From Marnyiella aurantia (lineage in GTDB: Bacteria > Bacteroidota > Bacteroidia > Flavobacteriales > Weeksellaceae), in NCBI RefSeq assembly GCF_014041915.1, contig NZ_CP059472.1, forward strand, positions 2,480,001 to 2,544,000: 64,000 nt of DNA. The letters are read 5' to 3'. Below, piece after piece: positions 1-64,000 of the stretch. The notes beneath the pieces were generated by a model that had not been told where the DNA came from, ran no database searches, and saw only the letters and a program-made list of their open reading frames with translations. The position numbers and the translations under genes were made by a program. The number at the start of each line of letters is the position of its first letter. The first letter of the stretch is position 1.

Positions 1-354
<354 letters not shown>

Positions 355-373
355 GTTCTCACCACAAATTACA

Positions 374-406
374 GAGGGTCTTCATTTATGGAGGCCCTTT
401 TATTTT
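374..406 (+). terminator. Rho-independent terminator after hemB
   Basis: An 8-bp stem (GGGTCTTC pairing with GGAGGCCC, two G-T wobbles) with a 6-base loop is followed by TTTTATTTTT. It lies just after the hemB stop and before a long gene-free stretch. Confidence 0.65.
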
Positions 407-1082
407 TAAGAAAGGTCGTAATCTTTGCCTTTTGTAAATTTTTACATGAAAACCCAGTATCCATCATCTAGAAAACAGCCTCTTTCTCATTCCGCAGGAA
501 TCTCAAAAGTCTGAATATTTATTTTATAAATCCCGATGTCGTGGATTTTAACCGTGCTTTTTATGCTTAAATTTTTTTAATCTGCGCTCATTAGTGTAAT
601 CTGCGGGCTTACCTCTCGCACGGATTTCACTGATCTTCACAGAAACATTATTAGTTATGCTTAAATATTTTTAATCTGTGCTCATCAGTGTAATCTGTGA
701 GCATATTATGATGCGTTGAATAAATCCAAAATCCAAAATCCAAAATCTGACGTCTTGCGGATTGGCTCTTGCTTCTATTTAAACCACGGCGGGCACGGAG
801 GTTTTATACTTCATTTTTGAATAAATCTAACATCTGAAATCTGATGTCTGAAATCTAAATACTTTTAACCACAAAGTTCACAAAGGTTCTCACAAAGTGC
901 ACGGAGAGAAGGTTCATATTTTAATGTTGAGCAAATCTAAAATCCAAAATTTAAAATCCAAAATTCAAAATCTGAATAAATTGTTCGCTTTTTACCCCAA
1001 CATCAGCCCGTTTAAAGTTAATTGCACGAAACAGAAAACGGGGAGTGTATTGTAATAATCTGTCCAAATTGAAAAATTAAAC
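407..1082. repeat. Gene-free region with degenerate direct repeats
   Basis: About 680 bases without a credible gene on either strand. Two diverged direct copies of a roughly 46-base unit (561-606 and 655-700, both reading TTATGCTTAAAT... then ...GTGTAATCTG) are about 94 bases apart. Further on there are runs of the 7-mer AAATCCA and relatives (722-750, 820-860, 928-980) and a block at 781-804 that recurs inverted at 54753-54776. The same word family (AAATCTGAAATCC and similar) occurs at 54525-54810 and just before purL at 32818-32850. The unit spacing is irregular, so this is not a CRISPR. It looks like low-complexity, actively duplicating intergenic sequence; no promoter for a neighbouring gene was identified in it. 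Confidence 0.6.
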
Positions 1083-1412
1083 TTAGAACCAGGGTTTGCG
1101 TCCCTGAACATACGTGCGGTCAAACTGTTCGTCACTCATCGTCAGGTAAATGACACCTTCAATAAGAGGTACGATAAAAACTACAGGATAGAAGGCACTT
1201 CCAATCCCGCAGGTAATGATGGTGAGCAGCGGCAGGATAATGAGCGTGGAAAGCAAGAGCGTAATACCTTCACTGGTATAGCCAAGGTAGAACTTGTGGA
1301 TGCCCAAAGCACCCAAAATAATGGCGAAAATCCCTGTGGCCAGTTTCTTTTCGGAGCGGTAATTGGAATTTCTGTTTTGTGGATCGGGATTATTGTAGCC
1401 GTAGGTTTCCAT
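1083..1412 (-). CDS. TM2 domain-containing membrane protein
   Basis: A 109-residue protein with two hydrophobic helices (about residues 25-45 and 50-85). The first helix carries the TM2-type pattern GIFAIILGALGIHKFYLGYT: a helix ending in H-K-F-Y-L-G before a short turn and the second membrane span. TM2 proteins are small inner-membrane proteins of unclear biochemical role, widespread in bacteria. The N-terminus (about 22 residues) is polar and rich in Asn, without a signal peptide. It stands alone on the minus strand, divergent from lptB, with about 120 bases between the start codons. The family call is firm; the function is unknown. Confidence 0.8.
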   Translation of the reverse strand: METYGYNNPDPQNRNSNYRSEKKLATGIFAIILGALGIHKFYLGYTSEGITLLLSTLIILPLLTIITCGIGSAFYPVVFIVPLIEGVIYLTMSDEQFDRTYVQGRKPWF

Positions 1413-1522
1413 GTTTTTTTATTTAAAATTAATAATAATATTGAAATTCTGCATAAATATTTAAGAGTTGTGCCGATATATTCAAATATTTGAGCTTACC
1501 GAGGTCGTGCACCATTTTTATT

Positions 1523-1530
1523 TATATTTG
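1523..1530 (+). promoter_or_regulatory. -7 promoter element (TATATTTG) for lptB
   Basis: TATATTTG matches the Bacteroidota -7 consensus TAnnTTTG. It ends four bases before the ATG at 1535, so the transcript would start at or next to the start codon (leaderless geometry). No convincing -33 TTTG is seen at the usual distance. Confidence 0.5.
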
Positions 1531-1534
1531 CTGC

Positions 1535-2596
1535 ATGATTTTAAGGGGCGAAAATTTAATTAAGGAGTACGGACCGAAAAAAGTGGTGAAAGGCGTTTCT
1601 GTACAGGTTTCACAGGGCGAAATTGTAGGGCTTCTGGGTCCCAATGGCGCCGGAAAAACAACTTCTTTCTATATGATCGTTGGTCTTGTAAAACCGACCT
1701 CCGGAAAAATCTACCTGGACGATAAGGAAATTACTTCGGATGCCATGTACCGCCGCGCCCAGAAGGGAATTGGCTATCTGGCGCAGGAAGCATCGGTATT
1801 CCGCAAGCTTTCTGTGGAGGAAAATATCTTAGGAGTTCTTCAGCTTACCAAGCTTTCCAAAAGGGAACAGCAGATGAAGTGCGACGAACTTATTGAAGAA
1901 TTCTCACTTCAGCATGTACGCAAAAACCGCGGCGACCTGCTTTCGGGTGGTGAAAGACGGCGTACCGAAATTGCCCGCTGTCTGGCTACAAGCCCTAACT
2001 TTATTCTTTTGGATGAACCTTTTGCCGGCGTAGACCCCATCGCTGTGGAAGATATCCAGAAAATCGTGCGCAGCCTTGTGGACAAGAACATCGGTATCCT
2101 GATTACCGATCACAACGTGCAGCAAACGCTTGCCATCACGCATAAAACCTATATTATGTTTGAAGGTAAAATCCTGAAGGAAGGCTTGCCTCACGATCTG
2201 GCCAATGATCCTTTGGTTCGCGAAGCTTATTTGGGCGAAAACTTTGTGTATCAGGATATTCTGAACAAAGAACAGACGAAATCTTATGTGTACAATATCT
2301 GGGCAGGAAATTTCGACTCCAAAAATCAGTTCCGCGATTATGTGGACGCGAATTTTTCCGGACTTGATAATCTGAGGTTAATGTATGGATTTGAGGATAT
2401 GAGTTTTGCGTCGCTGGCCAATTCAGAAATTGAGCACATATTCAATAATGTGGTAGATAAAAATGCGAACAATTCCTTCCTCTTTCAGAAGAAAGAGCTT
2501 ACAAGCCGCTATTCGCTGGAAATGGCAGAAGCCGAGTCAACCGCGGCCAGCCGTCCGGAACTGCACTATCTGACGAGCTACACCTACAAGAGCTAA
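1535..2596 (+). CDS. lptB: LptB-like lipopolysaccharide export ATPase with an extra C-terminal domain
   Basis: The ATP-hydrolysing subunit of the LptBFG exporter, which extracts LPS from the inner membrane for transport to the outer membrane. The protein has 353 residues; the ATPase part fills residues 1-240. Visible motifs: Walker A GPNGAGKTT (35-43), Q-loop around Gln84, signature LSGGE (136-140), Walker B ILLDEP (157-162) and H-loop His193. The arrangement ERRRTEIARCLA after the signature is typical of LptB. The start at 1535 is chosen because the family begins MxLRxENLxKxY here and the upstream 15 codons look non-coding. Odd: LptB usually ends near residue 240, but here about 113 more residues follow, with the motif YNIWAGNFDSKNQFRDYV, which resembles the N-terminal block of Imm22/DUF4284 immunity-type proteins. 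The ATPase call is firm; the tail's identity is a guess. Confidence 0.9.
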   Translation: MILRGENLIKEYGPKKVVKGVSVQVSQGEIVGLLGPNGAGKTTSFYMIVGLVKPTSGKIYLDDKEITSDAMYRRAQKGIGYLAQEASVFRKLSVEENILGVLQLTKLSKREQQMKCDELIEEFSLQHVRKNRGDLLSGGERRRTEIARCLATSPNFILLDEPFAGVDPIAVEDIQKIVRSLVDKNIGILITDHNVQQTLAITHKTYIMFEGKILKEGLPHDLANDPLVREAYLGENFVYQDILNKEQTKSYVYNIWAGNFDSKNQFRDYVDANFSGLDNLRLMYGFEDMSFASLANSEIEHIFNNVVDKNANNSFLFQKKELTSRYSLEMAEAESTAASRPELHYLTSYTYKS

Positions 2597-2662
2597 TCCT
2601 TTTTTGGTCGAATTTTTGTTTACTTCAGGTTTTGGAATTTTCTGAAACCTTTTTTGATATTT

Positions 2663-4474
2663 ATGCCGAAACCTTTCGCCCGCACTACTAACCTGATCAG
2701 CATTTATAAACAGCTGCGCCCTTTTATTTCGCCGTACCGCTACATGATTTACGGTACACTCTTCCTTACCTTCCTTGGTGCTCTTGCGGCGCAGGTAAAC
2801 CCTCTGGTACTGAAATACACGGTGGACGAGGTAACTGAACTGGTGAATCTGCCCGACCCGATGAGTGAGGGTATCCATGTGTTGGTGGTTATAACGGCCA
2901 TACTGCTGGGTAAGGAACTTGCAAATATCTTCATCCAGTTTGGCCAGAAATTCTATGGTGAAAAAATCAGAATCAGTGTAAGTTCTGTTCTTGCCCAAAC
3001 AGCGATTGACAAGATCCTGCGTTACCGCATTGCCTATTTTAACGATGAAAATCACGAGACAGGAAAACTGCAGACCCGCATAGACCGCGGAATTGAAAGT
3101 CTGACCAAGCTGGTGCAGAATTTTTTCATCGACATACTGCCATTGTTTTCCAACGCGATTATTGCCCTCATCATCATGTATATGCAGAATGTATATGTGG
3201 GTTTGGTCTCAACGGTGGTGGTTCCCATTTATTTTTATGTGAGTTCACTTCAGGCCAGAAGGCTTTCGGGGGTGCGCCGTACGCTCCGAAATCAGCGCGA
3301 ACAGAAAACATCAGGCTTGCTTAATCTGATAGGGTCCATTATGGTGATCAAAAGTTTTGTGCGCGAAAAATTTGAAGGTAAGAAACAGTACGACCTTCAG
3401 ATGCAGCTTATGGACAGCCAGCTCTACACGCGCCGCACCAGCTTCATTTATGACGGCCTGAAGACTTTTATTGAGCAGTTTGGTGTCGTGCTCATCATCC
3501 TGCTTACTGTTTATCTGGTGCTGGACCAGCAAATGACCATTGGTGCTATCATGCTTCATATTATGCTTTTCAATAATGTTTCGTCACCCATACGTCAGCT
3601 GCACCGGATTTATGATGATATGAATGATGCCTTCATCTATGCCGAAGGTTATTTTGATATTTTAAATGCTGATGAAGAGACCGAACCCAACGGAACTGTA
3701 GTCGACAGTAATATAAAAGGTACTTTTGAACTTAAAAACGTAGATTTCAGCTATCCCAACGGCACAAAGGCACTGAATAATGTCTCCATGCGTATTGAAA
3801 ACGGCAAAACTACCGCCCTGGTGGGGTTAAGCGGTGCCGGGAAATCCACAGTAATTAATCTGCTTTGTAAGTTTTACCTTCCCGACGAAGGTAATATTAC
3901 GCTCGATGGCATCGACCTTAATCAGTATGAAAATTCATTTCTTCGCGGCGATATTGGTCTGGTGCTGCAGCGAAACCACATTTTCCAGGGAAGTATTGAA
4001 GATAACATCCGCTATGGAAATATGGATGCCAATTTTGAAGAGATTGAAACGGCTGCCAGAAAAGCTTATCTGCATGACCAGATTATGGATTTGCCGCAAG
4101 GCTATCAGCATGATGCTACTCAACTTTCCGGTGGGCAGCAGCAGCGCATCGCGATTGCCCGACTTTTCCTGAAGGATCCCCCCATTATTTTTCTGGACGA
4201 ACCTACTGCAAGTCTGGACGCCATTGCCACAGAACAGATCAAAAACTCACTGGATGCCATAAAAGAGGGCAGGACCGTAATCATTATTTCCCACTCACTC
4301 TCGCAGATTCTGGACAGTGATATGATTTATGTGATGAAAAAGGGCCATGTGGTTGAAAACGGCACCCATGACCAGCTCGTAGATATGAACGGAACCTACC
4401 GCGAGATTTTTGACGCGTCGGCCCGCAGCCTGAATCTTGATAAACTGGTAAGTTCCTACCGCGATAACCAATAA
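2663..4474 (+). CDS. ABC transporter, fused permease and ATPase (MsbA/lipid-exporter type)
   Basis: A 603-residue half-transporter that would work as a homodimer in the inner membrane. The N-terminal half (to about residue 320) is a six-helix exporter membrane domain; the C-terminal half is an ATPase with Walker A GLSGAGKST, Q-loop VLQRNH, signature LSGGQQQR, Walker B IIFLDEPTASLD and H-loop HSL. This order matches MsbA, LmrA and related lipid or drug exporters. It follows lptB by 66 bases, which suggests, but does not prove, a lipid or LPS-core flippase role. The ATG at 2663 is preferred over a TTG three codons earlier. The substrate cannot be read from sequence. Confidence 0.85.
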   Translation: MPKPFARTTNLISIYKQLRPFISPYRYMIYGTLFLTFLGALAAQVNPLVLKYTVDEVTELVNLPDPMSEGIHVLVVITAILLGKELANIFIQFGQKFYGEKIRISVSSVLAQTAIDKILRYRIAYFNDENHETGKLQTRIDRGIESLTKLVQNFFIDILPLFSNAIIALIIMYMQNVYVGLVSTVVVPIYFYVSSLQARRLSGVRRTLRNQREQKTSGLLNLIGSIMVIKSFVREKFEGKKQYDLQMQLMDSQLYTRRTSFIYDGLKTFIEQFGVVLIILLTVYLVLDQQMTIGAIMLHIMLFNNVSSPIRQLHRIYDDMNDAFIYAEGYFDILNADEETEPNGTVVDSNIKGTFELKNVDFSYPNGTKALNNVSMRIENGKTTALVGLSGAGKSTVINLLCKFYLPDEGNITLDGIDLNQYENSFLRGDIGLVLQRNHIFQGSIEDNIRYGNMDANFEEIETAARKAYLHDQIMDLPQGYQHDATQLSGGQQQRIAIARLFLKDPPIIFLDEPTASLDAIATEQIKNSLDAIKEGRTVIIISHSLSQILDSDMIYVMKKGHVVENGTHDQLVDMNGTYREIFDASARSLNLDKLVSSYRDNQ

Positions 4475-4502
4475 AAGCACTAATTTTACGTTTAATCCGA
4501 AT

Positions 4503-5087
4503 ATGAAAATATTTAATACTAAAGTGGTTCTGGCTGCAGGTGCGATGTTGCTGTTTTCCTGTCAGAAAATTGAGGAAAGTGTAACAACTATTGTGACCGA
4601 TACCAAAGACCAGGTTCAGCAAAAGGCCATGGAAACTGTGCAACAAACCATCACCGAGCAGGTGAGCAGGGTAGTGAAGGCCGAGGATGTGGCTTTCGAT
4701 AGCATTTTTACGGCGGCTAATGACCTTAAGCTTAGTCAGGTAACCGGCAAAAGGATTGTAACGCCCAATGGCTCGCCTTATTATGTCTTTAAGTATAAAG
4801 CTCCGGAAAAGGAACTGCTGTTACAGTCGCTTACAGAACAGCCGACCACCGATGAAAGCCGTTCTGCTAAAGAATATAAGAAGGTGGACGGCTCGTCCAT
4901 CATCGAGAAAATTGCTTTCGTTGAGAAGTTTATCCCAGGCGATCTTGTTAATGTTTCGTTCCTAAACGAACTCAGGACCGATAAAACAATTGAATATTAT
5001 AAAATAAGCCGTTTTCCAAACTCCAGCACCGTCATTTATCATCCTAAGGACCAGACGGTATGGCATTTCGTGGAGGTAGTGAAATAG
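4503..5087 (+). CDS. Putative lipoprotein, function unknown
   Basis: A 194-residue protein with an N-terminal lipoprotein signal (hydrophobic stretch then LLFSC, the Cys at about residue 20) followed by an amphipathic, Gln/Val/Thr-rich segment likely to be helical (about 21-60) and then a soluble domain of about 130 residues. I recognise no catalytic motif. It starts 28 bases after the ABC exporter gene on the same strand and 42 bases before the cobalamin adenosyltransferase, so it may be co-transcribed with the exporter. It is expected to be anchored in the envelope. Confidence 0.7.
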   Translation: MKIFNTKVVLAAGAMLLFSCQKIEESVTTIVTDTKDQVQQKAMETVQQTITEQVSRVVKAEDVAFDSIFTAANDLKLSQVTGKRIVTPNGSPYYVFKYKAPEKELLLQSLTEQPTTDESRSAKEYKKVDGSSIIEKIAFVEKFIPGDLVNVSFLNELRTDKTIEYYKISRFPNSSTVIYHPKDQTVWHFVEVVK

Positions 5088-5118
5088 CCTTTCAACTTAA
5101 AATTTCCATTTTAAAACT

Positions 5119-5126
5119 TATCTTTG
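5119..5126 (+). promoter_or_regulatory. -7 promoter element (TATCTTTG) for the cobalamin adenosyltransferase gene
   Basis: TATCTTTG fits TAnnTTTG and ends three bases before the ATG at 5130, the same leaderless-like geometry as at lptB, dacB and dgt. No -33 TTTG at the right distance was found. Confidence 0.45.
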
Positions 5127-5129
5127 GGT

Positions 5130-5705
5130 ATGAAAATTTATACCAAGACCGGCGACAAAGGTGAAACCTCGCTTTACGGCGGCACCCGCGTTTCCAAAGC
5201 TTCAGCCCGGGTTGAATCCTATGGCACCATTGACGAACTGAACTCATTTATCGGTTTTGCCAAAGCTGAAATAAATGACGAACGCATCCTGAACCAGCTT
5301 AAGAAAATACAGTTTGACCTTTTTACAGTAGGTTCAGAATCTGCTACGCCAACGGATAAACTGATGCTTGCTAACGGTAAGTCGCGCCTGTCACTGATGA
5401 TTTCAGAAACGGAAATAGAGGAGCTGGAGCAGTGGATGGATGAATTTGAAGCTACTCTGGAACCATTACAATACTTTATTCTTCCGGGTGGTGGTAAAGG
5501 CGCCACATCGCTGCATATATGCCGCACAGTTTGCCGACGTGCCGAGCGCAGTCTGGTGTTTCTGAATGGGCACGAAGAAGTTCGGCCAGAACTGATTAAA
5601 TATCTGAACCGTCTTTCAGATTATCTGTTTGTTTTGGCAAGATATGTCTCCAAAATTCATGGCGAACAGGAAGAATACTGGAACCCCAACGACCGCGGAC
5701 AATAA
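5130..5705 (+). CDS. Cob(I)alamin adenosyltransferase, PduO type
   Basis: Transfers the 5'-deoxyadenosyl group from ATP to cob(I)alamin, giving adenosylcobalamin. The 191-residue protein begins with the family hallmark MKIYTKTGDKGETSLYGG (ATP-binding N-terminus) and has the later blocks ESYGTIDELNSFIGFA, FILPGGGKGATSLHICRTVCRRAER and LNRLSDYLFVLARY, typical of the trimeric PduO/MMAB fold. The ATG at 5130 is used; a TTG two codons upstream is not needed. The stop TAA is followed at once by the ATG of thiamine diphosphokinase, implying translational coupling. The likely consumer of the cofactor in this window is the methylmalonyl-CoA mutase subunit at 59809. Confidence 0.92.
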   Translation: MKIYTKTGDKGETSLYGGTRVSKASARVESYGTIDELNSFIGFAKAEINDERILNQLKKIQFDLFTVGSESATPTDKLMLANGKSRLSLMISETEIEELEQWMDEFEATLEPLQYFILPGGGKGATSLHICRTVCRRAERSLVFLNGHEEVRPELIKYLNRLSDYLFVLARYVSKIHGEQEEYWNPNDRGQ

Positions 5706-6356
5706 ATGAAGCAAGCTCTTCTGTTTATCAATGGTGTCCCACCCAACCAATTGCCGGAAACTGACGGATACCAAATGGTGGCCTGTTCGGACGGTGCCTT
5801 TCGATACCTGAAGGAAAAGGGTTATCCGTTGGACCAACTGGATTTTATTTCCGGTGATTTCGACAGCCATAACGGTTCGGACGAGGATATTTACAGTCAG
5901 AGATTCATCTATACACCGGATCAGGACAAAACCGATTTTCAGAAATCGCTGGAGATTCTGCTGGAACGCGGAATTCAAAAAGTTGATGTATACGGCGGAA
6001 GCGGAGGCGAAATGGATCATTTTCTCGGGAATCTGCACGTTGCCTATTTGTTCAAAAGCAAATTGAAAATCACTTTCTATGATGAATTTGCCTGTTACTT
6101 TTTCGCAGAAGAGCACACAGTACTGAACGATGTAAAAAACAGGATGGTGTCGCTTTATCCTTATCCCGAGGCGGCCCAAATCACTACAAAAGGCTTAAAG
6201 TGGCCTCTCTCTGGCGAAACTCTAAATATGACAGACCGGATCGGAACACGAAATCTGGCACTTGAAGATTCCGTTGTGATTAATTTTGAGAGGGGTGCGC
6301 TCGTACTATTCGTGGGACTGGCAACCGGCGATGCGAACGGCAGTGCTGAGGGATAA
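5706..6356 (+). CDS. Thiamine diphosphokinase (thiamine pyrophosphokinase)
   Basis: Converts thiamine and ATP to thiamine diphosphate and AMP in the cytoplasm. The 216-residue protein shows the N-terminal domain motifs CSDGAFRYL and ISGDFDSH, the DQDKTDFQKSLE block that binds metal and ATP, and YGGSGGEMDHFLGNL, followed by a beta-rich C-terminal domain that binds thiamine. Its start codon abuts the stop of the adenosyltransferase gene, so the two cofactor genes are almost certainly translated from one mRNA. No TPP riboswitch is visible upstream. Confidence 0.9.
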   Translation: MKQALLFINGVPPNQLPETDGYQMVACSDGAFRYLKEKGYPLDQLDFISGDFDSHNGSDEDIYSQRFIYTPDQDKTDFQKSLEILLERGIQKVDVYGGSGGEMDHFLGNLHVAYLFKSKLKITFYDEFACYFFAEEHTVLNDVKNRMVSLYPYPEAAQITTKGLKWPLSGETLNMTDRIGTRNLALEDSVVINFERGALVLFVGLATGDANGSAEG

Positions 6357-6432
6357 CTGAGTCGATTGTTCTTTAAAATCAACTTTTTTTACCACATTTG
6401 CATTTTGTAATTACTTAAACCGAAAGCTTATA

Positions 6433-7824
6433 ATGAAAATTAAATATTCAGAACTTATTGACCAAACCCTGTATTTCCCTACTGAAGAATTCAATGTGGT
6501 TGAAAACAGTCTGCAGTTTCACGATATTCCGCTGATGGATATTGTAGAAGAGTTTGGTACTCCGCTGAAATTTAATTATTTGCCGAAAATTTCCACAAAT
6601 ATCCAGCGCGCAAAAGGTTGGTTTAAGGAGGCCATTGAGAAGCACGATTACAAAAAAGGGTATACCTACTGCTACTGCACCAAATCCAGCCAGTTTGCTT
6701 TTGTCCTGGAAGAAGCTCTTAAAAATGACATTTCCCTGGAAACATCATCAGCCTACGATATGGATATTATCCGTTCACTTTATAATAAAGGGAATTATGG
6801 CAAGGATGTGGAGGTTATCTGCAATGGATTTAAAACCGATGATTATCTGGCAAAGATTTCCGATCTCATCAATAACGGTTTCCAGAACATCATTCCAATC
6901 CTGGATAATTACCGCGAACTTGACAAGCTTACCGAAAGTATCGATACCACCTTTAACATAGGCATCCGTATCGCTTCGGAAGAGGAACCTAAGTTCGAGT
7001 TTTATACCTCCAGACTGGGAATAGGCTACAAGGACATCATTCCGTATTACAGTCAGAAAATTGCCGAACATCCCAATGCCAGGCTCAAGATGCTTCACTT
7101 TTTCATTAATACCGGTATCAAGGATACCGCATATTACTGGAATGAACTCTATAAATGTCTGCGTGTATATGCCAGGCTGAAGAAGATTGCGCCGGAAGTG
7201 GACTCACTGAACATCGGCGGTGGTTTCCCTATTAAAACCTCCCTCAACTTCGATTATGATTACCAGTACATGGTAAACGAGATCGTATCGCAGATCAAGA
7301 AATTCTGTGAAGAAGAGGGTGTGGAAGAGCCGAATATCTATACCGAATTCGGATCATTCACCGTGGGTGAAAGCGGTGGCCATCTTTATAAAGTGATTTC
7401 GCAGAAAAGGCAGAATGACAGGGAAAAATGGAATATGATTGATTCCAGTTTTATGACCACATTGCCGGATACCTGGGCTATTTCACGTAAATTTATCATG
7501 CTGCCGCTGAACCGTTGGGACGATACCTATGAGCGTGTATTCCTGGGTGGACTTACGTGTGATTCAGACGATTACTATAACTCCGAGCAGCATACTAATG
7601 CCATTTACCTGCCGGTTTTCAGTGAGACCAAGCCCATGTACATTGGATTTTTCCACACCGGGGCTTATCAGGAAACCATTGGGGGTTACGGCGGCGTTCA
7701 CCACTGTCTGATGCCACAGCCTAAGCATATACTGATCAATAAGGATGAAGACGGAAACTTCACTTACGAGGTTTTCCGCGAGGAACAGAAGCCCGAGGAG
7801 GTGCTGAAACTTTTAGGATATTAA
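6433..7824 (+). CDS. speA: Biosynthetic arginine decarboxylase (PLP fold III)
   Basis: Decarboxylates arginine to agmatine, the first step of the agmatine route to polyamines. The protein has 463 residues, shorter than the roughly 630-660 of the proteobacterial SpeA but normal for the Bacteroidota form. The PLP lysine lies in YCYCTKSSQFAFV (Lys about residue 78); LNIGGGFP and the C-terminal GGLTCDSDDYY supply phosphate-binding and active-site residues of the alanine-racemase/ornithine-decarboxylase fold. It is followed by a clear terminator. Its pathway partner, agmatinase, lies 3.2 kb downstream on the same strand with accessory genes between. Confidence 0.88.
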   Translation: MKIKYSELIDQTLYFPTEEFNVVENSLQFHDIPLMDIVEEFGTPLKFNYLPKISTNIQRAKGWFKEAIEKHDYKKGYTYCYCTKSSQFAFVLEEALKNDISLETSSAYDMDIIRSLYNKGNYGKDVEVICNGFKTDDYLAKISDLINNGFQNIIPILDNYRELDKLTESIDTTFNIGIRIASEEEPKFEFYTSRLGIGYKDIIPYYSQKIAEHPNARLKMLHFFINTGIKDTAYYWNELYKCLRVYARLKKIAPEVDSLNIGGGFPIKTSLNFDYDYQYMVNEIVSQIKKFCEEEGVEEPNIYTEFGSFTVGESGGHLYKVISQKRQNDREKWNMIDSSFMTTLPDTWAISRKFIMLPLNRWDDTYERVFLGGLTCDSDDYYNSEQHTNAIYLPVFSETKPMYIGFFHTGAYQETIGGYGGVHHCLMPQPKHILINKDEDGNFTYEVFREEQKPEEVLKLLGY

Positions 7825-7830
7825 AATAAG

Positions 7831-7855
7831 GAGCAACACGTGAGTTGCTCTTTTT
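7831..7855 (+). terminator. Rho-independent terminator after speA
   Basis: Perfect 7-bp stem GAGCAAC / GTTGCTC, loop ACGTGA, followed by TTTTT, seven bases after the speA stop codon. Confidence 0.85.
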
Positions 7856-7870
7856 CATTTGTGATCCCGC

Positions 7871-7952
7871 TTTACGCTGCAATCTTTTAATATTTGGGTT
7901 GCGGCGGCTTCGCCGCCGTAACCCAAATATTAAAAGGATTTCCACTGCAATC
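7871..7952. repeat. REP-like element: 53-base hairpin flanked by 14-base direct repeats
   Basis: Bases 7884-7908 and 7912-7936 are 25-base inverted arms around a TTC loop; they pair fully except for one G-T wobble. The inner part is pure GC (GCGGCGGC / GCCGCC) and the outer part AT-rich. Two 14-base direct repeats flank the hairpin: TTTACGCTGCAATC at 7871-7884 and TTTCCACTGCAATC at 7939-7952 (2 mismatches). The composite looks like a repetitive extragenic palindrome or a small non-autonomous element. It is not needed as a terminator because speA already has one. Open frames across it exist only because palindromes read similarly on both strands. Confidence 0.75.
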
Positions 7953-8200
7953 GGGGCTAAGATCCGGAGTTTACCTTCTCTGACGGAGGAATTAATCGGT
8001 ACTTTGATAATCTTCAATTTATCAGTAATTTGAGCCAAGATAATGTCATTCCTCAGGTATTCAACCGCACCGCGCTGTTAATAATGGTTTCAGTGAAACG
8101 ACAATTGAAAACTTAGTTCAAAGACATTATAGGCTGGTTCTGTTTGTGTAATTAATCTTATATTCGTCATCACCGGTTTAGATTTATTAATAAACTCCTT

Positions 8201-9028
8201 ATGAAGCCATATTCCACACTACTTACGTTATTCCTTTGTGTTGTAAGTTCATTTTTATTTGGACAATCCTATTCAATACTTTATAAAGTAAGCTACCAGC
8301 CGGTTGCTGATCTCAAAGAGAGAAAAACTGAGTACATGATGTTGGAGGTCAATAATCACAAAAGCCGGTTCTACAGCCTGGATCAGAAGAAACTTGATTC
8401 TATGGTGCAGGCCAATGATCCTGCGCTTTCAGACAGCTACGAAAGTCCAAATTTAAAGTTTGAGGTTTACAAAGATCTTGGGACAAAAAAATCATGGGTT
8501 TCAGCTGACTTTAACAGTGCAACTTATACATATGAAGAGCCGTCACTCAAATATCAGTTATTGAATACGAAAGTGGATAAACAGGGGGGTTATTCTATAA
8601 AACAGGCGTGGACAAATGCAGGAGGTCGGGAGTGGGCAATTTTCTATACCGAAGATGTGCCTCTGTTTGTGGGACCTTATCTTTTTTCCGGACTACCTGG
8701 AATGGTCTATAGAGTTCTGTCAACCGATTTGGATTATGAGATTTCATTTGTAGGAATCCAAAAGACCAACCAGATTAAAGAAATCAAGTTACCCAAATCA
8801 AATATCACCAAAGAAAAGTATGCAAAGCAGATTAAAGAGTTTCTGGAAAACCCCGGACATCACAGCATAATGTACAAAAACATTTGGGGCGACACATTTC
8901 ACTACAATTTTAAAACCGCATCGCCCTCTGTAATTAAGCAGCAGGAACAACTGATAAAAAAGATCACTTCTAAATTTAATAATCCTATAGACAAGGAAGT
9001 GTACCTGTTTGACATCATTGTACCTTAA
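8201..9028 (+). CDS. GLPGLI family secreted protein
   Basis: A 275-residue protein with a Sec signal peptide (residues 1-21, ending FGQ) and the family's namesake block GPYLFSGLPGMVYRVL around residue 165-180. GLPGLI proteins are Bacteroidota-specific, exported, of unknown function, often found as paralogous families near envelope or TonB-related genes. The remainder is beta-rich with many Lys and Tyr and no T9SS sorting tail. It sits alone in the accessory patch between speA and agmatinase. The family call is good; no function can be inferred. Confidence 0.82.
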   Translation: MKPYSTLLTLFLCVVSSFLFGQSYSILYKVSYQPVADLKERKTEYMMLEVNNHKSRFYSLDQKKLDSMVQANDPALSDSYESPNLKFEVYKDLGTKKSWVSADFNSATYTYEEPSLKYQLLNTKVDKQGGYSIKQAWTNAGGREWAIFYTEDVPLFVGPYLFSGLPGMVYRVLSTDLDYEISFVGIQKTNQIKEIKLPKSNITKEKYAKQIKEFLENPGHHSIMYKNIWGDTFHYNFKTASPSVIKQQEQLIKKITSKFNNPIDKEVYLFDIIVP

Positions 9029-9100
9029 TTCTATGCATAAAAATCACGACAGTACTTTGTATCAAAGCTGACTCATGCCCGCAAAAGCTTAGGAAAGATT

Positions 9101-9499
9101 TTGCTGTATGTAACATCTAATGAACTTGCGCAAGCATGCGCCGGCCATAAATCAGGCATTTCATCAACTATTCGGAAAAAAAAGAGGCATATAATAACAC
9201 TCGGAAACACGGCCAATGCCATCGGCTACCTAATGGAAGGCTGGCTGGCAGAGTTCTTCAAAAGACTCCGCTACAAAAAAGGGAGGCCAAGCGCCGTTTC
9301 CGCACTGGCCAGGAAACTCGCCGTCATTATCTGGAACATGCTGGTAAAGAACTAAGCCTACAACCCGCCGTCACAATACCTCTTTCTGGATGAGAAAAGA
9401 AAAATGGCCGCAGTGAAAAGAATACAAAAACAAATCACTAAATTTGGTCTGACTGATAAAGATATTAATACGTTAACCAACCGAAGATCAATGTATTAA
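9101..9499 (+). pseudogene. IS110-type transposase remnant (C-terminal part, interrupted by a stop)
   Basis: The frame from 9101 reads WLAEFFKRLRYKKGRPSAV and ALARKLAVIIWNMLVKN, then TAA (9353-9355), and continues in the same frame with AYNPPSQYLFLDEKRKMAAV to a second stop at 9497-9499. Both halves resemble the C-terminal part of IS110/IS116-family transposases (R-KKG--KA-VALARKLA-IIW-ML followed by Y-P---Y). Upstream the frame decays: the catalytic DEDD N-terminal domain and most of the Tnp20 domain are absent. This is a non-functional fragment marking an old insertion. The family assignment is from motif memory only. Confidence 0.65.
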
Positions 9500-9524
9500 A
9501 TTAACCTAGTCGGAATTTTAGAAA

Positions 9525-9995
9525 ATGAACCGCAACCAAAAGAAATTTAAAGAAATTAAAGATTTTTTAATCGAGAAATTAGGAGATAAAATAGACTATT
9601 CAAAGGAGGAAGATGGAAATGAATATTTGAATATTAAAAATTCAAGCTTTTGGATTTCAAATACTCTTGGAGAATTAGTTGTAGGCTACGGTTTTATTCA
9701 TAAGCATTTCAGTGAAGAATATAATAATTTAGATGAAGGAATATTTCAAACATTTGATTTATTAACGAACAGAATTAAAACAACAAATTACATTAAAGGA
9801 AACACAATTTTTAAAACATCTATTGAAATTGAGCATTCAAATTCCAACTCAGTAAATTTTGGAACTTCAAGTGTAATATTCTATCCTTTCTGGAAAAAGA
9901 CACAAATCGAAACTTCTTATGATGAAAAAATATTGGATAAAAATGAAAGTGAAAATAGAGTAAATATAATTTTAGAAACAGAATACAATAAATAA
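9525..9995 (+). CDS. Hypothetical protein, AT-rich orphan gene
   Basis: A 156-residue soluble protein with no signal peptide or membrane span. The gene is strikingly AT-rich (long runs of AAA, ATT and TTT codons) compared with its neighbours and lies directly after the IS110 remnant, both signs of horizontal transfer. Notable features are FWISNTLGELVVGYGF, a Tyr/Asn-rich middle and FYPFWKKTQIETSYDEK. Size, composition and context are compatible with an orphan immunity-type or other cargo protein, but I recognise no family. Codon structure over the full length supports a real gene. No neighbouring toxin is present. Confidence 0.6.
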   Translation: MNRNQKKFKEIKDFLIEKLGDKIDYSKEEDGNEYLNIKNSSFWISNTLGELVVGYGFIHKHFSEEYNNLDEGIFQTFDLLTNRIKTTNYIKGNTIFKTSIEIEHSNSNSVNFGTSSVIFYPFWKKTQIETSYDEKILDKNESENRVNIILETEYNK

Positions 9996-10182
9996 TTAAA
10001 ACAAAAAATAAATAAGAAAACTACTGCTAATAACTAAGCTTTCCTTGGGCTTGAAAATCCAATAATGAAAGCCCGTTGAACGGAACTTTCGGCAGCTTTT
10101 CATGAGGATTTCAGCAGTCTAGGGAGTTTTTCGCTTTTAGGATGTAGGATGACCAAAGAGGCTCAGTATCGGACATTAGTGA

Positions 10183-10842
10183 TTAGAAATACTTCTTCAC
10201 CTTTTCAAATTCAATATCTGCAAAATCAAATACTGACAGGTTGGCCTTGGTGTAATCCTGATTCTTGGAATGTGCGCTTTGATAAGCCGTACAGAAAATA
10301 CCCGCTGCATGTGCGGCTTCAATACCGTTTGTTGAGTCTTCAATCACCATACAATGTTCTCTGTGTTCACCGGCCATTTGAACAGCGAGCTCAAAGATTT
10401 CCGGGTGGGGTTTGGATTCCTGCAGGTCGGCACCTGAAATTTTCCCGACAAAGTAGGGCTCCAGCTCAAATTTCTCAAACACCCAGTTAATCGTATTCAT
10501 ATGTGCCGATGAAGCCAGTACCATCTTAATCCCGTTGTCATAATAGTTCTCAATCAGGCTTTTCACTCCCGGAATTAGGTCGAAGTCCGGATCTGTATCA
10601 AAATAATTTTTGAAATGATGCCTTTTTATCCGTGCCAGATCCTCATGGTCGGCCTCAAGACCAAACGTATCTATGAGCGTATTGCAAACCCTTTTTGTAG
10701 AGGCTCCCGTAAAGGTGGTGAAGAGTTCCTCCGAGACATCAATCCCGAAATCCTCAAACATCCGGAAATAAGCTTTCCTGTGCAGGGGTTCAGTGTCCAC
10801 AATCACTCCGTCCATGTCGAATAAAACAGCTTTTAAAGGCAT
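10183..10842 (-). CDS. HAD-superfamily phosphatase, beta-phosphoglucomutase-like
   Basis: A 219-residue cytoplasmic haloacid-dehalogenase enzyme of subfamily IA with a helical cap. Motif I is FDMDGVIVDTEP (nucleophile and acid Asp near residues 8-10), motif II is VLASSA, the motif III lysine lies in ESKPHPEIF, and motif IV is VIEDSTNGIEAA. This pattern is typical of beta-phosphoglucomutase and small sugar-phosphate or phosphoglycolate phosphatases; the substrate cannot be chosen. The ATG at 10842 is preferred to a TTG six codons upstream. It is divergent from agmatinase. Confidence 0.85.
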   Translation of the reverse strand: MPLKAVLFDMDGVIVDTEPLHRKAYFRMFEDFGIDVSEELFTTFTGASTKRVCNTLIDTFGLEADHEDLARIKRHHFKNYFDTDPDFDLIPGVKSLIENYYDNGIKMVLASSAHMNTINWVFEKFELEPYFVGKISGADLQESKPHPEIFELAVQMAGEHREHCMVIEDSTNGIEAAHAAGIFCTAYQSAHSKNQDYTKANLSVFDFADIEFEKVKKYF

Positions 10843-10951
10843 TTCAATTTTTTTTTGCAAAACTATTAAAATTTAAGCGAATCAGGGCTGCGAACAGTTC
10901 GGCATCCAGCAGCATTTATATAGGCACCCACCGCTTGTCACTGCAATTTAT

Positions 10952-10959
10952 TATCTTTG
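10952..10959 (+). promoter_or_regulatory. -7 promoter element (TATCTTTG) for agmatinase
   Basis: TATCTTTG fits TAnnTTTG and lies 37 bases before the speB ATG, giving a normal short leader. An upstream TTG (10935-10937) is closer than the usual -33 spacing, so only the -7 element is claimed. Confidence 0.5.
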
Positions 10960-10996
10960 GATTTCAAAAAATAACATTAAAAACAGAAGAAGATAA

Positions 10997-11848
10997 ATGA
11001 GAACATATGCTGCAATACCCGAAGAGAATGCTACTTTGGAAAATTCGAAAGTAATGCTTGTGACCGTGCCTTACGACGGAACATCAACCTGGGGCAAAGG
11101 TGCCGACAAAGGTCCTGAACTTTTCCTGGATGCTTCCGAGAATATGGAACTCTATGATATTGAAACCGGAACGGAGCCTTACCTGGAAGGGGTATTTCTG
11201 GCGGGTGATATTTCTGAAAACTCTTCGCCGGAGGCTATGACTGAGGCGGTCTATCAGAAAACCAAAGAACTTCTTCAGAATGACGGTAAGCTGTTCACTC
11301 TTTTTGGCGGTGAGCATTCGGTTTCAATTGGCTCTATCCGTGCGGTAGGCGAGAAGTATGAAAATCTTACTGTTCTGCAGCTGGATGCGCATACGGATTT
11401 GAGACCTGAGTTTCACGGATCCACCTCTAATCATGCCTGCGCGGTTTTTGAAGCTTCGCAGAAGCTGAATCTGGTTCAGGTGGGCATCCGCTCCTGCGAT
11501 GCCGAAGAAATTCAGTATGTTCCGGAAGGACAGTGTTTCTGGGCACATGAAATCGCGACCAATCCAAACTGGATAGACGATGTTCTTGCTAAAGTTTCAG
11601 GAAATGTATATATCACCATAGACCTGGACGCTTTCGATCCTTCTATTGCACCTTCTACAGGTACCCCGGAGCCGGGTGGACTGCAGTGGTATCCAACTTT
11701 AGAACTGCTTAAGAAAGTATTTGAGAAATGCAATGTAGTAGCATTTGATATCGTGGAGCTTATGGATTCACCTATGCCCAAACCTACAGCTTTCCTCGCG
11801 GCCAAGCTCTACTACAAGATGCTGGCTTATTATCATTTGAATAAATAA
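10997..11848 (+). CDS. speB: Agmatinase (arginase/ureohydrolase family)
   Basis: Hydrolyses agmatine to putrescine and urea using a two-manganese centre. The 283-residue protein shows all ureohydrolase metal motifs: GGEHSV, LDAHTDLR (two Asp and one His ligand) and ITIDLDAFDPSIAPSTGTPEPGG split over the third block, with the C-terminal AFDIVEL. Arginase and formiminoglutamase share these motifs, but the presence of an arginine decarboxylase gene 3 kb upstream and the YDGTSTWGKGADKGP N-terminus favour agmatinase. It has its own promoter and a terminator. Confidence 0.88.
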   Translation: MRTYAAIPEENATLENSKVMLVTVPYDGTSTWGKGADKGPELFLDASENMELYDIETGTEPYLEGVFLAGDISENSSPEAMTEAVYQKTKELLQNDGKLFTLFGGEHSVSIGSIRAVGEKYENLTVLQLDAHTDLRPEFHGSTSNHACAVFEASQKLNLVQVGIRSCDAEEIQYVPEGQCFWAHEIATNPNWIDDVLAKVSGNVYITIDLDAFDPSIAPSTGTPEPGGLQWYPTLELLKKVFEKCNVVAFDIVELMDSPMPKPTAFLAAKLYYKMLAYYHLNK

Positions 11849-11872
11849 GGATTTTTTAAAATTATAGATATT

Positions 11873-11905
11873 AACTTTCCGGACTCCCGGGAAGTTTTTA
11901 TTTTT
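11873..11905 (+). terminator. Terminator after agmatinase gene
   Basis: Stem AACTTTCC / GGGAAGTT (one wobble) with an 8-base loop, followed by TTTATTTTT. Lies 24 bases after the speB stop and before alkB. Confidence 0.65.
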
Positions 11906-11923
11906 ATACTAAGTTGCTGAATT

Positions 11924-12538
11924 ATGTTAAATCTGTTTTTTGACCAAAATCTTGATCCTGAAAAAAATCTGCTGCCGCTGGACGGTACGGTGAATTACTA
12001 TGGCAGGGTGCTGGAACCTGAGCTGGCAGATGAATTTTACAACAGTCTGCTACACAACATCGACTGGAAAAACGATGAAGCCGTGATTTTCGGCAAAAAG
12101 ATCATCACCAAAAGAAAGGTGGCCTGGTATGGTGATAAGGATTTTGAATATACTTACTCCAAATCTACAAAAACTGCATTGGCGTGGACCGATGATCTTC
12201 TGGAACTGAGGAGTATAGTTGAACAGAAATCGGGTGAAACCTATAACTCTTGTCTGCTCAACCTTTACCACAGTGGCGAAGAGGGTATGGCCTATCACAG
12301 CGACGGCGAAAAGGACCTTAAGAAAAATGGCGCAATTGCCTCACTGAGTTTTGGTGCTGAAAGGAAATTTTCATTCAAACATAAATACACCGGCCAGAAA
12401 GTGGAGTTGATACTGGAACACGGCAGTTTGCTGGTAATGAAAGACCAGACGCAAAGCTTTTGGCTTCACCGTTTACCACCTACCAAGAAAATAGCGACCC
12501 CTCGGATCAACCTGACTTTCCGAACTATCGAAAAGTAA
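11924..12538 (+). CDS. alkB: AlkB-like 2-oxoglutarate/Fe(II)-dependent dioxygenase
   Basis: Likely oxidative demethylase that repairs alkylated bases (1-methyladenine, 3-methylcytosine) in DNA or RNA. The 204-residue protein has the iron-binding triad in YHSDGEKDL (HxD) and WLHRLPPT (distal His), plus the 2-oxoglutarate-binding RxNxTFR block as PRINLTFR near the C-terminus. The substrate-lid region contains YNSCLLNLYHSGEEGMAYHSD, close to the plant/bacterial AlkB group with short N-termini. It stands alone, ending in a hairpin shared with the convergent SH3 gene. Other alkylation repair in the window is ada at 45430. Confidence 0.88.
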   Translation: MLNLFFDQNLDPEKNLLPLDGTVNYYGRVLEPELADEFYNSLLHNIDWKNDEAVIFGKKIITKRKVAWYGDKDFEYTYSKSTKTALAWTDDLLELRSIVEQKSGETYNSCLLNLYHSGEEGMAYHSDGEKDLKKNGAIASLSFGAERKFSFKHKYTGQKVELILEHGSLLVMKDQTQSFWLHRLPPTKKIATPRINLTFRTIEK

Positions 12539-12542
12539 GAAA

Positions 12543-12560
12543 TCCCCGATATTTCGGGGA
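12543..12560. terminator. Hairpin between convergent alkB and SH3-domain genes
   Basis: Seven-bp inverted repeat TCCCCGA / TCGGGGA with loop TATT, four bases after the alkB stop. There is no T run on the plus strand; TTTCTT follows on the minus strand. A modest bidirectional terminator. Confidence 0.45.
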
Positions 12561-12590
12561 CTTCAAGGGTAATCATTTTAAATATTTCTG

Positions 12591-13010
12591 TTACGCTCTC
12601 AAATACCTTGCGTAAGCATAACCTTCCTCACCGGAGGAAGTTCTGATTTTCCACCAGTCATCTGAGGACTGCTCAACCAAAGTTACGGAATCACCTTTGG
12701 AAGCCTTTCCAATGATGGCAGCCTCGGTAGATGGTTCCTGTCTTATGTTCAGACTGGATTCTTCCGTATTTACCGTAAGGTTTGCTCCTGTGCTAAGTCC
12801 GGCCACCTGCACATCAACATTAATGTCTGATGCGGAGTAGGTAGTATCTATGGCACCCAAAGCGTTCCATACGGCATCCTTCGCCGCCGTGCTGCCTGCA
12901 GAGCCCGAAACATATAATATCCCGTCCTGCTCACGTACCTGTAATCCGGAAATACCCGCAGACTGTGCTGCTGAAATCACGCCGGCATATTTATCCTGTA
13001 ATGCACTCAT
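12591..13010 (-). CDS. BON-like plus bacterial SH3 domain protein
   Basis: A 139-residue protein. Residues 1-70 resemble a BON-type fold (GISGLQVREQDGILYVSGSAGSTAAKD, as in a LysM/BON protein); residues 80-139 form an SH3b domain (LNIRQEPSTEAAIIGKASKGD, WWKIRTSSGEEGYAYARYL). SH3b domains often bind cell-wall peptides. It has no recognisable signal peptide, unlike the BON lipoprotein that precedes it by 10 bases in the same transcript. It may therefore act in the cytoplasm or at the inner face, or depend on the partner. Two BON-related proteins in tandem suggest a shared role in envelope stress, which is inference. Confidence 0.7.
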   Translation of the reverse strand: MSALQDKYAGVISAAQSAGISGLQVREQDGILYVSGSAGSTAAKDAVWNALGAIDTTYSASDINVDVQVAGLSTGANLTVNTEESSLNIRQEPSTEAAIIGKASKGDSVTLVEQSSDDWWKIRTSSGEEGYAYARYLRA

Positions 13011-13020
13011 ATTATTACTG

Positions 13021-13497
13021 TTATTTAACGTTATAGTTGTAATTTACTTTTCCGGCCTGCAGCGCATCTACAGATTCCTTTATTTTTCTGGCCTGAGCCG
13101 GAGAAACGTCACCTGTAAGTGTAAGTTCGCCATTCACCACCTCAACCTTTACTGACGGGAAATCCTTTACCGCATCCTGAACTTTTTGCTGAACCGCTGG
13201 GTCTACTGCAGAAACAGTTTCAACTACCGGCGCTTCAATGCGGGTCATATCCATTACATCCTTTATTCCAGGAATTGCTTTCAGCTGGCTGATCATAGCA
13301 TCGCGTGAAGCTTCATCAGGAAAAGTGCCGCTCAGGTGTGCGGTTCCGTCTTTTACCTCAACAGTAGCTCCGGGATTGCTCGTAACCACAGTAGTAGCCT
13401 GAGTAGTGAGTTCAGCATCAGACACTTTCTCTTTACAGGCAACCGAACCAAAGGAAATCGCCAGTGCCAGGGTAGCCATTGCAAACATTTTTTTCAT
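13021..13497 (-). CDS. BON domain-containing lipoprotein
   Basis: A 158-residue protein with a lipoprotein signal peptide (MKKMFAMATLALAISFGSVAC; Cys21) and two BON-type repeats: about residues 28-90 (GATVEVKDGTAHLSGTFPDEASRD) and 100-158 (SVKVEVVNGELTLTGDVSPAQARK). BON domains bind phospholipids or stabilise outer membranes during osmotic stress (OsmY type). It is the first gene of a two-gene minus-strand unit with the SH3b protein. Confidence 0.8.
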   Translation of the reverse strand: MKKMFAMATLALAISFGSVACKEKVSDAELTTQATTVVTSNPGATVEVKDGTAHLSGTFPDEASRDAMISQLKAIPGIKDVMDMTRIEAPVVETVSAVDPAVQQKVQDAVKDFPSVKVEVVNGELTLTGDVSPAQARKIKESVDALQAGKVNYNYNVK

Positions 13498-13693
13498 AGT
13501 AAATTATTTAATGTTAAGAATTATATTCTCAAATTTAGGAATATTTAGTCTATCGATGTTTCAGCTAAAGGCTAAATGTTTCTTAAATTTTAAGGAAGAC
13601 CGCCCTCTCTGCTCCTGATTGCCTTATCAGTTCATCCTTCGTGTTTAGTGCAGCCCTATTTTTAATGTTTATTAACACTCTGATGAAAAATTA

Positions 13694-13701
13694 TATATTT
13701 G
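13694..13701 (+). promoter_or_regulatory. -7 promoter element (TATATTTG) for the symporter gene
   Basis: TATATTTG ends 19 bases before the ATG at 13721, matching the Bacteroidota -7 consensus. No -33 TTTG was seen. Confidence 0.5.
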
Positions 13702-13720
13702 TAGCCGTTATAAAAAATAT

Positions 13721-15148
13721 ATGAGTCCTACACTCCTAAGGATCTTTCCTTATTTCACACTCACTGTAGCTGTATTGCTGCACGGAATAAATCTTTTAAA
13801 CTCACTGCCACCTGATTATCTGGTTTTTGGTCACCTGCTGTTTGTATTGGGTATGATAACCTACGCTTTGCAGAGAAAGAACCTTACGACATGGATTTTG
13901 GTCAGCATTGTAATGGGTGTTATTGTAGGCCGGGATTATCCGGGAATTGCGCTCTCGCTGCAGCCACTCAGTCAGGGTTTTATCCGTTTAGTGAAAACTA
14001 TTGTGGGACCTATCTTATTTGCCACTCTTGTATATGGAATTGCCGGACATTCGGACCTGAAGCAGGTGGGACGTATGGCGTGGAAATCATTACTTTACTT
14101 TTACACGGCAACCACAATCGCACTGTTCATTGGACTTGCCGCCATCAATATTTCGCAGGCGGGAGTTGGGATTGATGCCTCCAAAATACCGCATCACGAT
14201 CTTCCCGCAACCTCTTCGTTAAAGGAGGCAGACCAGCGTGCACTGGAATCTATTCCGGAGGAAAACCACTGGATCTTTAAGACAACTTCATTTTTCCGCG
14301 ATGTATTTCCGGAAAACATCATCAAGTCAATTTATGATAACCAGGTTCTTCAGATTGTGGTATTTGCGGTGATATTCGGTATCGGCCTTGCGCAGTTACC
14401 CGAACGCAAGAAAAGACCTATGGTGGATTTTGTGGACAGTCTGGCGGAGACGATGTTCAAGTATACGCACATTATCATGTATTTTGCGCCGATTGGTGTG
14501 GGTGCTGCCATGGCGTATACCGTAGGACATATGGGCATTGACATCCTCAAATATCTATTTATGCTCCTGCTTACGCTCTACTGCGCACTGATTGCCTTCC
14601 TGCTGCTGGTACTCCTGCCTATTGCGCTCTATATGAAGGTGCCGATCAAACAGTTCATTCAGGCTATAAAGGAACCGGTTTCAATCGCCTTTGCAACCAC
14701 AAGTTCGGATGCTGCACTGCCTGTGGTAATGCAAAACATGGAGAAATTCGGTGTTCCAAGGAAGATTGTTTCTTTTGTAGTTCCCACGGGTTACTCCTTC
14801 AATCTGGACGGAACCACCCTATACCTTTCGTTAGCTTCAATTTTCGTCGCGCAGGCGGCAGGTATGGATCTTTCCTTCGGTCAGCAGTTGCTCATTTGTC
14901 TTACCCTTATGATTACAAGCAAGGGTGTGGCGGCCATACCAAGAGCTTCCTTAATTATCCTTATCGCCACGGCGGACCAGTTTGGTTTGCCGGTCTTCAT
15001 CATAGCCGCCATACTGGGAATTGATGAGCTGATGGATATGGGACGTACTTCTGTAAATGTAATCGGAAACTGTCTCGCATCTGTAGTTATCGCCAAATGG
15101 GAAGGCGAGTTTGACCAGCAGGCCGCGCTGAATTTTGAAGAAGAGTAA
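13721..15148 (+). CDS. Dicarboxylate/amino acid:cation symporter (DAACS family)
   Basis: A 475-residue inner-membrane carrier of the GltP/DctA/EAAT family, importing glutamate, aspartate or C4-dicarboxylates with sodium or protons. Family blocks are clear: FIRLVKTIVGPILFATLVYGIA, the first re-entrant loop serine-rich motif ATTSSDAALPVV, the unwound TM7 region TGYSFNLDGTTLY (NLDGT is equivalent to NMDGT) and a C-terminal DELMDMGRTSVNVIGNC (Asp and Arg substrate contacts). The Arg in DMGRTSVNV favours acidic substrates. The N-terminus has one or two additional hydrophobic helices before the usual first span. Which substrate is used cannot be decided. Confidence 0.9.
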   Translation: MSPTLLRIFPYFTLTVAVLLHGINLLNSLPPDYLVFGHLLFVLGMITYALQRKNLTTWILVSIVMGVIVGRDYPGIALSLQPLSQGFIRLVKTIVGPILFATLVYGIAGHSDLKQVGRMAWKSLLYFYTATTIALFIGLAAINISQAGVGIDASKIPHHDLPATSSLKEADQRALESIPEENHWIFKTTSFFRDVFPENIIKSIYDNQVLQIVVFAVIFGIGLAQLPERKKRPMVDFVDSLAETMFKYTHIIMYFAPIGVGAAMAYTVGHMGIDILKYLFMLLLTLYCALIAFLLLVLLPIALYMKVPIKQFIQAIKEPVSIAFATTSSDAALPVVMQNMEKFGVPRKIVSFVVPTGYSFNLDGTTLYLSLASIFVAQAAGMDLSFGQQLLICLTLMITSKGVAAIPRASLIILIATADQFGLPVFIIAAILGIDELMDMGRTSVNVIGNCLASVVIAKWEGEFDQQAALNFEEE

Positions 15149-15283
15149 TCTCTTCTACTGCATTAATTTACATTAACTTCGGTAATTCCCATTCATTCCC
15201 GAAACTTCCTATGAAGATCATCAGGTGTACAGCAGTTGCTGAAAAACCTTATTTTTATTAAGTCTAAATTGGCGTTTATTCCG

Positions 15284-15291
15284 TAACTTTG
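15284..15291 (+). promoter_or_regulatory. -7 promoter element (TAACTTTG) for mrp
   Basis: TAACTTTG fits TAnnTTTG and lies 23 bases before the mrp start. The -33 region has no clear TTTG at 18-21 bases. Confidence 0.45.
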
Positions 15292-15314
15292 CTGTTCAAT
15301 ATTCAGATATAATT

Positions 15315-16421
15315 ATGTTGACGAAAGTAAAGGTTCAGGAATTCCTGAAAGAGATTGAAGTGGAAGACCTCGTAAATAACCTTCAGGTTATGGGCAATGA
15401 GGTATATATAGATATGACCGCGCACTCGCCGGCCATGCACGAAAAGAAAAAACTTGAAGTAGCTATGAAGCAGGCCTTTGCCTCTCAGTTTGGGGAGGAA
15501 GTGGTGCTGAAGTTAAAAATAGTTTCGCCTGAGCCAACCGAGGTTCAGCAAAACCAGATCAAAGGCAAGCAGATTCCGGGAATTCAGAATATCATCGCCA
15601 TAGCGTCCGGAAAAGGGGGCGTAGGTAAATCCACAGTTGCCGCTAACCTTGCCGTTACGTTGGCAAATATGGGTTTCAAAGTAGGTCTTCTGGATGCGGA
15701 CATCTACGGTCCATCTGTACCGACAATGCTTGATACCGAAGGTGCGAAACCCCTTTCAGTGGAAATAGACGGTAAAAATCTTATGCAGCCTGTTGAGAAT
15801 TACGGTGTGAAAATGCTGTCCATTGGATATTTTTCCGGAGCCAACCAGGCAGTGGTATGGCGTGGGCCAATGGCTTCAAAAGCCCTTAACCAAATGATCC
15901 GTGATGCACACTGGGGCGAACTGGATTTCCTTCTTATTGACCTTCCGCCGGGAACCGGAGATATTCACCTATCCATAATTCAGGAAGTACCGGTTACAGG
16001 CGCTGTAATCGTAAGTACGCCTCAGCATGTGGCTTTGGCCGATGTTCGTAAGGGTATCGCTATGTTCCAGATGGAAAGCATCAACATTCCTGTTCTAGGA
16101 CTGATAGAAAATATGGCCTATTTCACGCCGGATGAACTTCCGGAAAATAAATATTATATCTTTGGAAGGCAGGGCGCTCAGTACCTCGCCGAAGATATCG
16201 GAATTCCCGTACTTGGTGAGATACCTCTTATCCAGAGCATCCGTGAGGCAGGTGATGTAGGCCGTCCCGCCGCACTGCAGGAAGGTTCCAAGATTGCGGA
16301 TATCTATATTGAGACCGCAAAAAGTATGATCGAAAGTCTGGTGGAAAGAAATAAAAGCCTTCCGCCTACCGAAGCCGTAAAGATTACAACCATGGCCGGT
16401 TGTTCACCAAAGAAAAAATAA
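15315..16421 (+). CDS. Mrp/NBP35-type Fe-S cluster carrier ATPase
   Basis: A 368-residue P-loop ATPase of the Mrp/ApbC family that carries or inserts Fe-S clusters in the cytoplasm. Residues 1-80 form an N-terminal MIP18/DUF59-type domain (degenerate); then come the deviant Walker A IASGKGGVGKSTVAANLA, switch I LLDADIYGPS and switch II LIDLPPGTGD. A short Cys-containing C-terminus MAGCSPKKK follows; the usual CxxC is not obvious, so cluster binding may use other residues. It is 42 bases ahead of the NifU-domain gene, and the pair probably forms an Fe-S assembly operon. Confidence 0.9.
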   Translation: MLTKVKVQEFLKEIEVEDLVNNLQVMGNEVYIDMTAHSPAMHEKKKLEVAMKQAFASQFGEEVVLKLKIVSPEPTEVQQNQIKGKQIPGIQNIIAIASGKGGVGKSTVAANLAVTLANMGFKVGLLDADIYGPSVPTMLDTEGAKPLSVEIDGKNLMQPVENYGVKMLSIGYFSGANQAVVWRGPMASKALNQMIRDAHWGELDFLLIDLPPGTGDIHLSIIQEVPVTGAVIVSTPQHVALADVRKGIAMFQMESINIPVLGLIENMAYFTPDELPENKYYIFGRQGAQYLAEDIGIPVLGEIPLIQSIREAGDVGRPAALQEGSKIADIYIETAKSMIESLVERNKSLPPTEAVKITTMAGCSPKKK

Positions 16422-16463
16422 AAGGCAAAGGTTTCTTTAGAAATCCTAAGCCCGCAAAATAAT

Positions 16464-16712
16464 ATGGAAAGTAATATTGTACACGAGGCAACTGTAACCC
16501 GAGTGCTGGAAGCACTGGAAAGCATCCGGCCTTTTCTGAATAAGGATGGGGGAGATATTGAACTTATTGATGTGGAAGGCAGTAAGGTGATCGTGAAGCT
16601 TCAGGGTAACTGCAACGGTTGTCCTATGAGCTTTTCGACAATGAAGTTGGGTGTGGAAAACACCATTAAGCAGCATGCTCCCGAAATTACTGAAGTGGTA
16701 AGTCTAAACTAA
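16464..16712 (+). CDS. NifU C-terminal domain protein (Fe-S scaffold)
   Basis: An 82-residue stand-alone NifU/Nfu domain: IRPFLNKDGGDIELIDVEG and LQGNCNGCPMSFSTMKLGVENTIK, with the CxxC pair that holds a 4Fe-4S cluster at a dimer interface. It delivers clusters to target enzymes such as lipoyl synthase and aconitase. It lies directly behind mrp and before a strong terminator, supporting a two-gene operon. Confidence 0.92.
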   Translation: MESNIVHEATVTRVLEALESIRPFLNKDGGDIELIDVEGSKVIVKLQGNCNGCPMSFSTMKLGVENTIKQHAPEITEVVSLN

Positions 16713-16731
16713 CACCTTCACGCAGCATAAT

Positions 16732-16767
16732 AAACCCTTTCAACCACACAGGCTGAAAGGGTTTTTT
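16732..16767 (+). terminator. Strong terminator after the mrp-nifU pair
   Basis: Perfect 11-bp inverted repeat AAACCCTTTCA / TGAAAGGGTTT with an 11-base loop and a continuing T run (16762-16767). Confidence 0.9.
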
Positions 16768-16811
16768 GTTCACAGAAATTCCGGAAAATTATATATTGAT
16801 ACCGCTTTTAC

Positions 16812-16819
16812 TATATTTG
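16812..16819 (+). promoter_or_regulatory. -7 promoter element (TATATTTG) for dacB
   Basis: TATATTTG ends three bases before the ATG at 16823, again predicting a transcript that begins at the start codon. It supports that ATG over an earlier in-frame start at 16766, which lies inside the terminator. Confidence 0.5.
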
Positions 16820-16822
16820 GCT

Positions 16823-18208
16823 ATGATTAGTATTCAAAAGAAACACCTGATTGCTGCTGCAGTGCTGGGAGGCCAGTTTTTTTTCGCTCAGGATGTCGCA
16901 CAGAAATTGGATGCCGCCACTAAAAATCTGTTGGAAACTCCCGCTGCCTATTCGGCTAACCTGTCTTTTTATGTGGCCGATGAAACCGGTAAGTTCATTT
17001 ATGAATATCAGGGAAATAAAGGTTTGTCTACAGCTTCAACCCAGAAAATATTTACGGCAGCAGCTGCGCTGGAAACCTTAGGCAAAAACTACACCTATAA
17101 AACTACAGCCTCCTATTCCGGCAATATAATCTCCGGTAAACTTGATGGAAATCTTTTTATCAGCTCCAACGGAGATCCAACCCTGGGCAGTTGGCGCTAC
17201 GATGGTTATAAGCCGGAGGACTTCCGCCGAAAACTTATTGATGCACTAAAAAAGCAGGGTATTACCTTCATTTCAGGAGATTTGGTTATTGATGATACCT
17301 ATTTTGATTTTCAAACCGTTCCGGGTGGCTGGCCCTGGGATGATATGGGAAACTATTACGGCGCGGGTGTTTGGAGTGTGAACTGGCGCGAAAATCAGTT
17401 TGATGTGAATCTGCGTAATGGTGAAATCAAAGATTTTAATATACCTCTGCACAATGTGAAGTGGGTTAACGAGGTGAAAACTGGTGGAATTTCAGACCAA
17501 AGCCTTATTTTCACCGCACCGCATTCAGAGGTAGCCCTGATAAACGGTACCTTACCGACCAAAGCGATGACGGTCTCCGGAGCACTACCCAATCCACCCA
17601 TGCAGTTGGGCATGGAAATAAAATCCTGGCTCAGCGAAAGCGGCATCTCGCTTACCGGCAATGTTATAACCAACAGTGGACAGCTTATTAAAGGTCTGAA
17701 AATAATGAAGGCGCCCGAGTCCAATATATTCTTTACTTGGCAGTCGCCCACACTTGACAGGATCGTATACTGGTTTCTGAAGAAGAGTGTAAATCTGTAC
17801 GGCGAAACATTTGTAAAGACCATGGCTAAAGATAAAAGAGGCTCGGGAAGCTTTGATGCGGGTATTGATTATATGAAGGATTTCTGGAAAAATAAAGGCA
17901 TTAATGAGGCGATGATTAACTTTGCCGATGGCAGCGGACTGTCACCTCAGAATTACGTTTCAGCACGGGCGGAAGTTCAGGCTTTGCTATGGTCCCAAAA
18001 ACAAGCCTGGTTCAACAGTTATATTGAGGGTTTCCCGGAGCAGAACGGTATGAAGATGAAAAGCGGCACCATCAGGAACATAAAATCCTTCGCAGGCTAT
18101 CATACGTCCGGAGCCGGAAAAAGGTATGTATATTCCGTCATCATCAACAATTATCAGGGTGGCAATGTAAGTGATGCGCTCTACAAAGTCTTAAACGTCT
18201 TAAAATAA
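16823..18208 (+). CDS. dacB: D-alanyl-D-alanine carboxypeptidase/endopeptidase, PBP4 type
   Basis: A periplasmic low-molecular-weight penicillin-binding protein of peptidase family S13 that trims or cleaves peptidoglycan cross-links. The 461-residue protein has a signal peptide (about residues 1-22, ending FFAQ), the acylated serine in TASTQKIFTAAAALE (SxxK), a second motif in DGSGLSPQN and the KSGT motif (MKSGTIRNIKSFAGY). The long insertion between motifs one and two is typical of PBP4. The start at 16823 gives a standard signal peptide. It is followed 7 bases later by a histidine kinase gene, suggesting shared transcription. Confidence 0.88.
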   Translation: MISIQKKHLIAAAVLGGQFFFAQDVAQKLDAATKNLLETPAAYSANLSFYVADETGKFIYEYQGNKGLSTASTQKIFTAAAALETLGKNYTYKTTASYSGNIISGKLDGNLFISSNGDPTLGSWRYDGYKPEDFRRKLIDALKKQGITFISGDLVIDDTYFDFQTVPGGWPWDDMGNYYGAGVWSVNWRENQFDVNLRNGEIKDFNIPLHNVKWVNEVKTGGISDQSLIFTAPHSEVALINGTLPTKAMTVSGALPNPPMQLGMEIKSWLSESGISLTGNVITNSGQLIKGLKIMKAPESNIFFTWQSPTLDRIVYWFLKKSVNLYGETFVKTMAKDKRGSGSFDAGIDYMKDFWKNKGINEAMINFADGSGLSPQNYVSARAEVQALLWSQKQAWFNSYIEGFPEQNGMKMKSGTIRNIKSFAGYHTSGAGKRYVYSVIINNYQGGNVSDALYKVLNVLK

Positions 18209-18215
18209 AATATTC

Positions 18216-19367
18216 TTGAAAAGACCTCTTCTTTCCAGGCTCAATCAGTGGTTTGTCTTTGGGTTACTCACCGTGGTGACATCGGCGATCGTGGTTTCAT
18301 CCGTAATCCTGATCGATTATCTGCGTAAAGAGGAGATAAAGAGGATCGACCTTTTTGCGAGCGCGATTAAGTTCCAGCAGAATGTCGTGGCACCCGATCC
18401 TGATGTTCAGGACTTACTTCTTAAAATCACAAGTTCTAACAGCACCATTCCGGTAATTATACTTGACCGCGAGAACAGACCTATGTTCCATGGAAATATT
18501 CCGCCCGAGATAGAGAACGACGCCGCTGCAATTGCCGAGTTGGCTAAAAACATGGGTAAGACCTACCCGCCCATTGAACTTAAGTTCCCAGACGGCAACA
18601 ACCAGTTTGTCTATTACGACAATTCACGCCTGCTCAATGATTTACGCTGGTCGCCTTATGTGCTTGGTCTTTTCATATTTGCTTATCTGCTTTTCTCTTT
18701 CTGGTTTCTGCGCACAATAAAGAAAACTGACGAGGGTTTTCTGTGGGCGGGCCTTGCAAAGGAAACTGCACATCAGATAGGTACGCCGCTGTCTTCAATG
18801 ATTGGCTGGATTGAGATTATGCGGATGGACAATCCCGACTCCCAGGAAGCCGCTGAGATAGAAAAGGATGTGAACCGGCTGATGACAATCTCCGAACGGT
18901 TTTCCAAGATCGGTTCGGTTCCCGAACTAAATGATATGAATCTTTCTGAGACCATACATCAGAATTATGATTATCTTAAAAAACGGATTTCCGGCAAGGT
19001 GAATTTCACACTGAACCTTCCGGCCCGACAGATTATTATTCCACACAACCGGATTCTGCTGAGCTGGGTAATTGAAAATTTAGTTAAAAATGCTGTTGAT
19101 GCCATGAAGGGTCAGGGTAAGCTGGAAATCCTTGCTTATGAGCGCGGACGGAATATTATCATTGACTTCCGCGATACCGGTTGCGGACTCACCGCCCGCC
19201 AGGCCGCAAATGTCTTCAAGCCGGGATACTCAACCAAGAAGCGTGGCTGGGGACTTGGACTCAGTCTGGCAAAACGCGTGGTTAAGGAATACCACCGCGG
19301 CGATATCCGGATACCGCAAACTGACCTCGGAAAGGGAACTACTTTCCGTGTTGTCCTTAGGAAATAG
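18216..19367 (+). CDS. Sensor histidine kinase (membrane-bound, TTG start)
   Basis: A 383-residue kinase: TM1 about residues 12-32, an extracytoplasmic sensor segment (33-145), TM2 (about 148-167), a dimerisation helix with His186 in AKETAHQIGTPLSSMIGW, then an HATPase domain with N-box ENLVKNAVDAM, G1 DTGCGL and G2 WGLGLSLAKRVV. The H-box is of the type common in Bacteroidota, HQIGTPL. The reading frame begins MKRPLLSRL at a TTG codon, since no ATG is available nearby. It starts 7 bases after dacB. No response regulator gene lies adjacent, so it is an orphan kinase here; the signal is unknown. Confidence 0.87.
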   Translation: MKRPLLSRLNQWFVFGLLTVVTSAIVVSSVILIDYLRKEEIKRIDLFASAIKFQQNVVAPDPDVQDLLLKITSSNSTIPVIILDRENRPMFHGNIPPEIENDAAAIAELAKNMGKTYPPIELKFPDGNNQFVYYDNSRLLNDLRWSPYVLGLFIFAYLLFSFWFLRTIKKTDEGFLWAGLAKETAHQIGTPLSSMIGWIEIMRMDNPDSQEAAEIEKDVNRLMTISERFSKIGSVPELNDMNLSETIHQNYDYLKKRISGKVNFTLNLPARQIIIPHNRILLSWVIENLVKNAVDAMKGQGKLEILAYERGRNIIIDFRDTGCGLTARQAANVFKPGYSTKKRGWGLGLSLAKRVVKEYHRGDIRIPQTDLGKGTTFRVVLRK

Positions 19368-19372
19368 ATACT

Positions 19373-20986
19373 TCAGTTTGATTTCCTGTAATCAACAAAA
19401 TAATTATTGTCAAAAACCACAGGGGCAGGAGAGTTCAGTTCAACCTGCTGCCAACTTTCAGTAGGCCGGATCAGCTGATTTCCGTTAATCCTTAATGGCA
19501 GCTGCAGGTCGTTCACCGCATTTTCATAACGGAAGTCCAGCATTTTTCCATTCTGTCTGTAAACAAAAGCGGGTATCTTGGTCGTACGAAGATATTGGTC
19601 GAAAACCGTAGTAAGGTCCAGTCCGGATTTTTCAGAGATATAATTCTCAATCTGCCCAGAGGTCACAGTTTGATGATAAAAATCTTTATTAATTCCACGC
19701 AGGATACTCCGGAATTTTACATCGTCATTTATGATGGTCCTGATCGTATGCAGCATATTGGCACCTTTATAATACATATCGCTGCTTCCCGTATTCCTAA
19801 CGCCATAATCCCCGATTACAGGCCGGTCGTTTTGAATGTTGTTACGGGTTCCCTGCACATATCTGTCCGCATCCGTGCGGTTCAGGAAGTTTTCGGTAAA
19901 AAGAGTTTCGGAGTATGATGTGAACGCCTCGTGAATCCACATATCTGCTTTGTCTTTGGCCGTAATATTATTGGCAAACCATTCATGTCCGCTTTCATGG
20001 ATAAGTATGAAATCCCATTTTAAACCAACTCCTGTTCCTGATAAATCCCTCCCCAGATAACCATTGGCGTAACCGTTTCCGTAGGCTACATTGCTCTGGT
20101 GTTCCATGCCCAGGTAGGGACTTTCCACAAGTTTAAAACTGTCTTCGTAAAAAGGGTAGGGTCCAAACCAATATTCCAGGGCTTTCATCATCGGTTTTAC
20201 CTGGGAGAATTGCGTCCGGGCTTTTTCCAGATTGGTTTTCAGAACCCAGTAATCAAGATCAAGTTGGCCTTTCTCACCGCTGTAGGTGTCTTTAAAATTC
20301 ACATAATTGCCAATGTTCGGCACTATGGAATAGGCGTTGATGGGGTTCTTTACTTCCCAAGTATAGTGTTTTTTATCATTAAAGGTTTCGGTCCTGATCA
20401 GGCGGCCGTTTCCTACGCCCAACAGGGTGTTCGGCGTAATGATCTTCATCTTTATTCCATTGTCTGGTTCATCTGCCCAATGATCCTTAACAGGCAGCCA
20501 CACCGACGTGCCGATTCCTTCCTGTGCTACACTCATAAACGGCATTCCGGTATCGTCTTTGGTGAATACCCATCCTCCGTCCCATGGTGCATTCCTTGCA
20601 ACTTTGGGATTCCCCGAATAGGAAATTTCCATCTGGTATTTGGTAGTAGGTTCAAAAGTTCCGTCCGCGTGTATCCACAGAAAATCTCCTTCCCGCTCAG
20701 TTTTTATAATCTTAAAATTAGATTTAAGCACAGCTGCCTTCATCGGCTCCTGAATGTCGATCTGAAATATTGGGTCTTTAACCTTTTTGATTACATCAAA
20801 TTGAATTAGGTTGCTTCCGCTGACCATCTTTGTGTCAAAATCTGCTTCTACGGTCAGTTCATACCTTTTAACATCCCAGAAATTTCTGTAAGCATTGTCG
20901 GATCCTTTCAGCGAATCTGTTTTGGTATAATTCTGAGCGCCTAGACCTAAGGAACAAAGCATGAAAAGGAAAATCGAAGTTTTCAT
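19373..20986 (-). CDS. M1-family metallopeptidase (secreted aminopeptidase)
   Basis: A 537-residue zinc aminopeptidase with a signal peptide (residues 1-17, ending GLGAQ) and an N-terminal beta-saddle domain. The gluzincin site is HESGHEWFANNI (HExxH) with the third ligand Glu 18 residues later in MWIHEAFTSYSETLF; the exopeptidase signature GMEHQSN (GxMEN-like) precedes it. A tyrosine transition-state stabiliser follows in MYYKGANMLHTIR. It lacks a large C-terminal HEAT domain and has no T9SS tail, so it is probably periplasmic or outer-membrane associated. It converges on the histidine kinase gene with a 5-base gap. Confidence 0.88.
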   Translation of the reverse strand: MKTSIFLFMLCSLGLGAQNYTKTDSLKGSDNAYRNFWDVKRYELTVEADFDTKMVSGSNLIQFDVIKKVKDPIFQIDIQEPMKAAVLKSNFKIIKTEREGDFLWIHADGTFEPTTKYQMEISYSGNPKVARNAPWDGGWVFTKDDTGMPFMSVAQEGIGTSVWLPVKDHWADEPDNGIKMKIITPNTLLGVGNGRLIRTETFNDKKHYTWEVKNPINAYSIVPNIGNYVNFKDTYSGEKGQLDLDYWVLKTNLEKARTQFSQVKPMMKALEYWFGPYPFYEDSFKLVESPYLGMEHQSNVAYGNGYANGYLGRDLSGTGVGLKWDFILIHESGHEWFANNITAKDKADMWIHEAFTSYSETLFTENFLNRTDADRYVQGTRNNIQNDRPVIGDYGVRNTGSSDMYYKGANMLHTIRTIINDDVKFRSILRGINKDFYHQTVTSGQIENYISEKSGLDLTTVFDQYLRTTKIPAFVYRQNGKMLDFRYENAVNDLQLPLRINGNQLIRPTESWQQVELNSPAPVVFDNNYFVDYRKSN

Positions 20987-21095
20987 CTGTGGTAAATTTC
21001 ATCAAAAATAACAAATAAAACGGTAAGCAATTCGGCCATATTATTGCTGAAATTGCTCCTAATCATCCTTATAAATTTGTATTTTTACCTCTTCA

Positions 21096-21653
21096 ATGAA
21101 AGACGGCCAACTTATCACGCTCATACGCAGAGCTCAGCAAAAGGACCAGAAAGCGCAGACTCACCTCATCAACCTTTTTTGGGTGGATGTTTTTTCTTTT
21201 GTGATGAAGAAAGTTAAAAATGAGATTGACGCAGACGAGATTACTGTAAATGTATTCTCCAAAGTACTGAACAAGCTTGATCTTTACGATCCCAATTTCC
21301 AGTTTAAGACCTGGGTTCTAACCATTGCTCAGAATACGGTTATTGACTTTTGGAGAAGGAAAAACCGTGAAAATGAAGATGCCGTAAACAGTTTCGACGA
21401 AATCCGGGACCAGTTTGCGCGTTCACCGGAAGAACTTCTGATTTCCGAAGAGGAGCAGAAGCAAATTCTGGCTGTCATTGCCACACTGGATCTTAATTAT
21501 CAGGAAATTATCCGCCTGCGTTTTTTTGAAGAGAAAAGCATTAAAGAGATTGCTGAGGAACTTAATCTAACAGTTTCAAACACTAAAGTTAGGATCATGC
21601 GGGCTAAAAAAGTCCTTTCGGCACTGCTGAAAACCGATGAATATGAAGACTGA
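21096..21653 (+). CDS. ECF-type RNA polymerase sigma factor
   Basis: A 185-residue sigma-70 family protein with region 2 (AQTHLINLFWVDVFSFVMKKV, then QFKTWVLTIAQNTVIDFWRR) and region 4 (LDLNYQEIIRLRFFEEKSIKEIAEEL, then VRIMRAKKVLSALL, a helix-turn-helix). Region 3 is missing, as in extracytoplasmic-function sigma factors. A TAAATTTG -7 element at 21072-21079 lies 16 bases before its ATG. No anti-sigma factor gene follows; instead lipA begins 42 bases downstream. Control may be by an anti-sigma factor elsewhere or by transcription. Confidence 0.88.
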   Translation: MKDGQLITLIRRAQQKDQKAQTHLINLFWVDVFSFVMKKVKNEIDADEITVNVFSKVLNKLDLYDPNFQFKTWVLTIAQNTVIDFWRRKNRENEDAVNSFDEIRDQFARSPEELLISEEEQKQILAVIATLDLNYQEIIRLRFFEEKSIKEIAEELNLTVSNTKVRIMRAKKVLSALLKTDEYED

Positions 21654-21674
21654 ACACGGCAATTTCTAAATTCG

Positions 21675-21682
21675 TAAATTTG
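21675..21682 (+). promoter_or_regulatory. -7 promoter element (TAAATTTG) for lipA
   Basis: TAAATTTG fits TAnnTTTG, lies 13 bases before the lipA ATG at 21696, and is located in the short gap after the sigma factor gene. Confidence 0.45.
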
Positions 21683-21695
21683 CTCTTTATTTTTA

Positions 21696-22565
21696 ATGAT
21701 GAACGACACTGTTGTAGATACCACTATTCAAAAGCCGAAATGGATCCGCGTAAAACTTCCTACCGGGAAAAACTACCGTGAACTCCGTAGTCTTGTCGAT
21801 AAATATAAGCTGAATACCATCTGTCAGAGCGGCAGCTGCCCTAATATGGGCGAATGCTGGGGCGAAGGTACAGCTACGTTCATGATCCTTGGGAATATCT
21901 GTACCCGAAGCTGTGGATTTTGTGGCGTGAAAACCGGAAAACCGCTGGATGTAAACTGGGACGAACCGGAAAAGGTGGCCAGGTCCATTAAATTGATGAA
22001 AATCAAGCATGCAGTACTTACTTCGGTAGATAGGGACGACCTTAAAGACATGGGCTCCATACTTTGGGCCGAAACGGTGAATGCCGTTCGGAGGATTTCA
22101 CCAGGAACCACTATGGAAACCCTGATTCCTGATTTCCAGGGTATCACCAAACATATAGACCGCCTGGTTGAAGTTGCTCCGGAGGTTATTTCGCATAATA
22201 TGGAAACCGTAAAGCGCCTTACCCGCGAGGTGAGGATACAGGCAAAGTATGAGCGAAGTCTTGAAGTTTTGCGCTATCTAAAGGAAGCCGGACAGAATAG
22301 GACCAAAACCGGTCTTATGCTGGGACTGGGCGAAGAGCGCGACGAGGTTTTCCAAACTATTGAAGATATCAGAAACTCAAATGTGGACGTGATTACCATT
22401 GGGCAGTACCTTCAACCTACAAAGAAACATCTGCCGGTAAAGAAATTCATTACTCCGGAAGAGTTTACGGAATTTGGCGATTTTGCCAGAAGTTTAGGCT
22501 TCAGACATGTGGAAAGTTCACCTTTGGTGCGTAGTTCTTACCACGCGGAAAAGCATATCCACTAG
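21696..22565 (+). CDS. lipA: Lipoyl synthase (radical SAM)
   Basis: Inserts two sulfur atoms into octanoyl groups on lipoyl domains of pyruvate, 2-oxoglutarate and glycine-cleavage enzymes. The 289-residue protein has both Fe-S sites: the auxiliary cluster motif CQSGSCPNMGEC (CxxxxCxxxxxC) and the radical-SAM motif CTRSCGFC (CxxxCxxC), and ends in the conserved SSPLVRSSYHAEKH. ATG at 21696 or 21699 are both possible; the first is used. It needs Fe-S clusters from systems such as the mrp-nifU pair, and its product serves GcvH, the partner of GcvP at 39183. Confidence 0.96.
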   Translation: MMNDTVVDTTIQKPKWIRVKLPTGKNYRELRSLVDKYKLNTICQSGSCPNMGECWGEGTATFMILGNICTRSCGFCGVKTGKPLDVNWDEPEKVARSIKLMKIKHAVLTSVDRDDLKDMGSILWAETVNAVRRISPGTTMETLIPDFQGITKHIDRLVEVAPEVISHNMETVKRLTREVRIQAKYERSLEVLRYLKEAGQNRTKTGLMLGLGEERDEVFQTIEDIRNSNVDVITIGQYLQPTKKHLPVKKFITPEEFTEFGDFARSLGFRHVESSPLVRSSYHAEKHIH

Positions 22566-22582
22566 AATCCAAACAAAATATA

Positions 22583-22606
22583 AGCTGCAGAGATGCAGCT
22601 TTTTTT
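22583..22606 (+). terminator. Terminator after lipA
   Basis: Perfect 7-bp stem AGCTGCA / TGCAGCT with loop GAGA, followed by six T. Confidence 0.9.
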
Positions 22607-22685
22607 GGCTTGTATTCCATCACTGTTATTAGGTTGTTAGGTGGAAGAAATGTTCTATTTTTAGTAACGCAAAATAAAGTATGAT

Positions 22686-23516
22686 ATGAAATTAGCTCTT
22701 TATTCGGTTGCCATGCTGGCATTCCTCAATTTCTCATGCACTGATAAATCAACATTGGAGAAGTCTACAACTGAACTGACGGACAAGAAATCAATGATTA
22801 AGACCGAAGATCTTTCTTACGGCATAAACGGCGTTACCCACCGGTCCTTTGCTGCCTATAAAACAGATTCAGAAGGACCGCTGCCCGTAGTCTTTGTGCT
22901 TCCGGAATGGTGGGGATTGAATGACTATGTTAAAAACCGTGCGAAGCAGTTGGCAGAACTGGGCTATTATGCGGTAGCAGTGGATTATTATGGCGATGGA
23001 AAAGTGGTTGAGACCCCTGAAGAAGCTCAGAAATTATCTTCTCATTTCTACAAAATCCCGATTGATGCGCGCCGGATGTTCGATGCAGCCAAAAATAAGG
23101 TGATCATTGCCGAAAATGCAGACCACACAAGGATGGCCATTGTCGGTTACTGCTTCGGGGGAGCACAGGCTCTGAATATGGGAAGGACCTATAATGATTT
23201 TAAGGGAGTAGTGAGTTTCCATGGAAACCTGACAACGGGGATACGTGCAAAAAACAATAAGGTGAAATACCTTGTTCTCAACGGCGCGGCGGATACTTTG
23301 GTGCCACAGGAAGAGATTGCCAATTATAAGAAAGAGATGGACAGTGCAAAAATTGATTACAAATTTGTAAACTATCTGGACGCGCTTCATGCTTTCACAA
23401 ACCCGGAGGCAACTGCAACAGGAAAAAAGTTTAATATTCCCGTAGCCTATAATAAGGCAGCGGATGAAAAGTCATGGAACGAGATGAAAGCTTTTCTGGC
23501 CGGTGTGCTGAAATAA
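22686..23516 (+). CDS. Dienelactone hydrolase-family lipoprotein
   Basis: A 276-residue alpha/beta hydrolase with a lipoprotein signal (MKLALYSVAMLAFLNFSC; Cys18). The catalytic triad is visible: nucleophile Cys in VGYCFGGAQA (GxCxGG), Asp in LNGAADTLVP and His in LDALHAFTNP. The Cys nucleophile is the mark of dienelactone hydrolases; many genomic homologues act on unknown esters or lactones. It is tethered to the envelope, unlike the cytoplasmic catabolic enzymes, so a role in chlorocatechol breakdown is unlikely. Confidence 0.85.
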   Translation: MKLALYSVAMLAFLNFSCTDKSTLEKSTTELTDKKSMIKTEDLSYGINGVTHRSFAAYKTDSEGPLPVVFVLPEWWGLNDYVKNRAKQLAELGYYAVAVDYYGDGKVVETPEEAQKLSSHFYKIPIDARRMFDAAKNKVIIAENADHTRMAIVGYCFGGAQALNMGRTYNDFKGVVSFHGNLTTGIRAKNNKVKYLVLNGAADTLVPQEEIANYKKEMDSAKIDYKFVNYLDALHAFTNPEATATGKKFNIPVAYNKAADEKSWNEMKAFLAGVLK

Positions 23517-23539
23517 AGAATCCTGGAAATTATAGCAAT

Positions 23540-23574
23540 GAGTATGCGCCGAAACAGAGTTTCGGCGCATACTC
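23540..23574. terminator. Bidirectional terminator hairpin
   Basis: Perfect 15-bp inverted repeat GAGTATGCGCCGAAA / TTTCGGCGCATACTC with a 5-base loop, followed by ATTTTC, between two convergent genes. Confidence 0.8.
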
Positions 23575-23595
23575 ATTTTCGTAGAGTTCATACGT

Positions 23596-23979
23596 TTAAT
23601 CGGCGTCAACTTCGTCACCATTGGCGCACCAGAAGATCGCATTCTGAATAAACTCTGTGGGAAAAGAGCGGAATTCACCCGGCATCAGGACACTGAAGAT
23701 ATCTGTAAAATTCTGTACACCTTTATTATCTGTTACAATAGCCGCGCGGTTCCATTTGGTCAGATTTTTCAGGCCCAAAAGGACATCCTGGAACCAGGCC
23801 CCGGCCGTCCAGTTATCCAGGTCAGTATCCAGCAAGAGCAGATAGTTCAGTTCGTCGAAAGCATTTACTTTTGCCTGTACGTGCGGTAAAACAAGGTTTT
23901 CAAAGTCGGCTTGCGAAATTTCGCCGGTAGCCTTAAAAGCGGCTACATTTTCGGGTACATCGGGAATTACGGTGATCAT
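23596..23979 (-). CDS. SpoIIAA-like (STAS-fold) protein
   Basis: A 127-residue soluble protein with the SpoIIAA-like/DUF3478 pattern: a first strand ATGEISQADFENLVLPHVQ, then LLLLDTDLDNWTAGAWFQDV and RAAIVTDNKGVQNFTD, ending in an acidic tail. These small STAS-like proteins bind lipids or act as regulatory subunits; their targets are mostly unknown. It is convergent with the dienelactone hydrolase gene and stands alone. Confidence 0.78.
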   Translation of the reverse strand: MITVIPDVPENVAAFKATGEISQADFENLVLPHVQAKVNAFDELNYLLLLDTDLDNWTAGAWFQDVLLGLKNLTKWNRAAIVTDNKGVQNFTDIFSVLMPGEFRSFPTEFIQNAIFWCANGDEVDAD

Positions 23980-24164
23980 ATTGTAGGATTTAGTGTTATT
24001 CTTCAGTTAGTTAAACTCATCTCAGGTCAACAAGAATTGAACCAACAGGACTTTGTGATTTTCACCACCCGATTAATATCTCGTATGAAAAGTCTTCCGG
24101 TTTTTTAATGAATATGCCCTCATTCTTCGGCGAATACTTTAAATTTAGGGCAAAATTATATTTA

Positions 24165-25415
24165 ATGAAAGCAGTTCTGATAACTATTGGCGACGAAATC
24201 CTGTCCGGGGACACCGTGGATACCAATTCCACCTTTATTGCGGGGCAGCTGAAAAAGATAGGGATTCCGGTGGTTCAGATTCTTACTGTTGCTGATGAAA
24301 CTGACATTATTAGGAAAGCTCTTCAGACGGCCTGTTCCCTGGCAGATTTAGTATTCACCACTGGTGGGCTGGGACCAACAAAAGACGACAGGACAAAAAC
24401 TGCTTTCGCTCAGTTCTTCAACGATGAACTTGCTCTCGACGAGACCACTTTTCAACATTTAAAAAATCTCTTCATCAAACGGAAACGCGAACATCTGCTG
24501 GAACTGAACAGACCTCAGGCTATGGTGCTCTCGCGGGCAAGGGTTTTCCAGAATGAAAACGGCACCGCACCCTGCATGATGATGGATGAGCAGGGTAAAC
24601 TCGTGTTTTGCCTGCCGGGCGTTCCCTACGAGGTAAAACCTTTGATGACTGATAAAATTATCCCTTTTCTTACAGAACGTAATTCTGTAAACCATCTTGT
24701 AACACGATCCGTTTCTGTGGTTGGAATCCCGGAGAGTTTGCTTTCTGAACAGATTGAGAGTTGGGAACTGGCTTTGCCACCTTCCATTTCTCTGTCTTAC
24801 CTTCCTGTGGGCAGCAGAATAAAGTTACGGCTCAACTGCAGCGGCTCCGACCTGGAGGCGCTGAGCGCGCAGCTGGATACCGAAGTGAAAAAGCTTGAAC
24901 CGCTGATAGGAGACCATGTAATTTCCTGGAATGGGAATGAAATTCAGGAAATACTGAAGGAAATACTGATTACCAGGCAACTTACAATTTCCACGGCTGA
25001 AAGCTGCACGGGCGGTGCCGTGGCCAGGCTCTTAACGTCCGTACCGGGCAGTTCTGCTTATTTTTTGGGTGGCATCATTCCTTATGATTACCGCAAAAAG
25101 ATTGAAATCCTTGGTGTTTCGGCACAGACTATCTCAGAAAAAACTACGGTTTCCGCTGAAGTAGCACAGGAAATGACCTTGGGTTGTCTTACTCTTTTCG
25201 GGACAGATATTGCCCTCTCCACCACAGGAGTGGCGGGTCCTTCTACTGATGAATTTGATAATGAAGTGGGCACCGTTTACTATTCCATTCGCACTAAAAG
25301 TTTCGAAAAGACACAGAAACTCCACCTCCCACATCTTCACCGGAACGATTTTGCACAGTTTGTCTCACAACGGGTTCTGCAGGACCTGGTGGAGATTCTT
25401 GTAAACACCAAGTAA
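24165..25415 (+). CDS. cinA: CinA-family protein (nicotinamide mononucleotide deamidase/ADP-ribose pyrophosphatase type)
   Basis: A 416-residue protein with the two CinA domains: an N-terminal molybdopterin-binding-like domain (ITIGDEILSGDTVDTNSTFI; TTGGLGPTKDDRT; CLPGVPYEVKPL) and a C-terminal deamidase domain (STAESCTGGAVARLLTSVPGSSAYFLGGIIPY; TTGVAGPS). The C-terminal domain hydrolyses NMN to nicotinate mononucleotide, recycling pyridine nucleotides. The start at 24165 matches the family start MKAVLITIGDE; earlier in-frame codons look non-coding. Confidence 0.9.
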   Translation: MKAVLITIGDEILSGDTVDTNSTFIAGQLKKIGIPVVQILTVADETDIIRKALQTACSLADLVFTTGGLGPTKDDRTKTAFAQFFNDELALDETTFQHLKNLFIKRKREHLLELNRPQAMVLSRARVFQNENGTAPCMMMDEQGKLVFCLPGVPYEVKPLMTDKIIPFLTERNSVNHLVTRSVSVVGIPESLLSEQIESWELALPPSISLSYLPVGSRIKLRLNCSGSDLEALSAQLDTEVKKLEPLIGDHVISWNGNEIQEILKEILITRQLTISTAESCTGGAVARLLTSVPGSSAYFLGGIIPYDYRKKIEILGVSAQTISEKTTVSAEVAQEMTLGCLTLFGTDIALSTTGVAGPSTDEFDNEVGTVYYSIRTKSFEKTQKLHLPHLHRNDFAQFVSQRVLQDLVEILVNTK

Positions 25416-25497
25416 GACTGCAGAATTGTCAGCACAATTCACGAAATAAGAATACAAACCGTCCAACTGAGAAAAGGTATGTATTTGCAGATCCGTT

Positions 25498-25749
25498 TTA
25501 CCTGCACTTACACGCCTCACATTCCTGAACCGTGGCAAACCCTTTTTGGGAACAGCCGGTGTAGGTAATCTGTTCACATTTGTTACTGGCCTCGTCATAA
25601 AACCAGCGCGTAAAATTGGCGGCACAAAGTTCATTTGCTGGCGGAATTTCGCTGCATACGGCGGGCTTTGGACCACAGTCACGTGAACAGTTAATGACAA
25701 GGCTGGTGCACACCAGCAGCACACTTTTGAGAAGTAAAGACTGTTTCAT
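25498..25749 (-). CDS. Small lipoprotein with a Kunitz/BPTI-like protease inhibitor domain
   Basis: An 83-residue protein. The signal region ends in VINC (lipobox; Cys about residue 21). The mature part follows the Kunitz cysteine spacing closely: C-x9-C-x15-C-x7-C-x10-C-x2-C (BPTI is x8, x15, x7, x12, x3), with the hallmark aromatic FTRWFYDEASNKC and the block EQITYTGC. Bacterial Kunitz-domain proteins exist but are uncommon. Bacteroidota surface lipoproteins of this type could protect against host or predator trypsin-like proteases, or inhibit the cell's own. The ATG at 25749 is chosen over a TTG two codons upstream. It is convergent with cinA. Confidence 0.72.
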   Translation of the reverse strand: MKQSLLLKSVLLVCTSLVINCSRDCGPKPAVCSEIPPANELCAANFTRWFYDEASNKCEQITYTGCSQKGFATVQECEACKCR

Positions 25750-25998
25750 AATCAATATATTATAAGGTTAATATGTGTAGAGACTTACTCATTTGATCTG
25801 CGCTTCTGCTACAGTAAAATTATAAAATATAAATTAATATGGTATATTTCTGCAGTCCATATTTACGTCTAAATTACTGGGGGACAGGCTTTACGGTGTT
25901 TGCTTAAAAAGGTTTATACTTCAGTTTCTTATTGCCTCCTATCAAACTCCGGTTCCTGCATATGTCCTTTAAAATCACTATTTTTGAAAAAAAAAAGA

Positions 25999-27021
25999 AT
26001 GAAAAGGAAATTCGCCGTTGCACTGTTTGCGCTCTTCGTACTGACGGGCTGTAATAAGGACAAGGAAATTCTTAATACACTGAACGATTACAACCTTCAG
26101 ATGGAGAGTGAAGGCTATCATTTTGGCGATAAACTTCAGCTTCCGGCAGAAGTGATGGAAAATGCCGCTGAAATAACAATCAGCTTTGGAGATAAGGAAA
26201 CTTCTGCACTTATAGTTGATCCTAATTTCTTTACGCTTGGCGACAATGCAGTTACCTTTAATATAAAAAAGAAAGATGGCGAGGTCCTGACCCAGGATGC
26301 CACTATCTACGTATTCGCAAAAACAGCCGAGGAGCAATTGAACTATACGGTTGTTGCAGAATATCCACATGATGTAGCCAATTTTGTACAGGGCTTTCAG
26401 CTGGAAGGAAATACGGTCTATGAATCTGACGGACAGAACGGTTCTTCAAAAATTCTTAAATACACACTTGGAACTACTACTCCGATTGCCTTTACTGAGC
26501 AGCCGGCAGATGTTTTTTCTGAGGGAAGTACAATCATTGGCGACAAGGTGTATCAACTCACCTGGCAAAACAAAAAAGGTTTTATTTACGATAAATCTTC
26601 ATTAAAGCTTTTAGGCGAATTTCCATACCCAAATGTAATGGGCGAGGGTTGGGGTCTTACGTACGACGGTGAAAACCTGATCGCTTCAGACGGAACGAAG
26701 AATCTCTACTTCCTTGATTCCTCAGATCCATCCAAACTAGTAAGGTATGTAGCCGTTGCCGGTAATGCTACTGCATATGACCGTCTGAATGAACTGGAAT
26801 ACCACAAGGGGTTTGTTTATGCCAATGTTTGGCAGAAGCCTATTATCCTTAAGATCAATCCTAAAAACGGAGAAGTTACCGGCAAATTTGATTTTTCAGA
26901 GTTAGCGAAAAAGCATACCACAGGGGATGACGATGTATTGAACGGTATTGCCTTCAAAGGGGATAATATGCTTGTCACCGGTAAGAACTGGCCTAAAATC
27001 TATGAGGTTTCTGTTAAATAA
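25999..27021 (+). CDS. Glutaminyl-peptide cyclotransferase-like lipoprotein
   Basis: A 340-residue lipoprotein (MKRKFAVALFALFVLTGC; Cys18). After an N-terminal beta-domain (about 20-115), residues 116-340 form a five-bladed propeller with glutamine cyclotransferase blocks: FVQGFQLEGNTVYESDGQNGSS, TWQNKKGFIYD, GEGWGLTYDGENLIASDGT, LNELEYHKGFVYANVWQ and LNGIAFKGDNMLVTGKNW. Such enzymes convert N-terminal glutamine to pyroglutamate, stabilising exported proteins. A TATTTTTG -7 element lies at 25979-25986, 12 bases before the start. The start at 25999 is fixed by the signal peptide. Confidence 0.82.
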   Translation: MKRKFAVALFALFVLTGCNKDKEILNTLNDYNLQMESEGYHFGDKLQLPAEVMENAAEITISFGDKETSALIVDPNFFTLGDNAVTFNIKKKDGEVLTQDATIYVFAKTAEEQLNYTVVAEYPHDVANFVQGFQLEGNTVYESDGQNGSSKILKYTLGTTTPIAFTEQPADVFSEGSTIIGDKVYQLTWQNKKGFIYDKSSLKLLGEFPYPNVMGEGWGLTYDGENLIASDGTKNLYFLDSSDPSKLVRYVAVAGNATAYDRLNELEYHKGFVYANVWQKPIILKINPKNGEVTGKFDFSELAKKHTTGDDDVLNGIAFKGDNMLVTGKNWPKIYEVSVK

Positions 27022-27051
27022 ACTGCACAGCAGCGATAAATGTCCTGAAAT

Positions 27052-27816
27052 TTGAAGAGACTTATCTATATCCTTTTCTTTATATGCTGCAGGGCCCACG
27101 CGCAGCATATATTGCCTATGGACACTCTGCATCTGCGGGAAACAAAGGAACTTTTTGCCGATGATTACGGCAATATCTATCTGTATCAGAATAAAGATTT
27201 CAGCCTTACCAAATACGATTCGCTGGGCATTCAGAAAGGACGGCTTATGCTTACATTGCCCTTCCGGATACAGTCCGTTCAAAACCCGCTTAATATTCCC
27301 ACTTTTTCCGAAAATGCACAGGTTCTCCGCTTCTATGACCAGAACCTTAACGAAATCCAGACCGTAGATCTCCGTAACCATTTCGGATATATACGGGCAG
27401 CTTACGCCGAAGATCAGCAGTTTGTTTGGCTGCTGGATGACAGTACCAAGCGCCTGATCAGGTACAATTTCCGAGAAAATAAGACCGCACAAAACATTCC
27501 GCTGAATATTGAATATGAAACAGTACGCGACTTTTTGGTTTTTAACAGTCTGATATATATTGTTACCGATAACCACCTGGCTGTTTACAATTTTAAATCT
27601 GAAAAATTGGTGGAGTTGCCATTCCAAAATGGTAAAAGGTTAAGACGTGAAAATGACAGAATCTACATTATTGCAGACAATGCAGTATGGCTCTATAACG
27701 AAGGGCAGACTGTCCGGATATTCAGCGATCCCACAGCCGCGATTGTGGATAAAAACTCAACACGTTACTTTGTAATCAAAGGCAACAACCTCTATCTTTA
27801 CCCCGTTAAAAATTAA
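27052..27816 (+). CDS. Secreted protein of unknown function, probably beta-propeller (TTG start)
   Basis: A 254-residue protein with a signal peptide (MKRLIYILFFICCRAHAQ) and many repeating strands such as DDYGNIYLYQNKDFSLTKYD, LVFNSLIYIVTDNHLAVYN and ENDRIYIIADNAVWLYN that suggest a small propeller. No catalytic residues are evident. The first usable codon is TTG, because no ATG lies near the signal sequence. It starts 30 bases after the cyclotransferase gene and may be co-transcribed. I do not recognise a family. Confidence 0.65.
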   Translation: MKRLIYILFFICCRAHAQHILPMDTLHLRETKELFADDYGNIYLYQNKDFSLTKYDSLGIQKGRLMLTLPFRIQSVQNPLNIPTFSENAQVLRFYDQNLNEIQTVDLRNHFGYIRAAYAEDQQFVWLLDDSTKRLIRYNFRENKTAQNIPLNIEYETVRDFLVFNSLIYIVTDNHLAVYNFKSEKLVELPFQNGKRLRRENDRIYIIADNAVWLYNEGQTVRIFSDPTAAIVDKNSTRYFVIKGNNLYLYPVKN

Positions 27817-27889
27817 TGTGAGAAATAGGGTATAACAACAGACCGCATTGGTTTTACAGTCTTTTATTAATTAATCACTACCATTCACG

Positions 27890-28504
27890 ATGCATATTGC
27901 GGTAACAGGAAATATAGGTGCAGGCAAAACTACGTTAACGACCATGCTGGCCAAACATTATGGCTGGGATACTCAGTTTGAGGATGTGGACCATAATCCT
28001 TATCTGGAAGATTTTTATGCCGATATGAGCAAATGGAGTTTTGCACTCCAGATTTATTTTTTAGGCAGCCGTTTCCGCCAGGTGAAGGAAATCCGTGATA
28101 GTGGCAGAAGCGTCATTCAGGACCGCACGATCTATGAAGATGCACATATTTTTGCGGAGAATCTGAATGATATGAATTTGCTTTCTGACCGCGATTTTAA
28201 TAATTACTCAGCAGTTTTTGATTTAATGCGGAGTTTCGTTTCGGCACCGGATTTGCTGATTTATCTTAAATCAGATGTTCCGAATCTGGTAAAAAAAATC
28301 TACAAGCGTGGTCGCGATTATGAGGCCACTATAAGTATAGAATATCTGTCCAGGCTTAACCAGAAGTACGAGCGCTGGATCTCCGGATATAAAGAGGGAA
28401 AACTACTGATCATTGAAGTTGATGATTTGGATTTTGTGGAGCGGCCTGAGGATTTTGGATATATCCTGCAGCGCATCGAAACAGAAATGCATGGCCTATT
28501 TTAA
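27890..28504 (+). CDS. Deoxynucleoside kinase (dAK/dGK type)
   Basis: A 204-residue kinase phosphorylating deoxynucleosides for salvage into dNTP pools. P-loop GNIGAGKTT (residues 7-15), the ERS-type motif as QDRTIYEDAHIFA and the lid/arginine region IYKRGRDYEATISIEYLSRLNQKYERWI match the deoxyadenosine/deoxyguanosine kinase family. The bacterial enzymes work as heterodimers or homodimers; its exact base preference is not readable. It begins 73 bases after the propeller-type gene and 28 bases before the ArsC-like gene. Confidence 0.88.
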   Translation: MHIAVTGNIGAGKTTLTTMLAKHYGWDTQFEDVDHNPYLEDFYADMSKWSFALQIYFLGSRFRQVKEIRDSGRSVIQDRTIYEDAHIFAENLNDMNLLSDRDFNNYSAVFDLMRSFVSAPDLLIYLKSDVPNLVKKIYKRGRDYEATISIEYLSRLNQKYERWISGYKEGKLLIIEVDDLDFVERPEDFGYILQRIETEMHGLF

Positions 28505-28532
28505 TTAACTAATCTCTACATCCTATTCAGCC

Positions 28533-28880
28533 ATGATTAAAGTCCTTCATAATAACAGCTGTTCCAAATCCCGGGCAATCCTGGAGCATCTGGACGAAAA
28601 TAATGTCGCATTCGAAATCATAGATTTTGTAGAGCATCCGCTCTCCCAACTTGAACTTCGCACCGTCCTGAAAAAACTGAATACCGACATAGACGGTCTC
28701 ATCCGTAAGAATGATAAGCTGTACAAAGAAAAATATGCCGACAAAGAATTATCTGAAGAAGAGTGGATTCACGTCTTAAGTGAAAACCCTTCGTTAATGC
28801 AAAGACCTATTTTGATTAAAGGATCTGTTGCGATGGTTGGCCGTCCTGTCGAGAACGTAAGGTTCTTTATTGATAAATAA
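28533..28880 (+). CDS. ArsC/Spx-family arsenate reductase-like protein
   Basis: A 115-residue thioredoxin-fold protein with the N-terminal NNSCSKSRAILEHL motif: one catalytic Cys followed by S-K-S-R, and the later RPILIKGSVAMVGRP block. ArsC uses this Cys with glutaredoxin to reduce arsenate; YffB and Spx relatives regulate instead. No other arsenic genes are near, so arsenate detoxification is only one possibility. It ends 4 bases from the convergent TIGR01777 gene. Confidence 0.82.
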   Translation: MIKVLHNNSCSKSRAILEHLDENNVAFEIIDFVEHPLSQLELRTVLKKLNTDIDGLIRKNDKLYKEKYADKELSEEEWIHVLSENPSLMQRPILIKGSVAMVGRPVENVRFFIDK

Positions 28881-28884
28881 GAAG

Positions 28885-29784
28885 TCAGGCTTTTACAAAT
28901 GACTTAAGGGCCTGCTTCAGTTCAGGATATTTAAAATCAAATCCCAGGGATTTGATTTTTTTATTTCTTACGCGTGTTCCTTCCAGGATAACTACACTCA
29001 TTTCCCCAAATACCATCCTCAACAGAAATGATGGTACGTTTACGGGCAAAAATAATTTCGATCTTGATTTAGCCAGGCTTTTCATAAATTCCTTATTGGT
29101 GGGTATCTCATCTGCCACTGCATTAAATACACCTTCAAACTTAGGGTTTTCTACAGCCTGAACATACATATCCACCAGATCGTCTAAATGAATCCAGTTA
29201 AACCACTGTGATCCTTTACCAATAGCACTGGAGAGATTAAGGTTGGTTATCATATTAAGTTTTTCCATGGTGCCCCCTTTTTCTGACAGAACGGGTGCGG
29301 TTCTGAGTATAACAGTTCTGTCTGCGATGTTTCCAAAATGAAGTGCGGCACTTTCCCATTTAAGACAAAGATCACTGAGAAAATCATGTTTAACTATACC
29401 GGCTTCTTCATTCAAAATATCATCTGAAATAAAGGTTCCGTAATAATTGACTCCTGAAGCAGAGATGAATGACTTTAACTTTATGTCTGCAAGAGTACAG
29501 TGGTCATACAGAAAATTCGCACTGTCCACACGGCTGGAAATCAGTTCCTGCTTGTATTCATATGTCCATTTCTTGCCGATGCTTGCACCTGCCAAATGGA
29601 TAATACTTTCCACGCCTTCAAGTGCCTCACTGTCCAATTGGCGCCTATTGTAATTCCAATAAAATTCATTAGGCTTATTGCTCTTTTTCCTTACCAGAAC
29701 ATTTACAGTATGGCCCCGTTTCCGCAACTCCTTAACAAGTTTTGTACCTACAAGTCCGGTGCCTCCGGTGATCAGAATTTTCAT
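28885..29784 (-). CDS. TIGR01777-family NAD(P)-dependent oxidoreductase (extended SDR)
   Basis: A 299-residue protein with the Rossmann motif MKILITGGTGLVGTKLVKEL and the conserved block VESIIHLAGASIGKKWTYEYKQELISSRV, together with WFNWIHLDDLVDMYVQAV and a C-terminal domain (ALKSF) of the TIGR01777/YfcH family. These are extended short-chain dehydrogenase-like proteins linked to cell division (SulA-like) in plastids and bacteria, of unclear substrate. It precedes a DUF493 gene by 8 bases on the minus strand, so it is downstream of that gene in the transcript. Confidence 0.87.
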   Translation of the reverse strand: MKILITGGTGLVGTKLVKELRKRGHTVNVLVRKKSNKPNEFYWNYNRRQLDSEALEGVESIIHLAGASIGKKWTYEYKQELISSRVDSANFLYDHCTLADIKLKSFISASGVNYYGTFISDDILNEEAGIVKHDFLSDLCLKWESAALHFGNIADRTVILRTAPVLSEKGGTMEKLNMITNLNLSSAIGKGSQWFNWIHLDDLVDMYVQAVENPKFEGVFNAVADEIPTNKEFMKSLAKSRSKLFLPVNVPSFLLRMVFGEMSVVILEGTRVRNKKIKSLGFDFKYPELKQALKSFVKA

Positions 29785-29792
29785 AGCCGCCC

Positions 29793-30101
29793 TTAAAGCA
29801 TAACAACGCCTTCAATTTTGGCAACCTTTTTATAAAGGTCCACCACCTGATTGGCATCCATCACGAAAGCGGTCATACTGGCAGCGATATATTTGCCGTT
29901 TTTGCTTTCACGGGTGGAAATGGTGTATTTTATCTTGTCAAAAATCTGATAAAGTTCCGTCAGTTTAAGGTTATCGTTCGGAAAGATAAATTTGTACAGA
30001 TAATCTTCGGGAAAATTATGATTCTCTTCCAGTTTAGTCTTCAGTGATTCGTAAAATTCATCCTGATTTTGTCCGCTGGCGTCGACGTATAATGGGTCCA
30101 T
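29793..30101 (-). CDS. DUF493 family protein
   Basis: A 102-residue protein with the YbeD/DUF493 ferredoxin-like pattern FPEDYLYKFIFPN and the strand-helix run STRESKNGKYIAASMTAFVMDANQVVDLYKKV. YbeD of E. coli has a similar fold and is linked to lipoate metabolism by location only. Function unknown. It is the first gene of a unit with the TIGR01777 gene, which follows 8 bases later; the DUF4197 gene lies 55 bases upstream of it. Confidence 0.8.
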   Translation of the reverse strand: MDPLYVDASGQNQDEFYESLKTKLEENHNFPEDYLYKFIFPNDNLKLTELYQIFDKIKYTISTRESKNGKYIAASMTAFVMDANQVVDLYKKVAKIEGVVML

Positions 30102-30156
30102 TCTGATAATTTTGTTGATGAAAAAAGGTCCTTAAAAAAGAACCCTAAAGATAGCA

Positions 30157-30858
30157 TTATTTGATTGATTCTGCACTGCCGCTGAAGGCGCCTAACATGC
30201 TTGACTTGTTTTTTTGCTCATAATCTTCAATGATGTTGAAAATACCGTTTACCATTTGTTCAGATGCCAGTCTGCTTAAACCGTTACCACCCAGATTGCT
30301 GGTACTGCTCTGCCCGCCAAAAAGACTTCCCAGCATATTGGTACCCTGCAGTGCTGTATTTATGGTCCTTACAATGCCGAATTGATTAAGTTTCTGGTCT
30401 ACCTGCGGCATAATGGCCTGGATTAACTGCTGCTCGGTTTTTTCTCTGAGCACCTGCGTGGCAATTCCCTGACCACCCTGCATAATGCGGGATACATCAT
30501 TGGCTGTCAAACTGTTTACCGCATTCTGAAGGATAGGTTGTGATATATTAACAGTGTATGCAGCACTTTCGGCTACATACTCCTTGCCCGTGGTTGCCAG
30601 GTTTGGTGCCACTCTGTCGAGAAGGTTGTAAACGCTCCTAAGGTTTTCCGGCAAAGCGCGTACAATCAGGTCATTCTGAAGAAAGGCCTGTTTGTTACCA
30701 AAAATATTGGCCATCTGTGATACTCCGCCCAGCAGAACACGTTTTATTACGGATAGACCCAGGTCCGAGGTTGCAAGGGCCATACAGGATTGAGTGGAAG
30801 TGAGCAGAACCCCGCCGGTTCCCATTAGAAGTGCTGCGGAAAGTATGATCTTTTTCAT
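30157..30858 (-). CDS. DUF4197 domain-containing secreted protein
   Basis: A 233-residue protein with a signal peptide (MKKIILSAALLMGTGG, then a Ser/Thr-rich segment with a Cys in TQSCMAL, possibly a lipoprotein). The DUF4197 pattern appears: helical segments ENLRSVYNLLDRVAP, AAYTVNISQPILQNAVNSLT and DVSRIMQGGQGIATQVLREKTEQQL. Most members are of unknown role. The start at 30858 is chosen for the signal peptide, 11 codons inside a longer frame. Confidence 0.72.
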   Translation of the reverse strand: MKKIILSAALLMGTGGVLLTSTQSCMALATSDLGLSVIKRVLLGGVSQMANIFGNKQAFLQNDLIVRALPENLRSVYNLLDRVAPNLATTGKEYVAESAAYTVNISQPILQNAVNSLTANDVSRIMQGGQGIATQVLREKTEQQLIQAIMPQVDQKLNQFGIVRTINTALQGTNMLGSLFGGQSSTSNLGGNGLSRLASEQMVNGIFNIIEDYEQKNKSSMLGAFSGSAESIK

Positions 30859-31016
30859 GATGTCTGATTTAAAACTAAGGTGCAATCTCAAATATTACGC
30901 CAAATACAGGTATCTGGTTAAGGTGTGCACCGTCTCTGCCTTTCTGCCACAATGAAATCACGGCATAACCCTGCTTTTTTGTTGTAGTTCGCACCGCTGT
31001 TTCCCACTAAAAATCG

Positions 31017-31024
31017 TATTTTTG
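31017..31024 (+). promoter_or_regulatory. -7 promoter element (TATTTTTG) for purB
   Basis: TATTTTTG lies 25 bases before the purB ATG at 31050, matching TAnnTTTG. No -33 TTTG was seen at the usual spacing. Confidence 0.45.
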
Positions 31025-31049
31025 TGACGATAAAAAGTAAAAAGAAAGA

Positions 31050-32477
31050 ATGGACTCGTACAAAAATCCACTTGAGGAACGGTATTCAAGCCCGGAAATG
31101 CTTTACAATTTTTCCCCGAACAATAAATTCAGAAACTGGCGTAAGCTTTGGATCGCTCTGGCAGAGATTGAGAAAGATCTGGGTCTTGAGATTTCCGATG
31201 AGCAGATAGCTGAACTTAAGGCAAATGCTGAAATTATCGATTATGATAAAGCAGCCGAATATGAAAAGAAATTCCGTCATGATGTGATGGCTCACGTACA
31301 TACTTACGGCGATGCTGCTCCGCTTGCGAAGGGAATCATTCACTTGGGGGCAACTTCGGCATTTGTTGGCGATAATACCGACCTGATCCAGATGCGCGAC
31401 GGTTTGCTTCTTTTAAGAAAACAGTTGGTGAATGTAATTAAAAATCTTTCCGATTTTGCCCTGAAATATAAAGACCTACCCACGCTCGGGTTTACTCATT
31501 ACCAGCCTGCCCAGCTTACTACTGTCGGCAAGCGTGCTACGTTATGGCTGCAGTCTTTAATCCTGGATTTTGAGGAACTTGAGTTTTTCATTGAGACACT
31601 TCGATTCCGTGGTGTAAAAGGTACTACCGGAACGGCTGCAAGCTTCCTTGAGCTTTTTGAAGGCGATTATGCTAAAGTGAAGCATTTGGATACAGAACTT
31701 TCAAAGCGTTTTGGGTTCGATAAAGTTTTCGGTGTTTCAGGTCAGACCTACGACCGTAAAATCGATGCGAAAGTGATGTCCCTGCTTTCCAATATTGCCC
31801 AGTCGGCACATAAATTTACCAACGACCTTAGACTTCTGCAGAACTTAAAGGAAATAGAAGAGCCTTTTGAGAAAAACCAGATCGGTTCTTCGGCAATGGC
31901 TTATAAAAGAAACCCGATGCGTTCCGAGAGAATCGGTGCGCTTTCCAAATTTGTGATGTCATTGAGTTCAAGTTCCGCAATGGTAGCTGCAACTCAGTGG
32001 TTTGAAAGGACTTTGGACGATTCAGCCAATAAAAGACTTGCAATTCCGCAGTCTTTCCTGGCAGTGGACGCAATCCTTCTGATCTGGAATAATATTATGA
32101 ACGGAATCGTGGTGTATGAAAACCGCATCAACAAACATATCATGGATGAGCTGCCTTTTATGGCCACCGAATATATCATTATGGAAGAAGTGAAAGCCGG
32201 CGGTGACCGTCAGGAAATTCACGAAACCATCCGCGTTCATTCAATGGAAGCTTCGAAGAAAGTGAAGGAAGAAGGTAAGGAAAATGACCTGCTGGAACGC
32301 ATACTTAACGATACGACACTTAAAATGGACAAATCCAAACTGATGGAAGTTCTTGATCCTAAGAATTTTGTTGGCTTCGCGCCAATTCAGACAGAAGAGT
32401 TTGTTAAGAATGAGGTGCAGCCAATTTTGGATAAATATGCCGGTCTTATAGGCATGGAAGCGGATTTGAAAGTGTAA
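31050..32477 (+). CDS. purB: Adenylosuccinate lyase
   Basis: Removes fumarate from SAICAR and from adenylosuccinate in purine synthesis. The 475-residue protein belongs to the fumarase/aspartase superfamily: HLGATSAFVGDNTDL, LGFTHYQPAQLTTVGKRA (catalytic His), and the flexible signature loop GSSAMAYKRNPMRSERIG (catalytic Ser). It is normal in length. It and purL, 2.8 kb downstream with a small membrane gene between, give two non-adjacent purine genes in one stretch. Confidence 0.96.
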   Translation: MDSYKNPLEERYSSPEMLYNFSPNNKFRNWRKLWIALAEIEKDLGLEISDEQIAELKANAEIIDYDKAAEYEKKFRHDVMAHVHTYGDAAPLAKGIIHLGATSAFVGDNTDLIQMRDGLLLLRKQLVNVIKNLSDFALKYKDLPTLGFTHYQPAQLTTVGKRATLWLQSLILDFEELEFFIETLRFRGVKGTTGTAASFLELFEGDYAKVKHLDTELSKRFGFDKVFGVSGQTYDRKIDAKVMSLLSNIAQSAHKFTNDLRLLQNLKEIEEPFEKNQIGSSAMAYKRNPMRSERIGALSKFVMSLSSSSAMVAATQWFERTLDDSANKRLAIPQSFLAVDAILLIWNNIMNGIVVYENRINKHIMDELPFMATEYIIMEEVKAGGDRQEIHETIRVHSMEASKKVKEEGKENDLLERILNDTTLKMDKSKLMEVLDPKNFVGFAPIQTEEFVKNEVQPILDKYAGLIGMEADLKV

Positions 32478-32501
32478 TTCGTCTAACATCGTTTAATTGC
32501 A

Positions 32502-32720
32502 ATGAGAACTTTTACTAAATTCATATCAAAAAAAGCCGTTGTTATTTTAGGTATGATATGGTTTGTAGGTTTTACCTTACTGACTTTGGCTATCACTGAT
32601 CTTTTCACAGAGAGTTTTTTCCAGGCCAGATATTTACCAATTTACCTTTTAATGTTCGGCCCCGCGGCGGTCGCTACTGTACCTGTTTATTGGAGAGTTA
32701 AATATAAGATCTTCCACTAA
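32502..32720 (+). CDS. Small two-span membrane protein, unknown function
   Basis: A 72-residue protein with two hydrophobic segments (about residues 12-34 and 45-62) and positively charged ends. It starts 24 bases after purB on the same strand, so it is probably co-transcribed. I recognise no family. The reading frame is short, but a good ATG and spacing and the clear transmembrane pattern support it. Confidence 0.6.
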   Translation: MRTFTKFISKKAVVILGMIWFVGFTLLTLAITDLFTESFFQARYLPIYLLMFGPAAVATVPVYWRVKYKIFH

Positions 32721-32851
32721 CTGTTTATACAGCTTAATTTGGTAGGATTTATATTTTGTATACAATTACTCAGAACTTCCTTTAGCCCATTTTGCAACAG
32801 AAAAATATTTGGCCTCCGCCAAAATCTATAAATTTTAAAATCTGACATCTA

Positions 32852-35800
32852 ATGTCTAATAAAAAAAGAATTTTCGTAGAAAAAAGAGGAATTTTCGATG
32901 TTGAAAGTCCTAAAATATACAGCGAACTCAAAAATGTGGTTCCGGCAATTCAGGACGTAAAAGTGTATAACATCTATGATATTTTCGGAGTTGATGAGAA
33001 CGGATTCAAACTCGTTGTAAACAACACCTTCGTGGATCCTGTTACCGATATCCTGCACGAAAATAATCCTGCGGCGCAGCTTCATTTCGCTACGGAATTC
33101 CTTCCGGGACAGTATGACCAGCGCGCCGACTCTGCCCAGCAGTGTATCGCGCTCCTTACCGGAAATGAAAATTCCACTGTTCGCAGTGGGAAAGTCATCG
33201 AGCTTTTCGGAATATCCGAAGAAGATTTGGACAAGGTGAAAGACCATCTGATTAACCGCGTCGAGAGTCAGGAAAAAGATCTTTCGGTGCTTCAGATTCC
33301 CGCAGAGGAGAAGCCTTCTCCCGTTATTACACATTCCGGGTTTATAGATTTTACTGAAGAAGAACTGAAAGACTTCTATGAAAATCATGGTTTTGCATTC
33401 GGATTTGATGATCTTCAATTTATCCAGAATTATTTCCAGTCCGAGAAACGCGATCCCACCGAAACTGAACTAAAGGTACTCGATACTTACTGGAGCGACC
33501 ACTGCCGTCACACTACATTTGAAACTGAACTTACGGATATACAGTTCTCCGGTGATTTTAAGTCAACCTTGGAAAACATTTTCAACGACTACCTTGAAAA
33601 AAGAAAATTCCTGGGCCGCGAGGCAAAACCCATTTCACTAATGGACCTTGCTACGGTGTGTGCGCGCTATTTCCATAAGACCGGCAAACTGGACAACCTT
33701 GTGGTTTCAGATGAGATCAACGCCTGCACAATAGAAATTGAAGCGGAATTCGACGGTAAAAAAGAACCGTGGTATTTGCTTTTCAAAAATGAAACCCATA
33801 ATCACCCAACAGAAATTGAACCGTTCGGTGGTGCGTCTACCTGTCTGGGCGGTGCGATTAGAGATCCGTTATCCGGTCGAGCCTTCGTTTACCAAGCTAT
33901 GCGATTATCCGGCGCCGCCGATGTGCTGGAACCTATATCTGAAACTTTACCTGGTAAACTGCCGCAAAGGACCATTACCAAACAGGCAGCCAACGGTTAC
34001 TCATCTTACGGTAACCAGATTGGTCTTGCAACAACACTTGTAAATGAGGTGTATCACGATGGCTACAAAGCCAAAAGGATGGAAGTTGGTTTTGTAGTTG
34101 GTGCTGTGAAAAAAGATGCCGTGAAACGTGAACAGCCGCAGGAAGGTGATCTTGTAATTCTTCTGGGCGGTGCAACCGGCCGCGACGGTGTGGGTGGAGC
34201 TACAGGAAGTTCCAAAGAGCAGGACGAGACCTCAATCCATACACTTTCTACCGAAGTTCAGAAAGGTAATCCGGTGGAGGAGCGTAAAATTCAGCGTCTC
34301 TTCAGAAATCCTGAGGTAACCACACTTATTAAGAAGTCCAACGATTTCGGTGCAGGCGGCGTTTCTGTTGCTATCGGCGAGATTGCGGAGTCACTGGAAA
34401 TCAATCTTGATATCCTTCCGCTGAAATATGGAGGTTTGAACGGTACTGAACTGGCCATCTCCGAATCACAGGAACGTATGGCAGTCGTGATTGATGCAAA
34501 CGACAGGGATAAGTTTATCAGCTTTTGTGAGAAGGAGAATCTAAAGGCTGTTGAAGTAGCCAAAGTCACAGATTCCGGCAGAATGAAAATGTTCTGGCAG
34601 GGACAGCAGATCGTGGATCTCAGCCGTGATTTCCTGGATACCAACGGTTGTGCTAAACGTCAGGATGCCTGTATTTCCCACCTGCAGCAAGTGCAAACTG
34701 ATACTACTGTCTTTTCAGAAGAGAATCTGTTAAGTGCACTTTCAAATAAAAATACGGCATCACAAAAAGGTCTTACAGAGATGTTTGATGCTTCAGTGGG
34801 CGGTACCACTGTCGCCATGCCATATGGAGGTAGATATCAGCTTACTGAAATGGAAGGAAGCGTTCAGACGCTGCCTATACTTGGTGCAACAGATGTTGAA
34901 ACAGTATCATTGGCCAGCTGGGGATTTGATGCGGAAATTTCATCCCAAAACTCAATGGTCGGCGCAGCCAACGCAGTTGTGGAAAGTGTAGCTAAAATCG
35001 TGGCTATGGGCGGCGATTACAGAAATATACGTCTCAGCTTTCAGGAATATTTTGAAAAACTGGGCGCAGTTCCCGAGAATTGGGGTAAGCCCTTGGCTTC
35101 ATTGCTGGGTGCCTATGATGCACAGATGAATTTTGAACTTGCAGCCATCGGCGGTAAGGATTCCATGAGCGGCAGTTTCCAGGACATTAACGTTCCGCCA
35201 ACCCTGATCTCTTTTGCATGTGCGAACGGTTATAAAAGCAGCATCATTTCTCCTGAGTTCAAGAAGGCTGGAAACAGACTGTATTACTTCAGGCATACAC
35301 CACAGGAAAACGGACTGCCGGATTACAGCGCGCTAAAAGATGTATTTGAATTCATTTATTCCAATATTCAAAACGGTCAGATTGTTTCTGTAAAAACCAT
35401 TAAGGATGGCGGAGCAGCTGTGGCGCTTGCCAAGATGAGTTTCGGTAACAAACTCGGAGTGGAAGTAAGCCTGGCTGAAGAGGAGCTTCTCAGCAAAAAT
35501 ATCGGAAGCCTGATTATTGAGGCAACGTCAGACCTTAGTCATCCTTCACTTCAGGAAATAGGTGAAGTAAATGACACGAATAAACTGTCATTTAACGGTT
35601 TAGAAGTTCTTATTTCAAAACTGCTTGAAGCCTGGACCGGAACTTTCGAGGATCTTTTCCCGACTGCTGAAAAGGAAAAGATTGTAGTGGAAATAGATTC
35701 AAATCTGAATGCCAGCGAGGCTAAATCTTTCAGTATCCGCAAGCATAATTTAGCAAGTCCGAAAGTATTTCTTCCGGTATTTCCGGGGACCAACTGTGAG

Positions 35801-36547
35801 TATGAAACTCAGAATGCTTTCCGTAAGGAAGGTGCTGTGGTTTCAAGTTTACCGCTTATCAACCTGAACCATGACCTGCTGAACGAAAGCCTGGATGCCT
35901 GGATTGAGGAAATTGAACAGTCACAAATCCTGGCTTTCTCCGGTGGCTTTTCTGCCGGCGACGAACCCGACGGTTCTGCCAAGTTCATCGTAAATGTTCT
36001 GAAGAACGAAAAGATGAGAAATGCAGTTCACAGGTTACTGGAACGCGACGGTCTGATTGTGGGAATCTGCAACGGTTTCCAGGCTTTGGTAAAATCCGGA
36101 CTGCTTCCTTACGGCGAGATCCGCGACCTTGATGAAAATTCACCGACACTGGCGCATAATGCCATTGGCAGACATATTTCCCAGATGGTAGATGTGAAAG
36201 TGGTAAATGACAATTCTCCATGGCTTCGGGGGATGAAGGATGAAGTTTATACAATCCCGATTTCGCATGGCGAGGGACGCTTCATGGCTTCAGAGGAGGT
36301 TCTGAAAGAATTGTATCAGAACGGTCAGGTGGCAACACAATATATCAACCTGGACGGAAACATTGCACATGGAATGCCTCATAACCCAAACAATTCCCTG
36401 TTCGGTATTGAAGGACTTACGAGTAAGTCAGGCAAGATTTTCGGACGGATGGGACACCCGGAGCGTTTTGCTGAAGGGCTTTTCAGAAATATCCCGACTG
36501 CGAACTACCACAACATCTTTAAAAACGGCGTAGAGTATTTCAAATAG
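32852..36547 (+). CDS. purL: Phosphoribosylformylglycinamidine synthase, single-chain PurL
   Basis: Converts FGAR, glutamine and ATP to FGAM in purine synthesis. A 1231-residue fusion of the N-terminal PurS-like domain, the FGAM synthetase ATPase core (SDHCRHTTFET near residue 215, NETHNHPTEIEPFGGASTC near 312, GGATGRDGVGGATGSS near 437) and a C-terminal glutaminase with Cys in VGICNGFQALV and His/Glu in the last 100 residues (HGEGRF; GRMGHPER). This is the large form of Proteobacteria and Bacteroidota, not the PurLQS split form. Intergenic AT-rich words of the 0.4-1.1 kb family sit just upstream. Confidence 0.96.
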   Translation: MSNKKRIFVEKRGIFDVESPKIYSELKNVVPAIQDVKVYNIYDIFGVDENGFKLVVNNTFVDPVTDILHENNPAAQLHFATEFLPGQYDQRADSAQQCIALLTGNENSTVRSGKVIELFGISEEDLDKVKDHLINRVESQEKDLSVLQIPAEEKPSPVITHSGFIDFTEEELKDFYENHGFAFGFDDLQFIQNYFQSEKRDPTETELKVLDTYWSDHCRHTTFETELTDIQFSGDFKSTLENIFNDYLEKRKFLGREAKPISLMDLATVCARYFHKTGKLDNLVVSDEINACTIEIEAEFDGKKEPWYLLFKNETHNHPTEIEPFGGASTCLGGAIRDPLSGRAFVYQAMRLSGAADVLEPISETLPGKLPQRTITKQAANGYSSYGNQIGLATTLVNEVYHDGYKAKRMEVGFVVGAVKKDAVKREQPQEGDLVILLGGATGRDGVGGATGSSKEQDETSIHTLSTEVQKGNPVEERKIQRLFRNPEVTTLIKKSNDFGAGGVSVAIGEIAESLEINLDILPLKYGGLNGTELAISESQERMAVVIDANDRDKFISFCEKENLKAVEVAKVTDSGRMKMFWQGQQIVDLSRDFLDTNGCAKRQDACISHLQQVQTDTTVFSEENLLSALSNKNTASQKGLTEMFDASVGGTTVAMPYGGRYQLTEMEGSVQTLPILGATDVETVSLASWGFDAEISSQNSMVGAANAVVESVAKIVAMGGDYRNIRLSFQEYFEKLGAVPENWGKPLASLLGAYDAQMNFELAAIGGKDSMSGSFQDINVPPTLISFACANGYKSSIISPEFKKAGNRLYYFRHTPQENGLPDYSALKDVFEFIYSNIQNGQIVSVKTIKDGGAAVALAKMSFGNKLGVEVSLAEEELLSKNIGSLIIEATSDLSHPSLQEIGEVNDTNKLSFNGLEVLISKLLEAWTGTFEDLFPTAEKEKIVVEIDSNLNASEAKSFSIRKHNLASPKVFLPVFPGTNCEYETQNAFRKEGAVVSSLPLINLNHDLLNESLDAWIEEIEQSQILAFSGGFSAGDEPDGSAKFIVNVLKNEKMRNAVHRLLERDGLIVGICNGFQALVKSGLLPYGEIRDLDENSPTLAHNAIGRHISQMVDVKVVNDNSPWLRGMKDEVYTIPISHGEGRFMASEEVLKELYQNGQVATQYINLDGNIAHGMPHNPNNSLFGIEGLTSKSGKIFGRMGHPERFAEGLFRNIPTANYHNIFKNGVEYFK

Positions 36548-36554
36548 AAGTTCG

Positions 36555-36905
36555 CTAAAAGTATTTTGGATAAATAACCAGACCGATTATCAGGGCGGTT
36601 AAAGCCAGGAGCATTACCGCGCCGGCAGAAATATCCTTGATAAGGCCGATTTTAACATGGAATTCGGGGTGGATGAAGTCACAGAGCTTCTCCACCGCCG
36701 TATTCATGAGTTCTGCTGCTAAAACGGCACCGCAGATCGCAAGAATCACAGCTGCTTCGGTTGCATGTACTTTCAAAAAAAAGATCAGAACAAGATTTAT
36801 AGCTAAAGCGGCCAGTTCTATCTGGAAATTTCTTTCCTGCAGAACCATGTGGCCAATCCCGTGCAGGGCGTTTAGAAAGCTTTTGTAAAGTGGGGGTTTT
36901 CGCAT
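36555..36905 (-). CDS. dgkA: Diacylglycerol/undecaprenol kinase family protein
   Basis: A 116-residue integral membrane kinase: three membrane spans and the DgkA active-site run AAELMNTAVEKLCDF plus a C-terminal DISAGAVMLLALTALIIG. Gram-negative members phosphorylate diacylglycerol; those of other phyla recycle undecaprenol. Here either is possible. The N-terminus KSFLNALHGIGHMVLQERNFQIEL matches the family's first amphipathic helix. It converges with purL with a 7-base gap and is divergent from dnaN. Confidence 0.87.
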   Translation of the reverse strand: MRKPPLYKSFLNALHGIGHMVLQERNFQIELAALAINLVLIFFLKVHATEAAVILAICGAVLAAELMNTAVEKLCDFIHPEFHVKIGLIKDISAGAVMLLALTALIIGLVIYPKYF

Positions 36906-36991
36906 TGCTGATGTTGAATTTCAAAGATAGAGATTTATCAAAATTGTTGATAAGTAATCCGGTTTAGTTTCGCAATTTTAAGCCAATTCAT

Positions 36992-36999
36992 TATATTTG
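36992..36999 (+). promoter_or_regulatory. -7 promoter element (TATATTTG) for dnaN
   Basis: TATATTTG lies 18 bases before the dnaN ATG. A near-match TTTC (36968-36971) sits 20 bases upstream in the -33 position. Confidence 0.55.
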
Positions 37000-37017
37000 T
37001 CCAAATAATTTGTACAG

Positions 37018-38145
37018 ATGAAGTTTATTGTGTCAAGTGGAGAGTTGCAGAAAGCCCTGCAAACCGTTAGTGGAGTAATTTCAACCTCCCAGTCAAGACC
37101 CATCTTAGAAAACTATCTTTTTGAATTAGAGAACAACAGTCTCCGTATAACTGCTTCCGACGGCGAAACGACACTGATTACTTCCCTGGAAGTAAAATCA
37201 GAGGACAGTGGCAAATTTGCCGTACCTGCCAAGATCTTTCAGGATTTTGTGAAGACTTACGGTGAGCAGCCACTGACACTTTCCGTGAAGGAGTCCGCAG
37301 ATGCTGCCGGTAATGTTCTTGAGATTCTGGATGAAAAGGATAACTTCTCTGTAGCGTTGGATAATGCTGAAGATTACCCGGAAATTCCTGAGTTCGAAAG
37401 CGCTCAAAGCGTGTCACTGCCATCAGGAGTTCTTTCGGAAGCACTTAGCAATACTCTTTTTGCTACAAGCAATGATTCCCTTCGTCCGGTAATGACGGGT
37501 GTACTTTTCCAGTTTGGAGAAAATGAAACCAACTTTGTGTCTACCGATTCTCACCGCCTTGTTGTGTACAAGAGAAAAGACCTCGTTTCCGAGCCTATGG
37601 AATTTATTATGCCGAAGAAACCTTTGAGCATATTCCGTAATATCCTGGCCAGTACCAATGACGATGTTCTAATTGAGTTCAACGACAATATGGCCAAGTT
37701 TACATTTGGAAATAATATATGGATCTGCCGTTTGATTGACGGCAAGTATCCAAACTATTCAGCAGTTATTCCGAAGGAAAATCCAAATGTACTTACGATA
37801 AACCGTAACCTGCTTCTTAGTGCAATCCGCCGGGCATCAATTATGTCCAATAAATCCACAAATCAGGTTCGCTTCAAGCTTTCCGGAAATGTGCTTCACC
37901 TTCATGCTGAGGATACTGAATATGCAAACAAAGCGGATATGCAGATTCCCTGCGATTATAACGGCGAGGATATCAACATTGGATTCAGTTCAAAATTTCT
38001 GACAGAGATGTTATCCGTTCTTCGTGCCGATGATATTACAATGAAAATGTCGCAACCCAACAGACCGGGCATCATAGAACCTGTGGACGGGCTGGAAGAC
38101 AATGAAAACCTTCTTATGCTGTCTATGCCCGTTATAGGCATGTAA
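37018..38145 (+). CDS. dnaN: DNA polymerase III beta subunit (sliding clamp)
   Basis: The 375-residue ring-forming clamp that holds DNA polymerase III on DNA. Three clamp domains of about 120 residues each are visible, with blocks LQKALQTVSGVISTSQSRPILENYL, FVSTDSHRLVVYKRK and the C-terminal MPVIGM (the hydrophobic-pocket-facing end). It is not beside dnaA or recF, as in many Bacteroidota where dnaN is separate. A terminator hairpin follows 21 bases after the stop. The partner HolA is encoded at 47003. Confidence 0.96.
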   Translation: MKFIVSSGELQKALQTVSGVISTSQSRPILENYLFELENNSLRITASDGETTLITSLEVKSEDSGKFAVPAKIFQDFVKTYGEQPLTLSVKESADAAGNVLEILDEKDNFSVALDNAEDYPEIPEFESAQSVSLPSGVLSEALSNTLFATSNDSLRPVMTGVLFQFGENETNFVSTDSHRLVVYKRKDLVSEPMEFIMPKKPLSIFRNILASTNDDVLIEFNDNMAKFTFGNNIWICRLIDGKYPNYSAVIPKENPNVLTINRNLLLSAIRRASIMSNKSTNQVRFKLSGNVLHLHAEDTEYANKADMQIPCDYNGEDINIGFSSKFLTEMLSVLRADDITMKMSQPNRPGIIEPVDGLEDNENLLMLSMPVIGM

Positions 38146-38166
38146 TTGCGCAGAAACATAAAATTT

Positions 38167-38189
38167 AACCCGGGCGACCGGGTTTTTTT
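38167..38189 (+). terminator. Terminator after dnaN
   Basis: Stem AACCCGG / CCGGGTT with loop GCGA, followed by TTTTTA. Seven perfect base pairs. Confidence 0.85.
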
Positions 38190-38247
38190 ATTTTTCAATG
38201 GGCTCCTCAGTTTTAATTTTTATTTTTGTCAAAACCATATTCAGCTT

Positions 38248-38892
38248 TTGAAGGACTACTATTATTTTCTGGGAATTAAGGACGATGCTTCGGAAGAGGA
38301 CATCAAGACGGCCTACAGGAAACTTTCCATGAAATATCATCCGGATAAGAATGACAATGACGCCTTCTTCGCGCAGCGCTTTATGGAAATTCAGGAGGCC
38401 TACGAAACACTGAGTGATCCGCAGCTGCGCCGCAATTACGACCACAATATAGTTTCCGGCAGAGGCAGTAGCCGCAGTTCGCTTCCGCCAACCGTTAAGA
38501 GCTTCACCAGTAACAAGGTTCATGCGGTGAAAGGCGAGGAAGTAATTATTAAATGGAATACGCTGAATGCCGACGTGGTGAAGATCGTTCCCTTTGGTTT
38601 GGAAAAGGCCTACGGCGAGCGTACTTTCAGGATCACAGAATTCAAAAACGGGAAATTTGTCATCATCCTGCATGCTGCCAATTCATTAACGCGGCAGACA
38701 GCGGTAAAGGGAATTACCATAACGGAGGTATTTAACAATGACCGTGAACGTTTCCGGGACAATGTGGAAGACCTCTTTCAGCAGCGAGATACATCAGGAA
38801 CGGCCCGAAGCAATATTTCAGGATGGGCAAAAATAGTGGTTGCCATATTACTGCTGGCAGCCGCACTATATTTCATTTTGCAGGAATTTTAG
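38248..38892 (+). CDS. J-domain (DnaJ-type) membrane-anchored protein (TTG start)
   Basis: A 214-residue protein. Residues 1-65 form a J domain with the HPD motif in KLSMKYHPDKNDND, which would stimulate DnaK ATPase. The middle part has a beta-rich domain (residues 85-165, starting PTVKSFTSNKVHAVKGEE), and the C-terminus is a single membrane helix (GWAKIVVAILLLAAALYFIL). The start is a TTG giving MKDYYYFLGIKDD; it is preferred because the upstream frame runs through the dnaN terminator. A TATTTTTG element at 38221-38228 fits as promoter. It lacks the Gly-rich and zinc regions of full DnaJ, so it is a specialised co-chaperone. Confidence 0.8.
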   Translation: MKDYYYFLGIKDDASEEDIKTAYRKLSMKYHPDKNDNDAFFAQRFMEIQEAYETLSDPQLRRNYDHNIVSGRGSSRSSLPPTVKSFTSNKVHAVKGEEVIIKWNTLNADVVKIVPFGLEKAYGERTFRITEFKNGKFVIILHAANSLTRQTAVKGITITEVFNNDRERFRDNVEDLFQQRDTSGTARSNISGWAKIVVAILLLAAALYFILQEF

Positions 38893-39041
38893 GCCATTTT
38901 CAGCCGGCCGGGACACTTTTTGCAGCGTTTGCCGGTTTTGAATTTCTTACAGCATTTCTTCTTTCCGCAGTACATTTCTTCTGAAAAAGAACCGGCAGGA
39001 GGTAGCGGAGCGATCTTGAAAGGAACAATACCTGTTTTCAT
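38889..39041 (-). CDS. 50-residue Cys/Lys-rich microprotein
   Basis: This short frame reads MKTGIVPFKIAPLPPAGSFS, then EEMYCGKKKCCKKFKTG and KRCKKCPGRLKMA. Five Cys and about 14 Lys/Arg fill the last 30 residues, in a pattern YC-x4-CC-x8-C-x2-C that could bind a metal ion or nucleic acid. Support for reality: a near-perfect promoter (TTTG at -33, 18 bases, TATATTTG at -7) ends 4 bases before its ATG, and its stop overlaps the convergent J-domain gene's stop by 4 bases. No function is known to me. Confidence 0.6.
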   Translation of the reverse strand: MKTGIVPFKIAPLPPAGSFSEEMYCGKKKCCKKFKTGKRCKKCPGRLKMA

Positions 39042-39045
39042 GGGG

Positions 39046-39075
39046 CAAATATAATTAATTTAGACTAATTACAAA
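39046..39075 (-). promoter_or_regulatory. Bacteroidota promoter for the Cys/Lys microprotein
   Basis: On the minus strand, TTTG (39072-39075), an 18-base spacer, then TATATTTG (39046-39053) match the -33/-7 consensus. The -7 element ends four bases before the ATG at 39041. Confidence 0.65.
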
Positions 39076-39182
39076 TAAGCTTTATTTAAATTATTAGCTG
39101 ACTAAATACAGGGTTGCCCAAAATGCATAAAATCCGTAATTTTACAATCCTATTCTCCCCATTAAATAAATCTTAAATAAAA

Positions 39183-42038
39183 ATGAATACACAGCAGTTT
39201 GTTAGCCGTCACATTTCTATGAATGAGGACGACAAAAAAGCGATGTTGGACAAGATCGGTGTGTCCGGTATCGATGAACTTATCTCACAAACCATCCCGG
39301 ATTCCATCAGAGCGGATAAGGAACTTAACATTTCCGAGCCGCTTTCCGAATATGAACTGATCCGTCAGTCTACAGCTTTGGCTGCAAAAAATGCCGATTA
39401 TACCAACTATATCGGTTTCGGCTATCACAACACACTGCTTCCTGCAGCGATTAAAAGGAATATCCTCGAAAACCCATCCTGGTATACGGCTTACACGCCT
39501 TACCAGGCCGAGATTGCTCAGGGAAGACTTGAAGCTTTGCTTAACTACCAAACTGTAATTGCTAACTTAACAGGTTTCCCGCTTTCCAATGCATCTTTGC
39601 TGGACGAAAGTACAGCAGCAGCAGAAGCTATGAATATGTTCTTTTCCAACAGAACCAAAGAGCAGAAGAAAACAGCCAATAAGTTCTTTATTTCCGACTT
39701 GGTATTACCTCAAACAGTAGCTGTACTTCGTACGAAAGCAGAAGGTTTAGGGATTGAGATCGTAGAGGGTAACCACAAGAACCACCAGTTCAGCAACCAG
39801 TATTTTGGTGTGCTGCTGCAATATCCGGGAAAAAACGGAATTGTTCTGGATTATACAGACGATATTAAATCTTACAAGGAACTGGACCTGCAGGTTGCAG
39901 TTGCGTGTGACCCAATGGCATTGGTGAAGCTTAAATCACCTGCTGATATGGGTGCCGACTGTGCCGTGGGAACTTCCCAGCGGTTCGGAATCCCAATGGG
40001 ATACGGTGGCCCGCATGCGGCCTTCTTTGCCTGTAAGGAAGAATATAAGCGTGACATTCCGGGAAGAATTATAGGTGTGTCTGTAGATGTGTACGGTAAG
40101 AGAGCCCTGAGAATGGCACTTCAGACCCGCGAGCAGCATATTAAGCGTGAAAGAGCAACTTCAAATATCTGTACCGCACAGGTGCTGCTTGCCGTAATGG
40201 CCGGTATGTACTGTGTATACCACGGTCCTGATGGGCTGAACTATATCGCAGACCAGATTCATTTTAAAGCAAATGCACTTTCGGATGCACTTTCTGTATT
40301 GGGATATGACGTTGTAGAGGAGCCTCACTTCGATACGGTGAAGATGAGAATCCATGAAGACGAGAAGGGAAATCTGATGCGATTGATGCGTGATCGCAAG
40401 ATCAACCTGAATTATTTTTCTGAAGGTATAGTGAGTATTTCAGTTAATGAAAGTACCACCCTTGAAAAACTTGACTGTCTTGTTGAAGCGTTTGCGAACT
40501 TCAAGCAAAAACAGGCGTTCAAGCTTGAGATCAAGGAAAATCACAGCATCCCGGCAGAATTACTGAGACAGGACTCAATCCTTACCGAAGAAGTATTCAA
40601 CAGGTACCATACCGAAACTGAACTGATGCGTTATATCAAACGTTTGGAACGTAAAGACCTTTCGCTTACCCATTCCATGATCGCATTGGGCTCCTGTACT
40701 ATGAAACTCAATGCGGCATCGCAGATGCTTCCGATTTCCTGGAGCGGCTGGGGAAGCGTTCACCCGTTTGTTCCTACTGAGCAGGCAGGCGGTTACCAGG
40801 AAATCATTAAGGAACTGGAGCAGGATCTGGCTGAAATTACAGGTTTTGCCGGTACTTCACTACAGCCTAATTCGGGAGCTCAGGGCGAATATGCGGGACT
40901 TATGGTTATCCGTGAATATCATAAAGCGAATGGAGAGGATCACCGTAACATCGTACTTATTCCACAGTCGGCACACGGCACCAACCCCGCATCTGCGGTT
41001 TTGGCCGGTATGAAGGTGGTGGTTTGTAAAAATCTGGAGAACGGTGAGATTGATCCTGAAGACTGGAAAGCCAAAGCTGAGCAGCATAAGGAAAACCTTT
41101 CCGCAGCTATGATCACCTATCCGTCCACTTACGGTTTCTTTGATGCCAATATCAAGGAAATCATCAAGACGGTTCACGACAATGGCGGACAGGTATATAT
41201 GGACGGTGCCAATATGAACGCACAGGTTGGATTTACAAGCCCCGGACTTATCGGTGCCGATGTTTGTCACCTGAACCTGCATAAGACCTTCGCGATTCCT
41301 CACGGCGGCGGTGGACCCGGTGTTGGACCCATCTGTGTAGCTTCCCACCTGGTGAAGTTCCTTCCAAGCAACCCGAACATTAAGATTGGTTCTCCGGAAT
41401 CTATTGACGCCATCTCTGCTGCACCTTATGGTTCCGCACTGGTATTGAATATCTCTTATGCATACATCAAGATGCTGGGTGCTTCCGGACTTAAGAAATC
41501 TACTGAACATGCCATCCTCAACGCCAACTATCTGAAAGAAGTTCTGGCCGAGCATTTCCCAATCCTTTACAGCAACGAGAACGGACGTGTAGCCCACGAG
41601 TGTATCGTAGATTTCCGTCAGTTCAAATCCTTAGGTATTGAGGTGGCTGATGTGGCCAAGCGTTTAATGGATTATGGTTTCCACGCGCCTACTGTTTCAT
41701 TCCCTGTAGCCGGCACGCTGATGATTGAACCTACAGAATCTGAAAGTAAGGCCGAAATTGACCGTTTTGCGGAAGCTTTGATCAGCATCAAGAAGGAGAT
41801 TGATGAGGTTGCGAATGGGGAAGCTGATGCTACAAATAACGTACTGAAAAATGCTCCGCACACGGAGCAGGTGGTGATCTCAGACAGCTGGGACAAACCT
41901 TACAGCCGCGAGAAAGCTGCCTATCCGCTGGAGTGGGTACGCGACCATAAATTCTTTGCGTCAGTATCCAGAGTGGATGAAGCTTATGGCGACAGAAACC
42001 TGGTTTGTACCTGCGAACCGATTGAAGCTTATATGTAA
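39183..42038 (+). CDS. gcvP: Glycine dehydrogenase (glycine cleavage P protein), single chain
   Basis: PLP enzyme that decarboxylates glycine and passes the aminomethyl group to lipoylated GcvH. The 951-residue single chain combines both halves that some bacteria split into GcvPA and GcvPB. N-terminal half: FIGFG-type block IGFGYHNTLLPA, ENPSWYTAYTPYQAEIAQGR; C-terminal half: GSCTMKLNAASQM and the PLP lysine in HLNLHKTFAIPHGGGGPG. A perfect terminator follows. GcvH and GcvT are not in the window. LipA at 21696 makes the lipoyl group that the partner GcvH needs. Confidence 0.97.
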   Translation: MNTQQFVSRHISMNEDDKKAMLDKIGVSGIDELISQTIPDSIRADKELNISEPLSEYELIRQSTALAAKNADYTNYIGFGYHNTLLPAAIKRNILENPSWYTAYTPYQAEIAQGRLEALLNYQTVIANLTGFPLSNASLLDESTAAAEAMNMFFSNRTKEQKKTANKFFISDLVLPQTVAVLRTKAEGLGIEIVEGNHKNHQFSNQYFGVLLQYPGKNGIVLDYTDDIKSYKELDLQVAVACDPMALVKLKSPADMGADCAVGTSQRFGIPMGYGGPHAAFFACKEEYKRDIPGRIIGVSVDVYGKRALRMALQTREQHIKRERATSNICTAQVLLAVMAGMYCVYHGPDGLNYIADQIHFKANALSDALSVLGYDVVEEPHFDTVKMRIHEDEKGNLMRLMRDRKINLNYFSEGIVSISVNESTTLEKLDCLVEAFANFKQKQAFKLEIKENHSIPAELLRQDSILTEEVFNRYHTETELMRYIKRLERKDLSLTHSMIALGSCTMKLNAASQMLPISWSGWGSVHPFVPTEQAGGYQEIIKELEQDLAEITGFAGTSLQPNSGAQGEYAGLMVIREYHKANGEDHRNIVLIPQSAHGTNPASAVLAGMKVVVCKNLENGEIDPEDWKAKAEQHKENLSAAMITYPSTYGFFDANIKEIIKTVHDNGGQVYMDGANMNAQVGFTSPGLIGADVCHLNLHKTFAIPHGGGGPGVGPICVASHLVKFLPSNPNIKIGSPESIDAISAAPYGSALVLNISYAYIKMLGASGLKKSTEHAILNANYLKEVLAEHFPILYSNENGRVAHECIVDFRQFKSLGIEVADVAKRLMDYGFHAPTVSFPVAGTLMIEPTESESKAEIDRFAEALISIKKEIDEVANGEADATNNVLKNAPHTEQVVISDSWDKPYSREKAAYPLEWVRDHKFFASVSRVDEAYGDRNLVCTCEPIEAYM

Positions 42039-42064
42039 TAACTGTTTAAGCTACATTTATATTG

Positions 42065-42098
42065 AAGTTCCCGGCCGAAGGCCGGGAACTTTTTTTTT
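42065..42098 (+). terminator. Strong terminator after gcvP
   Basis: Perfect 12-bp stem AAGTTCCCGGCC / GGCCGGGAACTT with loop GAA and a run of nine T. Confidence 0.95.
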
Positions 42099-42107
42099 CA
42101 CAATTCA

Positions 42108-42845
42108 TCAGACATATAATTTCTGGTCTTTTTCGCAGTAAAACGAACGCCTGTTGGTTATGCCCAGGTGGTTTTTGGTAAGTGGCTCACCGCATTTGGG
42201 ACAGATTTTCTTTGTGTGGACCAGCCAGTTTTTCTTCAGTACATATTCTTTTTTCCACCTCAGGAAATCAAAGCTGTAATTCCTGGCCTCAAAGATCAGT
42301 GCCGAAAGCTTTTTCGGAGGAAGCTTGCCTACCAAACTTTCAGGATGGACACCGATCCGGAACAGGACCTCATTTTTAATGATGTTGCCAACACCGGAAA
42401 AAATATTTTGGTCCAGCAGTGCATCACAAACCAGAGTGTCGGGCTGCGATTTCAGTTTCTTTCTTGCCTTCAGAGGTTTCCAGTCGTCGCTCAGAACATC
42501 TGCGTTCCAGTCAATTTCCTTCAGCACTGCACTGTCCAGCAGTTTTACCGAGCATGAGTAGAAGTAAAGGTCGCCGTTTTCAAATTTAAGATGCAGTCTT
42601 AGTTGCCGCTCCGGTTTACTGTTTTCATCAACAGAGTATGACCCAAACATCAGAAGATGAATCCGGATTGTAAAAGGCTCAACTACCAGATAAGACTGCT
42701 TGCCGAAAATTTTATACTCTTCAAAGATTAATCCCGGTAGTTTGTCCATTTCAATCTTTGCGTTTCCGGAAGCAGAAATAATTTTCATGCCTATGAATTT
42801 CTCGGTTTTCTCTTTCAGGATTAATATAGACGGTCCTTCAGGCAT
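42108..42845 (-). CDS. Fpg/Nei-family DNA glycosylase, divergent
   Basis: A 245-residue protein of the formamidopyrimidine-DNA glycosylase/endonuclease VIII fold. The N-terminus MPEGPSI keeps the catalytic Pro and Glu, with Ser where most members have a second Glu (PEGPE). The helix-two-turn-helix is seen at LLDQNIFSGVGNIIKNEVLFR. The C-terminal zinc-finger region is CPKCGEPLTKNHLG then RRSFYCEKDQ; the fourth Cys is missing (CEKD instead of CxxC). It may be a diverged active enzyme or one with a different metal site. It is convergent with gcvP and divergent from dgt. Confidence 0.82.
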   Translation of the reverse strand: MPEGPSILILKEKTEKFIGMKIISASGNAKIEMDKLPGLIFEEYKIFGKQSYLVVEPFTIRIHLLMFGSYSVDENSKPERQLRLHLKFENGDLYFYSCSVKLLDSAVLKEIDWNADVLSDDWKPLKARKKLKSQPDTLVCDALLDQNIFSGVGNIIKNEVLFRIGVHPESLVGKLPPKKLSALIFEARNYSFDFLRWKKEYVLKKNWLVHTKKICPKCGEPLTKNHLGITNRRSFYCEKDQKLYV

Positions 42846-42905
42846 CTGGTTTATTTTTTAGGTTGAATTCAAATCTTAAACCATTAAGCTGCGTCATAAA
42901 ATCCG

Positions 42906-42913
42906 TATTTTTG
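42906..42913 (+). promoter_or_regulatory. -7 promoter element (TATTTTTG) for dgt
   Basis: TATTTTTG ends one base before the first ATG at 42915 (four bases before a second, adjacent ATG), another leaderless-like arrangement. Confidence 0.45.
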
Positions 42914-42914
42914 A

Positions 42915-44273
42915 ATGATGGACTTAAACAGCATTTTCACCAATAAACGAACAGGAAATATAGCGGCAACTTCCGCATCAAGGACAGACTACCAAAGGGA
43001 TTTCGACCGTATTATTTTTTCGGCCGCATTCCGCAGACTTCAGAATAAAACCCAGGTTTTTCCGCTTCCGGGAAGTGTTTTCGTACATAACAGGCTCACT
43101 CATTCTCTTGAGGTGTCCTCAGTAGGGCGGAGCCTGGGCAGCGCCGTCGGCGATTTTATTTCGTCGGAATATAGTAACCAACTAGACCAAACTGCTCAGA
43201 ATTTCTATCAGCATAACCTTCAGAACGTTATTGCCGCAGCCTGTCTTTGTCACGATGTGGGGAATCCCGCTTTCGGACATTCAGGCGAGGATGCCATTGC
43301 CAGCTATTTCGAAAAAAATGAAGGAGATCTCAAACCTAAATTTAACGAAAAAGAATGGGTAGACCTGGTTAATTTTGAAGGAAACGCCAACGCAATCCGG
43401 GTTCTCACTCATCAGCAAAACGGTAAAGACGAAGGCGGCACTCAGCTTACTTATGCCACCCTTGCCAGCATCGCCAAATATCCCTGCGAATCGGTAGCCA
43501 GACAAAAGGGAATATTGCACCGAAAAAAGTTCGGTTTTTTCCAGAATGAAAAGTCAACTTTCCTTGATATCGCCGCCTCCGTAGGTATGATTGCTGAAAG
43601 TTCCGAACCTACAGTCTACAAAAGGCATCCCTTTGTTTTTCTTGTTGAAGCTGCAGATGATATCTGCTATAACATTATCGATATGGAAGATGCACACCGT
43701 CTCGGAATTGTATCAACCTCCGATTGTGAAAATCTTTTTTTTGAACTTATCCGCTCAGAAAATCAGAATACGGGAAGGGTAGAAGACAAGCTGGCCGTAC
43801 TGACGAATGCCAACGAAAGAATATCTTACTTAAGAGCGAAAGTGATCAATGCGCTGATCAATAAATCGATACAGCTTTACCAGGCAAATTTTTCAGAAAT
43901 TATGGCTGGGACTCTGGACAAATCATTGCTGGATATTTATAAATCCGGGAACAGGTCGCTGCAGGAAATCGAAAGTTTCTCCATCGAAAAGATTTACAAC
44001 CACAAAGCTGTGGTCGAAATTGAAAATGCCGGTTACAATGTAATGTATGAGTTGCTGGATCATTTTGTACCTGCAGTTCTGAAGCCTAAAGACAAACGTA
44101 AATCTTACGATAAAATGGCTCTGAAACTTTTGCCAGAGCAGTTCGTTTACGAAAGCGGCAGCGATTACCAGAAGGTTCTGGGTGTAATAGACTTCGTTTC
44201 AGGCATGACGGACAATTATGCCACCGACCTTTACCGTAAGATTAAAGGAATTGAAATCGGAATGACGGTTTAG
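42915..44273 (+). CDS. dgt: Deoxyguanosinetriphosphate triphosphohydrolase-like dNTPase
   Basis: A 452-residue HD-domain enzyme that cuts dNTPs to deoxynucleosides and triphosphate. The N-terminal DYQRDFDRIIFSAAFRRLQNKTQVF and NRLTHSLEVSSVGRSLG blocks lead into the HD motif AAACLCHDVGNPAFGHSGE; metal ligands His and Asp are present. It resembles the hexameric Dgt subgroup. Two adjacent ATG codons open the gene; the first is used. Along with the deoxynucleoside kinase, it influences dNTP pools. Confidence 0.92.
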   Translation: MMDLNSIFTNKRTGNIAATSASRTDYQRDFDRIIFSAAFRRLQNKTQVFPLPGSVFVHNRLTHSLEVSSVGRSLGSAVGDFISSEYSNQLDQTAQNFYQHNLQNVIAAACLCHDVGNPAFGHSGEDAIASYFEKNEGDLKPKFNEKEWVDLVNFEGNANAIRVLTHQQNGKDEGGTQLTYATLASIAKYPCESVARQKGILHRKKFGFFQNEKSTFLDIAASVGMIAESSEPTVYKRHPFVFLVEAADDICYNIIDMEDAHRLGIVSTSDCENLFFELIRSENQNTGRVEDKLAVLTNANERISYLRAKVINALINKSIQLYQANFSEIMAGTLDKSLLDIYKSGNRSLQEIESFSIEKIYNHKAVVEIENAGYNVMYELLDHFVPAVLKPKDKRKSYDKMALKLLPEQFVYESGSDYQKVLGVIDFVSGMTDNYATDLYRKIKGIEIGMTV

Positions 44274-44377
44274 TAGGACAATCATTTTTTTTAAGCCAGG
44301 ATTTTGTGAGGAAAAAACCACATTTTTGTTTATCTTTAGTGCTCAAACAACTATTAATCACAGACAAAATTTAAAAC

Positions 44378-45310
44378 ATGGTTTTTTTAGGTATTATTGG
44401 TTTTCTCGCGCTTATCACGCTCTTCGCCTCATTTTTTACGGTGAAGCAGGCTACGGCCGCGATTGTAGAACGACTTGGTAAATTTCATTCGGTGCGTCAG
44501 TCGGGACTGCACCTCAAAATTCCTTACATCGATCAGGTGACAAAAAGGATGAATCTGCGTATCCAGCAGCTTGATGTAATCATCGACACAAAAACACTGG
44601 ACAACGTATTTGTTCGAATGAAGGTATCGGTACAGTATCAGGTAATAACGGAGCAGGTTGCTGACTCTTTCTACCGTTTGGAGAATCCTGAAAATCAGAT
44701 TACCTCCTATGTATTTGATGTGGTACGGGCAGAAGTGCCAAAGATGAAACTGGACGATGTGTTCGTTCGTAAGGATGATATCGCAATTGCTGTAAAAGGT
44801 GAGCTTCAGGAAGCTATGCAGAGTTATGGATACGACATCATCAAGGCTCTTGTAACCGATATTGATCCGGACGAGCAGGTAAAGCATGCCATGAACAGGA
44901 TAAACGCTGCCGAACGTGAAAAAACCGCTGCCGAGTACGAGTCTGAAGCACAGAGAATCCGAATCGTAGCAGTAGCGAAAGCAGAGGCAGAATCCAAGAA
45001 ACTTCAGGGTCAGGGTATTGCCGACCAGCGACGTGAGATCGCCAAAGGTCTGGAGGAATCTGTAAAAATGCTGAATTCAGCCAATATCAGTTCGCAGGAA
45101 GCATCTGCTCTGATTATCATTACTCAGCATTATGACACACTTCATTCAATTGGAGCAAGCAACAGAAGTAACCTTGTTCTTTTACCTAATACACCTACAT
45201 CGGCAAGTACGATGCTGAACGACCTTGTGGTATCCATGGCGGCGACCCAGAAGATGGACGACCTGGCAAAACCGGGCGTACCCGAGCCTCCAAGGCAGCA
45301 TGGTCACTAA
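44378..45310 (+). CDS. SPFH/Band 7 membrane protein (stomatin/HIR-like)
   Basis: A 310-residue protein with an N-terminal membrane helix (residues 2-22) and the band-7 domain: IVERLGKFHSVRQSGLHLKIPYIDQV, VRAEVPKMKLDDVFVRKDDIA and the coiled-coil AAEREKTAAEYESEAQRIRIVAVAKAEAESKK, then a C-terminus ending in PPRQHGH. SPFH proteins form large rings that organise membrane microdomains or hold FtsH-type proteases. The subgroup looks like stomatin-like or QmcA. A terminator follows. Confidence 0.88.
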   Translation: MVFLGIIGFLALITLFASFFTVKQATAAIVERLGKFHSVRQSGLHLKIPYIDQVTKRMNLRIQQLDVIIDTKTLDNVFVRMKVSVQYQVITEQVADSFYRLENPENQITSYVFDVVRAEVPKMKLDDVFVRKDDIAIAVKGELQEAMQSYGYDIIKALVTDIDPDEQVKHAMNRINAAEREKTAAEYESEAQRIRIVAVAKAEAESKKLQGQGIADQRREIAKGLEESVKMLNSANISSQEASALIIITQHYDTLHSIGASNRSNLVLLPNTPTSASTMLNDLVVSMAATQKMDDLAKPGVPEPPRQHGH

Positions 45311-45330
45311 CAGATAGAGACTATCAAAGG

Positions 45331-45361
45331 AAAGCCGGGCAATGTTGTCCGGCTTTTTTTT
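45331..45361 (+). terminator. Terminator after the SPFH gene
   Basis: Stem AAAGCCGG / CCGGCTTT, extended through four more pairs with a wobble around a TG loop, then a run of T. Confidence 0.85.
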
Positions 45362-45429
45362 GTTTAAAATTACCTGTCCGTTTTGCGGTTGTAGTGGTTG
45401 CTGTTTTATAATTAGTTTTGTATTGTTAA

Positions 45430-46488
45430 ATGAAAAAAATGCAGCTTACAAACGAAATCATGTACCAGGCTTCAGTGGATAAAGATCCTGACTTCGAAGG
45501 AGTTTTCTGGATGGGTGTGAAGACCACCGGCATTTTTTGCCGGCCCACCTGCCGTGCCCGAAAGCCAAGACCGGAAAATGTGGAGTTCTTCCACAGTACG
45601 CATGAAGCGCTGAACAATGGCTACCGTCCCTGTAAGGTCTGTAAACCTCTGGAAAACCCGGACAAAACTCCGGTCGGCATCATCGGACTACTTCAGGAAC
45701 TTGCGAACGATCCATCAGTTAAAATTACAGACCGCGATTTATCTGCCCGAGGGCTGGAGCCCGTGGCCGTACGCAGGTGGTTTACAAAACACCAGGGAAT
45801 GACTTTTCAGGCTTTCCAGCGTATGCTAAAGCTGAATTCCGCATTTAAGAAACTGCAGCAGGGCAGCACCGTGATGGATAGCGCCTATGAAAGTGGCTTT
45901 GCAAGTTTGAGCGGTTTCAGTGAAGGCTTCAGAAATGTTTTCGGTAATTCGCCTGCGGGTGCGAAGCAGCAAAAAATCATTGACCTGAAAAGAATTAAGA
46001 CACCCGTGGGAAGCATGTACGCCGCTGCGGTTGAGGCAGGTATCTGTATGCTTGAGTTTGGCGACCGCTCCACGCTGGAATCCACACTTACCAAAATAGC
46101 TACTGCGCTGAACGGCAGGGTGGTGCCGGGAAATAATCCCCACTTTGACTTGCTTGAGAGGGAGTTGGCAGAATACTTTAACTGCAGTAGAAAAGTCTTT
46201 ACAGTGCCGCTTTCGCCTATAGGCACAGATTTCCAGAAAAAGGTTTGGGAGGTTCTGCGTCAGATCCCTTATGGAGAGACCTGGACTTACAGCCGTCAGG
46301 CCGCGCTTTTGGGTGATGTAAAGAAGGTGCGTGCCGTGGCAAATGCCAATGGCTTTAACCGGATTTCAATCATCATTCCCTGTCACCGGGTAATCGGAAG
46401 CAACGGTACCCTTACAGGTTATGGAGGCGGCGTATGGCGCAAGCAGAAACTTCTTGAACTTGAAAGAAATGCGAAAAGTAATTTATAA
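45430..46488 (+). CDS. ada: Ada: methyltransferase and AraC-type regulator of alkylation repair
   Basis: A 352-residue adaptive-response protein. Domain 1 (1-80) carries the zinc/methyl-acceptor Cys set at residues 37, 41, 68 and 71 (FCRPTC; RPCKVC), matching E. coli Ada. Domain 2 is an AraC-type HTH (about 85-175). Domain 3 has the O6-methylguanine methyltransferase active site IIPCHRVIG. A TAGTTTTG element ends 9 bases before the start. By family, methylation of Cys37 would convert it to an activator of repair genes, probably including itself. AlkB is encoded separately at 11924. Confidence 0.93.
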   Translation: MKKMQLTNEIMYQASVDKDPDFEGVFWMGVKTTGIFCRPTCRARKPRPENVEFFHSTHEALNNGYRPCKVCKPLENPDKTPVGIIGLLQELANDPSVKITDRDLSARGLEPVAVRRWFTKHQGMTFQAFQRMLKLNSAFKKLQQGSTVMDSAYESGFASLSGFSEGFRNVFGNSPAGAKQQKIIDLKRIKTPVGSMYAAAVEAGICMLEFGDRSTLESTLTKIATALNGRVVPGNNPHFDLLERELAEYFNCSRKVFTVPLSPIGTDFQKKVWEVLRQIPYGETWTYSRQAALLGDVKKVRAVANANGFNRISIIIPCHRVIGSNGTLTGYGGGVWRKQKLLELERNAKSNL

Positions 46489-46561
46489 GATGCTTTGAAG
46501 CAGGCAACAGGATTGTTAACAATAAGAAAATGTATTTTCTGCTTAAAGGTGGGCACTGTAA

Positions 46562-46996
46562 TTAAAATTCAAACTGATAAAACTCGTAACCGCTGGCTGA
46601 GAACCGCGCACATATATGCTGCAGTCCGTTTGTAAGGATTATTTCAGGAGCACCGATTACAGAATTATAGCGCGCTGTCTGTTCAAATGTTTTTTCGGTG
46701 AGCGCTATGGACGGCGCTTTACATTCAATCAGGATTTTTGGAGCGGTTTTCTCCGTAACAAGCAGGTCTATACGCTTTGTAAGTCCATGCAGAACCAGCT
46801 TCTTTTCTGATATTAATGCCGATGCTGAATAGCCCTTGGTACTGAGGAAATAATGAATCCAGTGCTGCCGTACCCATTCCTCAGGAGTAAGCAGCAGGTA
46901 GCTTTTCCGGGTGAGGTCATAAATAAATAAGTTATCTTTGTCTTTCCTGAAACGGAAGTTAAAGTTTTCCCGAAAATTAAGTTTTGGCAGTTGCAA
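46562..46996 (-). CDS. HsdR N-terminal domain (PD-(D/E)xK) stand-alone protein
   Basis: A 144-residue protein with the type I restriction HsdR N-terminal (HSDR_N_2) fold: LLTPEEWVRQHWIHYFL, then the nuclease core GLTKRIDLLV and ILIECKAPSIALTEKTFEQ, with the D and E-x-K catalytic residues. It has no helicase domain and no hsdM or hsdS neighbour, so it is not a restriction enzyme as such. Homologues next to holA are common in Bacteroidota; a role in repair or RNA handling is possible but unproven. The first available start is TTG; no ATG lies in frame between it and an upstream stop. The gene is head-to-head with holA, 6 bases apart. Confidence 0.75.
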   Translation of the reverse strand: MQLPKLNFRENFNFRFRKDKDNLFIYDLTRKSYLLLTPEEWVRQHWIHYFLSTKGYSASALISEKKLVLHGLTKRIDLLVTEKTAPKILIECKAPSIALTEKTFEQTARYNSVIGAPEIILTNGLQHICARFSASGYEFYQFEF

Positions 46997-47002
46997 GCTG
47001 GT

Positions 47003-48040
47003 ATGAAAGATTTAGAATTATTGCTCAAAAATATTAAAAATAAAGCACTTCTTCCCGTCTATTTTTTACATGGTGGGGAGTCTTATTATATTGATATAGC
47101 TGTAAAAAGTCTGGAAAACGATGTCCTAACTGAGGATGAGAAATCCTTTGGGCAAACTGTTCTGTACGGTAAGGATACCAGTATTCCCGAAATTATTTCC
47201 CTGGCGCAGCAATTTCCGATGTTTGGCGAGTTGAACCTTATCATTGTAAAAGAAGCTCAAGACTTGAAATTGGGTGAAGATGAGCTTAAATCTCTGGAGT
47301 TCTATGTTGAAAACCCTGTTCCTACAACTGTTTTGGTCTTTGCTCACAAACATAAAAAGCTGGACAGCCGTAAGAAAATAACAAAGATCCTCACCAAAAA
47401 CAACTGGATTTTTCTTAGTGAGCCAGTAAAAGACTATCAGCTGGCGAAGTGGATTGCAGACGAATGTAAAGCCAATCAAATAAAAACGGCACCCAATATC
47501 TCTCACCTGCTGGCAGATTATCTTGGGAATGACCTTTCACGCATCGCCAATGAACTGGGCAAACTGAAAATGGTAATGAAGGAAGGGCAGGAGTTAGATG
47601 AAAAGCTTGTGGAAACTCATATTGGGATCAGCAAGGACTTCAACGTCTTCGAACTTCAGAAAGCTTTAGGCAACAAAAACCACGCAGCCGCCCTCAGGAT
47701 TGCCTTCTTTATGGGAAAAAGTCCCAAGACCAATCCCTTCCCTATGATTATTGGGAACCTGTACAATTATTTTTCGAACATCATTATTTATCACACCATG
47801 CATGGACAGAGTCCGCAGGTTATGGCCGCTGCTATGAATGTGAATCCCTACTTTATAAAGGATTTTGCTGAATCCGCGCGCTTCTATCCTCTGAAACATG
47901 CCACCAGAATCATTTCCCTGCTACGCGAAGCCGACCTTAAGAACAAGGGCTTGGGTGCCAACCAAATAGATGATGCCGAGCTGCTTAGAGAACTTACCTA
48001 CAAAATCCTTAATGTAGACCGGTTGAAGGTTAGTGTTTGA
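47003..48040 (+). CDS. holA: DNA polymerase III delta subunit
   Basis: Opens the DnaN clamp within the clamp loader. The 345-residue protein has the HolA pattern: a degenerate AAA+ N-terminal domain (LLPVYFLHGGESYYIDIAVKSL), the clamp-contact and central block EDELKSLEFYVENPVPTTVLVF, the NDLSRIANELGKL segment and the alpha-helical collar end (AELLRELTYKILNVDRL). The ATG at 47003 is used rather than a TTG four codons earlier, which would overlap the divergent HsdR_N-type gene. Confidence 0.9.
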   Translation: MKDLELLLKNIKNKALLPVYFLHGGESYYIDIAVKSLENDVLTEDEKSFGQTVLYGKDTSIPEIISLAQQFPMFGELNLIIVKEAQDLKLGEDELKSLEFYVENPVPTTVLVFAHKHKKLDSRKKITKILTKNNWIFLSEPVKDYQLAKWIADECKANQIKTAPNISHLLADYLGNDLSRIANELGKLKMVMKEGQELDEKLVETHIGISKDFNVFELQKALGNKNHAAALRIAFFMGKSPKTNPFPMIIGNLYNYFSNIIIYHTMHGQSPQVMAAAMNVNPYFIKDFAESARFYPLKHATRIISLLREADLKNKGLGANQIDDAELLRELTYKILNVDRLKVSV

Positions 48041-48130
48041 TCTAACCTTAAAGACTCTTTAGAGGGTAGGGTACTAAGGGCGTGAGGTTAAATTTTGAAT
48101 TTATTATTTGAATTGCCCCGCCGGCCGCGT

Positions 48131-48182
48131 TGGCCGCCATGTGCAAGGCCGTTATGAAGAAACTTTATTTTTTAATCACCTT
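48131..48182. repeat. 52-bp unit at T9SS gene ends, copy 1
   Basis: Identical over 52 bases to 50120-50171 and 52124-52175. It covers the last five codons (minus strand, KVIKK) and stop of each T9SS gene and the following spacer. Confidence 0.9.
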
Positions 48183-50063
48183 GCCGGTAAGGGCACCTTT
48201 TTCGGTTTCAACCTTTACCATATAGGTGCCTGTGGCCAACTGACTCATATTTATCCTGTTGCTGCCACGGCTGAAAGCTCCTTTACTTACAATCTGTCCC
48301 GTCATGCCGTAGATCTCCCAGGATTTTGGGGTGTCTTTGGTGCTTACCTGCACTTCATCCTGCGTTGGATTGGGGTAGAAGGAAATATGGTTGTCCAGTT
48401 CGGTTTCGTTTGTCGACATGGCGCTGCATGCAGATTTTGCAAGCTTGGCAACGTAAAACTGGGACTTGCCGTTTGCGTTATAGGAAATGGTGGGGATATT
48501 GTCATTGGGATCAGTGAAAATCTCGGAATGGAAATAGCCTCCTACTACATAGTTCCCGTCATTATCCACCGCCACGGAGGTCAGTTCATCTGCAGTACCG
48601 TACCCGCTCAATATAGGATGCAGGCCTACGGCATTACCTGTATCTTTGTTCAGTCTTACAAGCAGCGAGTTGGGTTGGTCATTTTGCGGACTCGTTATAG
48701 AAAAACTGTCCCAGATCTCATTGCTCCGAGTACCTTTTACAAAGGCGATTTCGTTACCATTTAAGGCAATGCGGGCTCTCATGGAACGTGTTCCTGAATA
48801 CTCAGTCGCAGAACTGCCTGGCACCTTTGTCCATAGTACATTTCCTAATGGATCTATTTTCATAACAAAATTAATATCAGTACCCTGTGTAGCAGGCAGG
48901 GTGTAATTTCCAAAGGTCGCGGCTGGTGTCCCACCCTGAGTGTACCTGCCTGAAATGTAGATATTTGAAGAAGAGTCTTTTATGAGAGAATATATTTTTT
49001 CATCAGGAAAAGGATTAGCGGAACCTGAACTATAGGTCGAAAATTCCTTTCGCCAGGCTACGTCCCCGGTGGTTCCGTCAATTGCCAGCACATAACCGTC
49101 ATTAGAAAGTGGGATACTGTTATAACTTAAAGGAAGATAATCCTGAAATGTGGTACTGGTACTACCTGCCAGATAGTAGCGGTTTAAATTTTCATCATAA
49201 AGAAACTGAACTTTGCCTCCAAGAAAGCCGGATTCAAAATTCCCTGTAATGGGCAATAACAGTGGGTTAGGCTGGGGAATCATATTCACAACATTACCTG
49301 TGCCGCTGCTATAGTTAAATTTTACAAGATAGTATTGGTAGCTAGTGGTAAAAGAACTGGGTACGGTAATTAAGCCTCCTAAATGCGTTCCCGCCTCAAA
49401 TCCTAAAATAGCATGGATATTATAGGAGTTGTCCATGGTCCACACCCCATTATCACCTCTGTCGGTTAGCCATGATACTCCCAAAGAATTCTGCAATGGT
49501 TTTTCCCAGGCTAATGTACCGTCTGCTGTATTATATTTCAGTAAGAAAATTTTATTCAATCCCGGGTCAAGGGTTGTCGTATCAGAATAATCCACAGTGA
49601 TGGGCGGTCTGGCATGGGTGGGGTCCCACCGAATAGGCAATATGGTTGGAGCAGTGATGTGGGCCTGATTCGTTACATTAGTCATCATATATAATCCTCC
49701 GTTATTATCAACTTCCAAGTTCCATGCATACTCGCTTGTGCCATATCCCCCAATCGTCTGACTCCAGCGTAAATTCCCCTGACAGTCCAGTGAGAATAGG
49801 AGAAGATCCTTTGAATGATAAGAGGTTACAGCAGTACCGTTAATATTTGGATTCTGTGGATATATAGCGGTAAGATGGTAGGAGTTATTATTATGATCCA
49901 CTACCACATCGCGAATCATCTCGTCTCTGGTTTCGTAAAACCCGGATCCACCCCCTGATCCTGTATCGCCGCCCCCGGCTTTGGCCCACTGCCATTGGTA
50001 GGTTTGGGCAGTCGCAAAGGTGGTTAAGGTGGTACAGAGTAAAAGGTAAAGTTTCTTTTTCAT
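48165..50063 (-). CDS. Secreted T9SS type A sorting-domain protein, copy A of a tandem pair
   Basis: A 632-residue exported protein: signal peptide (MKKKLYLLLCTTLTTFATAQ), a long beta-rich region of the delta-60/SBBP-type repeat kind (blocks such as DLLLFSLDCQGNLRWSQTIGGYG and SLIKDSSSNIYISGRYTQGG), and a C-terminal type A T9SS sorting domain ISFYPNPTQDEVQVS ... GTYMVKVETEKGALTGKVIKK. The sorting domain sends it across the outer membrane by PorU-dependent T9SS. It is highly similar to its upstream neighbour, copy B, pointing to tandem duplication. The start at 50063 gives a standard signal peptide. The ligand or function is unknown. Confidence 0.85.
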   Translation of the reverse strand: MKKKLYLLLCTTLTTFATAQTYQWQWAKAGGGDTGSGGGSGFYETRDEMIRDVVVDHNNNSYHLTAIYPQNPNINGTAVTSYHSKDLLLFSLDCQGNLRWSQTIGGYGTSEYAWNLEVDNNGGLYMMTNVTNQAHITAPTILPIRWDPTHARPPITVDYSDTTTLDPGLNKIFLLKYNTADGTLAWEKPLQNSLGVSWLTDRGDNGVWTMDNSYNIHAILGFEAGTHLGGLITVPSSFTTSYQYYLVKFNYSSGTGNVVNMIPQPNPLLLPITGNFESGFLGGKVQFLYDENLNRYYLAGSTSTTFQDYLPLSYNSIPLSNDGYVLAIDGTTGDVAWRKEFSTYSSGSANPFPDEKIYSLIKDSSSNIYISGRYTQGGTPAATFGNYTLPATQGTDINFVMKIDPLGNVLWTKVPGSSATEYSGTRSMRARIALNGNEIAFVKGTRSNEIWDSFSITSPQNDQPNSLLVRLNKDTGNAVGLHPILSGYGTADELTSVAVDNDGNYVVGGYFHSEIFTDPNDNIPTISYNANGKSQFYVAKLAKSACSAMSTNETELDNHISFYPNPTQDEVQVSTKDTPKSWEIYGMTGQIVSKGAFSRGSNRINMSQLATGTYMVKVETEKGALTGKVIKK

Positions 50064-50171
50064 ATTGTTTATTTTTTTAATGCATTCTTCACTACCTCCC
50101 CGCAGTCCGGCGGACGCTTTGGCCGCCATGTGCAAGGCCGTTATGAAGAAACTTTATTTTTTAATCACCTT
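50061..50171. repeat. 111-bp unit around the T9SS gene junction, copy 2
   Basis: Spans the start codon of copy A, the intergenic spacer and the stop of copy B. It differs from 52065-52175 at one base (50114 A versus 52118 C). Its 52-base core is repeated a third time at 48131-48182. Confidence 0.9.
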
Positions 50172-52067
50172 GCCGGTAAGGGTACCTTTTTCGGTTTCTA
50201 CCTTTACCATATAAGTGCCTGTGGCCAACTGACTCATGTTTATCCGGTTGCTGCCACGGCTGAAGGCTCCTTTACTTACGATTTGTCCCGTCATGCCGTA
50301 GATCTCCCAGGATTTTGGGGTGTCTTTGGTGCTAACCTGCACTTCATCCTGTGTGGGATTGGGGTAGAAGGAAATATGGCTGTCCAGTTCTGTTTCGGTA
50401 GTAGCCATGGCGCTGCAGGCCGATTTGGCCAGCTTGGCTACGTAAAACTGGGAGCGGGTACTGGACCCATATGAGATAGTGGGGATATTATCATTGGGAT
50501 CAGTGAAAATATCCGTTTTAAAATAGCCTCCTACCACATAGTTCCCGTCATTATCTACCGCTACGGAGGTAAGTTCGTCATCAGTTCCGTAACCGCTTAA
50601 TATGGGGTTCAGGCCTAAGGCGTTACCAGTGTCCTTGTTCAGTCTTACAAGCAGCGAGTTGGCCTGGTCATTAACCGGGTTGGTAACGGTAAATGAATCC
50701 CATGTCTCAATACTTCGGGTGCCCTTTACAAAGGCGATCTCATTACCGTTTAAGGCGATTCTGGCTCTCATAGAGCGGGTGCCAAAAAAATTGGTATTGG
50801 ACGAGGTGGGTGCTTTTACCCACTGTACCGCACCCAAAGGGTTCAGTTTCATCACAAAATTAATATTGGTTAGGGCGCCTGGCGGATTGGTGGGCAGTGT
50901 ATAACTGTAACCGGGACCGGATAAAGTAGGAGCCGGATCCCCATTTGTATATCTCCCTGAGAGATAAAGGGATCCATCAGAATCTTTTATCAGGGAATAT
51001 ATTTTCTCATCTGGCGACTGATTTGCGGTCCCCCCAATGAACGTGGTAAACTCGCGGCGCCAAAATACGTCCCCCGTGGTTCCGTCAATTGCCAGCACGT
51101 AACCGTCATTTGAAAGGGGTGTGCCATTGTAATCGAGAGGTAGATAATCCTGAAATGATACGCTGGTACTTCCTGCCAGATAGTAGCGGTTTAAAGTTTC
51201 ATCATAAAGAAATTGAACTTTGCCTCCGGCAACGCCGGACTCTAAATTTCCTGTAATGGGCAATAACAGTGGGTTAGGCTGCGGAATCATATTCACAACA
51301 TTACCTGTGCCGATGCTATAGTTAAATTTTACAAGATAGTATTGGTAGGTAGTGGTAAAAGAACTGGGTACGGTAATTAATCCTCCTAAATGGGTGCCCG
51401 CCTCAAAACCCAAAATAGCATGGATATTATAGGAGTTGTCCATGGTCCACACCCCATTATCACCCCTATCGGTGGATCGTGATACGCCCAGTGGATTCTG
51501 CAATGGTTTTTCCCAATCCAAGGTTCCGTCGGCAGTGTTGTACCTTAACAAGAAAATTTTGTTTAACCCCGGGTCAGGCGTTGTCGTGTCCGAATAATCC
51601 ACACTGGAAAGTGGCCGGGCATGGTTGGGGTCCCATCGGACAGGCAATATGGTTGGAGCGGTAATGTGCGCTTGATTCGTTACATGAGCCATCATGTATA
51701 ATCCTCCGTTATTGTCAACCTCTAGATTCCATGCATGCTCACTGTCATTATAACCTCCGATCGTCTGACTCCAGCGCAGATTCCCCTGGCAGTCCAGAGA
51801 GAATAGGAGAAGATCCTTTGAATGATAAGAGGTTATAGTACTGCCATTAATATTGGGATTCTGCGGATAGATCGTGGTGAGATAATAGGAATTATTATTA
51901 TTGTCCACCACCACATCGCGGATCATCTCGTCCCGGGTTTCAGCAAATATTATTGCAGACGACCCTGTATCGCCGCCCCCTGCTTTGGCCCACTGCCATT
52001 GGTAGGTTTGGGCATAGGAAAAGGTGAGCAGGGTGGTACAGAGTAATAAGTAAAGTTTGTTTTTCAT
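50154..52067 (-). CDS. Secreted T9SS type A sorting-domain protein, copy B
   Basis: A 637-residue paralogue of the neighbour at 48165: same signal peptide type (MKNKLYLLLCTTLLTFSYAQ), the same beta-repeat body and a near-identical sorting domain. Differences cluster in the middle (around 50900-51250), where short insertions and many substitutions appear, as expected if one copy is diverging after duplication. It would be secreted by T9SS. The spacers before and after are copies of one unit. Confidence 0.85.
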   Translation of the reverse strand: MKNKLYLLLCTTLLTFSYAQTYQWQWAKAGGGDTGSSAIIFAETRDEMIRDVVVDNNNNSYYLTTIYPQNPNINGSTITSYHSKDLLLFSLDCQGNLRWSQTIGGYNDSEHAWNLEVDNNGGLYMMAHVTNQAHITAPTILPVRWDPNHARPLSSVDYSDTTTPDPGLNKIFLLRYNTADGTLDWEKPLQNPLGVSRSTDRGDNGVWTMDNSYNIHAILGFEAGTHLGGLITVPSSFTTTYQYYLVKFNYSIGTGNVVNMIPQPNPLLLPITGNLESGVAGGKVQFLYDETLNRYYLAGSTSVSFQDYLPLDYNGTPLSNDGYVLAIDGTTGDVFWRREFTTFIGGTANQSPDEKIYSLIKDSDGSLYLSGRYTNGDPAPTLSGPGYSYTLPTNPPGALTNINFVMKLNPLGAVQWVKAPTSSNTNFFGTRSMRARIALNGNEIAFVKGTRSIETWDSFTVTNPVNDQANSLLVRLNKDTGNALGLNPILSGYGTDDELTSVAVDNDGNYVVGGYFKTDIFTDPNDNIPTISYGSSTRSQFYVAKLAKSACSAMATTETELDSHISFYPNPTQDEVQVSTKDTPKSWEIYGMTGQIVSKGAFSRGSNRINMSQLATGTYMVKVETEKGTLTGKVIKK

Positions 52068-52175
52068 ATTGTTTATTTTTTTAATGCATTCTTCACTACC
52101 TCCCCGCAGTCCGGCGGCCGCTTTGGCCGCCATGTGCAAGGCCGTTATGAAGAAACTTTATTTTTTAATCACCTT
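52065..52175. repeat. 111-bp unit around the T9SS gene junction, copy 3
   Basis: Near-identical to copy 2 (one difference). Contains a perfect hairpin GGCGGCC-GCTTT-GGCCGCC at 52113-52131 that copy 2 has lost by the A at 50114. Possibly a terminator without a T run. Confidence 0.9.
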
Positions 52176-53480
52176 TTCAGTTACCGCACTACCGTCTTCA
52201 AATTGAATAGTTAGGACGTAAACTCCCTTCGGTAGAAATGAAATATCCATCTTCTTGGAAATGCCCTTAATAACTAATTTACCAGTTAAATCAACCAATG
52301 CTGTGCTTTTTATATTGTTTTTTGACACTATATTTAATTCCCCTGATGTTGGGTTTGGGTGAATCCCGACCAATGTAGAATTTACTTCCAGCGTATTTAA
52401 TCCCGCGAGGTTCATTTTGAAAAGCATAGCAGTGTTTGTTGCCACATTGAATCCTCCCGAATAGCATATTCCCACACTATAGCACCTCAAAAACGAATGA
52501 CGAACATTGGGGTCAATCGCATTCCATGTGTTTCCATTATCGGTAGATATCCATGATCCATGGGCGTTGGGATCATTACCATAATATTGACCTGTAGCCA
52601 ATAATATATCTGTACCCGGAACATAAGAAATATCCGTTATCCAGGATAAAGGCAGACCTGAAAATGGAATGGCAGACCATGTTTGACCACCATCAGTAGT
52701 TCTATGCATCTGCATCGTTGGATATCCGGAAAGTTGCGTTTGGTCAACAAGGACAGCTTTATTGGTGTCACTCCATGCCATTAAGCATTGTCTCCCCGGA
52801 AATGAAGCAGGAAGAGCCGACCAAGTTATTCCCAAGTCGGTTGATTTAATAATTCTTTGCCTGAAGCCTGCTCCTGCAAGGAAATACTCTTCAATAAAAT
52901 AAAACACTCCGTCTACAAAACTAATCCATGGCCTTGCAAGACCAGTAGTATGAGGACTGCTACTATCCGGCAGAAGGCTCCATGTAGCTCCACCATCCAC
53001 GGTGCGGTATATTCTGTACCTGTAATTAAAACCCACAGGATTTCCTATAGCTATACCCGTATCCGAATTGAAAAAATAAAGGATACTTGCGCCGCCGGGG
53101 GCCAAGTTCAGTTGATGAAGCCATGTATTTCCTCCATCAGAGGTTTTCCAGACATCATATAAATTTGAACCATGCAACGTTAATACCCACGCAGTCGTTT
53201 CGTTTACACTGGTGAGCGCACTAACATTCCAATTATACTGGCCGTAGGTTGCTGTGATATCATTGGTATTTCCCATGGTCCAGTTACTGCCCCCATCTGT
53301 AGTTATTGCAAACTGTTTAGGTGTGTTACTGGAGTAGGCCCAAAAATTATCTGCACTATTCAAAGAAAGAACATCGAGGGATCTATTGGGTGCAAAAGGT
53401 TGAGGCATTGAAACCCATGATTGCGAAAATGCGTTCCCAGACAGTAAAACAGTAATAAAGAATGTAAATATTTTTCTCAT
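52158..53480 (-). CDS. Secreted Asp-box (BNR) repeat protein with T9SS type A sorting domain
   Basis: A 440-residue protein with signal peptide (MRKIFTFFITVLLSGNAFSQ), at least five Asp-box repeats (TTDGGSNWTM, TSDGGNTWLHQ, TVDGGATWSLL, STDLGITWSAL, TTDGGQTWSAI, STDNGNTWNAI; consensus S/T-x-D-x-G-x-T-W) forming a sialidase-like or Ycf48-like propeller, and a C-terminal sorting domain (VGIHPNPTSGELNIVS ... VYVLTIQFEDGSAVTEKVIKK). No sialidase catalytic arginines are seen, so it probably binds rather than cuts. It lies upstream of the pair A and B and shares their 3' unit. Confidence 0.83.
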   Translation of the reverse strand: MRKIFTFFITVLLSGNAFSQSWVSMPQPFAPNRSLDVLSLNSADNFWAYSSNTPKQFAITTDGGSNWTMGNTNDITATYGQYNWNVSALTSVNETTAWVLTLHGSNLYDVWKTSDGGNTWLHQLNLAPGGASILYFFNSDTGIAIGNPVGFNYRYRIYRTVDGGATWSLLPDSSSPHTTGLARPWISFVDGVFYFIEEYFLAGAGFRQRIIKSTDLGITWSALPASFPGRQCLMAWSDTNKAVLVDQTQLSGYPTMQMHRTTDGGQTWSAIPFSGLPLSWITDISYVPGTDILLATGQYYGNDPNAHGSWISTDNGNTWNAIDPNVRHSFLRCYSVGICYSGGFNVATNTAMLFKMNLAGLNTLEVNSTLVGIHPNPTSGELNIVSKNNIKSTALVDLTGKLVIKGISKKMDISFLPKGVYVLTIQFEDGSAVTEKVIKK

Positions 53481-53636
53481 AATTTAAATTTTAGGTTTTT
53501 TCCACTTAAATCAACTTTTGTAAATCAATGCAGGTAAAGTATTGTTCGGAACTAAAATTGAACCTTTTTCTTGTGCTATTTTTTGTAAAGCCGTTCCAGG
53601 AAGACACACAACAAGAGCCATCTCCGTAAAATTACG

Positions 53637-53644
53637 TAGTTTTG
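53637..53644 (+). promoter_or_regulatory. -7 promoter element (TAGTTTTG) for the PAS-LuxR gene
   Basis: TAGTTTTG fits TAnnTTTG and leaves a leader of about 45 bases before the ATG at 53695. Confidence 0.45.
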
Positions 53645-53656
53645 GGTACCACCGTC

Positions 53657-53672
53657 CTACCCTTTCGGGTAG
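53657..53672 (+). promoter_or_regulatory. Inverted repeat in the leader of the PAS-LuxR gene
   Basis: CTACCC-TTTC-GGGTAG, a perfect 6-bp arm repeat, followed by another TTTTACCC at 53673-53680, and preceded by GGGTACC at 53644-53650. The clustered ACCC/GGGT words just after the promoter suggest an operator, perhaps for autoregulation, or a leader hairpin. Confidence 0.4.
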
Positions 53673-53694
53673 TTTTACCCTAAAAAGCCCACAA

Positions 53695-54459
53695 ATGATG
53701 CACCCCAAAACCGAAGATTTCTTTATTCCCCAAAACACAGTTACCCGCCTAAGCGAAGAAGAAGCCGCACAGTCGCTTAATTTTCTGCAGGTTATAAAAG
53801 CCGTAGAGAATACCACCTACCAAAGCATGTATGTTATTGATTACCTGAAAAAAGGTTTTGATTATGTGTCGGATAACCGCCTGTTCCTGTGCGGGCACAC
53901 GCCGGAGGAATTTGTGGCCATGGGCTATGATTTCTATATGAAACACGTGCCGCAGGAAGACCTGGAACTGCTGCTGAAAATAAATGAGGCCGGCTTTAAA
54001 TTCTACGAAAAAACGCCTCTGGAAGAGCGCCGGCACTACTCCATAACCTACGATTTTCACCTGATTATGGGCGACAACCGGAAAGTCCTGGTTAACCATA
54101 AATACACGCCGCTGTTCCTGACCAACGAAGGGCAGATCTGGAAAGCGCTCTGCCTCTTTTCGCTGTCCAACAAGAGCAGCGCGGGCAATGTGCAGATACA
54201 GCGTCAGGGCAGCAACATGATTTGGGTGTACAATGAGGCAGAAGACGGTTGGGAAAGCAGGGAAAAGGTGTGCCTGACCAGCAGGGAGACCGAAATTCTG
54301 GTGTTTGCCTCGCAGGGCCTTTCGGTAAGTGAAATCGCCGCGAAAATGTGTGTTACTTCGGACACCGTAAAATTTCACCACAAGAACCTTTTTGAAAAAC
54401 TGGAGGTGGTCAATATTTCGCAGGCCGTGGCGGTGGCAACAAGTTATAAGCTGGTTTAG
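53695..54459 (+). CDS. PAS-like sensor with LuxR-type HTH regulator
   Basis: A 254-residue regulator. Residues 25-165 look like a PAS-fold (GFDYVSDNRLFLCGHTPEEFVAMGYDFYMKHVPQEDL and SITYDFHLIMGDNRKVLVNHKYTPLFL split across strands), residues 190-254 form a LuxR/GerE HTH with SRETEILVFASQGLSVSEIAAKM and VKFHHKNLFEKL. No membrane span. Divergent from the T9SS genes (213 bases between starts), so it is a candidate regulator of them, which is inference. ATG at 53695 or 53698 are equally good. Confidence 0.85.
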   Translation: MMHPKTEDFFIPQNTVTRLSEEEAAQSLNFLQVIKAVENTTYQSMYVIDYLKKGFDYVSDNRLFLCGHTPEEFVAMGYDFYMKHVPQEDLELLLKINEAGFKFYEKTPLEERRHYSITYDFHLIMGDNRKVLVNHKYTPLFLTNEGQIWKALCLFSLSNKSSAGNVQIQRQGSNMIWVYNEAEDGWESREKVCLTSRETEILVFASQGLSVSEIAAKMCVTSDTVKFHHKNLFEKLEVVNISQAVAVATSYKLV

Positions 54460-55712
54460 AGAGGGGCAGAAGCAAGAGTCAGGGAGAGAGCTATGAAGCA
54501 AGAGCCAAGAGCCAAGAATCAAGATTTCAGATGGCAGATGCTGGATTTTGGATTTTGTGCGCGCTGGGGTTAAAGTATACGAGTATATGACCGCATTTCA
54601 CAAATATGCGCGCAGATTCAGACACTTAAATTCTGTGCCCTCCGGGTCCCCTGTGGTTACAACAGAAGCAAGATTTCAAATTTTAAATTTTAAATTGTGG
54701 ATCTTTTGTTTTTCCACGTTAAGATAGAATCTCTTTTCCGTACACTTTGGCGAAAACCTCCGTGCCCGCTGTGGTTATAATAGACGCAAGATGCGGGATT
54801 TCAGATTTCAGACTTGCGTTTTTACGACCTCACGACTTTCAAACCTTGGTGCTCTTTGCCACAACAGCAGGAACCGACATTGATCTGGAGTTGCTGATCG
54901 GTCACTCTAAGCTTACCAAATAGATTATTGTAATTTCCGCTGCTTTCGCATACGTTTAGGTGAAAAGTTTAATAATTATAGAAAATATTTGCTTGGTTTT
55001 CAAGAATTTATTACTTTTATTTCTAATGCAGACTTCAAAAGACAAAAATGCCAAAACATTTAGAAATTTGCATATTTTAACTCATTAATTTCTTCCCAGC
55101 CCCTTTATCTAAAGACGTCCCCGACCTTCCACCGTAGTTGCAGTATACATACCCGCCGGATACTTCACAGATAAGTCGGGGCCTCTCCGGGTATACATTG
55201 GTCTTACGTCTATAGTATACCAGCTATAACCAACTGGGCCAAATATCTGACCTCTGCCGTGCGCACTTGCGCATCAACCACTGCATATCAGGCGTGTGTT
55301 CTAAACCTTGACACGGCTCTCAGTACCGACCATGAGTTTGCCAACTAGCTCCTGCGGTTAGCATGTTGTTAAGACTGTTATGTAAATTTGGTTTTACATT
55401 CCTTATTCCTCTTATAAACTCGCCCTTCATCTTGACCAATCCTAAAAAACGACGAAGGAGTTTCGCCAATAGCACAAAAAAAATAAACATATACTGGCAA
55501 AGATCCAAGTCTTGAATCCTTCGCAGAAGGATCGCCGATTCCATTAAAATTATAAAAAAGCTGAGGCAAAAAAGTAACGTATGAACCTATCTTGGGAATT
55601 GACACTGCCTCACTTTTTCCTTTTTCGTTTCCTCTGTTCTCTTTGCTCTTTCGGCTCCTCCAACCACACAGGCAAACTTTTTGTACTTCGTATTTTTCCA
55701 AATACAAATATT
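54460..55712. other. Gene-free gap with decayed and unexplained sequence
   Basis: About 1.25 kb without a credible gene. 54470-54810 is low-complexity repeat text of the 0.4-1.1 kb family, with the inverted counterpart (54753-54776) of 781-804. 54852-54923 is an integrase remnant. 55100-55380 is noticeably richer in GC, with several GTATAC words (55142, 55191, 55213) and short inverted repeats. 55378-55620 on the minus strand has two overlapping open frames that read in a protein-like way, but with no start context and an apparent frame change near 55380. A hairpin ATCCTTC-GCA-GAAGGAT is at 55516-55532. I assign no function. Confidence 0.5.
54852..54923 (+). pseudogene. Tyrosine recombinase (integrase) C-terminal remnant
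   Basis: This 24-codon stretch reads LFATTAGTDIDLELLIGHSK and then LTK-stop. It resembles box II of tyrosine recombinases, (R)H-FAT-L-AGTDI---LLGHSK--T, with the catalytic H/K region compressed; upstream and downstream nothing else of an integrase remains. A small fossil, suggesting an element was once here. Chance similarity cannot be excluded. Confidence 0.4.
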
Positions 55713-55904
55713 ATGGCCGATAATAAATCTAAAACAGGGAAGCAGGACCGTAACAAGGTAAACGGTTCAGAGAACTACGAGATTCAGTACTTTAAAGAGA
55801 AAATGGGCGTAAGTTCACAGGCAGTAACCGGTGCCATCCGCGCAACCGGATCTAACGACAGAAAAGTTCTGGAAGACTACCTTAAAAAGCGTCACAGCAA
55901 ATAA
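55713..55904 (+). CDS. DUF3606 domain protein
   Basis: A 63-residue soluble protein with the DUF3606 pattern: N-terminal polar segment ADNKSKTGKQDRNKVN, then EIQYFKEKMGVSSQAVTGAIRATGSNDRKVLEDYL, a helix-turn-helix-like layout. Function unknown. The ATG at 55713 is chosen over a frame extending far upstream into gap sequence. It lies 71 bases before ligD on the same strand, so a shared transcript is plausible. Confidence 0.78.
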   Translation: MADNKSKTGKQDRNKVNGSENYEIQYFKEKMGVSSQAVTGAIRATGSNDRKVLEDYLKKRHSK

Positions 55905-55975
55905 TGGTAAAACTCTCCTTATACCCCGTCAATTATTTGGTGGGGTTGTTCATGTTTCACTTTTAAATCACAATT

Positions 55976-58663
55976 ATGGCACTGGAAGAATACCGCAAAA
56001 AACGCTCGAAAGAAAAGACACCTGAACCCTTCGGTGGGAAATCAACCGCAAGGGAACTACGGTTTGTGGTTCAGAAACACGATGCCTCACATCTGCATTA
56101 CGACTTCCGGCTGGAAATGGACGGAGTGCTTAAAAGTTGGGCAGTACCAAAAGGACCCTCAATGGATCCGTCTGTTAAGCGTCTTGCCATGATGGTGGAA
56201 GATCACCCTTTTGATTACCGCAATTTTGAAGGTGCTATTCCCAAAGGACAGTATGGCGGCGGCACAGTTATCGTGTGGGACGAGGGAGCTTACCTTCCTT
56301 CAGAACCGGAAAAAAGCCGTAAGAAACAGGAGCAGCAACTGTTGGAACAACTGAAAGCGGGAAAAATTAAATTCTCACTTAACGGCACTAAACTGAAGGG
56401 CGAATTTGCCTTAGTAAAAGCGCATGGCCGTGGCGACAACGGTTGGCTGCTGATGAAACTAAAGGATAAATATGCCGACACTGAAGATATTACACTAAAG
56501 GACCGTTCCGTACTTTCTGATAAAACCATAGCCGAAATGGAAGAATCCCCGGTGGAGGTGTACGGTCAGAAGAAAGCAAAAAAAACAAAAACTGAAGCTA
56601 AGACAACCTCCAAAACTTCAAAAACGAAAACTGCCGGGACCGAAAAGAATAAACCAGCGGTAAAGAAGCGGGAAGAATCTGTGGAAAAACTAATGTCAAA
56701 AGCACCGAAGCAGGCTTTTTATACGGAAGTCGCGCCAATGCTTGCCACTTTGGTAGATAAACCCTTCGACAGTGACGAATGGCTGTACGAAATTAAATGG
56801 GATGGTTACCGTGCTGTGGCCTTTATGAATGAGGGTGATGTAACCCTGAAATCCCGTAACAATAAGAGTTTCAGCGAAAAATTTTATCCTGTTCAGCAGG
56901 AACTCTCCAAACTTAAACTGGATGCTGTGCTGGACGGTGAAATCGTGGTTCTGGATAAAGACGGTAAAGCAGCCTTCGGTAAACTGCAGAACTGGCGCAG
57001 CGAATCCGACGGCGAACTGGTTTACTATGTCTTCGACCTGCTTTGGTACCAGGGCAGGGATCTCAAAGAACTTCCGCTGACCGACAGGCGCGCAATTCTT
57101 TCACAAATTTTGCCAAAATCAGACATAATTATGCTGAGTCAGGAATTTCATACCTCCGGAATTGAATTTCTGGAAGCAGCCCGGAATATGGACCTGGAAG
57201 GCATTATGGCGAAGCGTAAGGACAGCGTTTATCAAACAAAAAACCGAACGAAAGACTGGCTGAAAATTAAAGCCAATAAAAGGCAGGAGGTTGTAATAGG
57301 GGGCTTTACAATAAATGATGATACAAAAAAGGCGTTCAGCAGTTTGTTGGTAGGTGTTTACGACAATAAAAAACTCATATACAGTGGGAAGGTGGGCACA
57401 GGATTCAATACAAAGATGCAGAAGGACATGATGGAACTCTTCAAACCGCTGATTACAGATAAGCATCCCTTTACGGAAGAACCTGATGTAAACAAACCTT
57501 CGCGCTTCCGCCATAACCCGCCTAACGCTACGGTAACCTGGCTGAAACCTAAACTAATCTGTGAGGTTAACTATACCGAACTGACATCGGACGGAATTAT
57601 GCGTCACCCTTCGTTTAAGGGAATGCGGTCCGATAAAAAGCCGGCGCAGGTAGTTCTGGAACAGGAAAAACCGCTGCAGGAAGTGGTGCCAGAAGCTGAA
57701 CCTCTGGTTACTGCAAGAAAAGATCCGGGCCGGAAGACACTCCTGAATCCTACAGAAAAAAGTCAGGTAAAAAAAGTTAATGGTCACGAACTGAAATTCA
57801 CTAACCTGGATAAAATTTTCTGGCCGGACGAAAAACTGGAAAAGCGGGACCTCATCAATTATTATTATCGCGCCGCACCGTTCATTTTGCCGTATCTGAA
57901 AGACAGACCGCAAAGTATGAACCGCTACCCGGACGGGATAGAAGGGGAAGGATTTTATTATAAGGATGTTTCCGGCAGTGCCCCTTCCTGGGTCAAAACA
58001 TTCGATTATACCAGCGATTCCGATAAACGTGCCCGAAAGTATCTTGTAGGGACGGATGAAGCAGCACTGCTTTATATGGCTAATCTTGGCTGCATAGAAA
58101 TGAATCCCTGGAATTCCACAGTGAAGAAACCTTATAATCCTACCTTCTGCATACTTGATCTGGACCCGGATATAAACTCTTTCAATGATGTAATTGAAAC
58201 AGCTCAGGTAACGCGGCAACTGCTGGATGACCTGGATGTTCCTTCATACTGCAAAACCAGCGGTTCCACAGGACTTCATATTTACATTCCGCTTAATAAC
58301 AAGTACACGTATGAACAGTCTAAGGAATTTGCACGTATTCTTGTAAAACTGGTTCAGGCGGAACTTCCTGAACTTACGAGTATCGAACGCATAATTAAAA
58401 AGCGGGAAGGAAAGATTTATCTCGATTTTCTGCAGAACCGCCCACACGCTACCATTGCAGCACCCTATTCGCTGCGGCCAAAACCCGGAGCCACCGTTTC
58501 TATGCCATTGCACTGGGACGAAGTAAAGAAAGGTTTGAAGATGAAGGACTTTACCATATTCAATGCGCTGGAGCGAATGGAAAGTGAAGGCGATATCTTC
58601 AAACCCGTATTAGGCAAAGGAATTAATCTGAAAAAGGTACTTAAGAAACTGGAAGGGCTATAG
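55976..58663 (+). CDS. ligD: DNA ligase D (3'-phosphoesterase, ATP ligase and polymerase fused)
   Basis: The multi-domain enzyme of bacterial non-homologous end joining. The 895-residue chain runs: 3'-phosphoesterase (1-190; HYDFRLEMDGVLKSWAVPKGPS, HPFDYRNFEGAIPKGQYGGG), a Lys-rich linker (about 195-235), ATP-dependent ligase (245-560; nucleophile Lys274 in YEIKWDGYR), and a polymerase/primase domain (600-895; INYYYRAAPFILPYL, LDLDPDINSF, HIYIPL). The order PE-Lig-Pol differs from Mycobacterium (Pol-PE-Lig) and matches the Pseudomonas type. No ku gene is in the window. The upstream DUF3606 gene may be co-expressed. Confidence 0.95.
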   Translation: MALEEYRKKRSKEKTPEPFGGKSTARELRFVVQKHDASHLHYDFRLEMDGVLKSWAVPKGPSMDPSVKRLAMMVEDHPFDYRNFEGAIPKGQYGGGTVIVWDEGAYLPSEPEKSRKKQEQQLLEQLKAGKIKFSLNGTKLKGEFALVKAHGRGDNGWLLMKLKDKYADTEDITLKDRSVLSDKTIAEMEESPVEVYGQKKAKKTKTEAKTTSKTSKTKTAGTEKNKPAVKKREESVEKLMSKAPKQAFYTEVAPMLATLVDKPFDSDEWLYEIKWDGYRAVAFMNEGDVTLKSRNNKSFSEKFYPVQQELSKLKLDAVLDGEIVVLDKDGKAAFGKLQNWRSESDGELVYYVFDLLWYQGRDLKELPLTDRRAILSQILPKSDIIMLSQEFHTSGIEFLEAARNMDLEGIMAKRKDSVYQTKNRTKDWLKIKANKRQEVVIGGFTINDDTKKAFSSLLVGVYDNKKLIYSGKVGTGFNTKMQKDMMELFKPLITDKHPFTEEPDVNKPSRFRHNPPNATVTWLKPKLICEVNYTELTSDGIMRHPSFKGMRSDKKPAQVVLEQEKPLQEVVPEAEPLVTARKDPGRKTLLNPTEKSQVKKVNGHELKFTNLDKIFWPDEKLEKRDLINYYYRAAPFILPYLKDRPQSMNRYPDGIEGEGFYYKDVSGSAPSWVKTFDYTSDSDKRARKYLVGTDEAALLYMANLGCIEMNPWNSTVKKPYNPTFCILDLDPDINSFNDVIETAQVTRQLLDDLDVPSYCKTSGSTGLHIYIPLNNKYTYEQSKEFARILVKLVQAELPELTSIERIIKKREGKIYLDFLQNRPHATIAAPYSLRPKPGATVSMPLHWDEVKKGLKMKDFTIFNALERMESEGDIFKPVLGKGINLKKVLKKLEGL

Positions 58664-58768
58664 TCCTTCTTTTTGTTTACAAATCATCTGGCTTGAGCCT
58701 GGACACTCCTAAATAGGTGTCAGCCGCGAAAATTTCTCCTGTACCGTCTGTTCACTTTCTGAAAATAG

Positions 58769-58776
58769 TATCTTTG
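58769..58776 (+). promoter_or_regulatory. -7 promoter element (TATCTTTG) for udk
   Basis: TATCTTTG lies 17 bases before the udk ATG at 58794. No -33 TTTG at the usual distance. Confidence 0.5.
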
Positions 58777-58793
58777 TAAAAATTTATTTTTCT

Positions 58794-59411
58794 ATGCTGG
58801 TTATCGGAATTGCAGGCGGAACAGGCTCGGGTAAGACAACCGTTGTCAACAAAATTATGCAGCAGCTGAATACTGAAGGGGTAAACGTGCTTTCTCAGGA
58901 CAACTATTACCATGACAACCAGTCGCTTACTTTAGCTGAAAGGGAAGTACTGAACTATGACCACCCAAAATCCATTGATTTCGACCTCATGTTGCGTCAT
59001 GTTCAGATGCTGAAAAACAATGAGCAGATTGAACAGCCCATTTACTCCTTTGTAACACACTCCAGAACGGGCGATCACGTTCTTGTGGAACCCAAGAATG
59101 TCCTTATTGTAGAAGGGATTTTGGTGCTTACCAATCCTGAACTTCTGAAAGAGTATGACCTGAAGGTCTTTGTACATGCGGACTCAGACGAGAGACTTAT
59201 CCGCCGCATCCGCCGCGATACTCAGGAAAGGGGCCGTGATCTGCAGGAAGTGCTGCACCGTTACCAGAACACACTCAAGCCAATGCACCACGAGTTCATT
59301 GAACCTTCAAAGAACGAAGCCGACCTTATTGTACCTAATATGAAACAGAACACGGTGGCTATTGACTTTCTTTCAACAGTGATTAATAATTCACTCAAAA
59401 AAGTACACTGA
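58794..59411 (+). CDS. udk: Uridine kinase
   Basis: Phosphorylates uridine and cytidine in pyrimidine salvage. The 205-residue protein has the P-loop GIAGGTGSGKTTVVNKI, the substrate block LSQDNYYHDNQSL and NYDHPKSIDFDLM, and the arginine-rich RLIRRIRRDTQERGRDL lid. It ends one base before the ATG of the DivIC-like gene, forming an operon with the two downstream genes. Confidence 0.95.
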   Translation: MLVIGIAGGTGSGKTTVVNKIMQQLNTEGVNVLSQDNYYHDNQSLTLAEREVLNYDHPKSIDFDLMLRHVQMLKNNEQIEQPIYSFVTHSRTGDHVLVEPKNVLIVEGILVLTNPELLKEYDLKVFVHADSDERLIRRIRRDTQERGRDLQEVLHRYQNTLKPMHHEFIEPSKNEADLIVPNMKQNTVAIDFLSTVINNSLKKVH

Positions 59412-59412
59412 C

Positions 59413-59778
59413 ATGGAGAAGAATGATCCACTTATAAAGCCCATCAGGCCCAAATCCCCGCTGGAGAAATTTATCCGCAGGTATGTAATTGACAAATATT
59501 TCGTTACCGTTTTCAGCTTTTTGGTCTGGATGGTTTTCTTTGACAGTACCTCATTTTTGGTCATTAATGAACTGAATACCGAGATCAATAAGTACGAAGA
59601 ACAGCTGAACTATTATCAGTCGGAGTACCGCAAAAACGACGAGTTCTACCGTAAACTCATGAATAATAAGGATGAAAAGGAAAAGTATGCCCGCGAAAAC
59701 TATTTCATGAAAAAACCGAATGAAGAGATCTTTATTTTGGTGGTAGACAGTACCCATCTTAAAAAAGCACAACCTTAA
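59413..59778 (+). CDS. DivIC/FtsB-like septum formation initiator
   Basis: A 121-residue single-span protein: a cytoplasmic N-terminus (1-37), one membrane helix (YFVTVFSFLVWMVFFDS) and a periplasmic coiled coil (residues 55-105, NELNTEINKYEEQLNYYQSE and KNDEFYRKLM). It fits the FtsB/DivIC family that links FtsL and FtsQ at the division septum. Its gene begins one base after the udk stop; the mutase gene follows 30 bases later. Confidence 0.82.
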   Translation: MEKNDPLIKPIRPKSPLEKFIRRYVIDKYFVTVFSFLVWMVFFDSTSFLVINELNTEINKYEEQLNYYQSEYRKNDEFYRKLMNNKDEKEKYARENYFMKKPNEEIFILVVDSTHLKKAQP

Positions 59779-59808
59779 AGGCGATTTTAATTCAAAAAAA
59801 ACATCAGA

Positions 59809-60972
59809 ATGTTTGCAAAGACCACACTCACTGACTGGGAAAATTTAGTTCAGAAACAGCTTAAGACAGATGATATACATTCCGTTCTGCAAAAGGAGAA
59901 TCTGGAGGGCATCACCGTAAAGCCCTATCATGGTTCGGTGGCAAGGCCGCTTTCTCTTTTGCCGAAAGTAGAGGAGTCCACCCAGCTGGTATCACGATAC
60001 GCTGAAAGTCTGGAAGAAGATGTTATTGCATTTTTGCTGGAGAAGAATGTGGAGAATCTGGAGGAAAAAAATATTTACATCAACAATAAAGATCTTGCTG
60101 AGCATATCTCACCCGAAGAAACCAACAGTTATTACTCACTTATTGATATTTTTTCTGAATCTACCGGCGAAATGGACCGGCAGTTGGGAACGGAACTGCT
60201 GGCCAAGGCTTTTAACAGAAATCTCTGTGTAGATATTTCACTGCATCAGAACGCCGGCGCTGCAATATATCAGCAGCTTGCTATCGCACTGGCTAAGACA
60301 AAGGATATGGTGGAGGTGTACGGGGCGGAGGTACTTAATAAACTGGTTTTTAGGTTTGCGGTAAGTGCGGATTATTTCTTTGAAATTGCTAAAATCCGTG
60401 CCTTTAAACTGCTGTTTGCCCAGTTGGCAAAAGAATTTGACCTGCAAAGTATTCCCTATATTTTTGTGGAAACTTCCCTGCGGAATAAATCCAAAAATGA
60501 TCCTGAAAACAACCTGATACGGTCCACCGTGGAATTGTCTGCGGCCATGATTGGCGGTGCCGATGCTGTATTTTCGAATGACTATATGTTAGAGAGCGGG
60601 AATTCACTTTCCAAAGAAGTATCGTTCAAACAGCAGATCGTTCTTGCCTACGAAAGCATAATCAATGTATTTGAGGACGGTGCCAACGGCAGCTACTTTG
60701 TGGAAGACATTACCCGACAACTGGCATCGAAAGCCTGGGCTTTTTTCGTTGAAATGGAGCAGACTGGTGGTTATGCCGAAATGATGATGAAAGGTGAACT
60801 GCAAAAACTGATTTATACGCAGGCTCTTGAAGAGCAGAAATGGCTGGAAGAAGGCCGTCTGAAGCTGATTGGTGTCAATATGTACCCAAAACTGGAAAAG
60901 ACAAGGGAGGCCGGGGAACTTTACAGTCCAACTGAAATCCGCGCGGTAAGGCTTGCGCAGATGTTTGAGTAG
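59809..60972 (+). CDS. mutA: Methylmalonyl-CoA mutase small (beta) subunit
   Basis: A 387-residue non-catalytic partner of the B12-dependent mutase that interconverts methylmalonyl-CoA and succinyl-CoA. Residues 1-55 carry the family start (DWENLVQKQLKTDDIHSVL), and the TIM-barrel blocks include YHGSVARPLSLLP, EVYGAEVLNKLVFRFAVSADYFFEIAKIRAFK and VETSLRNKSKNDPENNLIRSTVELSAAMIGGAD. It ends without the C-terminal B12-binding domain, which makes it shorter than proteobacterial MutA. The catalytic subunit gene is not the next gene (a methyltransferase is). Adenosylcobalamin would come from the enzyme at 5130. Confidence 0.82.
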   Translation: MFAKTTLTDWENLVQKQLKTDDIHSVLQKENLEGITVKPYHGSVARPLSLLPKVEESTQLVSRYAESLEEDVIAFLLEKNVENLEEKNIYINNKDLAEHISPEETNSYYSLIDIFSESTGEMDRQLGTELLAKAFNRNLCVDISLHQNAGAAIYQQLAIALAKTKDMVEVYGAEVLNKLVFRFAVSADYFFEIAKIRAFKLLFAQLAKEFDLQSIPYIFVETSLRNKSKNDPENNLIRSTVELSAAMIGGADAVFSNDYMLESGNSLSKEVSFKQQIVLAYESIINVFEDGANGSYFVEDITRQLASKAWAFFVEMEQTGGYAEMMMKGELQKLIYTQALEEQKWLEEGRLKLIGVNMYPKLEKTREAGELYSPTEIRAVRLAQMFE

Positions 60973-61047
60973 TATTTCGAATTTACATTTTTTTAACAGC
61001 ATTCTTTTCCAAAAGTCGTCCGGTTATTTCTGTCGCCTCCATTTACT

Positions 61048-62184
61048 ATGCTTAGAAAAGAGATTCAGGACTATATCCGCGCGAACATTAATACGGACCT
61101 GCCTGCATTACTATTGCGGAAGTCACCTTTCGACGACATTTCCATTCAGGAAATTGCTCAGCAGGTAAAAGGTCTGAAAGTGGCGCAAAGAAAGTTTCCT
61201 TTCCTTCTGAAAGAAGGTATACAGTTTCCGCCCGGTCTCAACCTGGAGCAGGCTTCGTCTCAGTCAACGGCACAGTTTAAAGCATGCGGTCTGAGTGGTG
61301 AAAAGTATCTGGACCTTACAAGCGGTTTCGGCATCGATGCCTGGTTTATGTCGGAGGATTTCAGGGATATTACTCTTGTAGAACAGGATCGGGATCTTAT
61401 TGATCTTGTTCAGCATAACTGGAAAATACTTGGACGGCCAGCGAATTTTGTTAATGATTCCCTGGAATCATTTCTAAAGAGGAACAGTGAGAGATTTGAT
61501 GTAGTGTATCTGGATCCGGCGCGCCGGGACCAGCATAAAAATAAAAAGTTCCTGCTCGAAGATCTTTCACCTAACCTGCTGGAAATTCAGGAAGATCTGT
61601 TCCGTATTTCAGACCATATTATTATTAAACTTTCGCCGCTTATTGATATCAGTTATTTGTTGGGCGCCGTTCGGAACATCAGCAAAATACAGATTATAGC
61701 TGTACGCAATGAGGTTAAAGAACTGGTACTTCATCTTCGGACGGATGCCGCTGCAGTTCCGCTTATTGAAGCTATCAATCTGGAAAGCGAGGAACCTTCG
61801 TTTGGATTTAAAGCAGCCAGCGAGGCGGCCTGTAGTGTTGAATATTCCGAACCCGAACAGTTTCTGTATCTGCCTAATACCGCCGTCCTGAAATCGGGCG
61901 CCTTCAACCTTATTGCATTCCGATTTAACCTAAAAAAACTTCATCCGAATACACATGTTTACACCTCGGCTGTTAAGGTGGATGATTTCCCGGGCAGGGT
62001 AATGCAGGTGGACACTGTGGAGGCTAAATCAATAAAGAAAGGTGGAAAATTCAATATCGTTTCAAAAAATTATCCTTTGACTCCCGACCAAATCAGAAAA
62101 AAATATAAGATTTCCGACGGCGGCAGCCAGTATCTGATCTTTACCCAATCCGTAAAGGGTAAAATAATCCTGAAATCCTCCTAA
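61048..62184 (+). CDS. Class I SAM methyltransferase with THUMP-like C-terminal domain
   Basis: A 378-residue protein. An N-terminal helical domain (1-85), then a Rossmann methyltransferase core with LDLTSGFGIDAWFMSE (SAM-binding glycine loop) and VVYLDPARRD (motif IV, DPxR type), and a C-terminal THUMP-like domain (about 290-378; HTHVYTSAVKVDDFPGRVM, PLTPDQIRKKYKISDGGSQYLIFT). The DPARRD motif and THUMP-like domain suggest an RNA-base methyltransferase or related enzyme. The target is unknown. It starts 75 bases after the mutase gene. Confidence 0.8.
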   Translation: MLRKEIQDYIRANINTDLPALLLRKSPFDDISIQEIAQQVKGLKVAQRKFPFLLKEGIQFPPGLNLEQASSQSTAQFKACGLSGEKYLDLTSGFGIDAWFMSEDFRDITLVEQDRDLIDLVQHNWKILGRPANFVNDSLESFLKRNSERFDVVYLDPARRDQHKNKKFLLEDLSPNLLEIQEDLFRISDHIIIKLSPLIDISYLLGAVRNISKIQIIAVRNEVKELVLHLRTDAAAVPLIEAINLESEEPSFGFKAASEAACSVEYSEPEQFLYLPNTAVLKSGAFNLIAFRFNLKKLHPNTHVYTSAVKVDDFPGRVMQVDTVEAKSIKKGGKFNIVSKNYPLTPDQIRKKYKISDGGSQYLIFTQSVKGKIILKSS

Positions 62185-62188
62185 AAGT

Positions 62189-62220
62189 TTTGTTACAGGA
62201 GGCAAATTTTCTTATTTTTG
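62189..62220 (+). promoter_or_regulatory. Consensus Bacteroidota promoter before a small lipoprotein gene
   Basis: TTTG (62189-62192), a 20-base spacer, then TATTTTTG (62213-62220): both promoter elements at the expected distance. The transcript would start about 25 bases before the ATG at 62250. Confidence 0.65.
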
Positions 62221-62249
62221 ATGCCAATAATCCAGGAAGAAATATAACT

Positions 62250-62498
62250 ATGAAAAAATTGATATTGGTACTGTTTGTTGCAGGTTTGGCCGTGAGCTGT
62301 AAAAAGGTACAGGCAGGCGGAAATCAGGGCGTTCTTAGGTTGGAAAATGATGTAGAACGGTACGATTCTCATGAAAACAGAGCGGCACTTCCTGAAGCAG
62401 CGGTGGCAACACCTTCTGCTCCGGATACATTAGCCACCGCGCCGGAAACCGGAATCATGAGCGATTCTGTCCGTGTGCAGACAAGCCAAACTCGTTAA
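62250..62498 (+). CDS. Small lipoprotein, unknown function
   Basis: An 82-residue protein with lipoprotein signal MKKLILVLFVAGLAVSC (Cys17) and a short polar mature part rich in Ala, Pro and Thr (EAAVATPSAPDTLATAPE), likely disordered. No known domain. The start at 62250 suits the signal; an earlier in-frame start would place the promoter inside the gene. It ends before a clear terminator. Confidence 0.68.
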   Translation: MKKLILVLFVAGLAVSCKKVQAGGNQGVLRLENDVERYDSHENRAALPEAAVATPSAPDTLATAPETGIMSDSVRVQTSQTR

Positions 62499-62528
62499 TT
62501 TGCTGCTGCATTTTTGACTGAAAAGCAC

Positions 62529-62558
62529 AATGCCTTGCCTACGCGGGGCATTTTTTTT
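62529..62558 (+). terminator. Terminator after the small lipoprotein gene
   Basis: Ten-bp stem AATGCCTTGC / GCGGGGCATT with two G-T wobbles, loop CTAC, followed by a run of eight T. Confidence 0.85.
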
Positions 62559-62570
62559 ATTTTTACAGTA

Positions 62571-62641
62571 ATCAAATCAAATCAAATCAAACCAAACCAA
62601 ATCACCAATCACCAATCACCAATCACCAATCATCAATCACC
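62571..62641. repeat. Tandem short repeats (ATCAA, then ATCACCA) upstream of a peptidase gene
   Basis: Four copies of ATCAA (62571-62590), two of ACCAA, then four perfect copies of the 7-mer ATCACCA (62601-62628), one variant ATCATCA and a partial unit. They lie 62 bases before the M20 peptidase start, in its presumed leader or promoter. Slippage here could alter spacing. Confidence 0.9.
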
Positions 62642-62702
62642 TTAACAGTATAACAATTTCACAACCTAACGCTTTAACGACTTAACAACTCAACAAGATA
62701 AC

Positions 62703-64000
62703 ATGCAAGAAACACTGAACTACATCAGCGAAAATAAAAAACGCTACCTGGACGAGCTTTTCGAACTGCTTAAAATCGCGTCCATATCGGCAGATCCTGC
62801 TTATAAGGATGAAGTCCTGAAATGTGCTGAAGTTTGTGCCGATCACCTTAGAAACGCCGGTGCCGATGAGGTTGAAGTATGCAAAACCAAAGGCTATCCT
62901 GTTGTTTATGGCGAAAAAATGGTAGGCAAGGACCTTCCGACCGTTTTGGTGTACGGTCATTACGACGTGCAGCCACCAGATCCGCTGGAACTTTGGACCA
63001 AGCCGCCTTTTGAACCGTATGTAGAAAAAACAGACTTACATCCCGACGGCGCTGTTTTCGCGCGTGGTGCTGCGGATGATAAAGGCCAGTTCTTCATGCA
63101 CATCAAGGCTTTTGAGGCAATGATGAAAACCGACAGTTTACCATGCAACGTAAAATTCATCATTGAAGGTGAAGAAGAAGTGGGTTCTAAAAGTCTTGGC
63201 GATTTTGTGAATGAATACAAAGAGAAACTTTCCTGCGACTGTATCCTGATTTCTGATACCAGTTTGTACTCCACGGAGCAGCCTACGGTGACTACCGGCC
63301 TGCGCGGCCTGAGCTATGTGGAAGTAGAAGTGGAAGGACCGAACAGAGACCTACACTCCGGACTGTACGGTGGCGCGGTTCCGAACCCGATCCATGTCCT
63401 TAGCCGCATGATTGCCGGCCTCATAGATGAAAACGGACATATTACAATAGACGGGTTTTATGATAATGTGGAGGAAGTACCGGCTGAAGAACGTGCCCAG
63501 ATGAACAAACTGAAGGACGATCAGGAAGCTTTTAAATCCTCAATCGGACTTAGCGGAGTAGAGGGAGAAAAAGGTTTCACTACACTCGAACGTACTTCCA
63601 TCCGTCCTACTTTGGACTGCAACGGAATCTGGGGCGGTTATACCGGCGAAGGTGCCAAGACCGTAATTCCGTCTAAAGCTTTTGCCAAAATTTCCATGCG
63701 TTTGGTTCCTTACCAGACTCCGGAGGAGATCACCGGAAAGTTTACAAAGTATTTTGAAAAGATTGCTCCCGCCAATGTAAAGGTGAAAGTGAACCCACAT
63801 CACGGAGGTATGCCTTACGTTTTACCAAGTGATACAAAGGAATTTAATGCAGCAAAAAAAGCAATGGAGACTGCGTTCGGAACAGAGGTGCTGCCCTTCC
63901 GCAGCGGCGGAAGTATCCCGATTACGGCCATGTTTGAAGAAGTCCTTGGGGCTAAATCTGTACTGATGGGCTTTGGTCTGGCCTCCGACGCCATTCATTC
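62703..64000 (+). CDS. M20-family dipeptidase, 5' part (runs off the window)
   Basis: A zinc peptidase of the M20/carnosine-dipeptidase kind. The first 432 residues are present. Visible motifs: the first zinc motif LVYGHYDVQPPDP, bridging Asp in RGAADDKGQ, catalytic Glu pair in FIIEGEEEVGSKS, and the lid-domain blocks GLRGLSYVEVEVEGPNRDLHSGLYGG and FRSGGSIPITAMFEE. The frame is open to base 64000, and the last metal-binding His region lies at the edge. The start at 62703 gives the family N-terminus. A repeat-rich leader precedes it. No signal peptide, so it is cytoplasmic. Confidence 0.9.
   Translation, partial: MQETLNYISENKKRYLDELFELLKIASISADPAYKDEVLKCAEVCADHLRNAGADEVEVCKTKGYPVVYGEKMVGKDLPTVLVYGHYDVQPPDPLELWTKPPFEPYVEKTDLHPDGAVFARGAADDKGQFFMHIKAFEAMMKTDSLPCNVKFIIEGEEEVGSKSLGDFVNEYKEKLSCDCILISDTSLYSTEQPTVTTGLRGLSYVEVEVEGPNRDLHSGLYGGAVPNPIHVLSRMIAGLIDENGHITIDGFYDNVEEVPAEERAQMNKLKDDQEAFKSSIGLSGVEGEKGFTTLERTSIRPTLDCNGIWGGYTGEGAKTVIPSKAFAKISMRLVPYQTPEEITGKFTKYFEKIAPANVKVKVNPHHGGMPYVLPSDTKEFNAAKKAMETAFGTEVLPFRSGGSIPITAMFEEVLGAKSVLMGFGLASDAIH

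Follow-up and report, generated by a model that had tools for sequence, protein, structure and literature searches.

Identical gene ends, mosaic genes and whole-site gain or loss among neighbouring genes for predicted T9SS cargo in Marnyiella aurantia

T9SS cargo makes up a large part of what many Bacteroidota display and secrete. The closest precedent for the genes considered here is provided by the KLIKK proteases of Tannerella forsythia, which, in the passages of the report devoted to them, are encoded by clustered T9SS cargo genes of different protease families whose C-terminal domains are virtually identical and end in K-L-I-K-K (PMC4404884). The same passages call the pattern unusual, propose a common recent origin of the domain together with fusion of genes to the shared ends, and leave the origin open (PMC4404884). 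The sister taxon BU063 was first reported without the KLIKK set (PMC4404884), and homologues of mirolase and karilysin were later found, as stated in the corresponding section of PMC7014623. For Kgp, RgpA and HagA of Porphyromonas gingivalis, the relevant part of PMC5266723 describes domain rearrangement and allelic exchange, with variants that depart from the strain phylogeny, while the portion of PMC6053082 considered here deals more generally with how duplicated prokaryotic genes undergo gene conversion and evolve in concert. No title or opening of an abstract that we met dealt with T9SS sorting domains being exchanged from array to array in this group, a weak absence in a search that left subscription journals mostly outside its scope.

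The window analysed is a stretch of 64,000 nucleotides of Marnyiella aurantia (GCF_014041915.1, contig NZ_CP059472.1, positions 2,480,001-2,544,000, forward strand), and all coordinates below are those of the window. Our finding is modest but well supported: neighbouring genes for secreted proteins have identical ends, and a comparison with a sister species reveals genes of this kind to be mosaics built by recombination, with gain or loss at entire sites. The features concerned are the following.

46991-48040, plus strand: conserved flank gene on the 3' side of the array, which we take to be holA-like
48118-48140: hairpin core 3' of gene C, two mismatches to the pattern
48130-48182, minus strand: 53-bp unit 3' of gene C
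48165-48410, minus strand: sorting-domain coding region of gene C, last 82 codons, stop included
48165-50063, minus strand: gene C, 632 aa, paralogous to B (84% at the amino-acid level), predicted propeller-like body and sorting domain
50056-50171, minus strand: 116-bp repeat, comprising the end of B, the whole B-C spacer and the first codons of C
50107-50129: hairpin core 3' of gene B, one mismatch to the pattern
50119-50171, minus strand: 53-bp unit 3' of gene B
50154-50399, minus strand: sorting-domain coding region of gene B, last 82 codons, stop included
50154-52067, minus strand: gene B, 637-aa family protein with predicted T9SS type A sorting domain (translation, Pfam, NCBIfam)
52060-52175, minus strand: 116-bp repeat, comprising the end of A, the whole A-B spacer and the first codons of B
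52111-52133, minus strand: hairpin core ATGGCGGCCAAAGCGGCCGCCGG 3' of gene A
52123-52175, minus strand: 53-bp unit 3' of gene A, 18 terminal coding bases (stop included) plus spacer
52158-53480, minus strand: gene A, predicted 440-aa secreted protein, Sortilin-Vps10/BNR (Asp-box) body and T9SS type A sorting domain
53698-54459, plus strand: LuxR-family (GerE) regulator, divergent from gene A

A, B and C are predicted T9SS type A cargo, their sorting domains scoring above the curated cut-offs of both PF18962 (41.3, 52.8 and 51.5 bits, respectively; cut-off 27) and the NCBIfam model TIGR04183 (36.7, 53.8 and 50.9; cut-off 23). Pfam recognises Sortilin-Vps10, BNR and Por_Secre_tail in A, where the sorting domain covers residues 373-438, and Por_Secre_tail only in B and C, which bears out the view of the first-pass annotation that the Asp-box gene shares the repeated unit and yet is no paralogue in its body. 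At E<=1e-10 gene A has no match in the three other genomes of the genus; full-length matches at 32-33% identity occur in 3 of the 40 genomes searched, its own included. A structure model of C built from 17 family sequences (pLDDT 81.9) resembles propellers, with CylK as best match (TM 0.46, 18% identity), and suggests a fold, not a function. The sister species (G001) lacks the A-B-C array and harbours four relatives of B and C at two other loci, L034 (L034a, L034b) and L035 (L035a, L035b), plus remnants; L034a has an in-frame stop, and its body nucleotide and fourfold values are left out of the comparisons.

The first-pass annotation had placed a 52-bp repeat at 48131, 50120 and 52124. Three exact copies are there, each one base longer than stated, at 53 bp (48130-48182, 50119-50171 and 52123-52175), and the extension of two copies to 111 bp with one difference has its single difference but measures 116 bp (50056-50171 against 52060-52175) and reaches into the first codons of the following gene. 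The units at 48130 and 50119 have 64 bp exactly in common, whereas dinucleotide shuffling of the window, repeated 20 times, gave longest exact repeats of 14-17 bp. All three copies do consist, as had been noted, of AAG GTG ATT AAA AAA TAA (KVIKK-stop) and the spacer, and stop plus spacer are identical at 92 of 93 positions between A-B and B-C. The A-B spacer also matches that between L034a and L034b (89/92, plus 3 gap columns), so that constraint may account for some of the identity between spacers. The exact 18-mer AAGGTGATTAAAAAATAA is confined in the host genome to the ends of A, B and C, while three further host genes ending in KVIKK have other codons; what A has in common with B and C at the DNA level is limited to its 18 final coding bases plus the spacer, the sorting domain being its own. 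Besides the three genes of the array, the tail follows three genes of the sister species and two gene remnants; in a fourth sister gene, L034b, another stretch intervenes between stop and tail. The additional copies of the 52-mer that had been proposed as a check did not turn up in the host genome (28-bp piece, up to three mismatches), and a dispersed repeat is ruled out because the host has just three copies of the unit, within three mismatches, and four of the hairpin core. No tRNA, as a possible target, lies within the window.

One alternative would be plain tandem duplication, in which a B-like unit was copied along with its tail and the copies then diverged in the ordinary way, the tails being alike only by descent and constraint. 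B and C are indeed tandem paralogues with matching spacers, and the spacer is well kept in the sister species too; nevertheless we regard this account as improbable, given that A carries the tail though not a paralogue, that mismatches are spread unevenly along B and C, from 3 up to 44 in 99 sites (windowed variance 125, with permutations reaching at most 36; 37.8 against 19.6 at third positions), and that the segment trees of family members conflict. The sorting-domain tree unites B, C, L035a and L035b at 100/100 and rejects both L034b with L035a (p-AU 8e-60) and L034a with L035b (p-AU 4e-72), each of which is a supported clade in one body segment; the 5' body tree places L034b with L035a at 100/100 and rejects the grouping of B, C, L035a and L035b (p-AU 1e-43). 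Holding L034b and L035a together was not rejected in the 3' body (p-AU 0.121), nor was B with C in the sorting domain (p-AU 0.26).

Pairwise identities follow the same pattern of segments. B and L035b are 98.4% identical at the nucleotide level in the sorting-domain coding region and 66.2% in their bodies, against 94.2% and 79.1% for C and B. L034a and L035b are 88-100% identical over alignment columns 1020-1740 but 40-57% in the sorting domain, and L034b and L035a pass from 74-100% (columns 60-1020) through 44-65% (columns 1020-1440) to 72-97% (columns 1440-1740), with 38-59% in the sorting domain. The exchange points of the family genes fall inside coding sequence, at about columns 1020 and 1700, and two types of sorting domain, about 52% identical in DNA, are used by the same family within one genome. 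Runs of shared polymorphic sites exceed all 2000 permutations in 8 of 15 pairs (5 of 15 at third positions) by a home-made version of Sawyer's test, uncorrected for multiple tests; the longest run between B and L035b is 90, for a permutation maximum of 22. The fourfold sites of the sorting domain agree between B and L035b, which lie at different loci in different species, at 32 of 35 positions; nine backbone gene pairs, by comparison, agree at 1023 of 1684 such sites (44-80% gene by gene; Fisher 6e-5). For this contrast the closest cross-species pair was picked post hoc and independence of sites was assumed; the corresponding figures are 26/32 for C and L035b and 22/35 for B and L035a, the latter at backbone level. 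Judged from these segment trees and from shared-site runs beyond the permutations, the genes of the B/C family can be taken as mosaics whose bodies and sorting domains have contradictory histories, and the idea of recombination is thereby supported for this family. The homogenisation by recombination proposed at first pass is accordingly retained for the ends and body segments exchanged within the B/C family, but not for A, which received terminal codons and spacer and no sorting domain. Chryseobacterium ureilyticum and C. artocarpi possess three-gene arrays of the family that correspond as gene-by-gene orthologues, with bodies 92-96% identical between the two species, whereas the genes of any one array resemble each other at 68-72% over the body and 74-78% over the domain; their ends show no marked homogenisation, and paralogues are not closer than orthologues, contrary to what concerted evolution would predict.

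At two loci with matching flanks, the array is found in one sister species and missing in the other, and host and sister species have no corresponding array in common at the two loci compared, with one genome per species as the sample of strains. Homology between host and sister ends at about 48114, on the holA-like side and beside the hairpin of gene C; flank comparison further indicates that the LuxR-family regulator is absent from the corresponding locus of the sister species. The large neighbour at L035 has no match in the three other genomes of the genus. The suggestion that secreted proteins are gained, lost or swapped holds at the level of sister species, where array presence differs at two loci and segments have been swapped.

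The hairpin core of the tail (22 bp) also occurs at a fourth place in the host genome, a site without the L034 array, where it carries a paired change. The hairpin folds well after A (z -3.5, 0/200 shuffles) and less so in each of four further sequences (z -0.9 to -2.1), so that the case for a conserved RNA structure is not made. Terminator-like sites number nine (shuffle mean 9.6), all of them away from the tails, and Rfam gives no match at gathering scores within 46000-56000, which sets aside a terminator or a known RNA as the identity of the tail. One could imagine gene and tail together as a cassette, integron-like or mobilised by a recombinase, with the hairpin as recombination site; the gene-plus-tail layout would fit, as would the hairpins at array edges, namely the end of homology at about 48114 and the core at the host site without the L034 array. 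We nonetheless consider such site-specific cassettes very unlikely. The boxes of attC-like sites, RYYYAAC/GTTRRRY, are missing on both strands of the 121-bp stretch 52060-52180, the exchange points of the family lie within genes, and no recombinase domain was detected by Pfam in the few neighbouring genes scanned. Moreover, the hairpin core exceeds the control rate in just 2 of 320 genomes of the bacterial family (single matches with three mismatches in other family genomes number 3, for six control matches), and the unit does not stand as the general cassette boundary that had been suspected. Selection alone, by which secretion and RNA 3' ends would require the exact tail and sorting-domain sequence, finds some comfort in sorting domains being functional signals and in a spacer kept across species without coding constraint, but is just as hard to credit when one family in one genome is served by both sorting-domain types, near-identical body segments are joined to different types, identity extends to fourfold sites, and other host genes encode the same protein end with other codons.

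The reading we prefer, to which we give a probability of roughly 0.7, is that of a recombining B/C family whose arrays vary between sister species, whose own tail is the 53-bp unit, and from which A gained its tail by a junction. The family evolves by homologous recombination, namely gene conversion, unequal exchange and probably transfer between lineages too. Exchange takes place inside tandem arrays and also connects arrays lying about 410 kb from each other, so that body segments and the sorting domain of about 80 residues have separate histories. The arrays differ in presence between the sister species at two whole loci, the direction of change being one that we infer, and the 53-bp unit is the family's stop-and-spacer tail travelling with the gene. 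As for A, an exchange or deletion most likely fused its KVIKK codons with the matching ones of another, third member of the family formerly upstream of B, whose body would have been removed at the joining together with A's own tail; this step is read from a single junction, without an intermediate. The GC-rich hairpin probably serves as an RNA 3' end or as a structure for processing, or else it is a mere hitch-hiker. It is tempting, if rather doubtful, to go further and regard the 3' end of T9SS genes in Weeksellaceae as a portable secretion tag and the arrays as workshops fitting bodies to an export signal. A gene that arrives or already stands nearby might then turn into surface cargo, or stay so, through recombination with the end of a cargo gene already resident. 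The crossover could lie at any point between the beginning of the sorting domain and the last codons, and the tail hairpin might promote breakage or mark the junction.

The mosaic family offers an example of bacteria reshuffling the proteins displayed outside the cell. Should recombination carry sorting domains from one cargo gene to another, trees of such proteins would mislead, cargo lists could change fast, and the export signal would be an exchangeable part, to be compared among strains.

With regard to known systems, our arrays and the duplicated genes described in the part of PMC6053082 considered here have patchy identity among copies in common; here, however, exchange links distant arrays, and a non-paralogue has the tail. 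Like Kgp, RgpA and HagA, these are surface proteins of predicted T9SS export diversified through modular domain exchange and recombination, although the passages of PMC5266723 concern adhesin and catalytic variants among strains, whereas here propeller-like bodies and a sorting domain differ between two species. The KLIKK genes, as far as the corresponding passages describe them, resemble the present ones in being clustered T9SS cargo with differing bodies and common ends; there a whole 86-residue domain is common to unrelated bodies, whereas gene A has the last codons and spacer alone and does not combine a near-identical sorting domain with an unrelated body. That combination is approached by a second T9SS array of the host genome, a closer match to KLIKK than the A-B-C array, in which 10 of 28 pairs among genes 2-9 lack a body match yet reach 50-79% amino-acid identity in the last 80 residues, the spacers not being common to its genes. 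The KLIKK passages of PMC4404884 and PMC7014623 contain neither segment trees nor between-locus exchange nor a tail hairpin, and the conflicting segment trees of dispersed arrays reported here suggest a concrete process for the KLIKK-like pattern, whose origin was left open in those of PMC4404884.

Three T9SS genes stand in tandem on one strand of the window, each ending in a T9SS type A sorting domain that scored above the curated cut-offs in profile searches:

53480-52158, minus strand: gene A, 440 aa (translation)
52067-50154, minus strand: gene B, 637 aa (translation)
50063-48165, minus strand: gene C, 632 aa (translation)

The first-pass annotation had described identical sequence after the three genes, and this was confirmed as a 53-bp stretch at the 3' end of each gene; when the spacers are included, the A-B and B-C ends are alike along 116 bp but for one difference, while the longest repeats in 20 shuffles of the window measure 14-17 bp. 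It was also right that A has a different body: that of A is Sortilin-Vps10/Asp-box, whereas no recognised Pfam domain was found in the bodies of B and C, which are 84% identical in protein and differ patchily (3 to 44 bases per 99 sites). The body of C is predicted to be propeller-like (model pLDDT 81.9; best PDB match CylK, TM 0.46). Elsewhere in the window, the intergenic stretch 54515-54826 contains a 45-bp direct repeat in three diverged copies (60-71% to the reference copy), and a small gene at 46562-46996, adjoining the holA-like gene on the 3' side of the array, carries HSDR_N_2, a domain found at the N-terminus of type I restriction enzyme R subunits.

The proposal that the ends of these genes recombine stood for B, C and their relatives on the evidence of mosaic genes and conflicting segment trees, and the cassette boundary in the strict sense did not hold (attC-type motifs were absent from both strands of 52060-52180). 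The sister species G001 holds four B/C relatives in two arrays, L034 and L035, about 410 kb apart, plus remnants. In DNA identity, L034b and L035a share 74-100% over alignment columns 60-1020, 44-65% to 1440 and 72-97% to 1740, and L034a and L035b share 46-85% before column 1020 and 88-100% from there until 1740; in the sorting domain the pairing switches, one group being formed by L035a, L035b, B and C and another by L034a and L034b. By permutation of polymorphic columns, in a version of Sawyer's test, the longest shared run exceeded all 2000 permutations in 8 of 15 pairs, and in 5 of 15 when only third positions were used; in the remaining pairs it did not. Segment trees, to which three C. 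lacus copies were added as rows, conflict strongly, except that L034b+L035a was not rejected in the 3' body (p 0.121) nor B+C in the sorting domain (p 0.26).

Between the species, B and L035b, which lie at different loci, are 66.2% identical in their bodies (DNA) and 98.4% in their sorting domains. At fourfold sites this domain agrees at 32/35 positions, versus 1023/1684 in nine backbone gene pairs (Fisher 6e-5; single pairs 44% to 80%), B/L035b being the closest cross-species pair and picked after the fact; C/L035b agree at 26/32 and B/L035a at 22/35. The agreement of B and L035b suggests, without proving it, either exchange since the two species separated or transfer. The spacers make a weaker cross-species case: A-B and B-C are the same at 92/93 positions of stop plus spacer, but the A-B and L034a-b spacers also agree at 89/92, with three gap columns.

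Further copies of the repeat unit, which the first-pass annotation had proposed to look for, did not appear: in the host genome (2.61 Mb, one contig) a 28-bp piece of the 53-bp unit occurs at up to 3 mismatches only in the three known places, and the exact 18-mer for KVIKK-stop only at A, B and C, three genes of another host array ending in KVIKK with different codons. The hairpin core within this tail was matched in 5 of 320 genomes of the bacterial family, at four places in the host, five in G001, and in three others. Among the 320, only two species, both in the same genus, carry the tail, since the single three-mismatch match in each of the three other genomes stands against six control matches in the same table. 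The nine places are:

host: ends of A, B and C
host: a lone site, G000:C1:1011779-1011805
G001: ends of L034a, L035a and L035b
G001: two remnants

In the remaining G001 gene, L034b, the stop is separated from the next tail by 376 other bases (L034:6318-6693). A relative of this stretch follows a gene remnant at L036:7402-7631 (72% over 285 columns), and both are preceded by a KVIKK stop and followed by a hairpin tail.

In A the common tail begins inside the last codons, and the sorting domain upstream is its own. At E<=1e-10, the other three genomes of the genus gave no match to A; of 40 genomes searched, 3 have a full-length relative, and those are only 32-33% identical. The simplest account of its tail would be that A was joined to it through the KVIKK codons, perhaps when a third family gene standing between A and B was deleted; no intermediate was found.

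Presence and absence were followed in four genomes of the genus (host, G001, G002 and G003), with flanks compared at the window array site and the L034 site; G002 and G003 had no B/C relative at E<=1e-20. The window array and the neighbouring LuxR-family regulator are absent from the holA-like locus of G001, where a different 1.2-kb stretch lies between flanks matching at 85% and 83%. Conversely, the host lacks the L034 array (about 4.5 kb) at the corresponding place, where flanks matching at 88% and 92% meet at one base position and the lone hairpin core has both sides of one pair changed (GGTGGCC/GGCCACC versus GGCGGCC/GGCCGCC). We read this hairpin as the probable scar left by an array since lost, given that the core is otherwise seen only where family genes, A or remnants end and that neither G002 nor G003 matches it; the order may also have been the opposite. 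At L034:8666-10546 a family gene has an in-frame TGA at codon 428 and is perhaps a decaying copy.

Sorting domains common to unlike bodies recur in a second host array, there with spacers that are not shared:

G000:C1:761005-787767 (L156, L157; beyond the window): a tandem run of nine genes, 695-1224 aa long, whose ends are T9SS-type and whose bodies vary

The domain was confirmed by Pfam in genes 1 and 4, the two scanned, and was assigned by similarity in the others. Genes 2-9 have 50-89% of amino acids in common over the last 80 residues; some body match was found in 18 of their 28 pairs and none at E<1e-3 in 10, which still share 50-79% there. Gene 1 reaches 28-37% against the others. Compared with gene 3, similarity starts about 200-250 bases before the stop (somewhat earlier for gene 2, with little in gene 1) and ends sharply at the stop.

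A family relative at E<=1e-80 is present in 55 of the 320 genomes. The bacterial family is taken to be Weeksellaceae, since named relatives of the host are Chryseobacterium. The exchange process is lineage-dependent, because arrays of the same gene family in Chryseobacterium offer counter-examples: the three-gene arrays of C. ureilyticum and C. artocarpi match gene by gene (92-96% in bodies and 92-96% in domains), with copies within an array at 68-72% and 74-78%; for C. lacus copies the body values are 64-75% and the domain values 83-89%. As to gene order, at L066, L067, L068, L069, L071 and L075 (Chryseobacterium and a relative) family genes come after a large gene of 1621-1662 aa, with PKD and sorting domains confirmed by Pfam for L066 alone; the L035 array is preceded by a gene of 1343 aa that has PKD, Ig-like and sorting domains, and in the window A occupies this place.

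Among known systems, the nearest precedents are the KLIKK proteases of T. forsythia, whose identical sorting domains are described by their authors as unusual and of open origin, and the domain exchange described for P. gingivalis surface proteins.
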